Assembly (NCBI GenBank): GCA_016869675.1
Contig: VGDP01000024.1
Span: 1 to 49,671, forward strand
DNA from: Alphaproteobacteria bacterium
Lineage (GTDB): Bacteria > Pseudomonadota > Alphaproteobacteria > SP197
Direction: 5' to 3'
Length of the DNA: 49,671 nt
Positions 1-49,671 of this stretch are shown here, piece by piece (position 1 is the stretch's first letter; the number at the start of each line of letters is the position of its first letter). The notes below the pieces were generated by a model. That model made no database searches and was not told where the DNA came from. It saw nothing but the letters and a program-made list of their open reading frames with translations. The position numbers were made by a program, and so were the translations under genes.

Positions 1-72
1 CGACGACCCATGTTCAAGGAGCTTCGTGCTCGATCCCTTGCAGCCTGGTCAGAGGCGTCGGCAGCCGCATGA
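1..72 (+). CDS. C-terminal fragment of an unidentified reading frame
   Basis: An open frame enters from the left edge and ends at a TGA at 70-72. The visible tail (23 residues) is Arg/Ala-rich and includes MFKELRARSLAAW. I do not recognise it. Because 24-bp direct repeats follow it, it could be the end of a transposase or other mobile-element gene, but the fragment is too short to say. It could also be a chance open frame. Confidence 0.25.
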   Translation, partial: RRPMFKELRARSLAAWSEASAAA

Positions 73-103
73 GCCTCGCCCAACCCAGCGTACCTCACCA
101 GCC

Positions 104-211
104 CAGGCCAGTTAACGTGACAATGCCATCTTCCGGATCTCCCTCGGTTTCCAATCTTACCGATGGTTCCCTCCGTTGGGGGCAGGTCAGGCCAGTTAAC
201 GTGACAATGCC
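104..211. repeat. 24-bp perfect direct repeat, two copies, 84 bp apart
   Basis: The copies at 104-127 and 188-211 are identical over 24 bp. Each begins CAGGCCAGTTAACG and ends TGACAATGCC. The interval between them is less GC-rich than the surrounding genes and has no convincing ORF. Directly repeated 20-25 bp units near an element end are known from IS21/Mu-like transposons, so a remnant transposon end is a reasonable inference. No transposase is visible. Confidence 0.6.
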
Positions 212-246
212 CGCGAAGATCCTCGCTTTCACCCACAACGAAAGGT

Positions 247-270
247 GCCCGCCGATGTCATCCGACGGGC
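247..270 (-). terminator. Hairpin downstream of tRNA-Met
   Basis: Read on the minus strand, an 8-bp stem (GCCCGTCG paired with CGGCGGGC, one G-U pair) encloses an 8-nt loop about 10 nt after the encoded CCA of the tRNA. It is followed by ACCTTTCGTT. The T-run is weak, so it is a candidate intrinsic terminator or processing hairpin for the tRNA transcript. Confidence 0.45.
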
Positions 271-279
271 TACTCTCGT

Positions 280-354
280 TGGTAGCGGAGGAGGGATTTG
301 AACCCCCGACCAAGGGATTATGATTCCCCTGCTCTACCGCTGAGCTACTCCGCC
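280..354 (-). tRNA. tRNA-Met (anticodon CAT, elongator type)
   Basis: The minus strand folds as a complete cloverleaf. The acceptor GGCGGAG pairs with CTCCGCT, the D-arm is GCTCAGCGGTAGAGC, the anticodon stem is GGGGA/TCCCT with loop ATCATAA (anticodon CAT), the T-arm is GGGGG TTCAAAT CCCTC, and CCA is encoded at the 3' end. Acceptor and T-arm match the elongator methionine tRNA typical of alphaproteobacteria. They differ from the usual CAT isoleucine tRNA, which begins GGACCC or GGGCC. The gene stands alone, 42 bp from the 3' end of mnmA. Confidence 0.92.
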
Positions 355-396
355 CCGAGCGATGGTGGTCCTAATAGGGGCGCGGTCCCGGCCCTG

Positions 397-1518
397 TCAA
401 CCGGCCGCGCGAGCCGGCGTTTCGCGGGCGATCCAGCCGCCGCCGAGTACCCGGTCGCCGTCGTAGAGCACACCGGCCTGGCCCGGCGCGATGGCGCCAT
501 CCGCGCGATCCAGGTCGACGACAAGGCGGTCGGGCGTGGTCTCGGCGACCGTCGCCGGCGCCGGCTCGCGGGTCGAGCGCACGCGCAGGCCGACGTGCGC
601 TCCGGCCATCGGCCCTGGTCCCTCGCCCAGCCAGTTGAGACCGCCCAGGACCACGCGCCGCCGTTCGAGCGCGGCGCGCGGGCCGACGGTCACCTGGCGC
701 GACGCGGCGTCGAGACCCACGACGTAGAGCGGCTCGGGCCCCGCGACACCGAGACCCCGGCGCTGGCCGATGGTGAAGTCGACGATGCCGTCGTGGCGGC
801 CGAGTTCGCGGCCCCGTTGATCGACGATGGCGCCGGGCGCGTCGGCGTCGGGCCGGACGCGCCGCACCACGTCGGCGTAGCGGCCCTCGGGCACGAAGCA
901 GATGTCCTGGCTGTCGGGCTTGCCGGCGACCGCGAGACCCAACTCCGCGCCGATCGCGCGCGTCGCGTCCTTGGTCAGGTCACCCAGGGGAAAGCGCAGG
1001 TAGTCAAGCTGGGCGCGTGTGGTCGCGAACAGGAAGTAGCTCTGGTCACGCCCCCGCTCGCGCGCGCGATGGAGGGCCACGCCGTCCGGTCCATCCACGC
1101 GCCGGGCGTAGTGCCCGGTGGCCAGCGCATCGGCGCCGAGCGAGCGGGCGATGTCCATCAGATCGGCGAACTTGACCCGCTGGTTGCAGCGCACGCACGG
1201 GATCGGCGTCAGCCCGGCGGCGTACGCATCGGCGAAGTCGTCGATCACGGCGGCGCGGAAGCGCGCCTCGAAATCGAGCACGTAGTGGCCGATGCCCAGC
1301 GCATCCGCCACCCGGCGCGCATCGTGGATGTCGGCGCCGGCGCAGCAGGCACCAGGATGCCGCGCCGCCGCGCCATGGTCGTAGAGCTGCAGCGTGACGC
1401 CGACCACCTCGCAGCCGGCGCGCGCGTAGAACGCGGCGACAACCGAGGAATCGACCCCGCCCGACATGGCGACGACGACGCGGCGGCCCGGCGCCACACC
1501 TAGGTCTGGTGCGCCCAT
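397..1518 (-). CDS. mnmA: tRNA-uridine 2-sulfurtransferase MnmA
   Basis: This is the 373-aa ATP-dependent thiolase that makes 2-thiouridine at position 34 of tRNA-Glu, -Gln and -Lys in the cytoplasm. The PP-loop SGGVDS is at residues 19-24. The first catalytic cysteine is in CNQRVKF (Cys111), the second in SQDICF near residue 205, and [12 protein letters not shown] lies in the central domain. Length fits the family. It is the last gene of the isc operon: its ATG overlaps the iscX TGA (TGATG at 1516-1520), which implies translational coupling. Since IscS is the known initial sulfur donor for MnmA in E. coli, the position makes functional sense. Direct transfer from either desulfurase here is inferred. 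Confidence 0.95.
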
Positions 1519-1712
1519 CAGTCGCGCTCGGCGATCCAGGCCTGCTGGATCGCCTCAAGGATCTTCTCGTTCGATCGCTTGGGGTCGTCGGCGAAACCGG
1601 ACAGACCGCACACCCAGCGGTGCAGGTCCGTGAACCGCAGGTTCACCACGTCCGCATCCGGGTGCGCCTCGTCCAGCGCGATGGCGATGTCGTGGACGTC
1701 GGTCCAGCGCAC
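1518..1712 (-). CDS. iscX: Fe-S assembly adaptor IscX
   Basis: A small acidic 64-aa protein of the IscX/YfhJ family, with the usual helical core ([19 protein letters not shown], then [12 protein letters not shown] and [17 protein letters not shown]). IscX binds IscS and iron and tunes the rate of cluster synthesis. The start codon is GTG, 4 bp after the fdx stop, and its own stop overlaps the mnmA start. Its place after fdx is the standard isc order. Confidence 0.93.
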
Positions 1713-1716
1713 CGGA

Positions 1717-2049
1717 TCAGCCCACCATCATGTTGCGCGTGGCCGCCGGCAGCGTGACGGTCAGACCGTCCAGTTCCTCGGTCATGATGACCTGGCACGA
1801 CAGGCGCGAGGTGTGGGTCAGCCCGAAGGCGAGGTCGAGCATGTCCTCCTCGTCCTCGGTCGGCTCCGACAGACGGTCGTAATCCTCGGGGTCGACGATG
1901 ACGTGGCACGTCGAGCACGCGAGCGAGCCCTCGCACGCGCCCTCGATGTCGATGCCGTTGCGCCGGGCGATCTCCATGACCGACAGGCCGACGTGCGCGT
2001 CGATCTCGTGGCGCGTCCCGGCGCGGTCGATGAAGGTCAGCTTCGGCAT
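1717..2049 (-). CDS. fdx: ISC-type [2Fe-2S] ferredoxin
   Basis: A 110-aa adrenodoxin-type ferredoxin that supplies electrons for cluster assembly. Cluster ligands are Cys39, Cys45 and Cys48 in [10 protein letters not shown], and Cys85 in SRLSCQVIM. Acidic residues around [19 protein letters not shown] form the usual partner-docking surface. ATG start. It sits between hscA and iscX, the canonical order. Confidence 0.95.
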
Positions 2050-2083
2050 GGTCCCCGTCGTCTCCCTGTCCGTTATGGCCGGC

Positions 2084-3976
2084 TCAGCGCGCCGCCGGTG
2101 TGTCGATCACGGCCGCAAGCCTGTCGACCGAGACCCCCGTCAGCGCCCGGCCGATGTTGCGATCCATGCGCCGCTGGGCGAACGGCGCGGTCGTCCGCTC
2201 CAGCGCCTCGGTCGCGACCAGGATCGCCTCGCGGTCCACGCCGGCGATCGCGGCGCGCACCGCGACGAGCGCACCTTCTATGGCGGAACGTTCGTCCTCG
2301 TCCAGCAGATCGCCGTCGGCGGCGACCGCCCCGGCCACGGCGGCGGCCAGGCGCTCGGCGTCGACGCGCGCCTCGACCATCATCCGGCGCGCCATGTCGT
2401 CGCGGGCGTTGACTATGCTGTCGCGCAGCATGCGCTCGATCTCGCCGTCGCCCAGCCCGTAGCTCGGCTTGACCGCGACCTCCGACTCGACGCCCGAGGT
2501 CTGCTCGCGCGCGGTGACGGTCAGCAGGCCGTCGGCGTCGATCGCGAAGGTCACGCGGATGTGCGCCGAGCCGGCGACCATGGGCGGGATGCCGCGCAGC
2601 TCGAACCGGGCCAGCGAACGGCACGCATCCACCGTCTCGCGCTCGCCCTGAACAACATGGATCGCCATGGCCGTCTGGCCGTCCTGGAAGGTGGTGAACT
2701 CCTGCGCCTGGGCGAGCGGGATGGGCACGTTGCGCTCGACGATGCGTTCGACCAGACCGCCCATGGTCTCGAGCCCGAGCGACAGCGGCGTCACGTCCAG
2801 CAGCAGCGCGCCGCCGCCGACGGTCAGCAATTCGGCCTGGATCGCGGCACCCACGGCGACCACTTCGTCGGGGTTGATGTCGGCCAGCGGCTCGCGCCCG
2901 AAGAGCTGGGCGACCCGACGGCGCACCAGGGGCACCCGGGTGGAACCGCCGACCAGCACGACCCCGGCGACGTCGGCCGGCGTCACGTCCGCCTCGATCA
3001 GGGTGCGTTCCGTGATGGCGATGGCGCGATCGACCAGCGGCCCGATGGCGGCTTCGAGCCGCGCCGTGTCCAGCGTGTGCCGGGTCATGCGCCCGCCGAT
3101 CTCGACCGCCCACTCGCCGCGGTCCTGCCACGTCAGGCATTCCTTCGCCAGGCGTGACGTGGCGAGGATCAGCTTGGCGTCCGACGGGTCGAGCGCCTCG
3201 GCCACCGCGCCCTTGCGTTCGGCCAGGAACAGCTCGGCCACCTTCCGGTCGAAATCATCGCCGCCCAGCGCCGCGTCGCCGCCGGTCGCGATCACGCGGA
3301 AGACGCCCTTCTCCATCATCAGTAACGACACGTCGAACGTGCCACCGCCCAGATCAAACACGGCGAACAGCCCTTCGGCACCCTTGTCGAGCCCATAGGC
3401 CAGGGCCGCCGCGGTCGGCTCGTTGACCAGGCGCAGCACCTCGAGCCCCGCCAACCGCGCCGCGTCCTTGGTCGCCGCGCGCGCCGCGTCATCGAAGTAG
3501 GCCGGCACGGTGACGACCGCGCGATCCACGGTGTGGCCGAGCGCCGCCTCGGCGCGGGCGCGCAGGGCGCGCAGGATATCGGCCGAGACCTCGACCGGGC
3601 TCAGCACCATGCCACCGACCCGCAGGCGCACCATGCCGCCGGCTTTACCGGGCTCGATATCGTAGGGCAGCGTGCCGCCGAGCGTCGCCAGATCCGTGGC
3701 CGCGCGGCCCATCAGGCGTTTGACCGAGGCGACGACCCGGTCGGGCTGGTCCAGCAGGACACGGCGCGCCGGTTCGCCGACCAGCACGCCGTCGTCGGTA
3801 TAGGCGACGACGCTGGGCAGCAACCCGTTGCCCCGCGCATCGCGGATCACGTCGATCCCGTCGGCGCCGGCCACCGCGACCACCGAGTTGGTGGTACCCA
3901 GGTCGATACCCACGGCCGCGCCCTTGGCGTGGGGCGCGGGTGTCTGGCCCGGCTCATGGATCTGCAGCAGGCTCAT
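2084..3976 (-). CDS. hscA: Fe-S cluster transfer chaperone HscA (Hsp70 family)
   Basis: A 630-aa specialised Hsp70 that, with HscB, releases clusters from IscU to target proteins. The ATPase signature GIDLGTTNS is at about residues 23-31, [13 protein letters not shown] in the middle of the ATPase domain, and [14 protein letters not shown] further on. The substrate domain starts after [17 protein letters not shown]. Length matches HscA, and it lacks the long acidic tail of DnaK. The ATG overlaps the hscB TGA by 4 bp. Confidence 0.95.
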
Positions 3977-4599
3977 GCCGCGGTCCCCACCAGGGCGAGC
4001 CGTTTGCGCTTGATCTCGTGCGCCAGCTTGTCAAGATAGGCAAGACGCAGCGTCAGGCGCGCCGCAGCGTCCAGATTGTCGGTGTTGAAGGCGGCGACCA
4101 GTCGGTCCTGGCACGCTCGGACAGCCTCAGCCGCGCGCCGGCCCAGGTCGGCGACAGCGTCGGCGTCGGCCGCCTCGGCCAGGGCCTCACGCGTCTCCAT
4201 GGCCTCCATAAGGACCGCCGGATCGTCGATAGTCTCGGTCGACGCCTCGCCGGCGTCGCGGCCGTGCTGCCGAAGCAGCGTGCGGGCACGCGCGAGCGGC
4301 GCCTTGATGCTGGCGTACGCCGCGTTGATGGCCACCGCCTGGGCGGCGGCGAGGCGCCGTTCCCGTTCCGGGCGGGTGGCGAAGCCGTCCGGGTGCAGGC
4401 GCCGCTGCGCGTCCACATAGGCGCGCTCGAGGCGTGGCGTGTCGATGTCGAAATGGGGCTCCAGGCCGAACACGGCGAACGGGTCGGCACCCTCGGCGAC
4501 GGGTTGCACGATCTGGCAGTGGGCACACAGGACCCCCACACCCGCGTCGTGCCCGCACGACCAGCAGGGGCGCGTCCTGTCGACGTCGTGCCGGGTCAC
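3973..4599 (-). CDS. hscB: Co-chaperone HscB with N-terminal tetracysteine module
   Basis: A 208-aa J-domain co-chaperone that docks IscU onto HscA. The HPD motif is in RRLHPDGF, followed by a C-terminal helical bundle (LGRRAAEAVRACQDRLVAAF) of the HSCB oligomerisation type. An extra N-terminal pair of CxxC motifs (Cys12/Cys15 and Cys25/Cys28) probably binds zinc. E. coli HscB lacks this module and the human mitochondrial HSCB has it. The start is GTG, 28 bp after the iscA stop. Confidence 0.93.
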   Translation of the reverse strand: MTRHDVDRTRPCWSCGHDAGVGVLCAHCQIVQPVAEGADPFAVFGLEPHFDIDTPRLERAYVDAQRRLHPDGFATRPERERRLAAAQAVAINAAYASIKAPLARARTLLRQHGRDAGEASTETIDDPAVLMEAMETREALAEAADADAVADLGRRAAEAVRACQDRLVAAFNTDNLDAAARLTLRLAYLDKLAHEIKRKRLALVGTAA

Positions 4600-4627
4600 C
4601 CTGAACGGTCCTCGCCGCCGTGCTGAC

Positions 4628-4963
4628 TCAGACGCGGAAGGACTCGCCGCAACCGCAGCGTCCCTTCTCGTTCGGGTTCACGAACCGGAACCCGGACGTC
4701 AGCTTCTCGTCGACAAAATCCATTTCGGTGCCGACGATGAACATCACGGCCTTGGGATCGATCAGCACCGTGACGCCCTTGTCCTCGACGATCTCGTCGA
4801 ACTCGTTGCGTTCGTCGGCGTACTCGAGCGTGTAGGACAGGCCCGAACAGCCGCGCGTGCGCACGCCCACGCGGATGCCGACCGAGGGCTTGCCCCGCTT
4901 GTCCAGCAGCACGCGGATCTGAGTCGCCGCAGAATCCGACACCGTGATGATGGGCGCCGCCAT
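4628..4963 (-). CDS. iscA: Iron-sulfur carrier IscA (A-type)
   Basis: A 111-aa A-type carrier with the three conserved cysteines: Cys39 in TRGCSGLSY, and Cys103 and Cys105 in GRCGCGESF. The start MAAPIITVSD was chosen because ATG at 4961-4963 has a GGAG ribosome site just upstream (acggagacc) and matches the family's N-terminus. A longer frame runs upstream into iscU but is out of phase with it. IscA delivers [4Fe-4S] clusters to target proteins. Confidence 0.93.
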   Translation of the reverse strand: MAAPIITVSDSAATQIRVLLDKRGKPSVGIRVGVRTRGCSGLSYTLEYADERNEFDEIVEDKGVTVLIDPKAVMFIVGTEMDFVDEKLTSGFRFVNPNEKGRCGCGESFRV

Positions 4964-4986
4964 GATGGTCTCCGTGTCGACGCCCG

Positions 4987-5388
4987 CTACGACGCCTTGG
5001 CCTTGTCCAGGCCCGACTTGGCGCGGTAGTCGGCGATCGCGGCCTTGATAGCGTCCTCGGCCAGCACCGAGCAATGGATCTTCACCGGCGGCAGCGCCAG
5101 GTGCTGCGCGATGTCGGTGTTCTTGACCCGCTCGGCCTCGTCGATGGTCTTGCCCTTGACCCACTCGGTCACCAGCGAGCTCGACGCGATGGCGGAGCCG
5201 CAGCCGAACGTCTTGAACTTGGCGTCCTCGATCACGCCGCCCGCGCCCACGCGGATCTGCAGCTTCATCACGTCGCCGCACGCGGGCGCGCCGACCAGCC
5301 CGGTCCCGATCGCGGGGTCGGCCTTGTCAAACGAGCCCACGTTGCGCGGGTTCTCGTAGTGGTCGAGCACCTTGTCGTTATAGGCCAT
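4987..5388 (-). CDS. iscU: Fe-S scaffold protein IscU
   Basis: A 133-aa scaffold on which clusters are built. Ligands are Cys37 (PACGD), Cys63 (GCGSA) and Cys106 (KIHCS). The HscA recognition motif LPPVK is at 99-103. The start MAYNDKVLDHY was preferred over an ATG 14 codons upstream: it has a strong AAGGAGAG ribosome site, and the extra residues (MSRVSDRKNKKERE) are not family-like. It ends in TAG at the expected length. It lies between iscS and iscA. Confidence 0.96.
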   Translation of the reverse strand: MAYNDKVLDHYENPRNVGSFDKADPAIGTGLVGAPACGDVMKLQIRVGAGGVIEDAKFKTFGCGSAIASSSLVTEWVKGKTIDEAERVKNTDIAQHLALPPVKIHCSVLAEDAIKAAIADYRAKSGLDKAKAS

Positions 5389-5437
5389 CTCTCTCTCCTT
5401 CTTGTTCTTGCGATCGGAAACGCGCGACACGACCCGA

Positions 5438-6703
5438 TCAGTGTTCCGCCCATTGGATCGACTTCAGGTCGATGCCTTCCTGCACCATCTCCCACAGCGG
5501 GCTCATCTCGCGCAGCCGGCCGACGTGCTTCAGCACGGTCTCGATGGCGAACTCGACCTCGGCCTCGGTGGTGAAGCGGCCGATGCCGAAGCGGATCGAG
5601 GTGTGCGCCAGCTCCTCGTCCACGCCCAGCGCGCGCAGCACGTAGGACGGCTCCAACGACGCCGAGGTGCACGCCGAGCCCGACGACACGGCCACGTCCT
5701 TGATCGCCATCAGCAGTGATTCGCCCTCCACGTAGGCGAAGCTGAGGTTCAGGTTGCCCGGAATGCGGTGTTCCAGGTCGCCATTGACGAACACGTCGGG
5801 AATCGCCTTGACGATGCCCTCGTAGAGCCGGCGCTGCAGCCGGCGCAGCCGCTCGTTCTCGGCCGCCATCACGACCTGCGCGATGGCGCACGCTTCGCCT
5901 AGGCCGACGCACAAAGGCGTTGGCAACGTGCCGGAACGCATGCCGCGCTCCTGGCCGCCACCGTCGATCAGCGCCTTCAGACGCACACGAGGCTTGCGCC
6001 GCACATAGAGCGCGCCGATGCCCTTGGGCCCGTAGATCTTGTGTCCCGAGATGCTCATCAGGTCGATGTTCATCGCCTCGACGTCCATCGGGATCTTGCC
6101 GACCGCCTGGGCCGCGTCGGTGTGGAAGAACACGCCACGTTCGCGGCACAGCTTGCCGATCGCGGCGATCGGCTGGATCACGCCGATCTCGTTGTTGACC
6201 GCCATGATCGAGACGACCAGCGTGCGATCGGTGATCGCCTGGGCCAGCACGTCCAGGTCGACCAGGCCGTCGGGCTTGACCGGCAGGTAGGTGACCTTGA
6301 TGCCGTCCTGCTCCAGGTGGCGGCACGAATCCAGCACGCACTTGTGCTCGGTGCGCGTCGTGATGATGTGGTCCTTGCGGTCCTTGTAGAACGCCGCCAG
6401 GCCCTTGAGCGCTAGGTTGTTCGATTCGGTCGCGCCCGAGGTGTAGACGATCTCGCGTTCGTCCGCGCCGATCAGGGCGGCGACCTGGCCGCGCGCGTGC
6501 TCGACCGCCTCCTCCGCCTCCCAGCCGTACTTGTGGCTGCGCGAATGGGGGTTGCCGAACTTCTCGGTGAAGTAGGGCAGCATGGACTGCACCACCCGCG
6601 GGTCGCACGGCGTCGTCGCCTGATAGTCCATGTAGACGGGCAGCGTCATGATGTTCGGGCGGGCGTCCGAACCATGGCCGTTGCTGCTCGCGGGGTCGTT
6701 CAT
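5438..6703 (-). CDS. iscS: Cysteine desulfurase IscS
   Basis: A 421-aa PLP enzyme that removes sulfur from cysteine and passes it as persulfide to IscU and tRNA-thiolation proteins. The PLP lysine is in [10 protein letters not shown], and the catalytic Cys lies in the loop [17 protein letters not shown]. The substrate/PLP region [14 protein letters not shown] is intact. The start [11 protein letters not shown] was chosen because GGAGGA lies just upstream of the ATG at 6701-6703. The core begins at [14 protein letters not shown], so the N-terminus carries about 18 extra residues. Confidence 0.94.
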
Positions 6704-6729
6704 CCTGATCCTCCGGTTCCCGTCGTTTC

Positions 6730-7830
6730 TCAAGCCGCGTCGCGCACGCCAAGGCGCGATCGCAGATCGCGCCACGCGTCGACGAACGCGTCAATGTCGG
6801 CGTTGGTCGTGGTCCAGCTCAAACTGACCCGCACGGCACAGCCGGCGTCGTCCCGATCGACACCCATGGCCGCCAGCACGTGCGAGGCCGCGACCTTGCC
6901 CGACGAGCAGGCGGCGCCAGCGCTGACAGCGAAGCCCGCCAGGTCAAGCGCCATGACCTGGATCGCGCTGGCCACCCCTGGCATGACCAGGCACGTGGTG
7001 TTGGGCAACCTTGCCGTGCCAGCCCCCATCACCCTGGCCTCGGGCAGGGCCGCTTCCAGCCGGTCGCGCAAGGATGCCAGGCGCGCGCCGTCGGCGATGC
7101 CCTTGGCGACGTGTCGCGCCGCGACGCCGAACCCGGCGATGGCCGCCGCCGCCTCGGTCCCCGGGCGCCGCCCGCGCTCCTGTCCGCCACCGCCGCGCGG
7201 CGTCAGGGCCACGCGCGGCCCGACGACCAGCGCGCCGATGCCGGCGGGTCCGCCACACTTGTGCGCCGAGACCGTCATCAGGTCGGCGCCGCTCGCGCGG
7301 AACGATAAGGGTATCCGACCACAGGCCTGGGCCGCGTCCACGTGGACCAGCGCGTCGCGGGCGCGGGCGACGCGCACCACCTCGTCGATCGGCTGGATCA
7401 CGCCCGTCTCGTTGTTCGCCGCCATGACCGAGACGACCGCCGCGCGCCCCTCCGCTGCCAGCGCCCGATCGAGCGCGTCGAGGCGGACGACGCCGTCGCC
7501 GTCGCATGGAACCACCGTCGCACCAACCACGGCGTCGAGCACCGAGCGATGCTCGGTCGCCGACACGACCACCGTGCCGCGGCCGCAGCGCGTCAACGCG
7601 AGCGTGTTTGCCTCGGTACCGCCGCTGGTGAAGACGAGGGCATCGGCCGGCGCATCCAGCGCCGCCGCGATCGCCTCGCGCGCGTCCTCCATGCGCCGCC
7701 GCGCGGCCCGGCCCTCCGCGTGCACCGACGACGGATTGCCGGCCACCAAGGCCGCGGCCATCGCTACGGCCACACCGTCATGAACGGGCGTGCAGGCGTT
7801 GGCGTCCAGGTAGATGCGGCGGGCGGTCAT
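6730..7830 (-). CDS. Second cysteine desulfurase (NifS/IscS-like, group I)
   Basis: A 366-aa aminotransferase-fold cysteine desulfurase, clearly related to but distinct from the IscS encoded next to it. PLP lysine in [14 protein letters not shown], substrate motif [12 protein letters not shown], catalytic cysteine in [11 protein letters not shown]. It lies between iscR and iscS, 26 bp from iscS. Two class-V desulfurases in one isc operon suggest a dedicated partner for this one, such as MnmA, or simple redundancy. The sequence does not decide this. Confidence 0.9.
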
Positions 7831-7852
7831 GGGGCGGCTCGCGAATGGGCTG

Positions 7853-8368
7853 CTACTGCGCCGCGACCGGCTCAGCCGCTACAAGCACGTCGGCTCGGGC
7901 GGCACGCTCCGGTCCCGGAGCCCAGCCGCTAAGCCAAACCCGGCGGTGGCACACGTCGGCCAGCGACACCGCGTTGAGATAGAGATGAATCTGATGGCCG
8001 AGCTCCTCCCACAGATCGTGGGTCAGACAACGGCCCGACTTGCCGAGACAACCCTTGGCCGAGCCCTGTCGACATCGGGTGGCCTTGATCGGTTCGTCGA
8101 CGGCGAGGATCACGTCCGCGACGCGGATCTGCTCGGCGGCACGCGCCAACAGGTAGCCGCCGCCCGGGCCACGCACGCTCTTGACCAGGCCGCTGCGGCG
8201 CAGGCGCCCGAACAGTTGCTCCAGGTACGACAGCGAGATCTCCTGGCGTTCGGCGATGTCCGCCAGCGAGATCGGCGCGACCTTGCCCGTGGCCGGATCG
8301 GCGCGCAGATGAAACGCCAGATCGACCATGGCCATGGCGGCGTAGCGGCCCTTGCTCGATAGCTTCAT
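7853..8368 (-). CDS. iscR: Rrf2-family Fe-S regulator IscR
   Basis: A 171-aa Rrf2 winged-helix regulator. The N-terminal HTH (MKLSSKGRYAAMAMVDLA, then ISLADIAERQEISLSYLEQL) matches IscR. Cluster ligands are Cys99, Cys107, Cys114 and His117 (RCLTHDLW), equivalent to the Cys92/98/104/His107 set of E. coli IscR. It should bind [2Fe-2S] and control the isc genes it heads. A GAGGAGG ribosome site precedes the ATG. Only 25 bp separate it from cysE, so the main promoter is probably upstream of cysE. Confidence 0.94.
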   Translation of the reverse strand: MKLSSKGRYAAMAMVDLAFHLRADPATGKVAPISLADIAERQEISLSYLEQLFGRLRRSGLVKSVRGPGGGYLLARAAEQIRVADVILAVDEPIKATRCRQGSAKGCLGKSGRCLTHDLWEELGHQIHLYLNAVSLADVCHRRVWLSGWAPGPERAARADVLVAAEPVAAQ

Positions 8369-8393
8369 GGATGCCTCCTCGCTGGGCCGTGGC

Positions 8394-9128
8394 TCAGCAG
8401 CATGTCGGCTTGGACGCCCGTTCGGCCGCGTCCTCGGCCAGGGGCTCGGCGGCCGTGGGCGGCCGGCGCGCGAGCTCCCCTTCCAGCTCGTCGAGCCGCG
8501 TGCGCAGGGTGCTGACCTGCTCCATCAATCCGGCGATCGCCACGTTGACGGGGTCCGTCACATCCTGCGATGGCGCGCCGTAGGCGGCAAAGGCGCCTTC
8601 GCCCGCCGGGTTGTCGCGCGGCGTCACCGAGCGCGCCGGGATGCCGACCACCACAGCCGATTCCGGCACGTCGCGCAGAACCACGGCATTCGAACCGATC
8701 TTCGCATCGGCGCCGACGACCACGGGGCCCAGCACCTTGGCACCGGCACCAACCACCACCCGATCACCGAGCGTCGGGTGCCGCTTACCCTTGCGCCACG
8801 TGGTGCCGCCCAGGGTCACGCCGTGGTAGAGCGTCACGTCGTCGCCGACCACGGCGGTCTCGCCGATGACGATGCCCATGCCGTGGTCGATGAACAGACG
8901 CTTGCCGATGCGCGCGCCGGGGTGAATCTCGATTCCCGTCAGCAACCGCCCGGTGTGGGCCACGAACCGGCCAAGAACCCGAAAGCCGCGCGCCCACAGC
9001 CAGTTAGCGGCGCGGTGCACGAGCAGGACGTGGAAGCCGGGGTAGCACAGCACGACCTCCAGGCGGGAACGCAGCGCAGGATCCCGCTGGAAATAGGAGT
9101 CGATCTCGGCGACCAAGCCCTTGAACAT
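8394..9128 (-). CDS. cysE: Serine O-acetyltransferase
   Basis: A 244-aa serine acetyltransferase that makes O-acetylserine, the precursor of cysteine. An N-terminal helical region (residues 1-60) is followed by a left-handed beta-helix with hexapeptide repeats. The active-site run [16 protein letters not shown] and [20 protein letters not shown] are intact. The C-terminal tail ends PTCC, longer than the minimal enzyme. It opens the sulfur operon, linking cysteine supply with desulfuration by the two downstream NifS/IscS enzymes. Confidence 0.94.
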
Positions 9129-9183
9129 GGCTACCCCAGATCCTTAGTATCCGGCCGGCCCGACCTTGCCGCCGCGCCGTTCG

Positions 9184-9227
9184 ATCATCGTACGAGATGA
9201 TATAGAAAGCCCTACCCCGCAGGTCAA
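9184..9227 (-). promoter_or_regulatory. Promoter of the cysE-isc operon with inverted repeat
   Basis: On the minus strand, TTGACC (9222-9227) and TATATC (9199-9204) are separated by exactly 17 bp, a good sigma70-type promoter. An inverted repeat, ATCATC (9184-9189) and GATGAT (9196-9201) with a 6-nt centre, overlaps the -10 box and the expected start point. It is a candidate operator for IscR or another repressor. It does not closely match the published E. coli IscR type 1 consensus. Confidence 0.55.
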
Positions 9228-9329
9228 GTATGAAGGACCAATTTCCACGGTGGGTGAGGCGCGAAAACCTTCAATAATGATCGGGTATAGCACAAAGCGC
9301 GAACCCCGACTGCCCCGGCGCGTTGGCCC

Positions 9330-10007
9330 ATGCCGGAAATAGTCTTCAACGGTCCTGAAGGGCGTCTGGAAGGCCGCTACCGCCACGGCCGGGCGCGCAA
9401 CGCGCCGATCGCCCTGATCCTGCATCCGCACCCGCGCCACGGCGGGACCATGAACAACAAGGTGGTCTACAGCCTGTTCCAGTCGTTCCACCGGGCCGGG
9501 TTCTCGGTGCTGCGGTTCAACTTCCGGGGTGTGGGCCGCAGCCAGGGCGTCTACGACAACGGCGTCGGCGAGATCAGCGACGCCACCTCGGCGTTCGACT
9601 GGATGCAGGCGTACAACCCGCACGCGGCCGGTTGCTGGATCGGCGGATTCTCGTTCGGCGCTTGGATCGCCATGCAGGTGCTGATGCGCCGGCCCGAGAT
9701 CGACAGCTTCGTGTGCGTAGCGCCGCCGGTCGGCCTCTACAACTTCGGCTTCCTCGAGCCGTGCCCGTCCTCGGGCCTCTTGATCCACGGCAGCGAGGAC
9801 CAACTCGTGCCCGCGCCCGACGTGCTCCGCCTGCGGGACCGGTTGTGCCGGCAGAAGGCGATCACCGTCGATTACACGGTGATCGACGGCGCCAACCACT
9901 TCTTCGACGCCCACGCCGGCGATTTCCAGGCGGCGGTCGACAGCTACCTGGCGCGCCGGACCAAGGACTACGTCCTGCGCGAGGGCGACGAGGACGAGGC
10001 GCGGTAG
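9330..10007 (+). CDS. Alpha/beta hydrolase (YcjY/serine-peptidase-like fold)
   Basis: A 225-aa cytosolic alpha/beta hydrolase. The oxyanion region HPHPRHGGTMNNKV precedes the nucleophile elbow GFSFG (Ser108). Asp157 (GSEDQLV) and His190 (GANHFF) complete the triad. This family is common in alphaproteobacteria and usually annotated only as an alpha/beta hydrolase, with substrate unknown. It is transcribed away from cysE, and its last 40 bp overlap the 3' end of anmK on the other strand. No clear ribosome site is visible before the ATG. Confidence 0.85.
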   Translation: MPEIVFNGPEGRLEGRYRHGRARNAPIALILHPHPRHGGTMNNKVVYSLFQSFHRAGFSVLRFNFRGVGRSQGVYDNGVGEISDATSAFDWMQAYNPHAAGCWIGGFSFGAWIAMQVLMRRPEIDSFVCVAPPVGLYNFGFLEPCPSSGLLIHGSEDQLVPAPDVLRLRDRLCRQKAITVDYTVIDGANHFFDAHAGDFQAAVDSYLARRTKDYVLREGDEDEAR

Positions 10008-11062
10008 AGCGCGCCACCGCTGACCGCTCGGCGCACCCCGGTGGTCGACGGTTCGGTCAGGGGCAAACCCCGAAGCGAACGCACCGCCAGGAACCCGAAC
10101 GCCTGCGCCTCGAGCGCGTCGCCGTTCCACCCCACCGACCCCACCGGTTCGACCGGGGCTTGCAGCACGCGGCCCAACGCCGCCATGAGCGTGGCGTTGC
10201 GCCGCCCGCCGCCGGCAACCAGCCAGCGCCGGGGCGGCTCGGGCAGATGGCGCACCGCGTGGGCGACCGCGCGCGCGGTCAGCGCGGTCAGGGTCGCCGC
10301 GCCGTCAGCCGCGCCCAGCCCCTCGGCCGGCGCGCCGAACGCGTCGCGGTCGATCGACTTGGGCGGCGGCCGCTCGAAGAAGGGATGGCGCAGCACCGCC
10401 GCGATGCGCTCGTCGTGGACCGTGCCCGACCCGGCCAAGGCGCCGCCGGCGTCGAAAGCCTGACCCGCGTGGCGCCGCACCCAGTCATCGAGCAGCGCGC
10501 CCCCCGGCCCGGTGTCAAAGGCGACCAGCGCGCCGTCCCGCCCGATCCAGGTGACGTTGGCGACGCCGCCGATGTTGAGCACGGCAAGCGGTCGTTCCAG
10601 GCCGGCGGCCAGCGCGCGGTGGAACACCGGCACCAGCGGCGCCCCCTGCCCGCCCGCCGCCATGTCGGCGCGCCGGAAGTCGGCGATCACGTCGATGCCG
10701 GTGCGCTCGGCCAGCAAGGCTGAGTCGCCGATCTGCCAGGTTATCCCTTCGTCGGGCCGGTGCTGGATGGTCTGGCCGTGGAAGCCGATCACGCGCACGG
10801 ATTCGCGCGCGGTCCCCGACGCGGCGAGCAACGACCCCACGGCGTCGGCATGGGCCAGTGTGAGCGCGCGCGCCATAGCCATCACATCGCCACGACCGCC
10901 AAGAACCGCGCGCAAACCCGCCCTCAGGCCTTCTTCGTAGGGGGTCGTGAGCGACGGCCCGAACCGGGCGATGGTCGCGCCGTCGGTCTCGATCAGCGCC
11001 GCGTCGACCCCGTCGAGCGAGGTTCCGCTCATCAGCCCGATGGCCAGCATCGCTTTGTCCAT
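9968..11062 (-). CDS. anmK: Anhydro-N-acetylmuramic acid kinase
   Basis: A 364-aa kinase of the AnmK family that hydrolyses the anhydro bond and phosphorylates anhydroMurNAc in peptidoglycan recycling. The signature [15 protein letters not shown] is at residues 9-23. [14 protein letters not shown] and the C-terminal [14 protein letters not shown] segment are present. The last residues ([11 protein letters not shown]) run past the family's normal end and overlap the hydrolase gene convergently. It is divergent from tyrS with a 50-bp gap. Confidence 0.93.
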
Positions 11063-11112
11063 CGCATCCCGCCGTGCTACAGCACCGCCGATTTCATCGC
11101 AGCGACCCGACC

Positions 11113-12375
11113 ATGACCTCGCCCAAACCGCGCTCCGACTTCCTCGACCGCGTCGTCAGCCGCGGCTTCCTGCACCAGTGCACCGACTTGGCGGCGCTGG
11201 ACGAACGGGCGCGCACGCGCACCATCGTCGCTTATATCGGGTTCGACTGCACCGCGCCCAGCCTGCACGTGGGCAACCTGCTGAGCATCATGCTGCTGCG
11301 CAACCTGCAACTCTCCGGTCACCGGCCGATCGTGCTGATGGGCGGCGGCACCACCAAGATCGGCGACCCGTCGTTCCGCGACGAAGCCCGCCCACTGCTG
11401 ACCGAGGCCGACATCGAGCGCAACAAGCAGGGCATCCAGCGTGTCTTCGCGCGCTACCTGGCGTTCGGCAACGGGTCAACCGACGCGATCATGGTCGACA
11501 ACGCCGAGTGGCTCGACCGTCTCGCCTACATCCCGTTCCTGCGCGAGGTCGGCGCCCACTTCTCGGTTAACCGCATGCTCGCGTTCGAGAGCGTCAAGCT
11601 GCGGCTCGAGCGCGAGAAGCCGCTGTCGTTCCTCGAGTTCAACTACATGATCCTGCAGGCATACGACTTCGTCGAGCTGGGCCGCCGCTACGGCTGCGTG
11701 CTGCAGATGGGCGGGTCCGACCAGTGGGGCAACATCGTCAACGGCGTCGAACTCGGCCGCCGGCTGGACGACCGCGAGCTGTTCGGGTTGACCACGCCGC
11801 TGCTGACCACCGCGTCAGGCGCCAAGATGGGCAAGACGGCCCGGGACGCGGTCTGGCTGAACGCCGAGCAACGTTCGCCCTGGGACTTCTGGCAGTTCTG
11901 GCGCAACACCGAGGACGCCGACGTCGGCCGCTTCCTGCGGCTCTACACCGACCTGCCGCTCGACGAGATCGCGCGGCTGGAGGCGCTGCGGGGCGTCGAG
12001 ATCAACAACGCCAAGAAGGTCCTGGCCGACGAGGCCACCATGCTCGCCCACGGCGCCGCCGCCGCCGCCGAGGCGGCCGAAACCGCGCGGCTGACCTTCG
12101 AGGAAGGCGCCACGGGCGATGCGCTGCCTGTGCTGGCGGTGCCGCGCGCCGAGCTCGCCGCCGGCATCGCCGCGTTCGAGCTGCTCCGCCGCGCCGGGCT
12201 CGCGGCGTCGGGTGGCGAGGCGCGGCGCCTGATCAAGGGTGGCGGTGCCCGGTTGAACGACCGGGTGATCGTGGGCGAGACCCACGCCGTCAGCGCGGCC
12301 GACCTGGACGACACGGGCACGCTCAAGTTGTCGGCCGGTCGCAAGAAGCACGCGCTCGTCCGCGTCGAAGAGTAG
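11113..12375 (+). CDS. tyrS: Tyrosyl-tRNA synthetase
   Basis: A 420-aa class I synthetase. The HIGH-equivalent motif LHVGN is in [12 protein letters not shown], the KMSKS-equivalent in GAKMGKT, and the tyrosine pocket includes YMILQAYDF and [12 protein letters not shown]-terminal S4 RNA-binding domain starts near [20 protein letters not shown] and contains [18 protein letters not shown]. The start [12 protein letters not shown] (ATG 11113) was preferred over an ATG 13 codons upstream because it fits the family N-terminus. Confidence 0.95.
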
Positions 12376-12396
12376 GTAGCCAAGGAGCCAGCTACC
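12375..12396. terminator. Hairpin spanning both stop codons at the tyrS/DUF3971 junction
   Basis: GGTAGC (12375-12380) pairs with GCTACC (12391-12396) across a 10-nt loop. The left arm begins at the last base of the tyrS TAG and the right arm contains the TAG of the opposite gene. There is no T-run, so termination is uncertain. The hairpin is symmetrical and could act on both strands. Confidence 0.3.
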
Positions 12397-15300
12397 GCTG
12401 CTGCTCGCCGGTGCCGGTTTCGTCGGGCAGCGGCGGTTGTACGGCGCCCTCGGGGAACTCGAACAGCTCGCGCAGAAAGCCGGGCGCCAGGGTGGCGAGC
12501 GGGTCGACCAACACGTCCGGATTGTCGAGCGGTCCCTTGACCGCGTAGGTGGCGGCGAACAGCCCCTCGCCCTCGCCGCCGACCAGCAGTTCACCCAGAA
12601 CGGGCACCTCACCGAGCACCGTGTTGATGGTGTAGACCGGCACCACGGTGCCGCGCAGATCGATGACGTCCGCCGCGATGTCGATGGTGCCTTCGCCGTT
12701 GAGCCCGAGCGAGCCGCCCCAGGCGCGCGCCTTGCCGATCGTGATCAGGTCGTCGGTCTTGACGATCGGGATGTCCGCCTTGCTGAACGGCACGCCTTCT
12801 CCCTGCAGCAACGCGCTGATCGTGGTGAACGAGCCGAGCGCCAGGATCTTCGCCAGGATCGGCGCGTCGCGCACCTTGAAGTCGCTCATCATCATGCGTC
12901 CCGTCATCGGGCGCGCCGGGTCGGCGTCGTCGATGGCGGCGCTGATCTCGAGCCGGCCGCCCATCACGTTGTCGAACACGTCGAACAGCCGCAGCACGTC
13001 ACCGGCGTCGGCCGCGTCGACCGTGAAGGTACGCTGCCCGTTCATCGGCTGGATCGCCATGACCATGGGGGCGCCGCTGGCCGTGGCGCCGGCGAATGCC
13101 AGGTGCGCGAAGCGGTCGTCGGCGAAGTCCGTCGCGATGGTCACGCCGGTCAGGGCCGTGCCGGGGCGGAGGTAGAGGGAGTCGATCGCGCCCGTCAGCC
13201 GGAACGGCGGCAGCGGCTCGTCCTCGCCGGCCTCGCCCGTCAACGAATCTAGGAACGGCTCCAGGTCGACCGCCCGAGCGTCGAGGGCGACGTCATAGCC
13301 CGCCGGGCTCCAGGCCAGCGTCCCGGCCAGTTCGTTGACGCCGAGCGCGAGTCGCCGGGCCTCGACCCACCCCGAGGCGCCGTCCGCGCCGAGCGCGCCC
13401 GCCCCGTCGAACACGAGACCGCCGGCGGCCACGGTCACGGATTCGACGGCCGTCGCGCCATCGGTCGCCGTGACCCAGGTCGCGGACCCGGTGCCCGGCT
13501 CGCCCACCGCCTTGGTCCAGCCCGCCTCGGCCAGCGCGATCGCCGCGCCGGTCAGGGCGGCCTCGGCCTCCAGCCGCGTGCCGCCGTCGGTCTTCGCGAT
13601 CGTCAGACGGGCGTCGATCGGCCCAGTCAGCCAAGCGAGCGCCGGCAGGCCGAGCGCGGCGCGCGCGGCGTCGTCGAGCCGGCCGGCCAGCGTGGCGCGC
13701 AGGCCGCCGCCCGCCATGTCCGCGCCGAGCGACGCGGCCAGCGGCACGCCTGCCAGGACGACCGTGCCGTCGGCCTTGGCCGTCATGCCCTCGACGACCA
13801 GGTCGAGCGCGCCGTCCGTGACGGCGAGCCCCGGCGCCGCCTCGGCCATCGTCACACGCTCGAGTCGGGCCATGGCGGTCACCGCCACGTCGTCGCGTTT
13901 GAGGTCGTTGAACCGGGGCAGGGTCACGGCGATCGTCCCGGTGGCCTGCCCACCCACGCCCTGCGCCGCCAGATCGGCGACGCCACCCAGGCCCAGACTC
14001 GGCTCGGACGCCAGGCGCAGGGCGGCATCCAAGGGCCCCGCCAGGGCGACATCGACGGTCAGACCCTGGTTGCCGTCGAGGCTCGGCATCGTGACCGCGC
14101 CGTCGCCGACGGTCAGGCCCGCGGACTGGCCGGTCAGGCCGTCGACCTTCAGCGCGTAGTCGGCCAGGACCACCTTGCCGTTCACGCTCTCGACCGGCGG
14201 CAGCGGCGCCTTGTAGACGACCGTCGCGTCGCCGACGTCGAGCGCAAGGCTCAGCCCGTGCAGCGGCGATTCATCGCGGCCCAAGGCGGCGATCTCGGCG
14301 ACCAGGCCGATGGTCCCCGATCGCACCGTGCCGGCCAGCAGGTTCTCCGCCAGCCAGGTCCGCGGGCCGACGCCCAGGTCGATGGGCCAGAAGCCAAGCA
14401 CGTCGTCGATGGTGATGCCCATCACCGTGGCTTGCAGATCGACCACACCGCCGCGGTCCAGGTCGATAAAGCGTGCCGTGCCGTCCAGGCCGCCGGCGCC
14501 CACGTCCAGCTCGAAGGAATCGACCACCACCGTGTTCGGCCCGCCTTCGGTGTGGGCGCGCACGTTGATGCCCTTGACCTCGCGCGGCGCACCGAGCACG
14601 CCGCCCGGATCGACCGCACCGGGCGCGCTCCACGCTACGACGTCGGCGGCAAGAACGTTCAGCGCGTCGTCGAGACGCACGTTCACCACGCCGCCGAACG
14701 CCAGGTCGACGTCGGCGAGCGGCGCGAGCGCCGCCGTCAGCGCGGCCAACTTGGCGGGGCGCACGCCGCCGAAGCGCACGGTCAACGCCAGGTCGGGTGC
14801 GTCGCGCCGGGCCAGCAGGTTCGCGTTCATGTGCGCGGTCGGATCGCCGAACGGCAGGCGCGCGACGGCTTCGAGCACGACGCCATCGTCGACTCGATCG
14901 ATCGCCAGGTCGAGCGCGTCGGCACGCCAGGCGATGCCCAAGGCCTCGTCCTCGAACGCCACGGCGCCGTCGGAAATGGCGATGCGGTCGAGGCGCGCGA
15001 GCGGGCGGCGCGGATCGGGGTTCGGTCCCAGGTCGGCGAGGATCGTGCGCCAGCCCTCGTCGCCCGCCGTGTCGTCGGCCGTGGCGGCCCCGGCGGTCTC
15101 GGACCCGCCGATCGTGATGCGCCCGTCGGCGCGGCGCACGACCCGCAGCAGCGGCCGCTCGACGACCAGGCTAACCGGCACGATCAACCCGACCAGAAGC
15201 TGGCGCAGCGACAGGCCGATGCTTACCTCGGGCGCGACCAGCATTAGATTGCCCGCGTCGTCGACGATGCGCACACGCTGCACGCGGATGTCCAGCGCGC

Positions 15301-15514
15301 TCGGCCATTCGCCCAGCACCAGCACGGTGTCGTCGAAGGCGAAGCTGTAGCCCGCCGCCTGGCCGCTCAGCGCCTCGGCCAGTTGCGGCGACAGGGGCGC
15401 CAGGCTGATCGGCCCGCCGCTCAGACGCCACAGCACCAGCGCCAGCGCCACCAGCACGGCGCCCAGGACGCCGGCCAGACCGTGCACGACGGCGTGGCGC
15501 GCATGACGGATCAT
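12392..15514 (-). CDS. Large AsmA-like / DUF3971 (YhdP-type) envelope protein
   Basis: About 1,040 residues. An N-terminal membrane anchor (VVHGLAGVLGAVLVALALVL) is followed by a long periplasmic region rich in beta-strand repeats. The C-terminal AsmA-like part includes GRMMMSDFKVRDAPILAKIL and LGLNGEGTIDIAADVIDLRG. Members of the YhdP/AsmA group are bridge-like proteins proposed to move phospholipids to the outer membrane. ATG at 15514 was preferred over a TTG at 15583 because the anchor follows directly and the TTG would leave only 8 bp to glnE. Either start has a weak ribosome site. Gene is convergent with tyrS. Confidence 0.85.
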   Translation of the reverse strand: MIRHARHAVVHGLAGVLGAVLVALALVLWRLSGGPISLAPLSPQLAEALSGQAAGYSFAFDDTVLVLGEWPSALDIRVQRVRIVDDAGNLMLVAPEVSIGLSLRQLLVGLIVPVSLVVERPLLRVVRRADGRITIGGSETAGAATADDTAGDEGWRTILADLGPNPDPRRPLARLDRIAISDGAVAFEDEALGIAWRADALDLAIDRVDDGVVLEAVARLPFGDPTAHMNANLLARRDAPDLALTVRFGGVRPAKLAALTAALAPLADVDLAFGGVVNVRLDDALNVLAADVVAWSAPGAVDPGGVLGAPREVKGINVRAHTEGGPNTVVVDSFELDVGAGGLDGTARFIDLDRGGVVDLQATVMGITIDDVLGFWPIDLGVGPRTWLAENLLAGTVRSGTIGLVAEIAALGRDESPLHGLSLALDVGDATVVYKAPLPPVESVNGKVVLADYALKVDGLTGQSAGLTVGDGAVTMPSLDGNQGLTVDVALAGPLDAALRLASEPSLGLGGVADLAAQGVGGQATGTIAVTLPRFNDLKRDDVAVTAMARLERVTMAEAAPGLAVTDGALDLVVEGMTAKADGTVVLAGVPLAASLGADMAGGGLRATLAGRLDDAARAALGLPALAWLTGPIDARLTIAKTDGGTRLEAEAALTGAAIALAEAGWTKAVGEPGTGSATWVTATDGATAVESVTVAAGGLVFDGAGALGADGASGWVEARRLALGVNELAGTLAWSPAGYDVALDARAVDLEPFLDSLTGEAGEDEPLPPFRLTGAIDSLYLRPGTALTGVTIATDFADDRFAHLAFAGATASGAPMVMAIQPMNGQRTFTVDAADAGDVLRLFDVFDNVMGGRLEISAAIDDADPARPMTGRMMMSDFKVRDAPILAKILALGSFTTISALLQGEGVPFSKADIPIVKTDDLITIGKARAWGGSLGLNGEGTIDIAADVIDLRGTVVPVYTINTVLGEVPVLGELLVGGEGEGLFAATYAVKGPLDNPDVLVDPLATLAPGFLRELFEFPEGAVQPPLPDETGTGEQQR

Positions 15515-15591
15515 CGGACGCGAAGCCGCCGCGAAGGGTTGACCGAGGATCGACGCTTGGCCACTTTCACCCTTACCAGCCAAGGGGTGGA

Positions 15592-18540
15592 ATGACCGAC
15601 TATAGCGTGCTCGACGGCGTTCGCACCCTGCCGCGCGCGGCGGACACGGCGCGCGCGCGGCACGGCCGCGCGACGTGGCTCGAGGCCGCCGAGACAGAAC
15701 CAGCGTTGGCCGATGCGGCCCGCCGGGCGATGGGCCATGAGCCCTTACTCGCCCTGGCGGACGCGGTCTTCGGCAACAGCCCGTTCCTGACCCGTTGCCT
15801 GGTCGCGGAACCGGACGTGCTGGTGCGGTTCGCCACGGCCGGGCCGGCGGCGCTGGTCGATGAGGCCCTCGCCGACCTGACCGCCGCCGACCGGGACGAC
15901 CGGCCGAAACTCATGCGCCGCCTGCGCGTGGCGCGCGCGCGAGTGGCCGCGACAGTGGCGTTGGCGGACATCGCCGGCCTCTGGCCGCTGGGCCGTGTCA
16001 CCGACACGCTCAGCGCGCTCGCCGACGCGGCGGTTGGCGCGGCGCTGCGCCACCTGCTGCGCGGTCTGGCGGCCGAGGGCCTGATCGAGCTTGTCGACGG
16101 GGACGCGCCCGAACGCGGCTCGGGCCTGTTCGTCCTGGCGCTCGGCAAGCTCGGCGCGCGCGAGCTCAACTACTCGAGCGACATCGACATCATGGTGCTC
16201 TACGACGGCGATGTCGTGCGCTGGACCGGCGACGGCCACCCGCAGGCGGCGTTCGTGCGGCTGACCCGTGACCTGGTGCGCATCCTGCAGGAACGCACGG
16301 CGGACGGTTTTGTCGTGCGCACCGACCTGCGCCTGCGGCCCGACCCGGCGGCGACTCCGCTGGCGCTCTCGGCCGAGGCGGCCGAGCTCTACTACGAAAG
16401 CCTGGGCCAGAACTGGGAACGCGCCGCCATGATCAAGGCGCGCGTCATGGCCGGCGATGCCGAGGCCGGCGAGCAGTTCCTGCGCCGGCTCGGCCCCTTC
16501 GTCTGGCGTCGGCACCTGGACTTCGCCGCGATCCAGGACATCCACTCGATCAAGCGGCAGATCAACGCCCACCACGGCGGCGAACGCATCGCGATTTCCG
16601 GGCACGACATCAAAGTGGGGCGCGGCGGCATCCGCGAGATCGAGTTCTACGCCCAGACCCAGCAGCTCATCTGGGGCGGGCGCGACCCGAATCTGCGCGC
16701 GCACGCGACGTGCGATGCCCTGCGCGCGCTGACCGTGGCGGGACGCATGACCGAGGATGCCTGCGCCGAGCTGGTCGAGGCGTACCGCTTCCTGCGCACA
16801 GTCGAGCACCGCCTGCAGATGATCGACGACCAGCAGACCCAGACCCTGCCCGCGACCGAGGACAAGCTGGCCCAGCTCGCCACGTTCCTCGGCCACGACA
16901 CGGGGCCGGCGTTCGCCGAGGCGCTGCGCGCCCGGCTCGAGACCGTCGAGAAGCGCTACGCGGTGCTGTTCGAGGAAGCGCCCGAGCTGGCGCCGCAGGC
17001 CGGCAGCCTGGTGTTCACCGGCACCGAGGACGACCCCGAGACGTTGAAGACCCTGGCGCGGCTCGGCTTCGGCAACGCGCCCACGGTGGCGGCGGCGATC
17101 CGCAGTTGGCACCACGGCCGATACCGCGCCATGCGCTCGACGCGGGCGCGCGAACTGCTGACCGAGATCACGCCGACGCTGCTGGCCGCGCTGGGGCGCA
17201 CCGCCGACCCGGACGCCGCGCTGGCCCGGTTCGACGAGTTCCTGCGCAACCTGCCGGCGGGCGTGCAGCTCTTCTCGCTGTTCTACAGCCGCTCGCACCT
17301 GCTGGACCTGATGGCGACGATCATGGGCACGGCCCCGCGTCTCGCCGGCATGCTGAGCCACAACGTCCTGCTGCTCGACAGCGTGCTCGGCGCCGACTTC
17401 GACGAGCCCCTGCCGCCCGCCGACGCGCTGACGAACGCGCTGGCCGCCGCACTCGAGCCGGCGCGCAACGACGAGGACGTGCTCGACATCGCGCGCCGCT
17501 GGACCCACGACCGCCAGTTTCAGGTCGGCGTGCAGATGCTGCGCCGGACCGTGCCACCCGAGCGGGCGCACGCCATGCTCTCGGACGTGGCCGAGGCGGT
17601 CGTACGCGCCATGCTGCCGCGCATCGAGGCGTCGTTCACGCGCGTTCACGGCTGCGTCCCCGGCGCCGGCTTCGCCGTGCTCGGTCTGGGCAGGCTGGGC
17701 GGCCGCGAGATGACGGCGACCTCCGATCTCGACCTTATCTTCGTCTATCGCATCGGCGGCGGCGCCGAGGCCTCGGACGGCGCCAAGCCGTTGCCCGCCA
17801 GCACGTACTTCGCCCGGCTCAGCCAGCGCCTGCTGAACGCGCTCACGGTGCCGACCGCCGAGGGCCGCCTGTTCGACATCGACATGCGCCTGCGGCCCTC
17901 GGGCGCCAAGGGGCCGGTCGCCTCGGAGCTCGCCGGTTTTCTCGACTACCAGCGGAACCAGGCGTGGACGTGGGAACACATGGCGCTGACGCGGGCACGC
18001 GTGCTGGCGGCCCCCCCCGACCTGCGCGCCAACCTGGAAGCAGGCGTGCGCGCTGTACTGACCGCCGAGCGCCAGCCCGCCGGCCTGGCCGCCGAGATCG
18101 CCGACATGCGCCGGCGCATCGCCGCCGAGCACGGCACCGACGACCCGTGGAACGTCAAGCACGTGGCGGGCGGCTTGGTCGACATCGACTTCATCGCCCA
18201 GTTCGTGCAGCTGCGCGACGCCGCGCGCCTCCCTGACATCCTGCGGACCAACACTGTCGAGGCGCTGCACCGGGCCGGCGCCGCCGGCAGCCTGGATGAT
18301 GCCGACGTGCAGGTGCTGACCCACGCCGCGCTGGTGCTGGGTCGGGTGCAGGGCCTGCAACGCCTGACGCTCGCGGACCATCGGCCCGGCGCCACCCTTC
18401 CCCGCCCGCTGGTCGAATTGCTGGCTGCGGCGACCGGGACGGCCGGGCTCGATGACCTGAGAGCTGCCCTCCTCAGGATCGAGGCGGACGTCGCGGCGCG
18501 GTACCGGCGCCTCGTGGTCGACGCGGCGGCAACGTCTTAG
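15592..18540 (+). CDS. glnE: Glutamine synthetase adenylyltransferase/deadenylase
   Basis: A 982-aa bifunctional enzyme that attaches and removes AMP on glutamine synthetase in response to PII and glutamine. It has two nucleotidyltransferase domains. The N-terminal one has ALGKLGARELNYSSDIDIM (about residues 183-201), the C-terminal one has LGLGRLGGREMTATSDLDL (about residues 697-715). Both GxGxxG...DxD motifs are intact. A ribosome site (AAGGGG) lies 6 bp before the ATG. The last 68 bp overlap the convergent regulator gene. Confidence 0.96.
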   Translation: MTDYSVLDGVRTLPRAADTARARHGRATWLEAAETEPALADAARRAMGHEPLLALADAVFGNSPFLTRCLVAEPDVLVRFATAGPAALVDEALADLTAADRDDRPKLMRRLRVARARVAATVALADIAGLWPLGRVTDTLSALADAAVGAALRHLLRGLAAEGLIELVDGDAPERGSGLFVLALGKLGARELNYSSDIDIMVLYDGDVVRWTGDGHPQAAFVRLTRDLVRILQERTADGFVVRTDLRLRPDPAATPLALSAEAAELYYESLGQNWERAAMIKARVMAGDAEAGEQFLRRLGPFVWRRHLDFAAIQDIHSIKRQINAHHGGERIAISGHDIKVGRGGIREIEFYAQTQQLIWGGRDPNLRAHATCDALRALTVAGRMTEDACAELVEAYRFLRTVEHRLQMIDDQQTQTLPATEDKLAQLATFLGHDTGPAFAEALRARLETVEKRYAVLFEEAPELAPQAGSLVFTGTEDDPETLKTLARLGFGNAPTVAAAIRSWHHGRYRAMRSTRARELLTEITPTLLAALGRTADPDAALARFDEFLRNLPAGVQLFSLFYSRSHLLDLMATIMGTAPRLAGMLSHNVLLLDSVLGADFDEPLPPADALTNALAAALEPARNDEDVLDIARRWTHDRQFQVGVQMLRRTVPPERAHAMLSDVAEAVVRAMLPRIEASFTRVHGCVPGAGFAVLGLGRLGGREMTATSDLDLIFVYRIGGGAEASDGAKPLPASTYFARLSQRLLNALTVPTAEGRLFDIDMRLRPSGAKGPVASELAGFLDYQRNQAWTWEHMALTRARVLAAPPDLRANLEAGVRAVLTAERQPAGLAAEIADMRRRIAAEHGTDDPWNVKHVAGGLVDIDFIAQFVQLRDAARLPDILRTNTVEALHRAGAAGSLDDADVQVLTHAALVLGRVQGLQRLTLADHRPGATLPRPLVELLAAATGTAGLDDLRAALLRIEADVAARYRRLVVDAAATS

Positions 18541-19162
18541 CGGCTGGCGCGATGCGGTAGGCGCAACGGCGCGCGCCGGCCAGCAGATGATCGACGCGCT
18601 CGACCGTCACCGCTGGCCCCAGCACGGCGCGGAACAGGTCGAGCTCGGACCGGCACAGCCCCTGGCATGCCCGGGCGGCGGCGTACACGGGGCAGTGATT
18701 CTCGACCAGTAGGAAGCCGTCGGTATCCTCGCGCCATTCGGCCATGTAGCCTTCCTCGGCGCGCAGCGCGGCGAGGCGCGCGATCCGCTCGGCCAAGGCG
18801 CGGGCCCCGCCGATCCGGGCCTTGTACACCGCGCGCGCGTCCGCCTCGCGTCGCGCGATCAGACGATCGAGGCCGGCCGTGCCGAAGACGCCGCGCGCCG
18901 CCGCGATGAGCTCTAGGGTCAGGCCGGCATGGTTATCAGGAAAACGCGCGTGGCTGGCCTCGGTCAGGTGCCAGACGCGGCGTGGTCGGCCGACGCCGGC
19001 GCGCTCGTCGCGATGCCCGACCAGGCCCTCGCGCGCCAGCCGCTCCATGCCCTGGCGCACGGCGACCGCGCTGATGCCGAGCCGACGCGCGAGCGCCGGG
19101 GCACCTTGCGGTCCCGCAGCCTTGAGGGAGTGGAGCAGACGATCGCCACCGCGCGTGTCCAT
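18473..19162 (-). CDS. SufR-like winged-helix regulator with four conserved cysteines
   Basis: A 229-aa regulator. The N-terminal winged HTH (ALARRLGISAVAVRQGMERL, residues 23-42) is followed by a wing GVGRPRRVWHLTE. The C-terminal half has Cys157 (NHCPVYAAAR), Cys166 and Cys170 (ACQGLCRSEL) and Cys200 (GARRCAYRI). This layout resembles SufR-type Fe-S-binding repressors. Cluster binding here is inferred. The Arg/Pro-rich end (after residue 205) overlaps glnE and may be a read-on tail. It is divergent from two MFS transporter genes, which are its likely targets. Confidence 0.8.
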   Translation of the reverse strand: MDTRGGDRLLHSLKAAGPQGAPALARRLGISAVAVRQGMERLAREGLVGHRDERAGVGRPRRVWHLTEASHARFPDNHAGLTLELIAAARGVFGTAGLDRLIARREADARAVYKARIGGARALAERIARLAALRAEEGYMAEWREDTDGFLLVENHCPVYAAARACQGLCRSELDLFRAVLGPAVTVERVDHLLAGARRCAYRIAPAAKTLPPRRPRGAGTAPRRPPRS

Positions 19163-19265
19163 GGTGTCTACTCTACCAAGGCGTCATGATTTTGAAAAGC
19201 TATTGCTTTCTTAATTGTCGTGCCGTATACCTGCGCACCGACGCGCACAGGGTTGGGTGTTCCTC
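19163..19265. promoter_or_regulatory. Divergent regulator/MFS control region with near-palindrome
   Basis: This 103-bp gap is AT-rich for the window. A near-palindrome, GAAAAGC-TATT-GCTTTC (19194-19210), sits at its centre. On the plus strand TTGCTT (19203-19208) and GTATAC (19225-19230) are 16 bp apart and could form a promoter for the MFS pair. The palindrome overlaps this -35, a sensible repressor position. No direct evidence links it to the adjacent regulator. Confidence 0.35.
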
Positions 19266-20669
19266 ATGGCGGATCTCCAGGCTGCTCCTCCGACCTGGAG
19301 AGCCATGGCCTTCGGCCCGCTGGCCCCTTTCACCTGGACGCTGAGCCTGGGCGTGGGTCTGCACGCCATCGCCTGGTACATCGTCGCGGCCGCCGTGCCG
19401 AGCACGGTCCTCGAGCTCGGCCAGGCGGAGCTGTTGAGCTGGACCACCACGCTGTTCCTGGTCGGCACCATCGTGGGCGCCGCATCGGCCGGCCCGCTCA
19501 GGGGGTCGCACGGCGCGCGAGCGATCCTGGTGGCGGCGTCCGTCGTCGTCATCGCGGGTTGCGCGCTGGCCGCCAGCGCGCCGTCCATGATCGTCGTGGT
19601 CGTCGGCCGGGGCCTCCAGGGCCTGGGCGAAGGCGTGATCCTGGCCACCTGCTACACCCTGGCGCGCGACCTGTTCCCGCCCGAGGCGTTCGCGTGCGTG
19701 TTCGCGGCCTACGCCGTCGGCTGGGCCCTGGGCGCCGTGGTCGGGCCGATCGCCGGCGGCGCGCTGACGGAGGTGATCGGCTTACGCGCCGCGTTTTGGG
19801 GTCTGATGCCCCTCGCCGTCCTGTTCGCCCTGCTTGTGCTGTGGCTCACGCCGCGCGAACGCGGCAACCGTCAGGGCGAGGTCCCGCCTCTGCTCCGCCT
19901 CGGCGTCCTCGGCGTTGGCGCCTTCGCGATCTGCCTAGCCAGCACGCGCACCACGACCGCGACGATCGTCGGGTTCATGGCGGTGGCCGCGCTGGCGCGC
20001 GCGCTGACGGTGATCCTGGGTCGGCGCGCGCCGCGTCGCGTCTTCTTCTCGGCGCTGATCGATCCGCGCCAAACGGTCGGGCTCGGCCTGTGGATCATCC
20101 TGCTCAGTTTCCTGGCCGAGACGTCGGTGCACGTCTTCGTGCCATTCCTCGTGCAGACCGCCCACGACGTCTCGCCCACCTTCATCGGCTACTTCGTCGC
20201 CATCATCGCGCTCGCCTGGTCGGGCAGCGCGGTCCTGGGTTCGGGCATGACCGGGCGTGCATTTGACGCGCTGGTCGCCGTCGGACCGAGCCTCATCGCC
20301 GGGGGCCTGGCCGCGTCGACCTGGGCCCTGGCCCGCCCCGGCCTGGGCCTGCTCGCCATCGCGCTCATCATCATCGGGCTGGGATTCGGCATCTCGTACA
20401 CCTTCGTCACCCAGCGCGTCGTGGCGGCGGCGGCCGGCGAGGGAGACGTCACCTCCAGCGCGGTCCCGACGCTCGGCAACATCGGATCGGCGGTTGGCGC
20501 GGCGCTGGCCGGGCTGGTCGGCAACGCCGCCGGCTTCAGCGCGAAGGCCGGCGGCCCCGGCGCGATTCTGGCCGGTCAATGGGCGATCGGGGTGGCGACG
20601 GCGATCGCCGTCGTCCCCGAGCTCGGCGCCTTCGCCCTTGCCCGGCGCCGGGTGGCGCATCGTCCATGA
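19266..20669 (+). CDS. MFS transporter (first of a tandem pair)
   Basis: A 467-aa integral membrane protein of the major facilitator superfamily, drug-efflux-like, with about 14 hydrophobic segments. The motif VVVGRGLQGLGEGVILA fits MFS motif B/C, and GLGFGISYTFVTQRVVAAAA is near the C-terminus. The start MADLQAAPPTW (ATG 19266) was chosen because the upstream extension does not fit the paralogue. Its TGA overlaps the next gene's ATG (ATGA). Substrate unknown. Confidence 0.85.
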   Translation: MADLQAAPPTWRAMAFGPLAPFTWTLSLGVGLHAIAWYIVAAAVPSTVLELGQAELLSWTTTLFLVGTIVGAASAGPLRGSHGARAILVAASVVVIAGCALAASAPSMIVVVVGRGLQGLGEGVILATCYTLARDLFPPEAFACVFAAYAVGWALGAVVGPIAGGALTEVIGLRAAFWGLMPLAVLFALLVLWLTPRERGNRQGEVPPLLRLGVLGVGAFAICLASTRTTTATIVGFMAVAALARALTVILGRRAPRRVFFSALIDPRQTVGLGLWIILLSFLAETSVHVFVPFLVQTAHDVSPTFIGYFVAIIALAWSGSAVLGSGMTGRAFDALVAVGPSLIAGGLAASTWALARPGLGLLAIALIIIGLGFGISYTFVTQRVVAAAAGEGDVTSSAVPTLGNIGSAVGAALAGLVGNAAGFSAKAGGPGAILAGQWAIGVATAIAVVPELGAFALARRRVAHRP

Positions 20670-22084
20670 ACTCCTCCGCCAATCCGCCGCCGACGTGGGA
20701 CGAGCTGCTGTTCGGGCGCTACGCCGCCGTGGCGTGGACCCTGTGCCTGGGCACCGCCATGCACGCCACGGCCTGGTACATCCTAGCCACCGCCCTGCCC
20801 TCGACCGTCGCCGACGTCGGCGGCGCGGCGCTGGTGAGCTGGGTCGTGTCGATCTACCTGGTCGCCTCGATCGTCACCGGCTCGGCTTCGGGCCTGCTCA
20901 AGTCGCGCTACGGCAGCCGGCCGGTGGTGGTGGTCGCCGCCACGGTCTTCCTGATCGGTACGGTGGTCGCGGCCACCGCGACATCCATGGCGATGGTCGT
21001 GGCCGGGCGCGCGCTGCAGGGCTTCGGCGAGGGCGTGATCTGGGCGGTGACCACGATCCTAGTCAAGGACCTACTGCCCAACGAAGCCGTGCCGCCCATG
21101 TACGCCATCCTCGGCGTCGTGTGGGCCGCGGCGGCGGTCATCGGGCCGCTGGCGAGCGGGATCCTGGTCGAGGTGTGGTCGTGGCGCGGCGCCCTGTGGA
21201 GCCTGCTGCCCATCGCCGTGGTCTACATCGCCCTGGTGCAGTTCGTGGTGCCGCCGGTGGCGCCGTCGCGCGCCGAGCTCCGCTTCCCCTTGCTGCGCCT
21301 CCTGCTAATCGCCGCGGGCGTCGTGGCGCTGTCGGTCGGCGCCGCCATCGCCGACCCGATGCCGTCGGCACTCGCCCTCGCCATCGCCGTCGCGCTCATC
21401 GCCGGCACGCTGATCGCCGACGGCGGCGCGCGCACGCCGCTGTTCCCGCGCGATCTGATGCGGCGCGGCGCGGTCGCGCCCACCGGCATCTGGGTCCTGA
21501 CCCTAATGTTCTGCGCCGAGGCCGGCGTCAGCGTGTACGTCGCCCTGCTCGCCCAGCAGCTGTTCGGCGCCTCGCCCGTGGTCGCGGGCTACATACTGGC
21601 GGTCGTAGCGTTCGCCTGGACGTCGGGCGCGCTGGCCGTCGCCCGCGCTCGACGGAGCGTGGTGGACATCCTGATCCTGGCCGGACCGATTCTGCTGGTG
21701 GCCGGCCTGGTCGGGACGGCCGTGGCGTTCGCCGCACACGCCTTGATCCTCCTGATCGTGGCGCTGGTGGTGGTCGGCCTCGCGTTCGGGTTCGCCTACA
21801 CCTTCGTCGCCCAGCGCGTGCTGGCCCACGCCAGGCCCGAGGAAAGCGACGTGACCGCCGGCGCCCTGCCGACACTCGAGGCCACCGGGGCCGCCTTCGG
21901 GGCAGCGCTGGCGGGGCTGGTCGGCAATTTGACGGGCATCGCCGCGCTGGGTGATCCGGACGCGCTTCGCTCGGGCGCGGTGTGGGTGATGGCGCTGGGC
22001 GCCGCCATCGCCACGCCGGCCGTCCTGGGCGCCTTCGTCCTGGTGCGCCGCAGCGCGCCCGTGCCCGCCCCGGTCAGCGGATGA
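20666..22084 (+). CDS. MFS transporter (second of a tandem pair)
   Basis: A 472-aa paralogue of the preceding protein. It shares the PPPTW-like N-terminus, a first helix with HATAWYILATALPSTVADVG (compare HAIAWYIVAAAVPSTVLELG), VVAGRALQGFGEGVIWA and FGFAYTFVAQRVLAHA. The pair looks like a tandem duplication and may form a heterodimer or handle related substrates. The ATG overlaps the upstream stop by 4 bp, so translation is coupled. Its 3' end overlaps the convergent multi-stop reading frame by 11 bp. Confidence 0.85.
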   Translation: MNSSANPPPTWDELLFGRYAAVAWTLCLGTAMHATAWYILATALPSTVADVGGAALVSWVVSIYLVASIVTGSASGLLKSRYGSRPVVVVAATVFLIGTVVAATATSMAMVVAGRALQGFGEGVIWAVTTILVKDLLPNEAVPPMYAILGVVWAAAAVIGPLASGILVEVWSWRGALWSLLPIAVVYIALVQFVVPPVAPSRAELRFPLLRLLLIAAGVVALSVGAAIADPMPSALALAIAVALIAGTLIADGGARTPLFPRDLMRRGAVAPTGIWVLTLMFCAEAGVSVYVALLAQQLFGASPVVAGYILAVVAFAWTSGALAVARARRSVVDILILAGPILLVAGLVGTAVAFAAHALILLIVALVVVGLAFGFAYTFVAQRVLAHARPEESDVTAGALPTLEATGAAFGAALAGLVGNLTGIAALGDPDALRSGAVWVMALGAAIATPAVLGAFVLVRRSAPVPAPVSG

Positions 22085-22862
22085 CCTGAAATACCCCGTC
22101 GATCTTGCTACAGAACCGCCCGGTCGCGAGCCGCGTGTCGGGCTGGGCGTCGTCGTAGAGCAGGATCGGATCCTCGCCCGCGCCATCGGCCACCACCCAC
22201 ACGCGGCCGTCCAGGTAGGGCGTCGCGGTCAGGTCGGCGGCCAGAGGTTTCAGCGGCAGTTCGAGAAACTTGTGCATCTAGGCGCGCATGTCCTCGGGCA
22301 TGGGGCCGAAGATGCCGGTGAAATCGACCGCCTTCGCCGCGTGCGCCGCCTCGAAGGCGGCCACGTCGCCGCGCCCGATCGCCTCGTGCAGCGCCGCGAC
22401 CGCGGCGAGCACCTCGGACCCGTCCCCGCTCACGGGCTCGGCATCCAGCCAGATCCAGCGCGGCGCGCCGGCGACGTCCACGGACACCTCGACGCGCCCC
22501 TCGCCGTCGATGCGCTGCTCCAGGATCGACGGCACGTCGAAGGACTCCGGGATGACGACCTCAGTTTAGCCGCCGTCCTGCGTCGCCTAGGATTCGACGG
22601 CGATGGTGCTGGCCCCGTCGATCAGCCACAGGCCGACGCTGGCGGCGTCCGTCAGCGGCGCTCCATCCTAGCTCGGGTCGTAGGCGAAGGGATGCACCGG
22701 GATGCCGTTGACGAAGATCATGCCCGCCGCATGCTCGCGCACGACGTCGACCGTGTAGTTGGGCGGCATGCCTTCCTGGGCCGCGAGCGGCATGGCCGCC
22801 CCCAGCCCGAGCACCAAGGGGCCAAGCGCCGGGGCCGCCGCCCGCGCGATTCCGCTCATCAT
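22074..22862 (-). pseudogene. Secreted protein gene interrupted by four in-frame stop codons
   Basis: One frame runs unbroken by indels from ATG 22862 (GGGAGA ribosome site upstream) to TGA 22074, about 262 codons. It is interrupted by TAG (22668-22670), TAG (22587-22589), TAA (22566-22568) and TAG (22278-22280). The first piece carries a signal peptide (LGPLVLGLGAAMPLAAQ). The pieces between the stops read as ordinary protein (RVEVSVDVAGAPRWIWLDAE, then RVWVVADGAGEDPILLYDD). All four stops could be single C-to-T changes in CAG/CAA codons. No family recognised. It lies 39 bp after prfB. Each piece alone (64, 85 and 67 aa) could instead be a small gene, but their shared frame argues against that. 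Confidence 0.7.
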
Positions 22863-22901
22863 GTTGACGTCTCCCGTGGTTAGGTCCTGGCCCCCGCCGG
22901 G

Positions 22902-24027
22902 TCAGTTTGCCTTGGCGGTCTCGGCGACGCCACCGATCCTTTGCGCCAAAGCGGCGGCCATGAAGGCGTCCAGATCGCCGCCGAGCACGCCGTCGGTGTC
23001 GCTGGTCTCGACCCCGGTGCGCAGGTCCTTGACCATGCGGTAGGGATGCAGCACGTACGAGCGGATCTGGTGGCCCCAGCCGATGTCGGTCTTCTGGGCG
23101 TTGAGCGCCTGGGCCGCCTCCTCGCGCTTGCGCAGCTCGGCCTCGTAGAGCCGCGCGCGCAGCATGGCCCACGCCTCGGCGCGGTTGCGGTGCTGCGAAC
23201 GGTTGGTCTGGCACGCCACGACGATGCCGGTGGGCATGTGGGTTAGGCGCACGGCGCTGTCGGTCTTGTTGACGTGCTGGCCGCCGGCGCCCGATGCCCG
23301 GTAGGTGTCGGTGCGCACGTCCTTCTCCTCGATCGCGATCTCGATCGACTCGTCGACCACCGGGTAGACCCACACGCTGGCGAACGATGTGTGCCGCCGC
23401 GCCGCGCTGTCGAACGGCGAGATGCGCACCAGGCGGTGCACGCCGCTTTCGGTCTTGAGCCAACCGTAGGCGTTGGCGCCGCTGACGCGCAGCGTGGCCG
23501 ACTTGATTCCGGCCTCGTCGCCGGGCGCCGACTCCACTTCCACCACCTTGTAGCCGTGCTGTTCGGACCAGCGCAGGTACATGCGGTAGAGCATCTCGGC
23601 CCAATCCTGGCTTTCCGTGCCGCCGGCGCCGGGGTGGACCTCGATGTAGCAGTCGTTGCCGTCGGCCTCGCTCGAGAGCAGGCTTTCGATGCGCAGCGTC
23701 GCAGCGCGCTTAGCCGCGTCGGCCAGCGCCGCCTCGGCCGAATCGAGCAGCGCCGTGTCGCCGTCGGCCTCGGCCAGCTCAGCCAGCTCCAGGTTGTCGG
23801 CGCGCTCGCGCGTCAGCCCCTCGAACTGGGCGATCGCCGCCGACAGCCGCTGGCGCTCGCGCATCACGCGCTGCGCCTCGGCCGGGTCCTTCCACAGGCT
23901 TTCGGACTGCGCCTGGTCGTCGAGCGCCTTCAGGCGGTCCTTGACCGTATCCCAGTCAAAGACACCTCCTCAGGAGGTCGAGCGTCTCCTCGATGGTCGC
24001 GGCAAGGTTGGCGATTTCGGCGCGCAA
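22902..24027 (-). CDS. prfB: Peptide chain release factor 2 with programmed +1 frameshift
   Basis: RF2 ends translation at UGA and UAA. The zero frame starts at TTG 24027 ([20 protein letters not shown]) and hits TGA at 23958-23956 after 23 codons. Ribosomes must skip T23958 and resume at 23957 ([14 protein letters not shown]). The site is AGGAGG-TGT-CTT-TGA-C, with the same 3-nt spacing as in E. coli. The joined product is about 374 aa, with SPF ([12 protein letters not shown]) for stop recognition and GGQ ([14 protein letters not shown]) for hydrolysis. Coding parts are 24027-23959 and 23957-22902. The frameshift lets RF2 levels control RF2 synthesis. Confidence 0.93.
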
Positions 24028-24058
24028 GGGGGGGCCTCTTCCGGATGGTTCCGCCCCG

Positions 24059-24086
24059 TATATAGGCCCGGCCGGGGCCTTGTGAA
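24059..24086 (-). promoter_or_regulatory. Likely prfB promoter
   Basis: On the minus strand TTCACA (24081-24086) and TATATA (24059-24064) are separated by 16 bp. Transcription would begin about 25 nt before the TTG start of prfB. The -10 box stands out in this GC-rich intergenic stretch. Confidence 0.5.
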
Positions 24087-24164
24087 GCCTCGGCGCGGGT
24101 TGAGCGCGGGGCGCCGCCCCGTGTATCGTGGCCTTCGCCCACAGCGAGGCACGAGGATCCGACC

Positions 24165-25745
24165 ATGACCGCCGACACCGAGGGCCGCCGCCGCGGCGGA
24201 CGCGAGGCGCGCCGCGCGCGCCGCGCGCAACCGCTGCCGCTCAACGAGGCGCCGATCCGCCCCGGCATGGAAGGCGGCCAGTACAAGCCGCTGGACGACG
24301 CGGGCGTGGCACGCATCCACGGCGCCGTGCTCGACGTGCTGGAGCAGATCGGGCTGGCCCAGGCGATCCCGAGCTGCGTCGAGGCGTGCACCGCCAAGGG
24401 CGCCGTCATGGGCGCCGACGGCCGGCTGCGCTTCCCGCGCGCGCTCGTCGAGGACACGGTGGCCAAGGCCAATCGGCGCTTCGTCATGTACGGCCAGGAC
24501 CCACGCCACGACATGGAGCCGTGGGGCAACAGGGTCTATTTCGGCACGGCCGGCGCGGCGGTCGAGGTGGTCGACGTCAAGAACCGCCGCTATCGCGAAA
24601 GCCTGCTCGCCGACCTCTACGATATGGCGCGGCTGGTCGACGTGCTCGACAACATCCACTTTTTCCAGCGCACCTGCGTGCCGCGCGACATGCCGACCGC
24701 GCGCGACATGGACTTCAACACGCTCTACGCCTGCGTCTCGGGAACCACCAAGCACGTCGGCTCGTCGTGGGTGAACCCGCTCTATGTCGAGAAGTCGTTC
24801 GACATGCTGCATCTGATCGCGGGCGGCGAGAAGAAGTGGCGCGACCGCCCGTTCGTCAGCCAGTCCAACTGCTTCGTCGTGCCGCCCCTGAAGTTCGCCG
24901 AGGACGCGTGCCGCTGCCTCGAGGCCGCCGTGAAGGGCGGCATGCCGGTGCTGCTGCTCTCGGCCGGCCAGGCGGGCGCGACCGCGCCAGCGGCGCTGGC
25001 CGGCGCCGTGGTCCAGGCGGTGGCCGAGGTGCTGGCCGGCCTGGTCTACGTCAACGCGCTCAAGCCCGGACACCCGGCGATCTTCGGCACATGGCCGTTC
25101 GTCTCGGACCTGCGCACCGGCGCCATGTGCGGCGGCTCGGCCGAGCAGGCGCTGCTGTCGGCCGCGTGCGGCCAGATGGCGCACTTCTACGACCTGGTGG
25201 GCGGCGCCGCCGCCGGCATGTGCGACGCCAAGCTGCCCGACGCCCAGGCCGGCTACGAGAAGGGCGTCAACCTAGCGCTGGCCGGCGTCTCGGGTCTCAA
25301 CCTGGTCTACGAGGCGGCGGGCATGCACGCGAGCCTGCTCGGCTTCTCGCTGGAAAGCCTGGTCATCGACAACGACATCATCGGTCAGGCGCAGCGGGCC
25401 ATCCGCGGCATCGATGTGGACGACGACAGCCTGTCGGTCGAGGCCATGCGCGAGGTGTGCATCGGCGGCCCCGGCCATTACCTGGGCCACGAGCAGACGC
25501 TGCGCCTGATGCAGTCAGCCTACGTCTACCCGCAGATCGGCGACCGCTCGAGCCCCAAGGAATGGGTCGAGCGCGGCGAGCCCGACATCCTGACCCACGC
25601 GGACCGGCGCATGCGCGAGATCCTGTCCAGCCACTACCCGCACCACGTGGCCGACGACGTGGACGCCGAGATCCGCCGCCAGTTCGACATCAAGCTGCCG
25701 CGCGCCGCCATGTCCCCCGGCGACGGACGGTGGGAGGCGGCCTGA
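24165..25745 (+). CDS. MttB-family corrinoid methyltransferase (non-pyrrolysine)
   Basis: A 526-aa TIM-barrel protein of the trimethylamine methyltransferase (MttB) family. The frame is continuous with no internal TAG, so it belongs to the pyrrolysine-free group, whose known members demethylate quaternary amines such as glycine betaine and pass the methyl group to a corrinoid protein. Family segments include CVSGTTKHVGSSWVNP, LLLSAGQAGATAPAALAGAV and MCDAKLPDAQAGYEKG. The Arg-rich N-terminus (about 22 residues) is odd. No corrinoid protein or MtgA partner is in the window, so the substrate cannot be named. Ribosome site GAGGA precedes the ATG. Confidence 0.88.
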   Translation: MTADTEGRRRGGREARRARRAQPLPLNEAPIRPGMEGGQYKPLDDAGVARIHGAVLDVLEQIGLAQAIPSCVEACTAKGAVMGADGRLRFPRALVEDTVAKANRRFVMYGQDPRHDMEPWGNRVYFGTAGAAVEVVDVKNRRYRESLLADLYDMARLVDVLDNIHFFQRTCVPRDMPTARDMDFNTLYACVSGTTKHVGSSWVNPLYVEKSFDMLHLIAGGEKKWRDRPFVSQSNCFVVPPLKFAEDACRCLEAAVKGGMPVLLLSAGQAGATAPAALAGAVVQAVAEVLAGLVYVNALKPGHPAIFGTWPFVSDLRTGAMCGGSAEQALLSAACGQMAHFYDLVGGAAAGMCDAKLPDAQAGYEKGVNLALAGVSGLNLVYEAAGMHASLLGFSLESLVIDNDIIGQAQRAIRGIDVDDDSLSVEAMREVCIGGPGHYLGHEQTLRLMQSAYVYPQIGDRSSPKEWVERGEPDILTHADRRMREILSSHYPHHVADDVDAEIRRQFDIKLPRAAMSPGDGRWEAA

Positions 25746-25759
25746 GGGCGAGCCCTCAG
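25742..25759. terminator. Perfect palindrome containing both stop codons
   Basis: CTGAGGG (25742-25748) and CCCTCAG (25753-25759) form a perfect stem with a 4-nt loop; counting the inner C-G pair the palindrome is 18 bp. The left arm holds the TGA of the methyltransferase gene and the right arm the TGA of the convergent PBP1A gene. It is a likely bidirectional transcript end, although no T-run follows. Confidence 0.5.
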
Positions 25760-28194
25760 TACACCCCGCTCAGGCTGGGTTCGGTGATGGTGGCGCCGCC
25801 GCCGGTGACCGAGGCGCCGCCGGCGCCGTCCTCGTCGATGCGGCCCGCGGCCTCGAAGCCCGGCGTGCCCGGCTCGGTGCCCGGGCGGAACGCCTCAATG
25901 ATGACCTTCTCGGTCGCCGCGGTCGGCAGATCGCCGTTGTGGGCGTCGACCTTGACCAGGCGCACGCCCGGCGGGATGCGGAACGGCGTGCGCGGTGTCT
26001 CGGCCAGGGCGGCGCCCATGAACTGCTTGAAGATCGGCACCGCGATCCGCGACCCCGTCTCCTTCTTGCCGAGCGTGCGCGGCTGGTCGAAGCCGACATA
26101 GATCGCGCACACCAGGTCGGGCGAAAAGCCGACGAACCAAGCGTCCTTGAAATCGTTGGTCGTCCCCGTCTTGCCCGCCAGCGGCCGGCCCAGCGAGGCG
26201 ATGTCGGCGCCGGTGCCGCGCAGGACCACGCCTTCGAGGATGCCGACCATCTGGTAGGCGGTGACCGGATCGAGCACCCGCTCGCGCTCGTCCTCCAGCA
26301 CGGGCTCGCCTTGGCCGGTCCACGGCACGGCCGCGCAGCCCGGGCAGGCGCGTTCGTCGCGCCGGAACACGGTGCGGCCGTAGCGGTCCTGGATGCGCTC
26401 GAAGAGCGTCGGGGCGATGCGCTTGCCGCCGTTGACGATGGCGGCATAGGCGCCGGCCATGCGCATCAGCGTCGTCTCGCCGGCGCCAAGCGACATGGGC
26501 AGGTAGGGCGGCAGGTCGTCGACCACGCCGAGCAGCACCGACAGGTCGCGCACGCGCTCCATGCCGATCCGGCGCGCGAGCCGCACGGTCATCAGGTTGC
26601 GCGATTTCTCGATGCCGAGCCGCAGCGTCGAGAGCCCGTAGAATTCGCCGGAGTAGTTGGCCGGCTTCCAGATCGGCTGGCCATAGCCGGGGTCGATGGC
26701 GATGGGCGCGTCCTCGACCAGGGTCGAGGGCGTGTACCCGGCGTCCAGCGCCGCCATGTAGACGAACGGCTTGAACGCCGAGCCCGGCTGGCGCTTGGCC
26801 TGGATCGCCCGGTTGAACTCGCTGTCGTCGTGGGACCACCCGCCGACCATGGCGAGCACGCGGCCCGTGTGCGGATCGAGCACGAGCAGCCCGCCGTTGA
26901 CATCGGGGATCTGGCGCAGCGCGTACTGGCCCGCCAGCACGTTGTCTTCGTCGTCGGTCAGCGGTTCGACCGCCACCACGTCGCCCGCCGCCAGCACGTC
27001 GCCGGCCGCGCCGGGGGCCGACCCCACCGTCTGGTCCTTGGCCGTGGGGCGCGCCCACTTGACCGCCTCGAACGGGATCGTCGCCTCGGTCCCGTCGGCG
27101 AAGCCGATGCGCGCGTCCGCGCCGGCCTCCAGCACCGTCGCGAGCACCCAGGGCGCCAAGCCGGGCGGCGGCGGCACCGCGCCCAGGCGATCGGCCCAGC
27201 CCTCGCCCGGCTCGATCCTGGCCACGGGGCCGCGCCAGCCGTGGCGCCGATCGTAGGCGACGAGCCCTTCGCGCATGGCTTGGCCGGCCAGGGCCTGCAG
27301 GCGTGGGTCGATGGTCGCGCGCACGACGTAGCCGCCGCCGTAGAGCCCATCCTCGCCGAAACGCTCGGCCACCTCGCGCCGCACCTCCTCGGCGAAGTAG
27401 TCGGCACGCACGGTCTCGGTCGGCGCGCGCTCGACCATGACCAGCGGCTCGGCGCGCGCCGTCGCGGCGTCGGCCGCGCTGATCACGCCGTCCTCGAGCA
27501 GGCGGCCGATGGCCCAGTCGCGCCGGGCCTTGGCCGCCTCGGCGTCGTGCACCGGGTGGTAGTTGTTGGGCGCCTTGGGCAGCGAGGCGAGGTAGGCCGC
27601 CTCGGCGATAGTCAGCTCGTCGAGCGACTTGTCGAAATAGGCGAGCGCGGCGGACGCCACGCCATACGCGTGCCGGCCCAGGTAGATCTCGTTGAGGTAG
27701 AGCTCGAGGATGCGCTCCTTGCTCAGCACCTTCTCGATGCGCAGCGCCAGGATCGCCTCCTTGACCTTGCGCTCGATCGAGACCTCGTTGGTCAGCAGGA
27801 AGTTCTTGGCGACCTGCTGGGTGATGGTAGAGGCCCCCTGCAGCCGGCGGCTCTGGGCGGCGTTGAGCACGTTGGTGATGGCGGCCCGTGCGATGCCGAC
27901 GAAGTCGATGCCGGGGTGCTGGTAGAAGTTCTTGTCCTCGGTGGCCAGGAACGCCGCGATGACCCGCTGCGGGATCGCCGTGATCGGCACGAACACCCGG
28001 TGCTCGGTGGCAAATTCGGCCAGCAGGCGGCCGTCGGCGGCGATCACGCGCGTCACCACCGGCGGCTCGTAGTCGGCGAGCTGGCTGAAGTCGGGCAGGT
28101 TCCGCCCGTAGCTGTGCAGCACGTAGAACACGGCGCCCACGCCGGCCACGCCGAGCAGGACCAGGACGAAGAGGAAGCGGAACAGGGTTCTCAT
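25756..28194 (-). CDS. mrcA: Penicillin-binding protein 1A (class A bifunctional PBP)
   Basis: An 812-aa inner-membrane peptidoglycan synthase. N-terminal anchor (FRFLFVLVLLGVAGVGAVFY), then a GT51 glycosyltransferase domain with the catalytic Glu in TEDKNFYQHPGID and QQVAKNFLLTNE. An OB-type linker domain follows. The transpeptidase has SxxK in QPGSAFKPF, SxN in KSRNLM and KTG in KTGTTND. Length and domain order fit PBP1A. The ATG at 28194 is 47 bp after the stop of the amidase gene on the same strand, which suggests a cell-wall operon. Confidence 0.95.
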   Translation of the reverse strand: MRTLFRFLFVLVLLGVAGVGAVFYVLHSYGRNLPDFSQLADYEPPVVTRVIAADGRLLAEFATEHRVFVPITAIPQRVIAAFLATEDKNFYQHPGIDFVGIARAAITNVLNAAQSRRLQGASTITQQVAKNFLLTNEVSIERKVKEAILALRIEKVLSKERILELYLNEIYLGRHAYGVASAALAYFDKSLDELTIAEAAYLASLPKAPNNYHPVHDAEAAKARRDWAIGRLLEDGVISAADAATARAEPLVMVERAPTETVRADYFAEEVRREVAERFGEDGLYGGGYVVRATIDPRLQALAGQAMREGLVAYDRRHGWRGPVARIEPGEGWADRLGAVPPPPGLAPWVLATVLEAGADARIGFADGTEATIPFEAVKWARPTAKDQTVGSAPGAAGDVLAAGDVVAVEPLTDDEDNVLAGQYALRQIPDVNGGLLVLDPHTGRVLAMVGGWSHDDSEFNRAIQAKRQPGSAFKPFVYMAALDAGYTPSTLVEDAPIAIDPGYGQPIWKPANYSGEFYGLSTLRLGIEKSRNLMTVRLARRIGMERVRDLSVLLGVVDDLPPYLPMSLGAGETTLMRMAGAYAAIVNGGKRIAPTLFERIQDRYGRTVFRRDERACPGCAAVPWTGQGEPVLEDERERVLDPVTAYQMVGILEGVVLRGTGADIASLGRPLAGKTGTTNDFKDAWFVGFSPDLVCAIYVGFDQPRTLGKKETGSRIAVPIFKQFMGAALAETPRTPFRIPPGVRLVKVDAHNGDLPTAATEKVIIEAFRPGTEPGTPGFEAAGRIDEDGAGGASVTGGGATITEPSLSGVY

Positions 28195-28241
28195 GACAGG
28201 CCGCGCACCCTGAACGAGCTTAGTCCCGGATCACGGCGATG

Positions 28242-29633
28242 TCATGGCACCTGCATGGCGGTGACGCGCTCGAAGTAGCGGTCCATGGCGCGGACCAGCG
28301 CCTGCAGCACGGGCTTGCGCTGGCTCTTGGCCTTGATCATGGCCAGGTCCTTGGCGTTTGACACGTAGCCCATCTCGAACAGCACCGAGGGCACGTCGGG
28401 CGCCTTGAGCACCTTGAAGCCGGCGAAGCGGTGGCTGTTGCGGCGCAGCTGGGCCACTTCGCCCACCTCGAGGCGCAGGAGTTCGGCGAAGCGCGCCGAG
28501 GCGTTCATGGTGTCGCGCCGCGTCAGGTCGATCAGGATGTCCGCGGTCTGATCGTCGTAGGTGGCGGCGACGAAGGAAATGCCGCCGATCTGGTCCGCCT
28601 CGTTCTCCTTGGCGGCCAGAGCCTGGGCCTCGCGGTCTGAGGCGGTCTCGGAAACCGTATAGACGGTCGCGCCGTGCACCGCCGGATCGTCGAGCGCGTC
28701 GCAGTGCAGCGACAGGAACAGATCGGCGCCTTCGCGGCGGGCCATCGCCACCCGCTTTGCAAGGCTCAGGAAGACGTCGCGGTCGCGGGTCAGGCGCACG
28801 TCGTAGCGGCCGCTGGCGACCAGGGCGTCGCGCAGGTCGCGCGCCGCGGCGAGCGTAAGGTCCTTCTCGAAGGTGCCGTCACGCGCGATGGCGCCGGGGT
28901 CGTCCCCGCCGTGGCCCGGGTCGATCACGATCAAGGGCCGGGCCAGGGTCGGCTTGGTCCGGGGCAACGGCGCCGGTATGGCGGCGGATACCGTCGCCGT
29001 CGGCGCGGCGACGAGTGCCAGCACCGGTTGAGTGGGCTCGGTCGCCTCCGCCGCGTCCGACACGGTCGCAATCCGTGGCGACGGTTCGGGAATGGGAGCC
29101 AGCACGGCCATCGGCTGGGTCGCGGGTTCGGCCGCGCCAAGCGCCGCGACGGACGGTTCGGCCACGCCGAGAGCCGCGGCGATCTGCTCGGTGAAGTCCA
29201 GCGGCGGCACCGCCGTGCCGCCGGGCCCGAGGTCGATCACCAGGCGGAAGCGCGCGGACCCGCTGGGCGGCAGGGCGAAGCTCTGGCGCAGCGTGGTCGG
29301 CGCCGCCAGGTCGATGACCAGGCGCGCCGTCGATGTCGAAAACTGCCCCGTTCTCAGGCCTTTGACCGGTCCAAGCTCGATCGCCAGCGCCGGCTCGGTC
29401 AGGCGCCACGTGGTGGCATCAAGATCGATCACGATGCGATCGGGCCCGCTCAGCGAGAACGCCTTGAACTCCATGGGCGCATCGGCGTCGATCACGATGC
29501 GCGCGGTCGCGCCGTGGCCCGCCAGCCGCACGGCGAACGCCGTCGTCTCGGCCAGCGCCTCGGGGGCGATCAGCAGGGCGATCGCCACGACGGCACGGCC
29601 GAGCAGGGTCATGATCGCGGCGTTGGTTGCCAC
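28242..29633 (-). CDS. Periplasmic N-acetylmuramoyl-L-alanine amidase (AmiC-like)
   Basis: A 463-aa exported amidase that cuts the bond between MurNAc and L-Ala to split septal peptidoglycan. Signal peptide (MTLLGRAVVAIALLIAPEALA), an N-terminal AMIN domain (to about residue 155), a Pro/Ala-rich linker, and a C-terminal Amidase_3 domain. Zinc and catalytic residues lie in DPGHGGDDPGAI, FEKDLTLAAARDLRDAL, LSLHCDAL and FEMGYVSNAKD. The GTG at 29633 was taken; an ATG at 29612 would still leave a full signal peptide. Same orientation as PBP1A. Confidence 0.93.
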   Translation of the reverse strand: MATNAAIMTLLGRAVVAIALLIAPEALAETTAFAVRLAGHGATARIVIDADAPMEFKAFSLSGPDRIVIDLDATTWRLTEPALAIELGPVKGLRTGQFSTSTARLVIDLAAPTTLRQSFALPPSGSARFRLVIDLGPGGTAVPPLDFTEQIAAALGVAEPSVAALGAAEPATQPMAVLAPIPEPSPRIATVSDAAEATEPTQPVLALVAAPTATVSAAIPAPLPRTKPTLARPLIVIDPGHGGDDPGAIARDGTFEKDLTLAAARDLRDALVASGRYDVRLTRDRDVFLSLAKRVAMARREGADLFLSLHCDALDDPAVHGATVYTVSETASDREAQALAAKENEADQIGGISFVAATYDDQTADILIDLTRRDTMNASARFAELLRLEVGEVAQLRRNSHRFAGFKVLKAPDVPSVLFEMGYVSNAKDLAMIKAKSQRKPVLQALVRAMDRYFERVTAMQVP

Positions 29634-30081
29634 GGCAACTCACTCTTTACCCGAGACTCTCGGACCTTCTCGTTGATTCAGAACCACGAAATCCAGAATC
29701 CGTCAATTCAATCCGTCAATTCGATGACCAGCCCGGCCGCGACCACAGCATGAGGGTTGTAAGGGTTACTGGGCGTCCGTTAAGATCATGACGTCATCGA
29801 GCCTGGCACGTCGCCCACGGCGCCGGTTCCAGGGTTCCGATCGATCGCTTGGCAGCCGCCGACGGCCCCGCGGGGTCGTCCGGCCGGGTTGCCGGGGTCA
29901 TTCCGATGACGGTTTCGAGTTCCAGGAGACCGCTTCATGTCCAACGCCGCGCAGGTTCTCTCGTCCGAGGGATTGCGCGCGGTGGCGCTGTCACACGCGC
30001 CGATCTGGTCGTGGGCCGGTCTTCATTTCACGCCACGTTCGGCCGTACCCGCGGGCACGGCCCCAGAAGTAAAGAGGTTCA
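29634..30081 (+). promoter_or_regulatory. Long leader and promoter region of rne
   Basis: The 448-bp gap has no convincing gene. A 12-bp direct repeat (ATCCGTCAATTC) occurs at 29698-29709 and 29711-29722. TTGTAA (29757-29762) and TAAGAT (29781-29786), 18 bp apart, make a plausible promoter and imply a 5' UTR of about 290 nt. Within it, GACGGCCC (29861-29868) pairs with GGGTCGTC (29873-29880) in a strong hairpin. Long structured leaders are known for rne in enterobacteria, where RNase E regulates its own mRNA. The same role here is inferred. Confidence 0.45.
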
Positions 30082-32616
30082 ATGCCCCAGCGCATGCTCA
30101 TCGATGCGACCCACCCGGAAGAGACCCGGGTGGTCGTCCTGGACGGTAACCGGCTCAGGGAGTTCGATTACGAGGCGGCCAGCAAGAAACAGCTCAAAGG
30201 CAACATCTACCTAGCCAAGGTCACGAGGGTCGAACCCTCGCTGCAGGCTGCGTTCGTTGAGTTCGGCGGCAATCGCCACGGTTTCCTGGCGTTCAACGAA
30301 ATTCATCCCGATTACTACCAGATCCCGGTCGCGGATCGCGAGGCGCTGGTCGCCGAGCAGGCGGAGTTCGAGCGCGAGGCGGCGCGCGGCGAGGCCGAGG
30401 AGGCCCAGCGCGAGGCCGAGGAGGCCCAGCGCGACGAGGCCGCGGTTAGCGCGGCGACCGATTACGCTGCCGGGGACGCTGGCGACGGATCGGACGCGAT
30501 CGGCGACGAGCCGGCCGAAGCCGAGAACGAAGCTGGGCGCGCCGAAGCGGGCGCGGACGACGGCGGCGAACCCGCCGCCGAGCGAACGGCGGACGAGCGC
30601 GAGGGTGGCGCCCATTCGGAGTCCACGGCGCGGCGGCCGCGTTCGCACCAGGGCCGTCGCCCTCGGCGCGGCGGCCGGGGTGGGCCCGACGCCGACGCCG
30701 ATACGGCGGGCGCCACCGGCGCCAACGTCGAGCAGTTGGCCGGCAGCGACGACGATCTCTCGGTGCAACACCCCCGCCAGCCGTCGCGCCACTACAAGAT
30801 CCAGGAGGTCATCAAGCGCCGCCAGATCCTGCTGGTGCAGGTGCTCAAGGAGGAGCGCGGCACCAAGGGTGCGGCGCTCACCACGTTCATTTCGATTCCG
30901 GGCCGCTACTGCGTGCTGATGCCCAACACGCCGCGCGGCGGCGGCATCAGCCGCAAGATCACCGACGCGCGCAGCCGCAAGCGCCTGCGCTCGATCGCCA
31001 CCAGCCTCGAAGTGCCGCAGGGCATGGGGGTTATCATCCGCACCGCCGGACTGGAACGCACCAAGGCCGACATCAAGCGCGACTTCGACTACCTGCTGCG
31101 CCAGTGGGAGGAGATCCGCTCGCTGACCCTGCAGTCCACGGCGCCGGCCCTGGTGTTCGAGGAAGCGAACCTGATCAAGCGCGCGCTGCGCGATCTCTAC
31201 TCGAACGCGATCGAGGAGATCCTGGTCGAGGGCGACGAGGCGTACCGCACGGCCAAGGACTTCATGCGCATGATGATGCCGAGCCATGCCAAGCGCGTGA
31301 AGCCGCACAAGGAACGGGTGCCGCTGTTCCAGCACTACAAGGTCGAGGCGCAGCTCGACGCCATGCACAGCCCGACCGTGCCGTTGCGCTCGGGCGGCTA
31401 CATCGTGATCAACCCGACCGAGGCGCTGGTCTCGATCGACGTCAACTCCGGCCGTTCGACGCGCGAGCGCAACATCGAGGACACCGCGCTCAAGACCAAC
31501 GTCGAGGCGGCCGAGGAGGTCGCGCGCCAGGTGCGGCTGCGCGACCTGGCCGGGCTGCTGGTCGTCGACTTCATCGACATGGAGGACCGCCGCAACGACC
31601 GCCAGGTCGAGCGCCGGTTCAAGGAGGCGCTGAAGCACGACCGCGCGCGCATCCAACTCGGCCGCATCAGCCCGTTCGGCCTGCTCGAGATGTCGCGCCA
31701 GCGCATGCGGCCGAGCTTCCTCGAGACCTCGACGGTCATCTGCCCCCACTGCGGCGGCCAGGGCCACGTGCGGTCGCGCGAATCGACCGCGCTGCACGTG
31801 CTGCGCGCGCTCGAGGAAGAAGCGCAGCGCGAACGGTCGAGCGAGATCGTGGTCCACGTGCCGGCGGCCGTCGCGCTCTATCTGCTGAATCAGAAGCGCG
31901 GCGCTATCGTCAGTCTCGAGGAGCGCTTCGGCGTGCGCGTGCGCATCGAGCAGGACGACTCGCTGATCCCGCCCAACATGCGCATGGAACGGACGAAGGC
32001 GCGTGTCGAACGGGTGGAACGCCCAGCCCCCGCCGTTCAGCCCGAGGCCGGTGCCGAATCCGAAGCCGAGGAGATGGAAGGTGGAGCCGAGGCCGATGCC
32101 GTGGCGCCGAGTGCCTCGGCCGGAACCGAGGAACCGCGCCGGGGCCGCCGTCGTCGGCGCCGTCGCGGCGGCGAAGTACGGGGCAGTGAAGGGCGTGCCG
32201 GCGAAGGCCGCGTCGAGGCGCGCGCTCCTGCGGCTGACGAGAGCGAACGCGCGCCGACCGAGGGCGACGGCGACGGCGAAGCGGGCGAGGACGCGCGCGC
32301 GCGCGGTGCCGAAGGCGAAGGGGCGTCGGATCGGGAAGGCCGCCGCCGCCGTCGCGGCCGCCGCGGCGGGCGCCGGCGCGGACGGCGCGAGGGCGAGGGC
32401 CAGCCGACCCTGGGTGCCGAGGGCGGCCAGGAAGAGCCCGCTGCGATCGACGAGGAGACCAGGGAACGGCCGGAGTACGAGCCCGCTGTCCCCGAACCCT
32501 TTGAGCGCGAGCCGGAGCCGGCCATGGCGGCCGAGCCGGCGCCCGCGCCGGTCGAGCCCGAACCGGAACCGCAGGGCGAGCCGCGCCGAGGCTGGTGGCA
32601 ACGCCTGGTGAACTAA
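30082..32616 (+). CDS. rne: Ribonuclease E
   Basis: An 844-aa RNase E/G-family endonuclease, core of RNA decay and rRNA processing. The S1 domain (residues 36-75) is split by a long Glu/Ala-rich insert (about 95-215), as often in alphaproteobacteria. Then come the 5' sensor (GGGISRKITDARSRKRL), the DNase I-like catalytic region with VSIDVNSGRSTRERN and VVDFIDMEDRRN, and the Zn-link CPHCGG. The C-terminal 190 residues are low-complexity, with Arg-rich ([10 protein letters not shown]) and Glu/Pro-rich parts that would bind RNA and degradosome partners. An AAGAGG ribosome site precedes the ATG. Confidence 0.95.
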   Translation: MPQRMLIDATHPEETRVVVLDGNRLREFDYEAASKKQLKGNIYLAKVTRVEPSLQAAFVEFGGNRHGFLAFNEIHPDYYQIPVADREALVAEQAEFEREAARGEAEEAQREAEEAQRDEAAVSAATDYAAGDAGDGSDAIGDEPAEAENEAGRAEAGADDGGEPAAERTADEREGGAHSESTARRPRSHQGRRPRRGGRGGPDADADTAGATGANVEQLAGSDDDLSVQHPRQPSRHYKIQEVIKRRQILLVQVLKEERGTKGAALTTFISIPGRYCVLMPNTPRGGGISRKITDARSRKRLRSIATSLEVPQGMGVIIRTAGLERTKADIKRDFDYLLRQWEEIRSLTLQSTAPALVFEEANLIKRALRDLYSNAIEEILVEGDEAYRTAKDFMRMMMPSHAKRVKPHKERVPLFQHYKVEAQLDAMHSPTVPLRSGGYIVINPTEALVSIDVNSGRSTRERNIEDTALKTNVEAAEEVARQVRLRDLAGLLVVDFIDMEDRRNDRQVERRFKEALKHDRARIQLGRISPFGLLEMSRQRMRPSFLETSTVICPHCGGQGHVRSRESTALHVLRALEEEAQRERSSEIVVHVPAAVALYLLNQKRGAIVSLEERFGVRVRIEQDDSLIPPNMRMERTKARVERVERPAPAVQPEAGAESEAEEMEGGAEADAVAPSASAGTEEPRRGRRRRRRRGGEVRGSEGRAGEGRVEARAPAADESERAPTEGDGDGEAGEDARARGAEGEGASDREGRRRRRGRRGGRRRGRREGEGQPTLGAEGGQEEPAAIDEETRERPEYEPAVPEPFEREPEPAMAAEPAPAPVEPEPEPQGEPRRGWWQRLVN

Positions 32617-32645
32617 TACCAGCGGGCATTGATCCTAACCCGTAT

Positions 32646-32704
32646 CCGTTCGTGCTGAGCAGGGCCCTGAGTTTGGCGAAGGGCCCGTGTCGAAGCACGA
32701 ACGG
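32646..32704. repeat. Nested palindromic intergenic repeat between rne and the aminotransferase gene
   Basis: CCGTTCGTGCT (32646-32656) is exactly complementary to AGCACGAACGG (32694-32704). An inner GGGCCC pair (32662-32667 and 32681-32686) nests inside. A further partial copy, GAAGCACGAACCG, lies near 32813-32825. Such elements (GTTCGTGCTGAGC...TCGAAGCACGAAC type) are widespread intergenic repeats in proteobacteria, so this is probably a REP-like repeat. It may also end transcription of the convergent genes. The rest of 32617-32850 holds nothing recognisable. Confidence 0.65.
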
Positions 32705-32850
32705 GTCGCTCGCCCTTCGATACGCCCGCTGACGCGGTCGTCTCAGGGCGGACGGAGTACGTTTCGGACCGACCCCGCTCGTGCCGAGGCGCGTGCCACA
32801 GGCGCGCCACGAAGCACGAACCGCCCGTCACCGCCCGGCGCGCGAAACCT

Positions 32851-34005
32851 TCACCGCTTGCGGTGCCACGCCACCAGCCGCCGCGCGGCCTCGTCGACCG
32901 TGGCCGTCGTACCGGCGAACGAGAAGCGCACCCAGCGGTGGCCGCGAGCGGGATCGAAGTCGATGCCGGGCGTGATGGCGACGCCGGTCTCGGCCAGCAG
33001 CGTGCGGCACAGCTCCTCGCTGTCGTTGGTCAGGCGCGAAACGTCGGCGTAGACGTAGAAGGCGCCCTCGGCGCGCGACAGGCCCGTGAAGCCGGCGTCC
33101 GGCAACGCCGCCAGCAACCGGTCGCGGTTGACGCGGTAGCGCGCCACGTTGGCGTCGAGCTCCGCGCGGCAGTCGAACGCAGCGAGCGCCGCGCGCTGCG
33201 ACAACGTCGGCGGCGAGATGAACAGGTTCTGGGCCAGACGCTCGATCGGCTTGAGCAGGTCGTCGGGGACCACGAGCCAGCCGAGCCGCCAGCCGGTCAT
33301 CGAGAAGTACTTCGAGAAGCTGTTCACCACCACCGCGTCCGCGTCGAGCGCCGCGGCCGTGGTGGCGGCGGTGCCGTGCGTGATGCCGTGGTAGATCTCG
33401 TCCGAGATCAGCCGGATGCCGCGCGCCCGGCACGCGGCGATCAGCGCAGCCAGGGCGGCGCGGTCGAGCATGGTGCCGGTGGGGTTCGACGGGCTGGCCA
33501 CGATCAGGCCGGCGACCGGCGGATCGAGCGCCTCGATCATGGCCGCCGTGGGTTGGAAGTTGGTGGAGCCGTCCACCGGCAGGCCGACCGGAACAAGCCC
33601 GAGCGTCGCCAGGATGTTGCGGTAGCACGGGTAGCCCGGTTCGGCGATGGCCACCCGGTCGCCCACGTCGAACGCCGCGACGAAGCTGAGCAGGAAGCCG
33701 CCCGAGGACCCGGTCGTGACGACGACGCGGCGCGCCGGCACGTCCACCCCGTAGGTCGCGCGGTAGTGCCGGGCGATCGCCTCGCGCAGCGGGTCGATGC
33801 CGAGCGCGAGCGTGTAGCCGATGACGTCCTTGTCGAGCGCGCGGTGGGCCGCCGCCAGCACGGCGCTGGGCGCGCTCGTGCCGGGCTGGCCGACCTCGAG
33901 GTGCAACACCTCGCCGCCCGCCGCCTCGCGTTCGGCGGCGGCGCGCATCACCTCCATAACGATGAACGGCGCGATCGCGGCGCGGCCCGCCACCTTGAGC
34001 GCCAT
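32851..34005 (-). CDS. Class I/II PLP-dependent aminotransferase
   Basis: A 384-aa fold-type I aminotransferase of the AspC-like group. The PLP lysine is in NSFSKYFSMTGWRLGW, the PLP-binding region in TTGSSGGFLLSF, and SPSNPTGTM and SDEIYHGI are conserved. The terminal Arg that holds the substrate carboxylate is in HRWVRFSFA. Exact substrate cannot be read from sequence. It starts 1 bp after the stop of the gamma-glutamyltransferase-like gene, so the two are probably co-transcribed. Confidence 0.9.
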   Translation of the reverse strand: MALKVAGRAAIAPFIVMEVMRAAAEREAAGGEVLHLEVGQPGTSAPSAVLAAAHRALDKDVIGYTLALGIDPLREAIARHYRATYGVDVPARRVVVTTGSSGGFLLSFVAAFDVGDRVAIAEPGYPCYRNILATLGLVPVGLPVDGSTNFQPTAAMIEALDPPVAGLIVASPSNPTGTMLDRAALAALIAACRARGIRLISDEIYHGITHGTAATTAAALDADAVVVNSFSKYFSMTGWRLGWLVVPDDLLKPIERLAQNLFISPPTLSQRAALAAFDCRAELDANVARYRVNRDRLLAALPDAGFTGLSRAEGAFYVYADVSRLTNDSEELCRTLLAETGVAITPGIDFDPARGHRWVRFSFAGTTATVDEAARRLVAWHRKR

Positions 34006-34006
34006 G

Positions 34007-35593
34007 TCAGCCGCCCACGGCCAAGCCGAAGCCGCGCCCGTCGGAGACCGCGACGCACGTGTCGGGGCGGTTGCGCAGGCCCTCGGCGCAGTGGATCGCG
34101 TTGATCCGGCCGATGCCGTAGGGCTCGGTCAGGCTGTGGCCCCGCCGCGCCAGCGCCTCGCGCGTCGCCGCGTCGACCTCGGGCTCGGGCACCACGAGGT
34201 TGGGTTCGCCCAGCGGTACGGCGCGCGGCTGGCGCACCGCCTCGGCCAGGCCGAGACCGCCCTGGAACAGCCCCGCCAGCACGCCGGCCATGACCGTGGG
34301 CGCGGCAACGCCGCCGCTGGCCGCACCGACGAACTGCACCTCGCGCGCGTTGTGGTTGGCCACTATGATCGGTGTCAGCGACGGCGAGGCCACGCGCCGC
34401 GCCGCGCCGAGCAGCACGCCGGTACCCTGGGCGATGCGCGCCGAGCCGAACAGGTTGTTGAGCGTGACCACGCACGCCACCGCATCGCCGAACCGGTCGG
34501 CGGCGGCGAACCCGGCGGCCGTAGGGTTCTCGCGCACGGCGACCGGCGGGTTGGGCAGGCTGGCCGGATTGGTCGCCGCGTCGGCGCGGAACCCGGCCAT
34601 CAGGGTGCCCAGGCGTTCGAGGTCGAGCGCGGCCGCGCCGTCGCCGCCCTGCCAAGCCCCGCGCTCGGCCAGGGCGCGCAAGCCCGCCTCGATGGTCAGG
34701 TGCAGGCGATCGGCGCCGTCGGCGGGCGGCCCGCCGGCCGCGTCGATCATGGCGAACGCGGCCAGTGCGGCCGCACCGCCCGTCGCCGGCGGCGGCGCGG
34801 CGTGGGCGATGTCGAAGCCGACCGGCAGGTCGGCGGTCGCGCGCCAGGCGGGTGCGTAGGCCTCGAGCGCGGCAAAGTCCAGATCGGTGCCGGCGGCACG
34901 CGCGCCCTCGACCAGGCGACGGCCGAGCCCGCCGGTGTAGAACTCGCCCACGCCGCGGGTGCGGATCTGGGTGAGGGTCGCGGCCAGATCGAGCTGGGTC
35001 AGGTCCGCCCCCTCGCCCTTGCCGCCCAGCAGCGCAGCGAGGTCCGCTTCGGCCTGCAGGGCCGGCCCGGCCAGGGCGATGTCGCTGGCCAGCGAGCGCG
35101 ACACGCGGTGGCCGAAGCGCGCGAGCGCCTCGGCCGGCGTCACGAGCTGGCCGAAGCGCAGCCAACCGTACCGGCTGTGCAGCGCGTAGAGCCCGCGCGG
35201 CAGGGCGGGCACCGCCACGGGGCGCCGGTCGTCCTGGTGCGACGGTGCCAGGGGCGACAGGAACTCCAGCGCCTCGGCCTTGTTCACCTCGGCGTCGTAG
35301 ACGACGCAGACCCCGCCGGCGCCCAGCGACACCGCCGCCGGGTACGTCACCGCCGCCGCGAAGTAATAGGCGACCGCCGCGTCCGTGGCGTTGCCGCCGG
35401 CCACCAGCACGTCGCGCGCGGCCAGCACGGCGTTGGGTTCGTCGCCGGCCGCAGCGCCGAAGAAGCCTTCCTCGACCAGCGAGGGCGGAGCGTCAGATTG
35501 CCCGCCGCACGCCGCGACGGCCAACGCGATCCCAAGACCCAGCAGGGCGCCCAGCCGGTGTCGGCCCCCGCGCGCGAACCAACGCGGTTCCAT
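34007..35593 (-). CDS. Gamma-glutamyltransferase-like lipoprotein, divergent nucleophile
   Basis: 528 aa from ATG 35593. A lipoprotein signal (LGALLGLGIALAVAACGG, lipobox Cys29) is followed by a gamma-glutamyltranspeptidase fold: GGNATDAAVAYYFAAAVTYP, GAGGVCVVYD, TLNNLFGS, GAASGGVAAPTVMAGVLAGL. In active family members the small subunit begins with catalytic Thr in a TTHxSVVD-like motif. Here that stretch reads NPTAAGFAAAD, with the only Thr (Thr358) offset by one position and the next Thr/His lost. Activity is therefore uncertain. It could be a degenerate GGT or have altered processing. Longer upstream starts exist but only this one places the lipobox normally. Confidence 0.8.
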   Translation of the reverse strand: MEPRWFARGGRHRLGALLGLGIALAVAACGGQSDAPPSLVEEGFFGAAAGDEPNAVLAARDVLVAGGNATDAAVAYYFAAAVTYPAAVSLGAGGVCVVYDAEVNKAEALEFLSPLAPSHQDDRRPVAVPALPRGLYALHSRYGWLRFGQLVTPAEALARFGHRVSRSLASDIALAGPALQAEADLAALLGGKGEGADLTQLDLAATLTQIRTRGVGEFYTGGLGRRLVEGARAAGTDLDFAALEAYAPAWRATADLPVGFDIAHAAPPPATGGAAALAAFAMIDAAGGPPADGADRLHLTIEAGLRALAERGAWQGGDGAAALDLERLGTLMAGFRADAATNPASLPNPPVAVRENPTAAGFAAADRFGDAVACVVTLNNLFGSARIAQGTGVLLGAARRVASPSLTPIIVANHNAREVQFVGAASGGVAAPTVMAGVLAGLFQGGLGLAEAVRQPRAVPLGEPNLVVPEPEVDAATREALARRGHSLTEPYGIGRINAIHCAEGLRNRPDTCVAVSDGRGFGLAVGG

Positions 35594-35645
35594 CCCGGGG
35601 AACCATGCTCTAGCGTCGACCGGTCCGACGCCGCATCTGCTGATC

Positions 35646-36971
35646 ATGTTCCGCGCGTTCATCGTCCTCCTGGTCGTTCTCCTGGCCGGTACGCCGGCCT
35701 GGGCCGAACGCAAGCCCTTGCGCCTGATCCGCGACGCCGAGATCGAGCACATGGTGCGACTCTACGCGACGCCAGTGTTCCAGGTCGCCGTGCTCGATCC
35801 GGCCACTGTCAACGTGTACTTGGTTCAGGACAAGCGCATCAACGCGTTCGTGGCCGGTGGCATGAACCTGTTCATCAACACCGGGCTCATCCTGAAGGCC
35901 GAGAACGCCGGCGAACTGATCGGCGTGATCGCCCACGAGACCGGGCACATCGCCGGCGGCCATCTGGCGCGCACGGCCGAGGCGCTGCGCAACGCGCGCG
36001 GCGCGGCGCTGCTGGCCTCGATCCTGGGGGCGGCCGTGGTCGTCGCCGGCGGCGGCGACGTCGGCGCGGGCGTCGCTTTGGGCGGCACCGGCATCGCCGA
36101 GCGCAACCTGCTGAGTTTCTCGCGCGCCCAGGAGAACGCGGCCGACCAGGCGGCGCTGCGCTACCTCGACGGGGCGGGCCTTTCGTCGCGCGGGCTGGTG
36201 ACGTTCTTCGACAAGCTGGCGGACCAGGAGCTGCTGAGCGCCACGCGGCGCGACCCCTACCTGACGACCCACCCGCTGACACGCGACCGTATCGAACACG
36301 TGCGCCAGCACCTCACCACCTCGGCTCTGGCGGATGCCCCGCTTCCCGAAGGCTTCGCGCTCATGTTCGAGCGCGCCAAGGCCAAGCTGACCGGCTTCGT
36401 CGAGCAGCCGGCCACTACCTTCCGCCGTTACCCGGATAGCGACGGCTCGCCGACGGCGCGCTACGCCCGCGCCATCGCGCTCCACCGCAAGGCCGACCTG
36501 GCCGGCGCCATCGTGCTGGTCGACGGTCTGCTCGCGGAGGAACCGGACAACGCCTTCTTCCACGAGCTCAAGGGGCAGATCCTGTTCGAAAGTGGCGATC
36601 CGGCCGGCGCGGTGCCGGAGTACCGCGCGGCCGTGGCCGCGGCGCCGGGCGAATCGCTGCTGCGCGTCGGTCTGGCCCAGGCCCTTCTGGAGGCGGGCGA
36701 CGAAGGCGTCGCCGAGGCTGCCGAGCAGTTGGAACAGGCGCTGGAACGCGACCGCGAGTTCCCGACGACGTGGCGACTGCTCGGCCAAGCCTACGGTCGC
36801 CTTGGGCGCGAGCCCGAGTCGGCGCTGGCCGCCGCCGAAGCGGCGTATCTGACCGGTGCCTACGCCGACGCCCGGCACTTCGCAGATCGCGCGCTGAAGG
36901 GCCTGACACCCAACACGCCGCCCTGGTACCACGCCCAGGACATCCTGGTCGCGACCGAGACGACGCCATGA
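35646..36971 (+). CDS. Periplasmic M48 metalloprotease with TPR repeats (BepA-like)
   Basis: A 441-aa exported zinc protease. The signal peptide MFRAFIVLLVVLLAGTPAWA fixes the start at ATG 35646; a much longer frame upstream is antisense to the neighbouring gene. The zinc motif HETGH is at residues 97-101, with the third ligand in QENAADQAAL. The C-terminal half (from about residue 275) has tetratricopeptide-like repeats (ARAIALHRKADLAGAIVLVD, then PEYRAAVAAAPGESLLRVGL). This matches BepA/YfgC-type outer-membrane quality-control proteases. It is divergent from the lipoprotein gene across 52 bp. Confidence 0.92.
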   Translation: MFRAFIVLLVVLLAGTPAWAERKPLRLIRDAEIEHMVRLYATPVFQVAVLDPATVNVYLVQDKRINAFVAGGMNLFINTGLILKAENAGELIGVIAHETGHIAGGHLARTAEALRNARGAALLASILGAAVVVAGGGDVGAGVALGGTGIAERNLLSFSRAQENAADQAALRYLDGAGLSSRGLVTFFDKLADQELLSATRRDPYLTTHPLTRDRIEHVRQHLTTSALADAPLPEGFALMFERAKAKLTGFVEQPATTFRRYPDSDGSPTARYARAIALHRKADLAGAIVLVDGLLAEEPDNAFFHELKGQILFESGDPAGAVPEYRAAVAAAPGESLLRVGLAQALLEAGDEGVAEAAEQLEQALERDREFPTTWRLLGQAYGRLGREPESALAAAEAAYLTGAYADARHFADRALKGLTPNTPPWYHAQDILVATETTP

Positions 36972-37049
36972 CGCCCGCGCGCAGTTGACGGGTCCGCCCA
37001 GACGTGTCATGGCATCGGGTCGTCGCGCCCCCGTGCGCACCCTGCGACC

Positions 37050-37511
37050 TTGCCCGCCGTGGCCAAACGCCAGCCCCACATCCTCGTCCTCAACGGTCCC
37101 AATCTGAACCTGCTGGGCACGCGCGAGCCCGCGGTCTACGGAACCACGACCCTGGCGGACATCGAGGCCCTGTGCCGTGCCACCGCCAAGACGCTGGGCG
37201 TCGCGGTCGAGGTGCGCCAGAGCAACCACGAGGGCCAGCTGATCGACTGGATCCACGCGGCGCGCGGCAAGGCCCACGCCATCGTGATCAACGCCGGCGC
37301 CCTGACCCACACCTCGGTCGCCCTGATGGACGCGCTGACGGGCGTGACCCTGCCGGTGGTGGAGGTCCACCTGTCGAACATCTTCAAGCGCGAATCCTTC
37401 CGCCATCATTCGTACGTGGCGCTCGCGGCGCGGGGTTCGATCTGCGGCTTCGGCCCGCACGGCTATGTGCTGGCGCTGGAAGCCGCCGCCCGGCTGGCCA
37501 CGGAGGCCTGA
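37050..37511 (+). CDS. aroQ: Type II 3-dehydroquinate dehydratase
   Basis: A 153-aa enzyme of the shikimate pathway. The family N-terminus [21 protein letters not shown] carries the catalytic Tyr. [13 protein letters not shown] holds the substrate-binding Asn, and [17 protein letters not shown] the catalytic His. The start is either TTG 37050 or GTG 37059; neither has an obvious ribosome site. It ends 2 bp before the accB start and probably forms one transcript with accB and accC, a common alphaproteobacterial order. Confidence 0.93.
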
Positions 37512-37513
37512 CC

Positions 37514-37957
37514 GTGCCGCGCATGACCATCGACGAAGCGGCGATCCGCCAGCTTGCGGCGCTGCTGCAGGAGACCGGGCTCGACGAGATCGAGATCGGC
37601 GACGGCGAACGCCACGTGCGCGTCGCGCGCAACGTGACGGCCGCCACGATCGCGGTGTCGCCGCCTGCCGCCCCCGCCTCGTCGCCGGTCGCCGCACCGT
37701 CGGCCGCGCCGGCTGGTCCCGTGGACGGCACCGTGACCTCGCCCATGGTAGGCACCGTCTACCTGGCGGGCGAACCGGGCGCGCCGCCCTTCATCAAGGT
37801 CGGCGACCTGGTGACCGAAGGCCAGACCCTGGTGATCGTCGAGGCCATGAAGGTCATGAACCCGATCAAGGCGCCGCGTGCGGGCCGGGTCGTCGAGATC
37901 AGGGTCGCCAACGGCGTGCCGGTGGAGTACGGCGAGATCCTCGTCGTTCTCGGCTGA
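37514..37957 (+). CDS. accB: Biotin carboxyl carrier protein of acetyl-CoA carboxylase
   Basis: A 147-aa BCCP. An N-terminal helical part ([20 protein letters not shown]), an Ala/Pro-rich flexible linker (residues 45-70), and a biotinyl domain with EAMKVMN, the biotinylated Lys being Lys113. GTG at 37514 was chosen over ATG at 37523 because GGAGG at 37502-37506 is 7 bp upstream of the GTG but 16 bp from the ATG. It starts 2 bp after aroQ and is followed by accC after 7 bp. Confidence 0.94.
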
Positions 37958-37964
37958 GGCGGCG

Positions 37965-39314
37965 ATGTTCGACAAGGTGCTGATCGCCAACCGCGGCGAA
38001 ATCGCCTTGCGTATCCACCGCGCCTGCCGCGAGATGGGCATCCACACGGTCGCGGTCCATTCGACCGCCGATGCCGACGCCATGCACGTGCGGCTGGCCG
38101 ACGAGAGCGTGTGCATCGGTCCGCCGCCGGCCAAGGACAGCTACCTGAACATCCCGGCCATCGTCTCGGCGGCCGAGATCACCAACGCCGACGCGATCCA
38201 CCCCGGCTACGGCTTCCTGTCCGAGAACGCCAAGTTCGCCGAGATCGTCGAGGCCCACGGCCTGGTCTTCATCGGCCCGACCGCCGAGCACATCCGCCTG
38301 ATGGGCGACAAGATCGCCGCCAAGGCGACCGTGCGCGGCCTCGGTGTCCCCTGCGTGCCGGGCTCCGACGGGCCGGTCGCCGACGCGGCCGAGGCCCGCC
38401 GCGTCGCCCGCGACATCGGCTACCCGGTGATGCTGAAGGCGGCGGCCGGCGGCGGCGGGCGCGGCATCAAGGTCGTGCAGGACGAGGCGGCGCTCGAGCC
38501 CGCCTTCACGCTCGCCAGCCAGGAAGCCATCGCTGCGTTCGGCAACGGCGCCCTTTACCTGGAGAAGTTTCTGGTCCGGCCGCGCCACATCGAGATCCAG
38601 GTGCTGGGCGACGGCAAAGGCACCGCGGTGCACCTGGGCGAGCGTGACTGTTCGCTGCAGCGGCGGCACCAGAAGGTGTTGGAGGAGGCGCCCTCGCCGG
38701 CGCTGAACGACGCCGAACGCGCGCGCATCGGCGCGACGGTGGCCAAGGCCATGGCGACGCTCGGCTACCGCGGCGCAGGCACCATCGAGTTCCTCTACGA
38801 CGGCGCGTTCCACTTCATCGAGATGAACACGCGCATCCAGGTGGAGCATCCGATCACCGAGATGATCACCGGCATCGACCTGGTGCGCGAACAGATCCGT
38901 ATCGCCGCGGGCGCCTCGCTCTCGTTCGGCCAGGAGGACGTGCGCTTCGCCGGCCACGCCATGGAGTGCCGCATCAACGCCGAGGACCCGGAGACGTTCG
39001 CGCCCTCGTCCGGCGTGGTGACGCGCTATCACGCCCCAGGCGGCCTGGGCGTGCGGGTTGATTCCGCACTCTACGGCGGCTACCGCGTGCCGCCGCACTA
39101 CGACAGCCTGATCGCCAAGCTGATCGTGCATGGGCGCACGCGCAACGAGTGCATCATGCGGCTCAGGCGCGCGCTCGACGAGTACGTGGCCGACGGCATC
39201 CGCACCACCATCCCATTGCACCAACGGCTCGTGCGCGATCCCGACTTCGCCAACGGCAACTACGACATCGCCCGGCTCGAGCGGTTCATGGAGCGAGCTA
39301 AGTCCGGCGCATGA
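37965..39314 (+). CDS. accC: Biotin carboxylase subunit of acetyl-CoA carboxylase
   Basis: A 449-aa ATP-grasp enzyme that carboxylates the biotin on AccB, the first step of fatty acid synthesis. N-terminal [20 protein letters not shown], the ATP-binding glycine loop [14 protein letters not shown], catalytic [14 protein letters not shown] and the C-terminal domain are intact. The start ATG 37965 fits the family exactly. Its TGA overlaps the aat ATG (ATGA), so the two are coupled. Confidence 0.96.
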
Positions 39315-39901
39315 GCCGGCTGGACCCCGAGCTGGTGCTGCGCGCCTACGCCCTGGGTGTGTTCCCCATGGCCGAGACGCGCGACGACCGGGACGTCCAT
39401 TGGATCGAGCCGCACCGGCGCGGCATCATCCCGCTGGAAGGCCTTCACGTCTCGCATCGGCTGGCGCGCACGGTCCGCTCGGGCCGCTTCGAGGTGCGTG
39501 TCGACACGGCATGCGCGGCGGTGCTGGCCGCCTGCGCCGAACCGACCGCGACGCGCCGCGAGACCTGGATCAACGACGCGATCATCGACGCCTATACCGA
39601 ACTGCACCACGCCGGGTTCGTCCACTCGGTCGAGACCTGGCGCGAAGATTGGCTGGTCGGCGGGCTCTACGGCGTGGCTCTGGGTGCGGCGTTTTTCGGC
39701 GAAAGCATGTTCAGCCGCGAGGCCGACGCCAGCAAGGTCGCGCTGGTCCACCTGGTCGAGCGGCTGCGCCGGGGCGGCTTCGTCCTCCTGGACACCCAGT
39801 TCGTCACCGACCACCTGCGCCGGCTCGGCGCGGTCGAGGTGCCGCGCGATCGCTACCTGCGGCTGTTGGCCGAGGCGCTGGACAAGCGTGCGACGTTCTG
39901 A
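39311..39901 (+). CDS. aat: Leucyl/phenylalanyl-tRNA-protein transferase
   Basis: A 196-aa enzyme that adds Leu or Phe to N-terminal Lys/Arg of proteins, marking them for ClpAP in the N-degron pathway. Conserved blocks [53 protein letters not shown] and [11 protein letters not shown] are present. It is coupled to accC by a 4-bp overlap, a frequent alphaproteobacterial arrangement. Somewhat shorter than the E. coli enzyme, normal for this group. Confidence 0.95.
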
Positions 39902-39931
39902 TGCGCTGAACCTCGAGACCCCGCGAGGACG

Positions 39932-41032
39932 ATGCCCCGAGACTTGACCCTTGAGGACGTGGAGGTGCTGGCCGTCGGCGCCTGGATCCTGGGCACCGGC
40001 GGCGGCGGCAGCCCGTATCTCGGCCTGCTCAACATGCGCAAGCTCTACGCCGAGGGGTGCCGCGTCCGACTGGCGGACGCCGCGTCATTCGCCGATGATG
40101 CGCCGATCGCCGTGGTCTCTACCATGGGCGCGCCGCTGGTCGGCCAGGAACGCCTGACCGACAGCCGCAACGTGGCACGCGCCGTCGCCCTGATGGAGGA
40201 ACACACGGGGCTGCGCTTCGCGGGCATCATGGCCGTCGAGATCGGCGGCGGCAACGCGATCCAGCCACTCATGGCGGCGGCGCACCTGGACCAGCCGGTG
40301 GTCGACGCGGACTTCATGGGCCGCGCCTACCCGGAGGCCCAGATGACCAGCGCCGCGGTCGGCGGCCTGCGCCCCTACCCACTGACCTCGGTCGACCCGC
40401 GCGGCATTGAGACCATCGTCGAGCGCGTGCCAGACTGGCCGTGGATGGAGCGCATCAGCCGGCGCATCTGCGTCGAGCTCGGCTCGACGGTGGCCACGTG
40501 CAAGGCGCCGCGCACAGGTGCCGAGATCAAGCGTTGGGGCATCCTGGGGACGGTCAGCAAGGCGATCGCCATCGGCCGCGCGGTGCGCGAGGCCCAGCGC
40601 AGTCACCAAGACCCCATTGCCGCGATCCTCGCCACCGAGCCCGGGATCGTGCTGTTCGCGGGCAAGGTCGTCGACGTGGATCGCCGCGCCACCGGCGGGT
40701 TCCTGCGCGGCCGGGTGTGCATCGACGGGCTGGACGCCTGGCAGGGCGGCGCGCTCGCCATCGCCTTCCAGAACGAATGGATCGTCGCGTGGCGCGACGA
40801 CTCCCCCTGCGCCATGTCGCCCGACCTGATCTGCGTGCTGGACGCGGCCAGCGGCGAGGCTGTGGGCAGCGAGACCATCCGCTATGGCCAGCGCGTCACG
40901 GTGATCGCCCTGCCGCCGCCGCCCGTGTTTCTGAGCCCGCGCGGGCTCGCCCACGTCGGCCCGCGCGCCTTCGGCTACGATCTGGACTACCGTGGCGTGT
41001 TCGCCGCGAGATGCGGGACGCGATCAGCGTAG
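39932..41032 (+). CDS. DUF917 family protein (hydantoinase/oxoprolinase-associated)
   Basis: A 366-aa protein matching the DUF917 family, with ILGTGGGGSPYLGLL at residues 19-33, EIGGGNAIQPLMAAA, VVDADFMGRAYPE and a C-terminal beta-rich domain. DUF917 proteins are often encoded beside hydantoinase/oxoprolinase subunits or purine permeases, and their reaction is not established. Here none of those partners is present. GAGGAC precedes the ATG. Its last 9 bp overlap the 3' end of parE on the other strand. Confidence 0.85.
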   Translation: MPRDLTLEDVEVLAVGAWILGTGGGGSPYLGLLNMRKLYAEGCRVRLADAASFADDAPIAVVSTMGAPLVGQERLTDSRNVARAVALMEEHTGLRFAGIMAVEIGGGNAIQPLMAAAHLDQPVVDADFMGRAYPEAQMTSAAVGGLRPYPLTSVDPRGIETIVERVPDWPWMERISRRICVELGSTVATCKAPRTGAEIKRWGILGTVSKAIAIGRAVREAQRSHQDPIAAILATEPGIVLFAGKVVDVDRRATGGFLRGRVCIDGLDAWQGGALAIAFQNEWIVAWRDDSPCAMSPDLICVLDAASGEAVGSETIRYGQRVTVIALPPPPVFLSPRGLAHVGPRAFGYDLDYRGVFAARCGTRSA

Positions 41033-41326
41033 GTCTCGCGCCCAGTCACGGCCACGGTACAAGCAGCGAAGGATCGTGACCCTATCGTCCGCCACCGTGA
41101 AGGCGATGGTCAACGAACGCTCGAATCCGACGATGCGCAGACCTGGACGCACATCGTCATGCCGCGTACCGCGCTCGGGTCCGACCTCCAGGTCAAGGCA
41201 ATACGATTCGACGCGCGCCAGATAGGCGCCCGCCACGTCGGCGCCGACCTTCTGGAGAATCCAATCGAACAGGCGGGCCAGATCATTGCGCGCATGGGGC
41301 GAAAAGACGACCCGGCGTGGTGTCAC
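41024..41326 (-). CDS. parE: RelE/ParE-family toxin
   Basis: A 100-aa toxin of the ParE fold (FSPHARNDLARLFDWILQKV at the N-terminus, RSLTIAFTVADDRVTILRCL in the sheet). ParE toxins typically poison DNA gyrase; some family members are mRNA interferases instead. The GTG start overlaps the TGA of the antitoxin gene (GTGA), normal for such pairs. No truncation is visible. Confidence 0.9.
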   Translation of the reverse strand: MTPRRVVFSPHARNDLARLFDWILQKVGADVAGAYLARVESYCLDLEVGPERGTRHDDVRPGLRIVGFERSLTIAFTVADDRVTILRCLYRGRDWARDLR

Positions 41327-41604
41327 CGATCCTGCGCACGCCGGGCGGCGATCGTCTCGCGAACCATATCGAAGACGTCGATTGCGTCTATCGCCGAGCC
41401 CGGATCGGCGACCATCGCGTCATACACTGGGGCAACGTCCTCACGAAGCCAGCGATCGACGGCGGCGTCGCGTTCCTGAAGCGCCCTGAGCCCAGCGCGC
41501 ACGACCTCGCTGGCCGACGCATACGCGCCCGAGCCGACCTGGGCGTCAATGTAGGCCGATTGCTCCTCAGGCAAGGTGATGGTCCGCCGCGCGGGACTGG
41601 GCAT
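41323..41604 (-). CDS. parD: ParD-family antitoxin (ribbon-helix-helix)
   Basis: A 93-aa antitoxin with an N-terminal ribbon-helix-helix DNA-binding domain (RRTITLPEEQSAYIDAQVGS, then YASASEVVRAGLRALQERD) and a C-terminal tail (residues 50-93) that would wrap ParE. It should repress its own operon through the palindrome about 35 bp upstream. It lies upstream of and overlaps parE. Confidence 0.92.
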   Translation of the reverse strand: MPSPARRTITLPEEQSAYIDAQVGSGAYASASEVVRAGLRALQERDAAVDRWLREDVAPVYDAMVADPGSAIDAIDVFDMVRETIAARRAQDR

Positions 41605-41637
41605 CGTCGGTACCTCGCGTGCCAGGGTTCGTCACAA

Positions 41638-41654
41638 GTATGATAATGTCATAC
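41638..41654 (-). promoter_or_regulatory. Palindromic operator upstream of parDE
   Basis: GTATGA (41638-41643) and TCATAC (41649-41654) form a perfect inverted repeat around TAATG, 34 bp before the parD ATG. On the minus strand it contains TATCAT, a possible -10 box. A 6-bp-arm palindrome of this kind is typical of ribbon-helix-helix antitoxin autoregulation. The remaining stretch to 41720 holds nothing recognisable. Confidence 0.6.
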
Positions 41655-41720
41655 CACGACTGCCGCCTCAGGAGACTGCATCCTTTAGGCGCTCAGCGTC
41701 CGGTAGGGCGGCGACCCGGT

Positions 41721-42518
41721 TCAGTGGATGAACTGTAGCGCGCGTAGGACGTCCATGTAGTCGTCGGCTTCCAGGCGCACGGTGCGGTCGGCGACGTGGT
41801 GGGCGCCCGGGTAGTGGGACGCCTTGTAGGCGTGGACGGGGTCGTTGTAGGCGATTTCGAGCGTCCAGAGGTTGGCCAGCGGCAGCAGCATGGCCTTGCG
41901 ATCGTCGGCCAGCGCCGCGGCGATCCCCGCCTTGATGTCGGCGCGCGCCTTGGCCGGCGCGATGCTGATGGTCGACGGGCCGACGCCCCGGCTGGTCGCC
42001 AGCGTGTGGATGCGCGGGTTGGCTTGGCGCACATGGGCCTGGAGTCCTTCGTCGCCCGAGACGAAGACCACGGGAACGCCCAGCGTCGAGGCCGCCGTGG
42101 CGTAGAGCAGGAATTCCGACGCGCGCCGGCCGTTGAGCCGTGCCTCGGCGATCTTGAGCGTGAGCGTGTGGGCCAGCGGGTTGTCCTCGGTGCCGGCTGG
42201 CGCGTGGTAGCCGACGAACGCCGCAGCGGCGAAGCTCGCGTCGAGCTCCTGGACCATGCCGAGCGGATGGCCGCTCCAACCCCGGATCAGGCGCACGCAA
42301 TCGGGCAGACGTTCGGCCAGGATGTTGCGCCCCGAGTAGTGCGCGTCCTTCAGCCAGATTTCGGTGGCGCCGGCCGCGATCGCGCCTTCGCACGCGGCGA
42401 CCGCCTCGCCGGTCATCCGTTCCTGGAACTGCGGGTGGGCCTTGTGGTCGTGTTCGGCCTCGTCCCAATGAGTAATGCCCGCAACACCTTCGATATCGAT
42501 GCTAATGTAAACTTTCAT
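41721..42518 (-). CDS. M55-family D-aminopeptidase (DppA-like)
   Basis: A 265-aa zinc peptidase of the M55 family. Zinc-ligand motifs at the N-terminus (SIDIEGVAGI, residues 6-15), KDAHYSGRN, and FVGYHAPAGT are intact, as is the C-terminal region EIAYNDPVHAYKASHYPG. Known members release D-amino acids from peptides and probably act on wall-derived peptides. A GGAG ribosome site precedes the ATG. No dipeptide transporter genes are next to it, unlike B. subtilis dppA. Confidence 0.9.
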   Translation of the reverse strand: MKVYISIDIEGVAGITHWDEAEHDHKAHPQFQERMTGEAVAACEGAIAAGATEIWLKDAHYSGRNILAERLPDCVRLIRGWSGHPLGMVQELDASFAAAAFVGYHAPAGTEDNPLAHTLTLKIAEARLNGRRASEFLLYATAASTLGVPVVFVSGDEGLQAHVRQANPRIHTLATSRGVGPSTISIAPAKARADIKAGIAAALADDRKAMLLPLANLWTLEIAYNDPVHAYKASHYPGAHHVADRTVRLEADDYMDVLRALQFIH

Positions 42519-42545
42519 GTGAACTCCGATGACGTGCCGATAGTG

Positions 42546-42968
42546 TCAGGGTGTCGCCGCGGCGTCCGACCCGGCCTCGCCGTCGACCGCCGGCGCATCC
42601 TCGCGGCAGTCCAGCACCCACAGGTCGTAGACCGGGTGCTCCATCGCCGACAGCCCCGGCGAGGACGCGAACATCCAGCCGGAGAACACTTCCTCGGGCG
42701 GGGCGTCGGGGGGCAGTTCGCGAATCTCGAGGAAGGCCGCGCTTTCGGGCGGCTCCTCGGGCGGCGCCTTGATGCACGCGCGGGCGACGACCTCGAGCGC
42801 GCCGAAGCGCACGGCCGTGTCCATCGGCACCTCGATCGTGAAAACCCGCGCGGTCAGCTTGTCGAGCCCCTGCAGCACGGCGACCGGCGCGGCCATGGCG
42901 ACCGCAGGCGCCGTCAACGCGGTAAGGAACGCGAAGGCGACGAAAACGTCAGCGCTTGAACGCGGCAT
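42546..42968 (-). CDS. DUF2155 exported protein
   Basis: A 140-aa protein of the alphaproteobacterial DUF2155 family. Signal peptide (VFVAFAFLTALTAPAVAMAAP) then a conserved domain: VLQGLDKLTARVFTIEVPMD, FGALEVVARACIKAPPEE, VFSGWMFASSPGLSAMEHPVYDLWVLDC. Two cysteines (in ARACIK and VLDCRE) could form a disulfide. Function unknown. It overlaps the upstream 73-aa gene by 20 bp and belongs to the same minus-strand block as mlaD. Confidence 0.85.
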   Translation of the reverse strand: MPRSSADVFVAFAFLTALTAPAVAMAAPVAVLQGLDKLTARVFTIEVPMDTAVRFGALEVVARACIKAPPEEPPESAAFLEIRELPPDAPPEEVFSGWMFASSPGLSAMEHPVYDLWVLDCREDAPAVDGEAGSDAAATP

Positions 42969-43170
42969 TGAGCCCGTCGATCAGACGATGCAGTTCGGCA
43001 CGGACTTGGGCCTCGTCGCAGCCCATGAGCACGGCATCCTCGATCGCGTCCTGACACATTTTCTGAATTTCGTCGATGTTCTCGTTGAGAACCTTTATCT
43101 TTTCGACGCAGCTCACCGGGCGGCCATCGGGTCCGAGCCAGGTCGGATGCTGGACCGATTCACGCTTCAT
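42949..43170 (-). CDS. Small conserved hypothetical protein (73 aa)
   Basis: 73 residues, mostly helical (VEKIKVLNENIDEIQKMCQD, then DEAQVRAELHRLIDGLNAAF). It has cysteines at positions 21, 39 and 51, no signal peptide and no membrane segment. I do not know its function. Its place between mlaD and the DUF2155 gene, on the same strand and overlapping the latter, supports its being real. Confidence 0.65.
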   Translation of the reverse strand: MKRESVQHPTWLGPDGRPVSCVEKIKVLNENIDEIQKMCQDAIEDAVLMGCDEAQVRAELHRLIDGLNAAFKR

Positions 43171-43202
43171 GTCCGTACCAGGGCGGCGCCCCGCTCCTGC
43201 CG

Positions 43203-43649
43203 TCAGTCGGCCGTCGTGTCGGACGAGGACGAGCCGCCCGAGTAATTGTAGATGAGCTTGCCGAGCAGGGTTTCCAAGTTCACCGCCGGCTGGGTGATGG
43301 TGATCTGGCCGCCGGGCGCGATGGTCTCCTCCAGCCCGCCCGGCTGCAACGCCACGTACTTGCCACCCAGCAAGCCATCGCTCGCGATCATCGCCGTGGT
43401 GTCTTCGGGCAGCACGACGTCCGACCAGATGCTGAGCGTGACGACGGCGCGGAAGAAATCGGGCTCGAGGGTCTGGTCGACGACGGTGCCAACACGGATA
43501 CCGCTAATGCGCACATCATCGCCGACCGACAGCCCATCGATGGCCGAGAACTTGGCGGAGATGGTGTAGCCCTCCACCGGCGCGACGTTGCCGCGGCTGT
43601 AGGCGAACACCAGGAAGAACGCCGCGACGGCCAGGACGACGGCGCCCAT
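43203..43649 (-). CDS. mlaD: MlaD-type MCE protein of the phospholipid transport system
   Basis: 148 aa from the ATG. One N-terminal membrane helix (GAVVLAVAAFFLVFAY) anchors a single MCE domain (YTISAKFSAIDGLSVGDDVR to QPGGLEETI). MlaD forms a hexameric ring that carries phospholipids between membranes. The frame continues upstream of this ATG as KRHAIETV to a CTG codon at 43674-43676 preceded by AGGATAAGA, and family members normally contain these residues. The true start is therefore probably the CTG. MlaE and MlaF are not in the window. Confidence 0.9.
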   Translation of the reverse strand: MGAVVLAVAAFFLVFAYSRGNVAPVEGYTISAKFSAIDGLSVGDDVRISGIRVGTVVDQTLEPDFFRAVVTLSIWSDVVLPEDTTAMIASDGLLGGKYVALQPGGLEETIAPGGQITITQPAVNLETLLGKLIYNYSGGSSSSDTTAD

Positions 43650-43708
43650 GACGGTTTCTATCGCGTGTCTTTTCAGAGTCTTATCCTATGATCTCCGCGT
43701 GCGGCCGA

Positions 43709-44071
43709 TTAAGGCCGCCACGCCTGATAATCGCCCGTCGCCCGTGGGCGCCGCGCGCCGGTCAGGAGCGAACCGGGCGGCAGCTGCGCTGAACCGGTGC
43801 CCGAGAGGTTCGGTACGTGCGGCTTCTCCCACGGCTGGGTGGGTAGCGGCGCTTCACTCGGCGGTCGATCGACGATGCGATGCAGCCAAGCATGCCACTC
43901 CGGCGGTACCGCCGAGGCCTCGGGCTTGCCTGCGTACAGCACCCAGCGCTTGCGCCGGGCGCCTCCGTCATCGTGGTCGCCTGCCTTTTCTTGATAATAG
44001 CGGTTGCCCGCCCCGTCCGTGCCGACCAGCTCGCCGCGCAACAACGTGAAAAGACGCGTACCTAGGGACAT
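43709..44071 (-). CDS. NDUFA12-family complex I accessory subunit
   Basis: A 120-aa homologue of mitochondrial NDUFA12 (B17.2), an accessory subunit of NADH:quinone oxidoreductase found in alphaproteobacteria. It shows LFTLLRGELVGTDGAGNRYY, RRKRWVLYAGKPEAS, VPPEWHAWLHRIVDRPP and the C-terminal GDYQAWRP. It ends in TAA. The palindrome TTCACC-GT-GGTGAA (44074-44087) lies just upstream of the ATG and could occlude the ribosome site. It stands apart from any nuo operon here, as is usual. Confidence 0.93.
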   Translation of the reverse strand: MSLGTRLFTLLRGELVGTDGAGNRYYQEKAGDHDDGGARRKRWVLYAGKPEASAVPPEWHAWLHRIVDRPPSEAPLPTQPWEKPHVPNLSGTGSAQLPPGSLLTGARRPRATGDYQAWRP

Positions 44072-44475
44072 GGTTCACCGTGGTGAATGCGTCGTCATCT
44101 TGCCCGGCCGTCCCCGCGTCGTAAAGGGTTGCCTCCGAGTCTGACGTCGCGCGCAGGGGTCGCGCGGCGTGCCGCATCCGGTTCGTCGTGCCCTGCTCCC
44201 CTCTCGCGCCGCGCGTGGACGAAGCGGCGCAAGGCGCTGGTGAACAACGGCAACATGGAACGTTCCTCAGACGACATCTTGTTGTCTCGGAGCGCTATCT
44301 AGTATGTGCCATTGCGGATTCACACCACATAGAGTTGACAGCGTTAGTTACCCCGACCACACTCCCCAGCCCTAGGGGGTGACGGTCCTCGGGGACACTA
44401 GGTCTCGGTGCGCTACGACGCACCACGAAGAGCTGGTGTGGGGGCCGTCGGGCATCAAGTGGTCGGGGAAACATC
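44072..44475 (+). promoter_or_regulatory. nrdJ promoter, candidate NrdR boxes and structured leader
   Basis: TTGACA (44335-44340) is a perfect -35, with CACACT 17 bp on as a weak -10. Two NrdR-box-like 16-mers, GCGCTATCTAGTATGT (44292-44307) and ACACCACATAGAGTTG (44322-44337), start exactly 30 bp apart, and the second overlaps the -35. In the leader CCTAG (44371-44375) pairs with CTAGG (44398-44402). GGTGCG (44407-44412) pairs with CGCACC (44419-44424), and CACCA (44421-44425) can instead pair with TGGTG (44434-44438), so two hairpins exclude each other. No gene is supported in 44088-44290. Confidence 0.45.
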
Positions 44476-47400
44476 ATGCGTATCGCACGCCAGTGCACGG
44501 TTGCCGGCAAGGACACCTACGACGGCATCGCCTTCAAGACGACGACCAGCGAGATCCGCAACCCCGACGGATCGATCGTCTTCCGGCTGGATGATATCGA
44601 GGTCCCCGAGGCGTGGTCCCAGGTCGCCACGGACGTGCTGGCGCAGAAGTACTTCCGCAAGGCGGGCGTGCCGGCCGAGACCGAGCCGGTCGAGGAGATC
44701 GACGTGCCGTCGTGGCTGTGGCGCCGTCGCGCCAAGTCCAGCAGCCCCGAGGTCGGCGAGACGTCGGCCCGTCAGGTGTTCGATCGCATGGCCGGCACCT
44801 GGACCTATTGGGGGTGGAAGGCCGGCTACTTCGACGGCGAGGTCGACGCGCGCGCCTTCTTCGACGAGATGCGCCGCATGCTGTGCCAGCAGATGGGCGC
44901 GCCCAACTCGCCGCAGTGGTTCAACACCGGGCTGCACTGGGCCTACGGCGTCGACGGCCCGGCCCAGGGCCACTACCACGTCGATCACACCACCGGCCGG
45001 GTCGAGAAGTCGGGCAGCGCCTATGAACGGCCGCAGCCCCACGCCTGCTTCATCCAGAGCGTCGACGACGATCTGGTGAACGAGAACGGCATCATGGACC
45101 TGTGGGTGCGCGAGGCGCGCCTGTTCAAGTACGGCTCGGGCACGGGCAGCAACTTCTCGAAGCTGCGCGGCGAGGGCGAGCGCCTGTCGGGTGGCGGCCG
45201 GTCGTCGGGCCTGATGAGCTTCCTCAAGGTCGGCGACCGCGCGGCCGGCGCGATCAAGTCGGGCGGCACCACGCGGCGCGCGGCGAAGATGGTCGTGGTC
45301 GACGTCGACCACCCGGACATCGAGATCTTCGTCAACTGGAAGGTGCGCGAGGAGCAGAAGGTCGCCGCGCTCGTCGCCGGCTCGAAATCGTGCGAACGGC
45401 ACCTGAACGACGTCATGGCGGCCACGCGCGCCGGGGACGGCCCCTCGCGCTTCGTCCCGGCGGACAATCCGGCGCTGGCCAAAGCGATGCGCGCCGCGCG
45501 CAAGGCGATGGTGCCCGACGCCTACGTCCAGCGCGCTCTGCAACTGGCGCGGCAGGGGTACACGGGCATCGAGTTCCCGGTGTTCGACGCGGACTGGGAC
45601 AGCGAGGCGTACCTGACCGTGTCGGGCCAGAACGCCAACAACACGGTCCGGGTGTCCAACGCGTTCCTCGAACGCGTCCGCGACAACGGGCCGTGGGACC
45701 TGATCCGGCGCACGGATCGCATGGTGGCCAAGACGCTCAGGGCCGCGGATCTGTGGGACAACATTGCGTTCGCGGCCTGGTCGTCGGCGGACCCGGGCAT
45801 CCAGTTCGACACCACGATCAACGACTGGAACACGTGCGGCGCGAGCGGGCGCATCAACGCCTCGAACCCGTGCTCGGAATACATGTTCCTGGACGACACG
45901 GCGTGCAACCTGGCGTCGCTCAACCTGCTCAAGTTCCAGCAGGCCGACGGGCGCTTCGACGTCGACCTGTTCGCCCACGCCTGCCGGCTGTGGACCATGG
46001 TCCTGGAAATCTCGGTGCTGATGGCGCAGTTCCCGTCGCGCGCCATCGCCGAGCGGTCCTACGAGTACCGCACGCTCGGGCTCGGCTACGCCAACGTGGG
46101 CGGTCTGCTGATGGCCTCGGGCCTCGGCTACGACAGCCGCGAGGGGCGCGGCCTGATCGGCGCGATCAGCGCGCTGATGACCGGCGTGGCCTACGCGACA
46201 TCGGCCGAGATGGCCAAGGAACTGGGCGCCTTCCCGCGCTTCGAGGAGAACCGCGAGGCAATGCTGCGCGTCATGCGCAACCACGCGCGCGCGGCCTATG
46301 GCGAGAGCGATGGCTACGAGGGCCTGGCGGTCCCGCCGGTGCCGCTGAAGTCCGAGGATTGCCCGGATCGCGCCATCGTGGCGGCGGCCGAGGCGGCGTG
46401 GGACCTGGTGCTCGAACTCGGCACGGCCCATGGCTTCCGCAACGCCCAGGCCACCGTGGTCGCGCCGACCGGGACGATCGGCCTGGTCATGGATTGCGAC
46501 ACCACGGGCATCGAGCCGGATTTCGCCCTGGTCAAGTTCAAGAAGCTGGCGGGCGGCGGCTACTTCAAGATCATCAACCGCACGGTGCCGGCGGCCCTGG
46601 AGCGACTGGGCTACGCGCCGGCGGCGATCGAGGCGATCGTGCGCCACGCGGTCGGCCACGGCACGCTGTGCGGCGCGCCGGGTTTCGATCACGACCTGCT
46701 GCAGGCCAAGGGCTTCACCCAGGCGGCGATCGACGCGGTCGAATCGAACCTGGCCAGCGCCTTCGACATCCGCTTCGTGTTCAACAAGTGGACACTGGGC
46801 GCCGACTTCTGCACCCGCGCGCTCGGCTTCACCAAGGCCCAGCTCGACGATCCGGGTTTCGACATGCTGGCGGCGTTGGGCTTCACCAAGGCCGAGATCG
46901 AGGCGGCGAACGTCCATTGCTGCGGCGCCATGACCCTGGAAGGCGCGCCGGGGCTCAAGGCCGCGCACCTGCCCGTGTTCGACTGCGCCAACCCGTGCGG
47001 CCGGCTGGGCAAGCGGTTCCTGTCGGTGGACAGCCACATCCACATGATGGCGGCGGCGCAGCCGTTCATCTCGGGCGCCATCTCCAAGACCATCAACATG
47101 CCGAACGACGCCTCGGTCGAGGACTGCCGCGCGGCCTACGAACTGTCGTGGCGCCTGGGGCTGAAGGCGAACGCGCTCTACCGCGACGGCTCCAAGCTGT
47201 CGCAGCCGCTGTCGTCGCAAGCGATCGAGGTCGGCGAGGACGAGGACGAGGAGATCGTGGCCGCCGCGCCGCCGACCGAGCGCATCGTGCGCGAGGTGGT
47301 GCGCGTCACCGGCCGCCGCGTCCTGCCCCAGCGCCGGCGTGGCTATACCCAGAAGGCGGTGGTCGGCGGCCACAAGGTCTACCTGCACATGGGCGAGTAC

Positions 47401-48048
47401 GAGGACGGTTCGCTCGGCGAGATCTTCATCGACATGCACAAGGAGGGCTCGGCCTTCCGCGCCCTGATGGACAGCTTCGCCATCGCCGTCTCCATGGGCC
47501 TGCAGTACGGCGTGCCGCTGGAGCAGTTCGTCGAGGCGTTCACCCTCACGCGCTTCGAACCCTCGGGCATGGTCGAAGGCAACGACGCGATCAAGATGTC
47601 CACGTCGGTGATCGACTACATCTTCCGCGAACTGGCGATTTCGTACCTGGACCGCCACGACTTGGCGCACGTCGAGCAGTCGGACCTGCGCCCCGACAGC
47701 GTCGGGCGCGGCTCGGGCGACACGCCGCGTTCGGTCGAGGCGGAACGCGCCGCGGCCATGGAGACGGCCTTCAAGCAGAGTGTCAGCCGCGGCTTCCTGC
47801 GCGGATCCCTGCGCGTGGTCGAGGGCGGCGCCGGGCTCGAGGCGATCAGGGCCGAGGCATTCTCGGAGGCAACGGTCGAGCGCATGGCGGTCGGCGCCAC
47901 CATGGTTGGCGTGCTCGACCGGGTGCGCGAGGCCCGGATCAAGGGTTACGAGGGCGAGGCGTGCAGCGAGTGCGGCCAGTTTACCCTGGTGCGTAATGGC
48001 ACGTGCCTCAAGTGCGACACCTGCGGCTCTACGAGCGGCTGCTCGTAG
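44476..48048 (+). CDS. nrdJ: Adenosylcobalamin-dependent (class II) ribonucleotide reductase
   Basis: An 1190-aa enzyme that makes deoxyribonucleotides using B12, with or without oxygen. The ten-stranded barrel core includes [39 protein letters not shown] with the active-site Cys and Glu, [19 protein letters not shown], and [11 protein letters not shown]. An acidic segment ([11 protein letters not shown]) precedes a C-terminal domain that ends in a cysteine cluster ([24 protein letters not shown]), for re-reduction and zinc. GGGGAA lies upstream of the ATG. Length fits the long NrdJ group. Confidence 0.95.
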
Positions 48049-48246
48049 GCGCGCGGGCGGGAGGGGGAAAGGGTTAGAGGTCCGCGACGGGGGCGTCTTT
48101 CAAGCGCGGTCATCGCGTAGTCGGTGGTTCCTGGTTCGCCAGGGCTGCACGAACCGGACCGCCACGTCACGTTCGTGGTCCTGCGGCACCAGCGTCACAC
48201 CAACGCCGCCGCAGTGCGTTGCTCATGGTGTGTCCTCCCTGAACTC
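48049..48246. other. Intergenic stretch between nrdJ and an MFS gene
   Basis: About 200 bp without a supported gene. On the minus strand a good ribosome site (GGGAGGA) precedes an ATG at 48231 that opens only a 19-codon frame. A neighbouring frame reads sensibly for about 30 residues (VTLVPQDHERDVAVRFVQPW) but has no start. This could be a short leader peptide or a decayed gene fragment. I cannot decide. Confidence 0.3.
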
Positions 48247-48281
48247 AGCGGGGTGCGCAGGTAGCGCGCCCCGCTCTTTAT
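48247..48281 (+). terminator. Intrinsic terminator-like hairpin after nrdJ
   Basis: AGCGGGGTGCGC (48247-48258) pairs with GCGCGCCCCGCT (48264-48275) over 12 positions with one T-G pair and a 5-nt loop, followed by CTTTAT. The T-run favours the plus strand. It lies 200 bp beyond the nrdJ stop and 40 bp beyond the convergent MFS gene's end, so it may serve both. Confidence 0.6.
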
Positions 48282-48318
48282 GGGATTCGTCACCAACACA
48301 TCGCGGGATCGCCGGCGT

Positions 48319-49518
48319 TCAGGGCGCCGCTGGCCGACGGGCGGCCGCCAGGAACATCGCGCCGGCCACCGCGTCGAGCGCGGCGCACAGCAGCAATGGC
48401 ACGTCATAGCCACCGGTCAGATCGTGCACAGCGCCGACCAGGATGGGCCCGAGCGCGTAGGTGAACTGGCTGGTCGCGGTGACCATGCCGACGACAGGGG
48501 CGAACAGCGCCGGTTCGAAGACCCGTTGCACCACGAGCGATGGCAGGGTCGTGGCGTTGCCGAGCGCGGCGCCCAGCACGGCGCACACGGCCAGGATCGC
48601 GAGCGGATCGTCGAGCTCGTGCAACGCGAACAGCACGACCGCAAGGACGAGGAACGCGATGCCCGCGACGCGCCGCTGGTCGAGCCGGTCGACCACCAGG
48701 CCGAGCACGAATCGGCCAACGAGCGCCGCGCCGGTCATGATGCCCACGGCCGCGCCGGCCAACTCGACGCCGAGCTTCGGCAAGAGAATGGCCACCTGGT
48801 GCACGATGTAGCCGACGAGCGCCAGGAACCCGATCGAGAAAGGACCCGCCACGGCCCAGAACTGGGGCATCGACAGGATGCGCAGGTTGCTCGCGGCCAC
48901 GGGCCGCGTGCCCGGCGCTCGCGCGCGCTCGGGCGCGCGCACGAACAGCACCACCACCGGCACCAGAATGACAATCATGACCGCGGCACCGGCCAGCACG
49001 CCCGCACGCAGGCCGAAATGCTCGATGGCCAGCAGAAGGCTTGGCGTCACCACGACGCCACCCAGGCTCGCGCCGTTGAGCGCCAGGCTGAATGCCAAGC
49101 CGCGCCGGCGCTCGAACCAGCGGCCGATAATCATGCTGATGGAGCCCGAACCCAGCCCGATCCAACCGAACGACATGGCCAGAAACGCGGCGTAAACCAT
49201 CCAGGGCCGGTCGGCGAAGGCCATGATGACCAGGGCGACCGCGAGCGCGCCGATGGCGCTCAACACGAAGCGGCGCGGCCCGAACCGATCGATCAGCCAC
49301 GCCACACGGGTCAGCAGAAGCGCGCTCAGCAGATAGCATGCGGTCGTGGCCCCGGCGATCAGCGAGGCGGGCCAGCCGTACGCCTTCTGGAAGGCTGCCA
49401 GATAGACGCCGCTGCCGTAGAACGCCAGGCCCCAGCCGAACATGGCCATGGCGAGGCAGGCCCCGACGACCCGCCAGCCCGGATAGCGTGACGAGGTTTC
49501 GTCGCCCGTTTGAGCCAT
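48319..49518 (-). CDS. MFS transporter (monocarboxylate/OFA-like)
   Basis: A 399-aa major facilitator protein with about 12 hydrophobic helices. N-terminal GWRVVGACLAMAMFGWGLAF and SGVYLAAFQKAYGWPASLI resemble monocarboxylate/oxalate-formate-type permeases. ERRRGLAFSLALNGASLGG and GRFVLGLVVDRLDQRRV match the cytoplasmic loops between helices. The start MAQTGDETSSRYPGW (ATG 49518) was chosen over a frame 40 codons longer because the extension is Arg/Cys-rich and unlike the family. Substrate unknown. It is unrelated in detail to the tandem MFS pair at 19266-22084. Confidence 0.85.
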   Translation of the reverse strand: MAQTGDETSSRYPGWRVVGACLAMAMFGWGLAFYGSGVYLAAFQKAYGWPASLIAGATTACYLLSALLLTRVAWLIDRFGPRRFVLSAIGALAVALVIMAFADRPWMVYAAFLAMSFGWIGLGSGSISMIIGRWFERRRGLAFSLALNGASLGGVVVTPSLLLAIEHFGLRAGVLAGAAVMIVILVPVVVLFVRAPERARAPGTRPVAASNLRILSMPQFWAVAGPFSIGFLALVGYIVHQVAILLPKLGVELAGAAVGIMTGAALVGRFVLGLVVDRLDQRRVAGIAFLVLAVVLFALHELDDPLAILAVCAVLGAALGNATTLPSLVVQRVFEPALFAPVVGMVTATSQFTYALGPILVGAVHDLTGGYDVPLLLCAALDAVAGAMFLAAARRPAAP

Positions 49519-49593
49519 GGCGGCCCCGAAACAGCACCGATCGAGCCGCGGGGCAAGGGGAAACAAGCATCGGCGAAACGATGCCTTGGCGAG

Positions 49594-49609
49594 TTGTTGA
49601 CTTGTTGAC
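49594..49609. repeat. Tandem 8-bp repeat
   Basis: TTGTTGAC occurs twice in tandem (49594-49601 and 49602-49609) in the gap between the MFS gene and the window edge. It could be a binding site or part of a promoter for a divergent gene. Nothing else in 49519-49656 is recognisable. Confidence 0.4.
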
Positions 49610-49656
49610 TGATCCCGGGGGATCTTGGGCCGCTGCAACCCACAGCGAGGGCGCCC

Positions 49657-49671
49657 GTGTCCAATCTGGTC
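49657..49671 (+). CDS. Possible start of a divergent gene cut by the window edge
   Basis: GTG at 49657 is preceded by GAGGG 6-10 bp upstream and opens a frame reading MSNLV to the edge. Five codons are too few to identify anything. It is listed only because the intergenic layout suits a divergent gene here. Confidence 0.2.

Follow-up and report, generated by a model that had tools for sequence, protein, structure and literature searches.

A 262-codon reading frame beside prfB in the window, the whole stretch of 49,671 nucleotides analyzed here, contains four in-frame stop codons, and we consider it to be a nonsense-mutated pseudogene of a lineage-specific exported protein, with a probability of roughly 0.85. 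An earlier note on this DNA had proposed a pseudogene hit by nonsense changes only; an intact syntenic ortholog, the presence of RF1, the tRNA set, the use of TAG at gene ends, and other broken genes in the genome all support that reading.

A single reading frame passes through four stop codons

The broken gene, its start region, and its stops are as follows, with the residue at the matching column of an intact ortholog given for each interior stop.

22862-22074, minus strand: broken gene, one frame with four interior stops (262 codons, ATG at 22862)
22863..22880, minus strand: putative ribosome-binding region, CCACGGGAGACGTCAAC before ATGATG, read from the sequence
22670-22668, minus strand: in-frame TAG, codon 65 (ortholog Ala)
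22589-22587, minus strand: in-frame TAG, codon 92 (ortholog His)
22568-22566, minus strand: in-frame TAA, codon 99 (ortholog Phe)
22280-22278, minus strand: in-frame TAG, codon 195, followed directly by ATG (ortholog Gln)
22076-22074, minus strand: terminal TGA

No frameshift or indel is seen across the 262 codons, and the second and third stops lie six codons apart. A codon-usage model with this genome as its training set favors the frame over the other five frames by 114.7 bits in total; taken singly, the four longer pieces favor it by margins of 10.6 to 42.9 bits, and the six-codon piece is uninformative in this test. The GC3 value is 0.92, as in the neighboring MFS transporter gene (0.92) and close to that of the main prfB frame (0.93). 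Because both codon usage and GC3 support the frame, it represents a real gene rather than a chance run of small ORFs. The earlier proposal that small ORFs in one frame join through TAG, TAG, TAA, and TAG agrees with the codon usage and also with the stop-free syntenic ortholog.

The ATGATG start is followed by a hydrophobic, signal-peptide-like segment, and the product of the intact gene is predicted to be an exported protein. Searches of Pfam, PHROGs, and PDB sequences gave no match above threshold for this family, and plasmids, phages, and viral contigs contained no relative above threshold. An AlphaFold model of the ortholog, built from two sequences, is poor (mean pLDDT of 51); this weak model suggests only that a beta domain lies at the N terminus, with a part of mixed alpha/beta structure after it.

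An intact ortholog is found in the same gene order

The genes on either side of the broken frame are the following.

22902..24027, minus strand: prfB (RF2), upstream neighbor, start codon TTG near 24027
AGGAGG 23970-23965, CTT 23961-23959, and TGA 23958-23956, minus strand: +1 programmed-frameshift site of prfB
20579..22084, plus strand: MFS transporter, convergent downstream neighbor (MFS_1, E = 7.6e-37)

The MFS transporter gene runs into the end of the broken frame, with an overlap of its last 11 bases. The frameshift site of prfB is of the classical RF2 autoregulatory type, AGGAGG followed by CTT TGA C. Another TGA near prfB, at 23972, was rejected as a lesion, as it lies upstream of this site, where the frame is unused.

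An ortholog without interior stops is present in G004 (Alphaproteobacteria bacterium Baikal-deep-G51, a metagenome-assembled genome), a member of the same family as the source genome. It shows 39% identity over residues 29 to 260, and the alignment spans the whole broken frame except for the signal region. Among 61 genomes, G004 is the only other holder of the gene. Similarly, a search of 16 genomes of the order finds the gene in the source genome and G004 only, and a scan of GTDB contigs yields only the G004 locus. Gene order there (stretch L007) is MFS transporter, intact gene, prfB, as in the source genome. The intact ortholog thus stands in conserved gene order, as is looked for when a pseudogene is called.

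This ortholog allowed two checks suggested in the earlier note to be run. The residues opposite the four stops could be read off directly (A, H, F, and Q), and the stops are not retained in the one relative that has the gene, since the only ortholog in the 16 genomes of the order and the GTDB contigs is without any stop. The note had further allowed that adjacency to prfB might be coincidence. Indeed, the neighborhood is inherited: the intact gene lies beside prfB in the relative too, and because the order of MFS transporter, gene, and prfB is ancestral, proximity to prfB is uninformative about RF2.

UAG and UAA appear to be read as termination

Judging from the genome sequence, UAG and UAA would act as terminators here. 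The genome encodes RF1 (493 bits) with no stop inside it, and none of the 42 tRNAs found in the genome has an anticodon for UAG, UAA, or UGA. Across 632 coding stretches in 0.76 Mb of sampled sequence, gene ends comprise 415 TGA, 182 TAG, and 35 TAA codons; TAG terminates 29% of genes and TAA 5.5%. With RF1 present, no suppressor tRNA, and this share of gene ends, the earlier statement that TAG is a true stop holds. A reassigned UAG/UAA code was not found, given the mixed residues at interior stops and the ordinary use of terminal TAG and TAA, and we see no sign of an altered genetic code.

Two features in the window bear on pyrrolysine.

24165-25745: mttB-family gene, intact, without in-frame UAG, containing the PYLIS_3 match
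25218-25317, plus strand: Rfam PYLIS_3 match (52 bits)

Pyrrolysine recoding was considered on account of this nearby match and rejected: the mttB homolog has no in-frame stop, pyrrolysyl-tRNA synthetase (PylS) is absent (best match of 33 bits against a cutoff of 178), and there is no CUA tRNA. The PYLIS_3 match reflects the mttB gene family, not recoding.

Interior stops are frequent in the source genome

The source genome, a 3.49-Mb draft in 97 contigs, was sampled in stretches totaling 0.76 Mb and later 1.16 Mb (L041-L058, L072-L091, and L136-L155). By a codon model, reading, and a homology list, we count 24 interior stops, four of them in the broken gene, within coding sequence amounting to about 0.54 Mb; such counts are partly a matter of judgment, as the codon-model candidates include gene junctions that were removed by reading. 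The homology lists also include shadow-frame matches and gene ends, and the sites used are those flanked by good similarity to either side. For the controls, codon-model candidates were sorted by reading, which left about 3 interior stops in G004 (0.34 Mb) and no more than 1 in a second related genome, G006 (0.27 Mb). Leaving out the broken gene, the three genomes together have 24 such stops, of which 20 fall in the source genome (P about 3e-4), a contrast that is only indicative because gene junctions were sorted by eye and 4 of 24 stops come from the homology list. In G004, a single substrate-binding-protein gene (stretch L120, about 4603-5602) carries a TAA (5225) together with a frameshift.

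Genes broken by stops in the source genome include PPK2, thioesterase, TauD-like, YjbH, PhyH, DAO, hydantoinase B, AMP-ligase, amine oxidase, and EamA genes, and a class III cyclase and a class III aminotransferase gene have two stops each. One Pfam match runs across the stop for PPK2, the cyclase domain, 4HBT, TauD, YjbH, Aminotran_3, PhyH, DAO, Hydantoinase_B, AMP-binding, Amino_oxidase, PNPOx, and EamA. Genes with several stops include the following.

L043, 9845 and 10349: class III cyclase, two stops, no shift
L141, about 1395-1500, minus strand: SppA-like S49 peptidase with TAA, TAG, and TAG; frame of more than 230 codons, no shift

Because the SppA-like gene has three stops without a shift, the broken gene is not the only one of its kind. 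Frameshifts also break genes, among them those for an ABC-transporter ATPase (L056) and a Rieske-type protein (L085), and a stop and a frameshift occur together in a TauD-like gene in L050 and at loci in L137 and L141. Several other listed frameshift sites were rejected as gene fusions or junctions, for example, a xanthine-dehydrogenase-like pair in L077. A mixture of residues stands opposite the interior stops (Y, E, W, Q, H, R, and others), and each of TAA, TAG, and TGA is represented; the Tyr opposite the PPK2 stop is what we take to be the family residue. For the genome as a whole, the sample would mean dozens of broken genes.

TAA makes up 12 of the 24 interior stops listed, against 18% expected from uniform mutation and 5.5% among gene ends. 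The sites concerned are in L043, L044, L050, L075, L076, L081, L085, and L088 and at 22568 in the broken gene, and several fall at Tyr columns (TAC to TAA). This excess, which is lower in the homology-supported list of interior stops, may reflect a C-to-A mutation bias or the selection of sites.

A proposed history of the broken gene

If the gene is a pseudogene, the ancestor shared with the Baikal-deep-G51 lineage would have carried, between prfB and the MFS transporter, an exported-protein gene some 262 codons long. The source lineage would have gained four nonsense substitutions and no frameshift, while the gene is still intact in Baikal-deep-G51. Initiation would be normal, and RF1 would release the chain at the UAG of codon 65, leaving a 64-residue exported fragment, with the later pieces probably not made in useful amounts. 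The gene would then be one among many recently broken genes of this genome. The stops, the intact syntenic ortholog, the preserved codon usage, RF1 and the tRNAs, and the many similarly broken genes are shown by the data; that function was lost, in which order the mutations came, and what becomes of the RNA are what we infer.

Some observations sit less easily with a pseudogene. About 2% of random substitutions in the broken gene yield a stop under unbiased mutation, a rate at which four stops point to about 50 substitutions or more; the probability of four or more stops is 0.02 at 50 substitutions and 0.16 at 100. Some mutation bias, or an extreme case picked from many broken genes, is therefore needed. 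Despite the many substitutions implied, codon usage and GC3 (0.92) look undamaged and no indel is seen, which is somewhat surprising for one gene and less so for one among dozens broken. This is a mild tension rather than evidence for readthrough. The richness in TAA of the interior stops found by codon usage, beyond what uniform mutation predicts, is also left unexplained by a pseudogene.

Alternative explanations

How the stops arose bears on one alternative, a recent burst of C-to-T changes at CAG and CAA codons in an otherwise intact gene. Every stop is indeed one C-to-T step from CAG or CAA, so the earlier suggestion of such an origin stands as possible, but it is not required, as the ortholog has Gln at only one of the four columns. 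Since T ends only 13 of the 141 codons of the broken gene that end in C or T, at most about 15% of third-position Cs have changed, whereas a burst would need four of nine CAR codons to have been hit (P = 0.036 at the 15% upper bound). C at third positions is preserved as well as it is in the neighbors, and stops elsewhere in the genome fall at Tyr, Glu, Cys, and Trp columns. A burst of a single mutation type, raised in the earlier note, is disfavored on these grounds, and we regard it as the least probable of the alternatives. Stops could also be artifacts of base calling or assembly, the source being a metagenome-assembled genome, and both the 97-contig draft state and the higher frequency of interior stops than in the two related genomes would fit. 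However, the stops cluster by gene (four here, three in the SppA-like gene, and two each in the cyclase and aminotransferase genes), random errors at a density of about 20 per 180,000 codons would not put four into one 262-codon gene, and the named broken genes mostly look dispensable. Errors of this kind are accordingly a very unlikely source.

Functional readthrough, in which UAG and UAA are passed at some rate to give a low level of full-length protein, would account for a frame, codon usage, and GC3 that are kept past all four stops and for the several other genes with stops in otherwise intact frames; it has also been argued from dN/dS that bacterial in-frame stops often do not mark pseudogenes (Belinky et al. 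2021, PMC7918605). Against this, four stops in series multiply the losses, RF1 is intact, suppressor tRNA and PylS are lacking, and TAG is a common true terminator. Further, the residues at interior stops are mixed, all three stop codons are involved, and frameshifted genes occur too. The earlier note had listed readthrough as an alternative worth a test; it has gained no positive evidence, nothing requires it, and we judge it very unlikely, at about the level of sequencing error. A broader version, in which the lineage tolerates UAA and UAG and low-level readthrough lets genes with several stops, such as the broken gene and the SppA-like one, give some full-length protein and keeps their frames under selection, seems slightly less probable still.

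Comparison with known systems

Two known systems resemble the broken gene in part. Like pyrrolysine UAG recoding, it has in-frame UAG codons and a PYLIS_3 (mttB) match nearby; unlike that system, PylS above the cutoff and a CUA tRNA are missing, mttB is without in-frame UAG, and one of the stops is UAA. As in the cases of Belinky et al. 2021 (PMC7918605), interior TAG and TAA codons are followed by sequence that is still coding-like, without a frameshift. Those cases, however, were retained only if the same stop was common to at least two species. Here, the only known relative is without the stops, and since no second species shares them, the broken gene would not have been retained under the rule of PMC7918605.

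As a pseudogene, the broken gene is ordinary. The genome, which seems to carry interior stops at several times the frequency seen in two relatives, is a place to study ongoing gene loss, and if peptides spanning the stops were ever found, it would become a place to study bacterial readthrough. The gene is most like bacterial unitary nonsense pseudogenes, in which an intact ortholog lies in the same place, premature stops are present, and the start and frame are still recognizable, although the usual nonsense pseudogene has a single lesion and this one has four stops and no indel.
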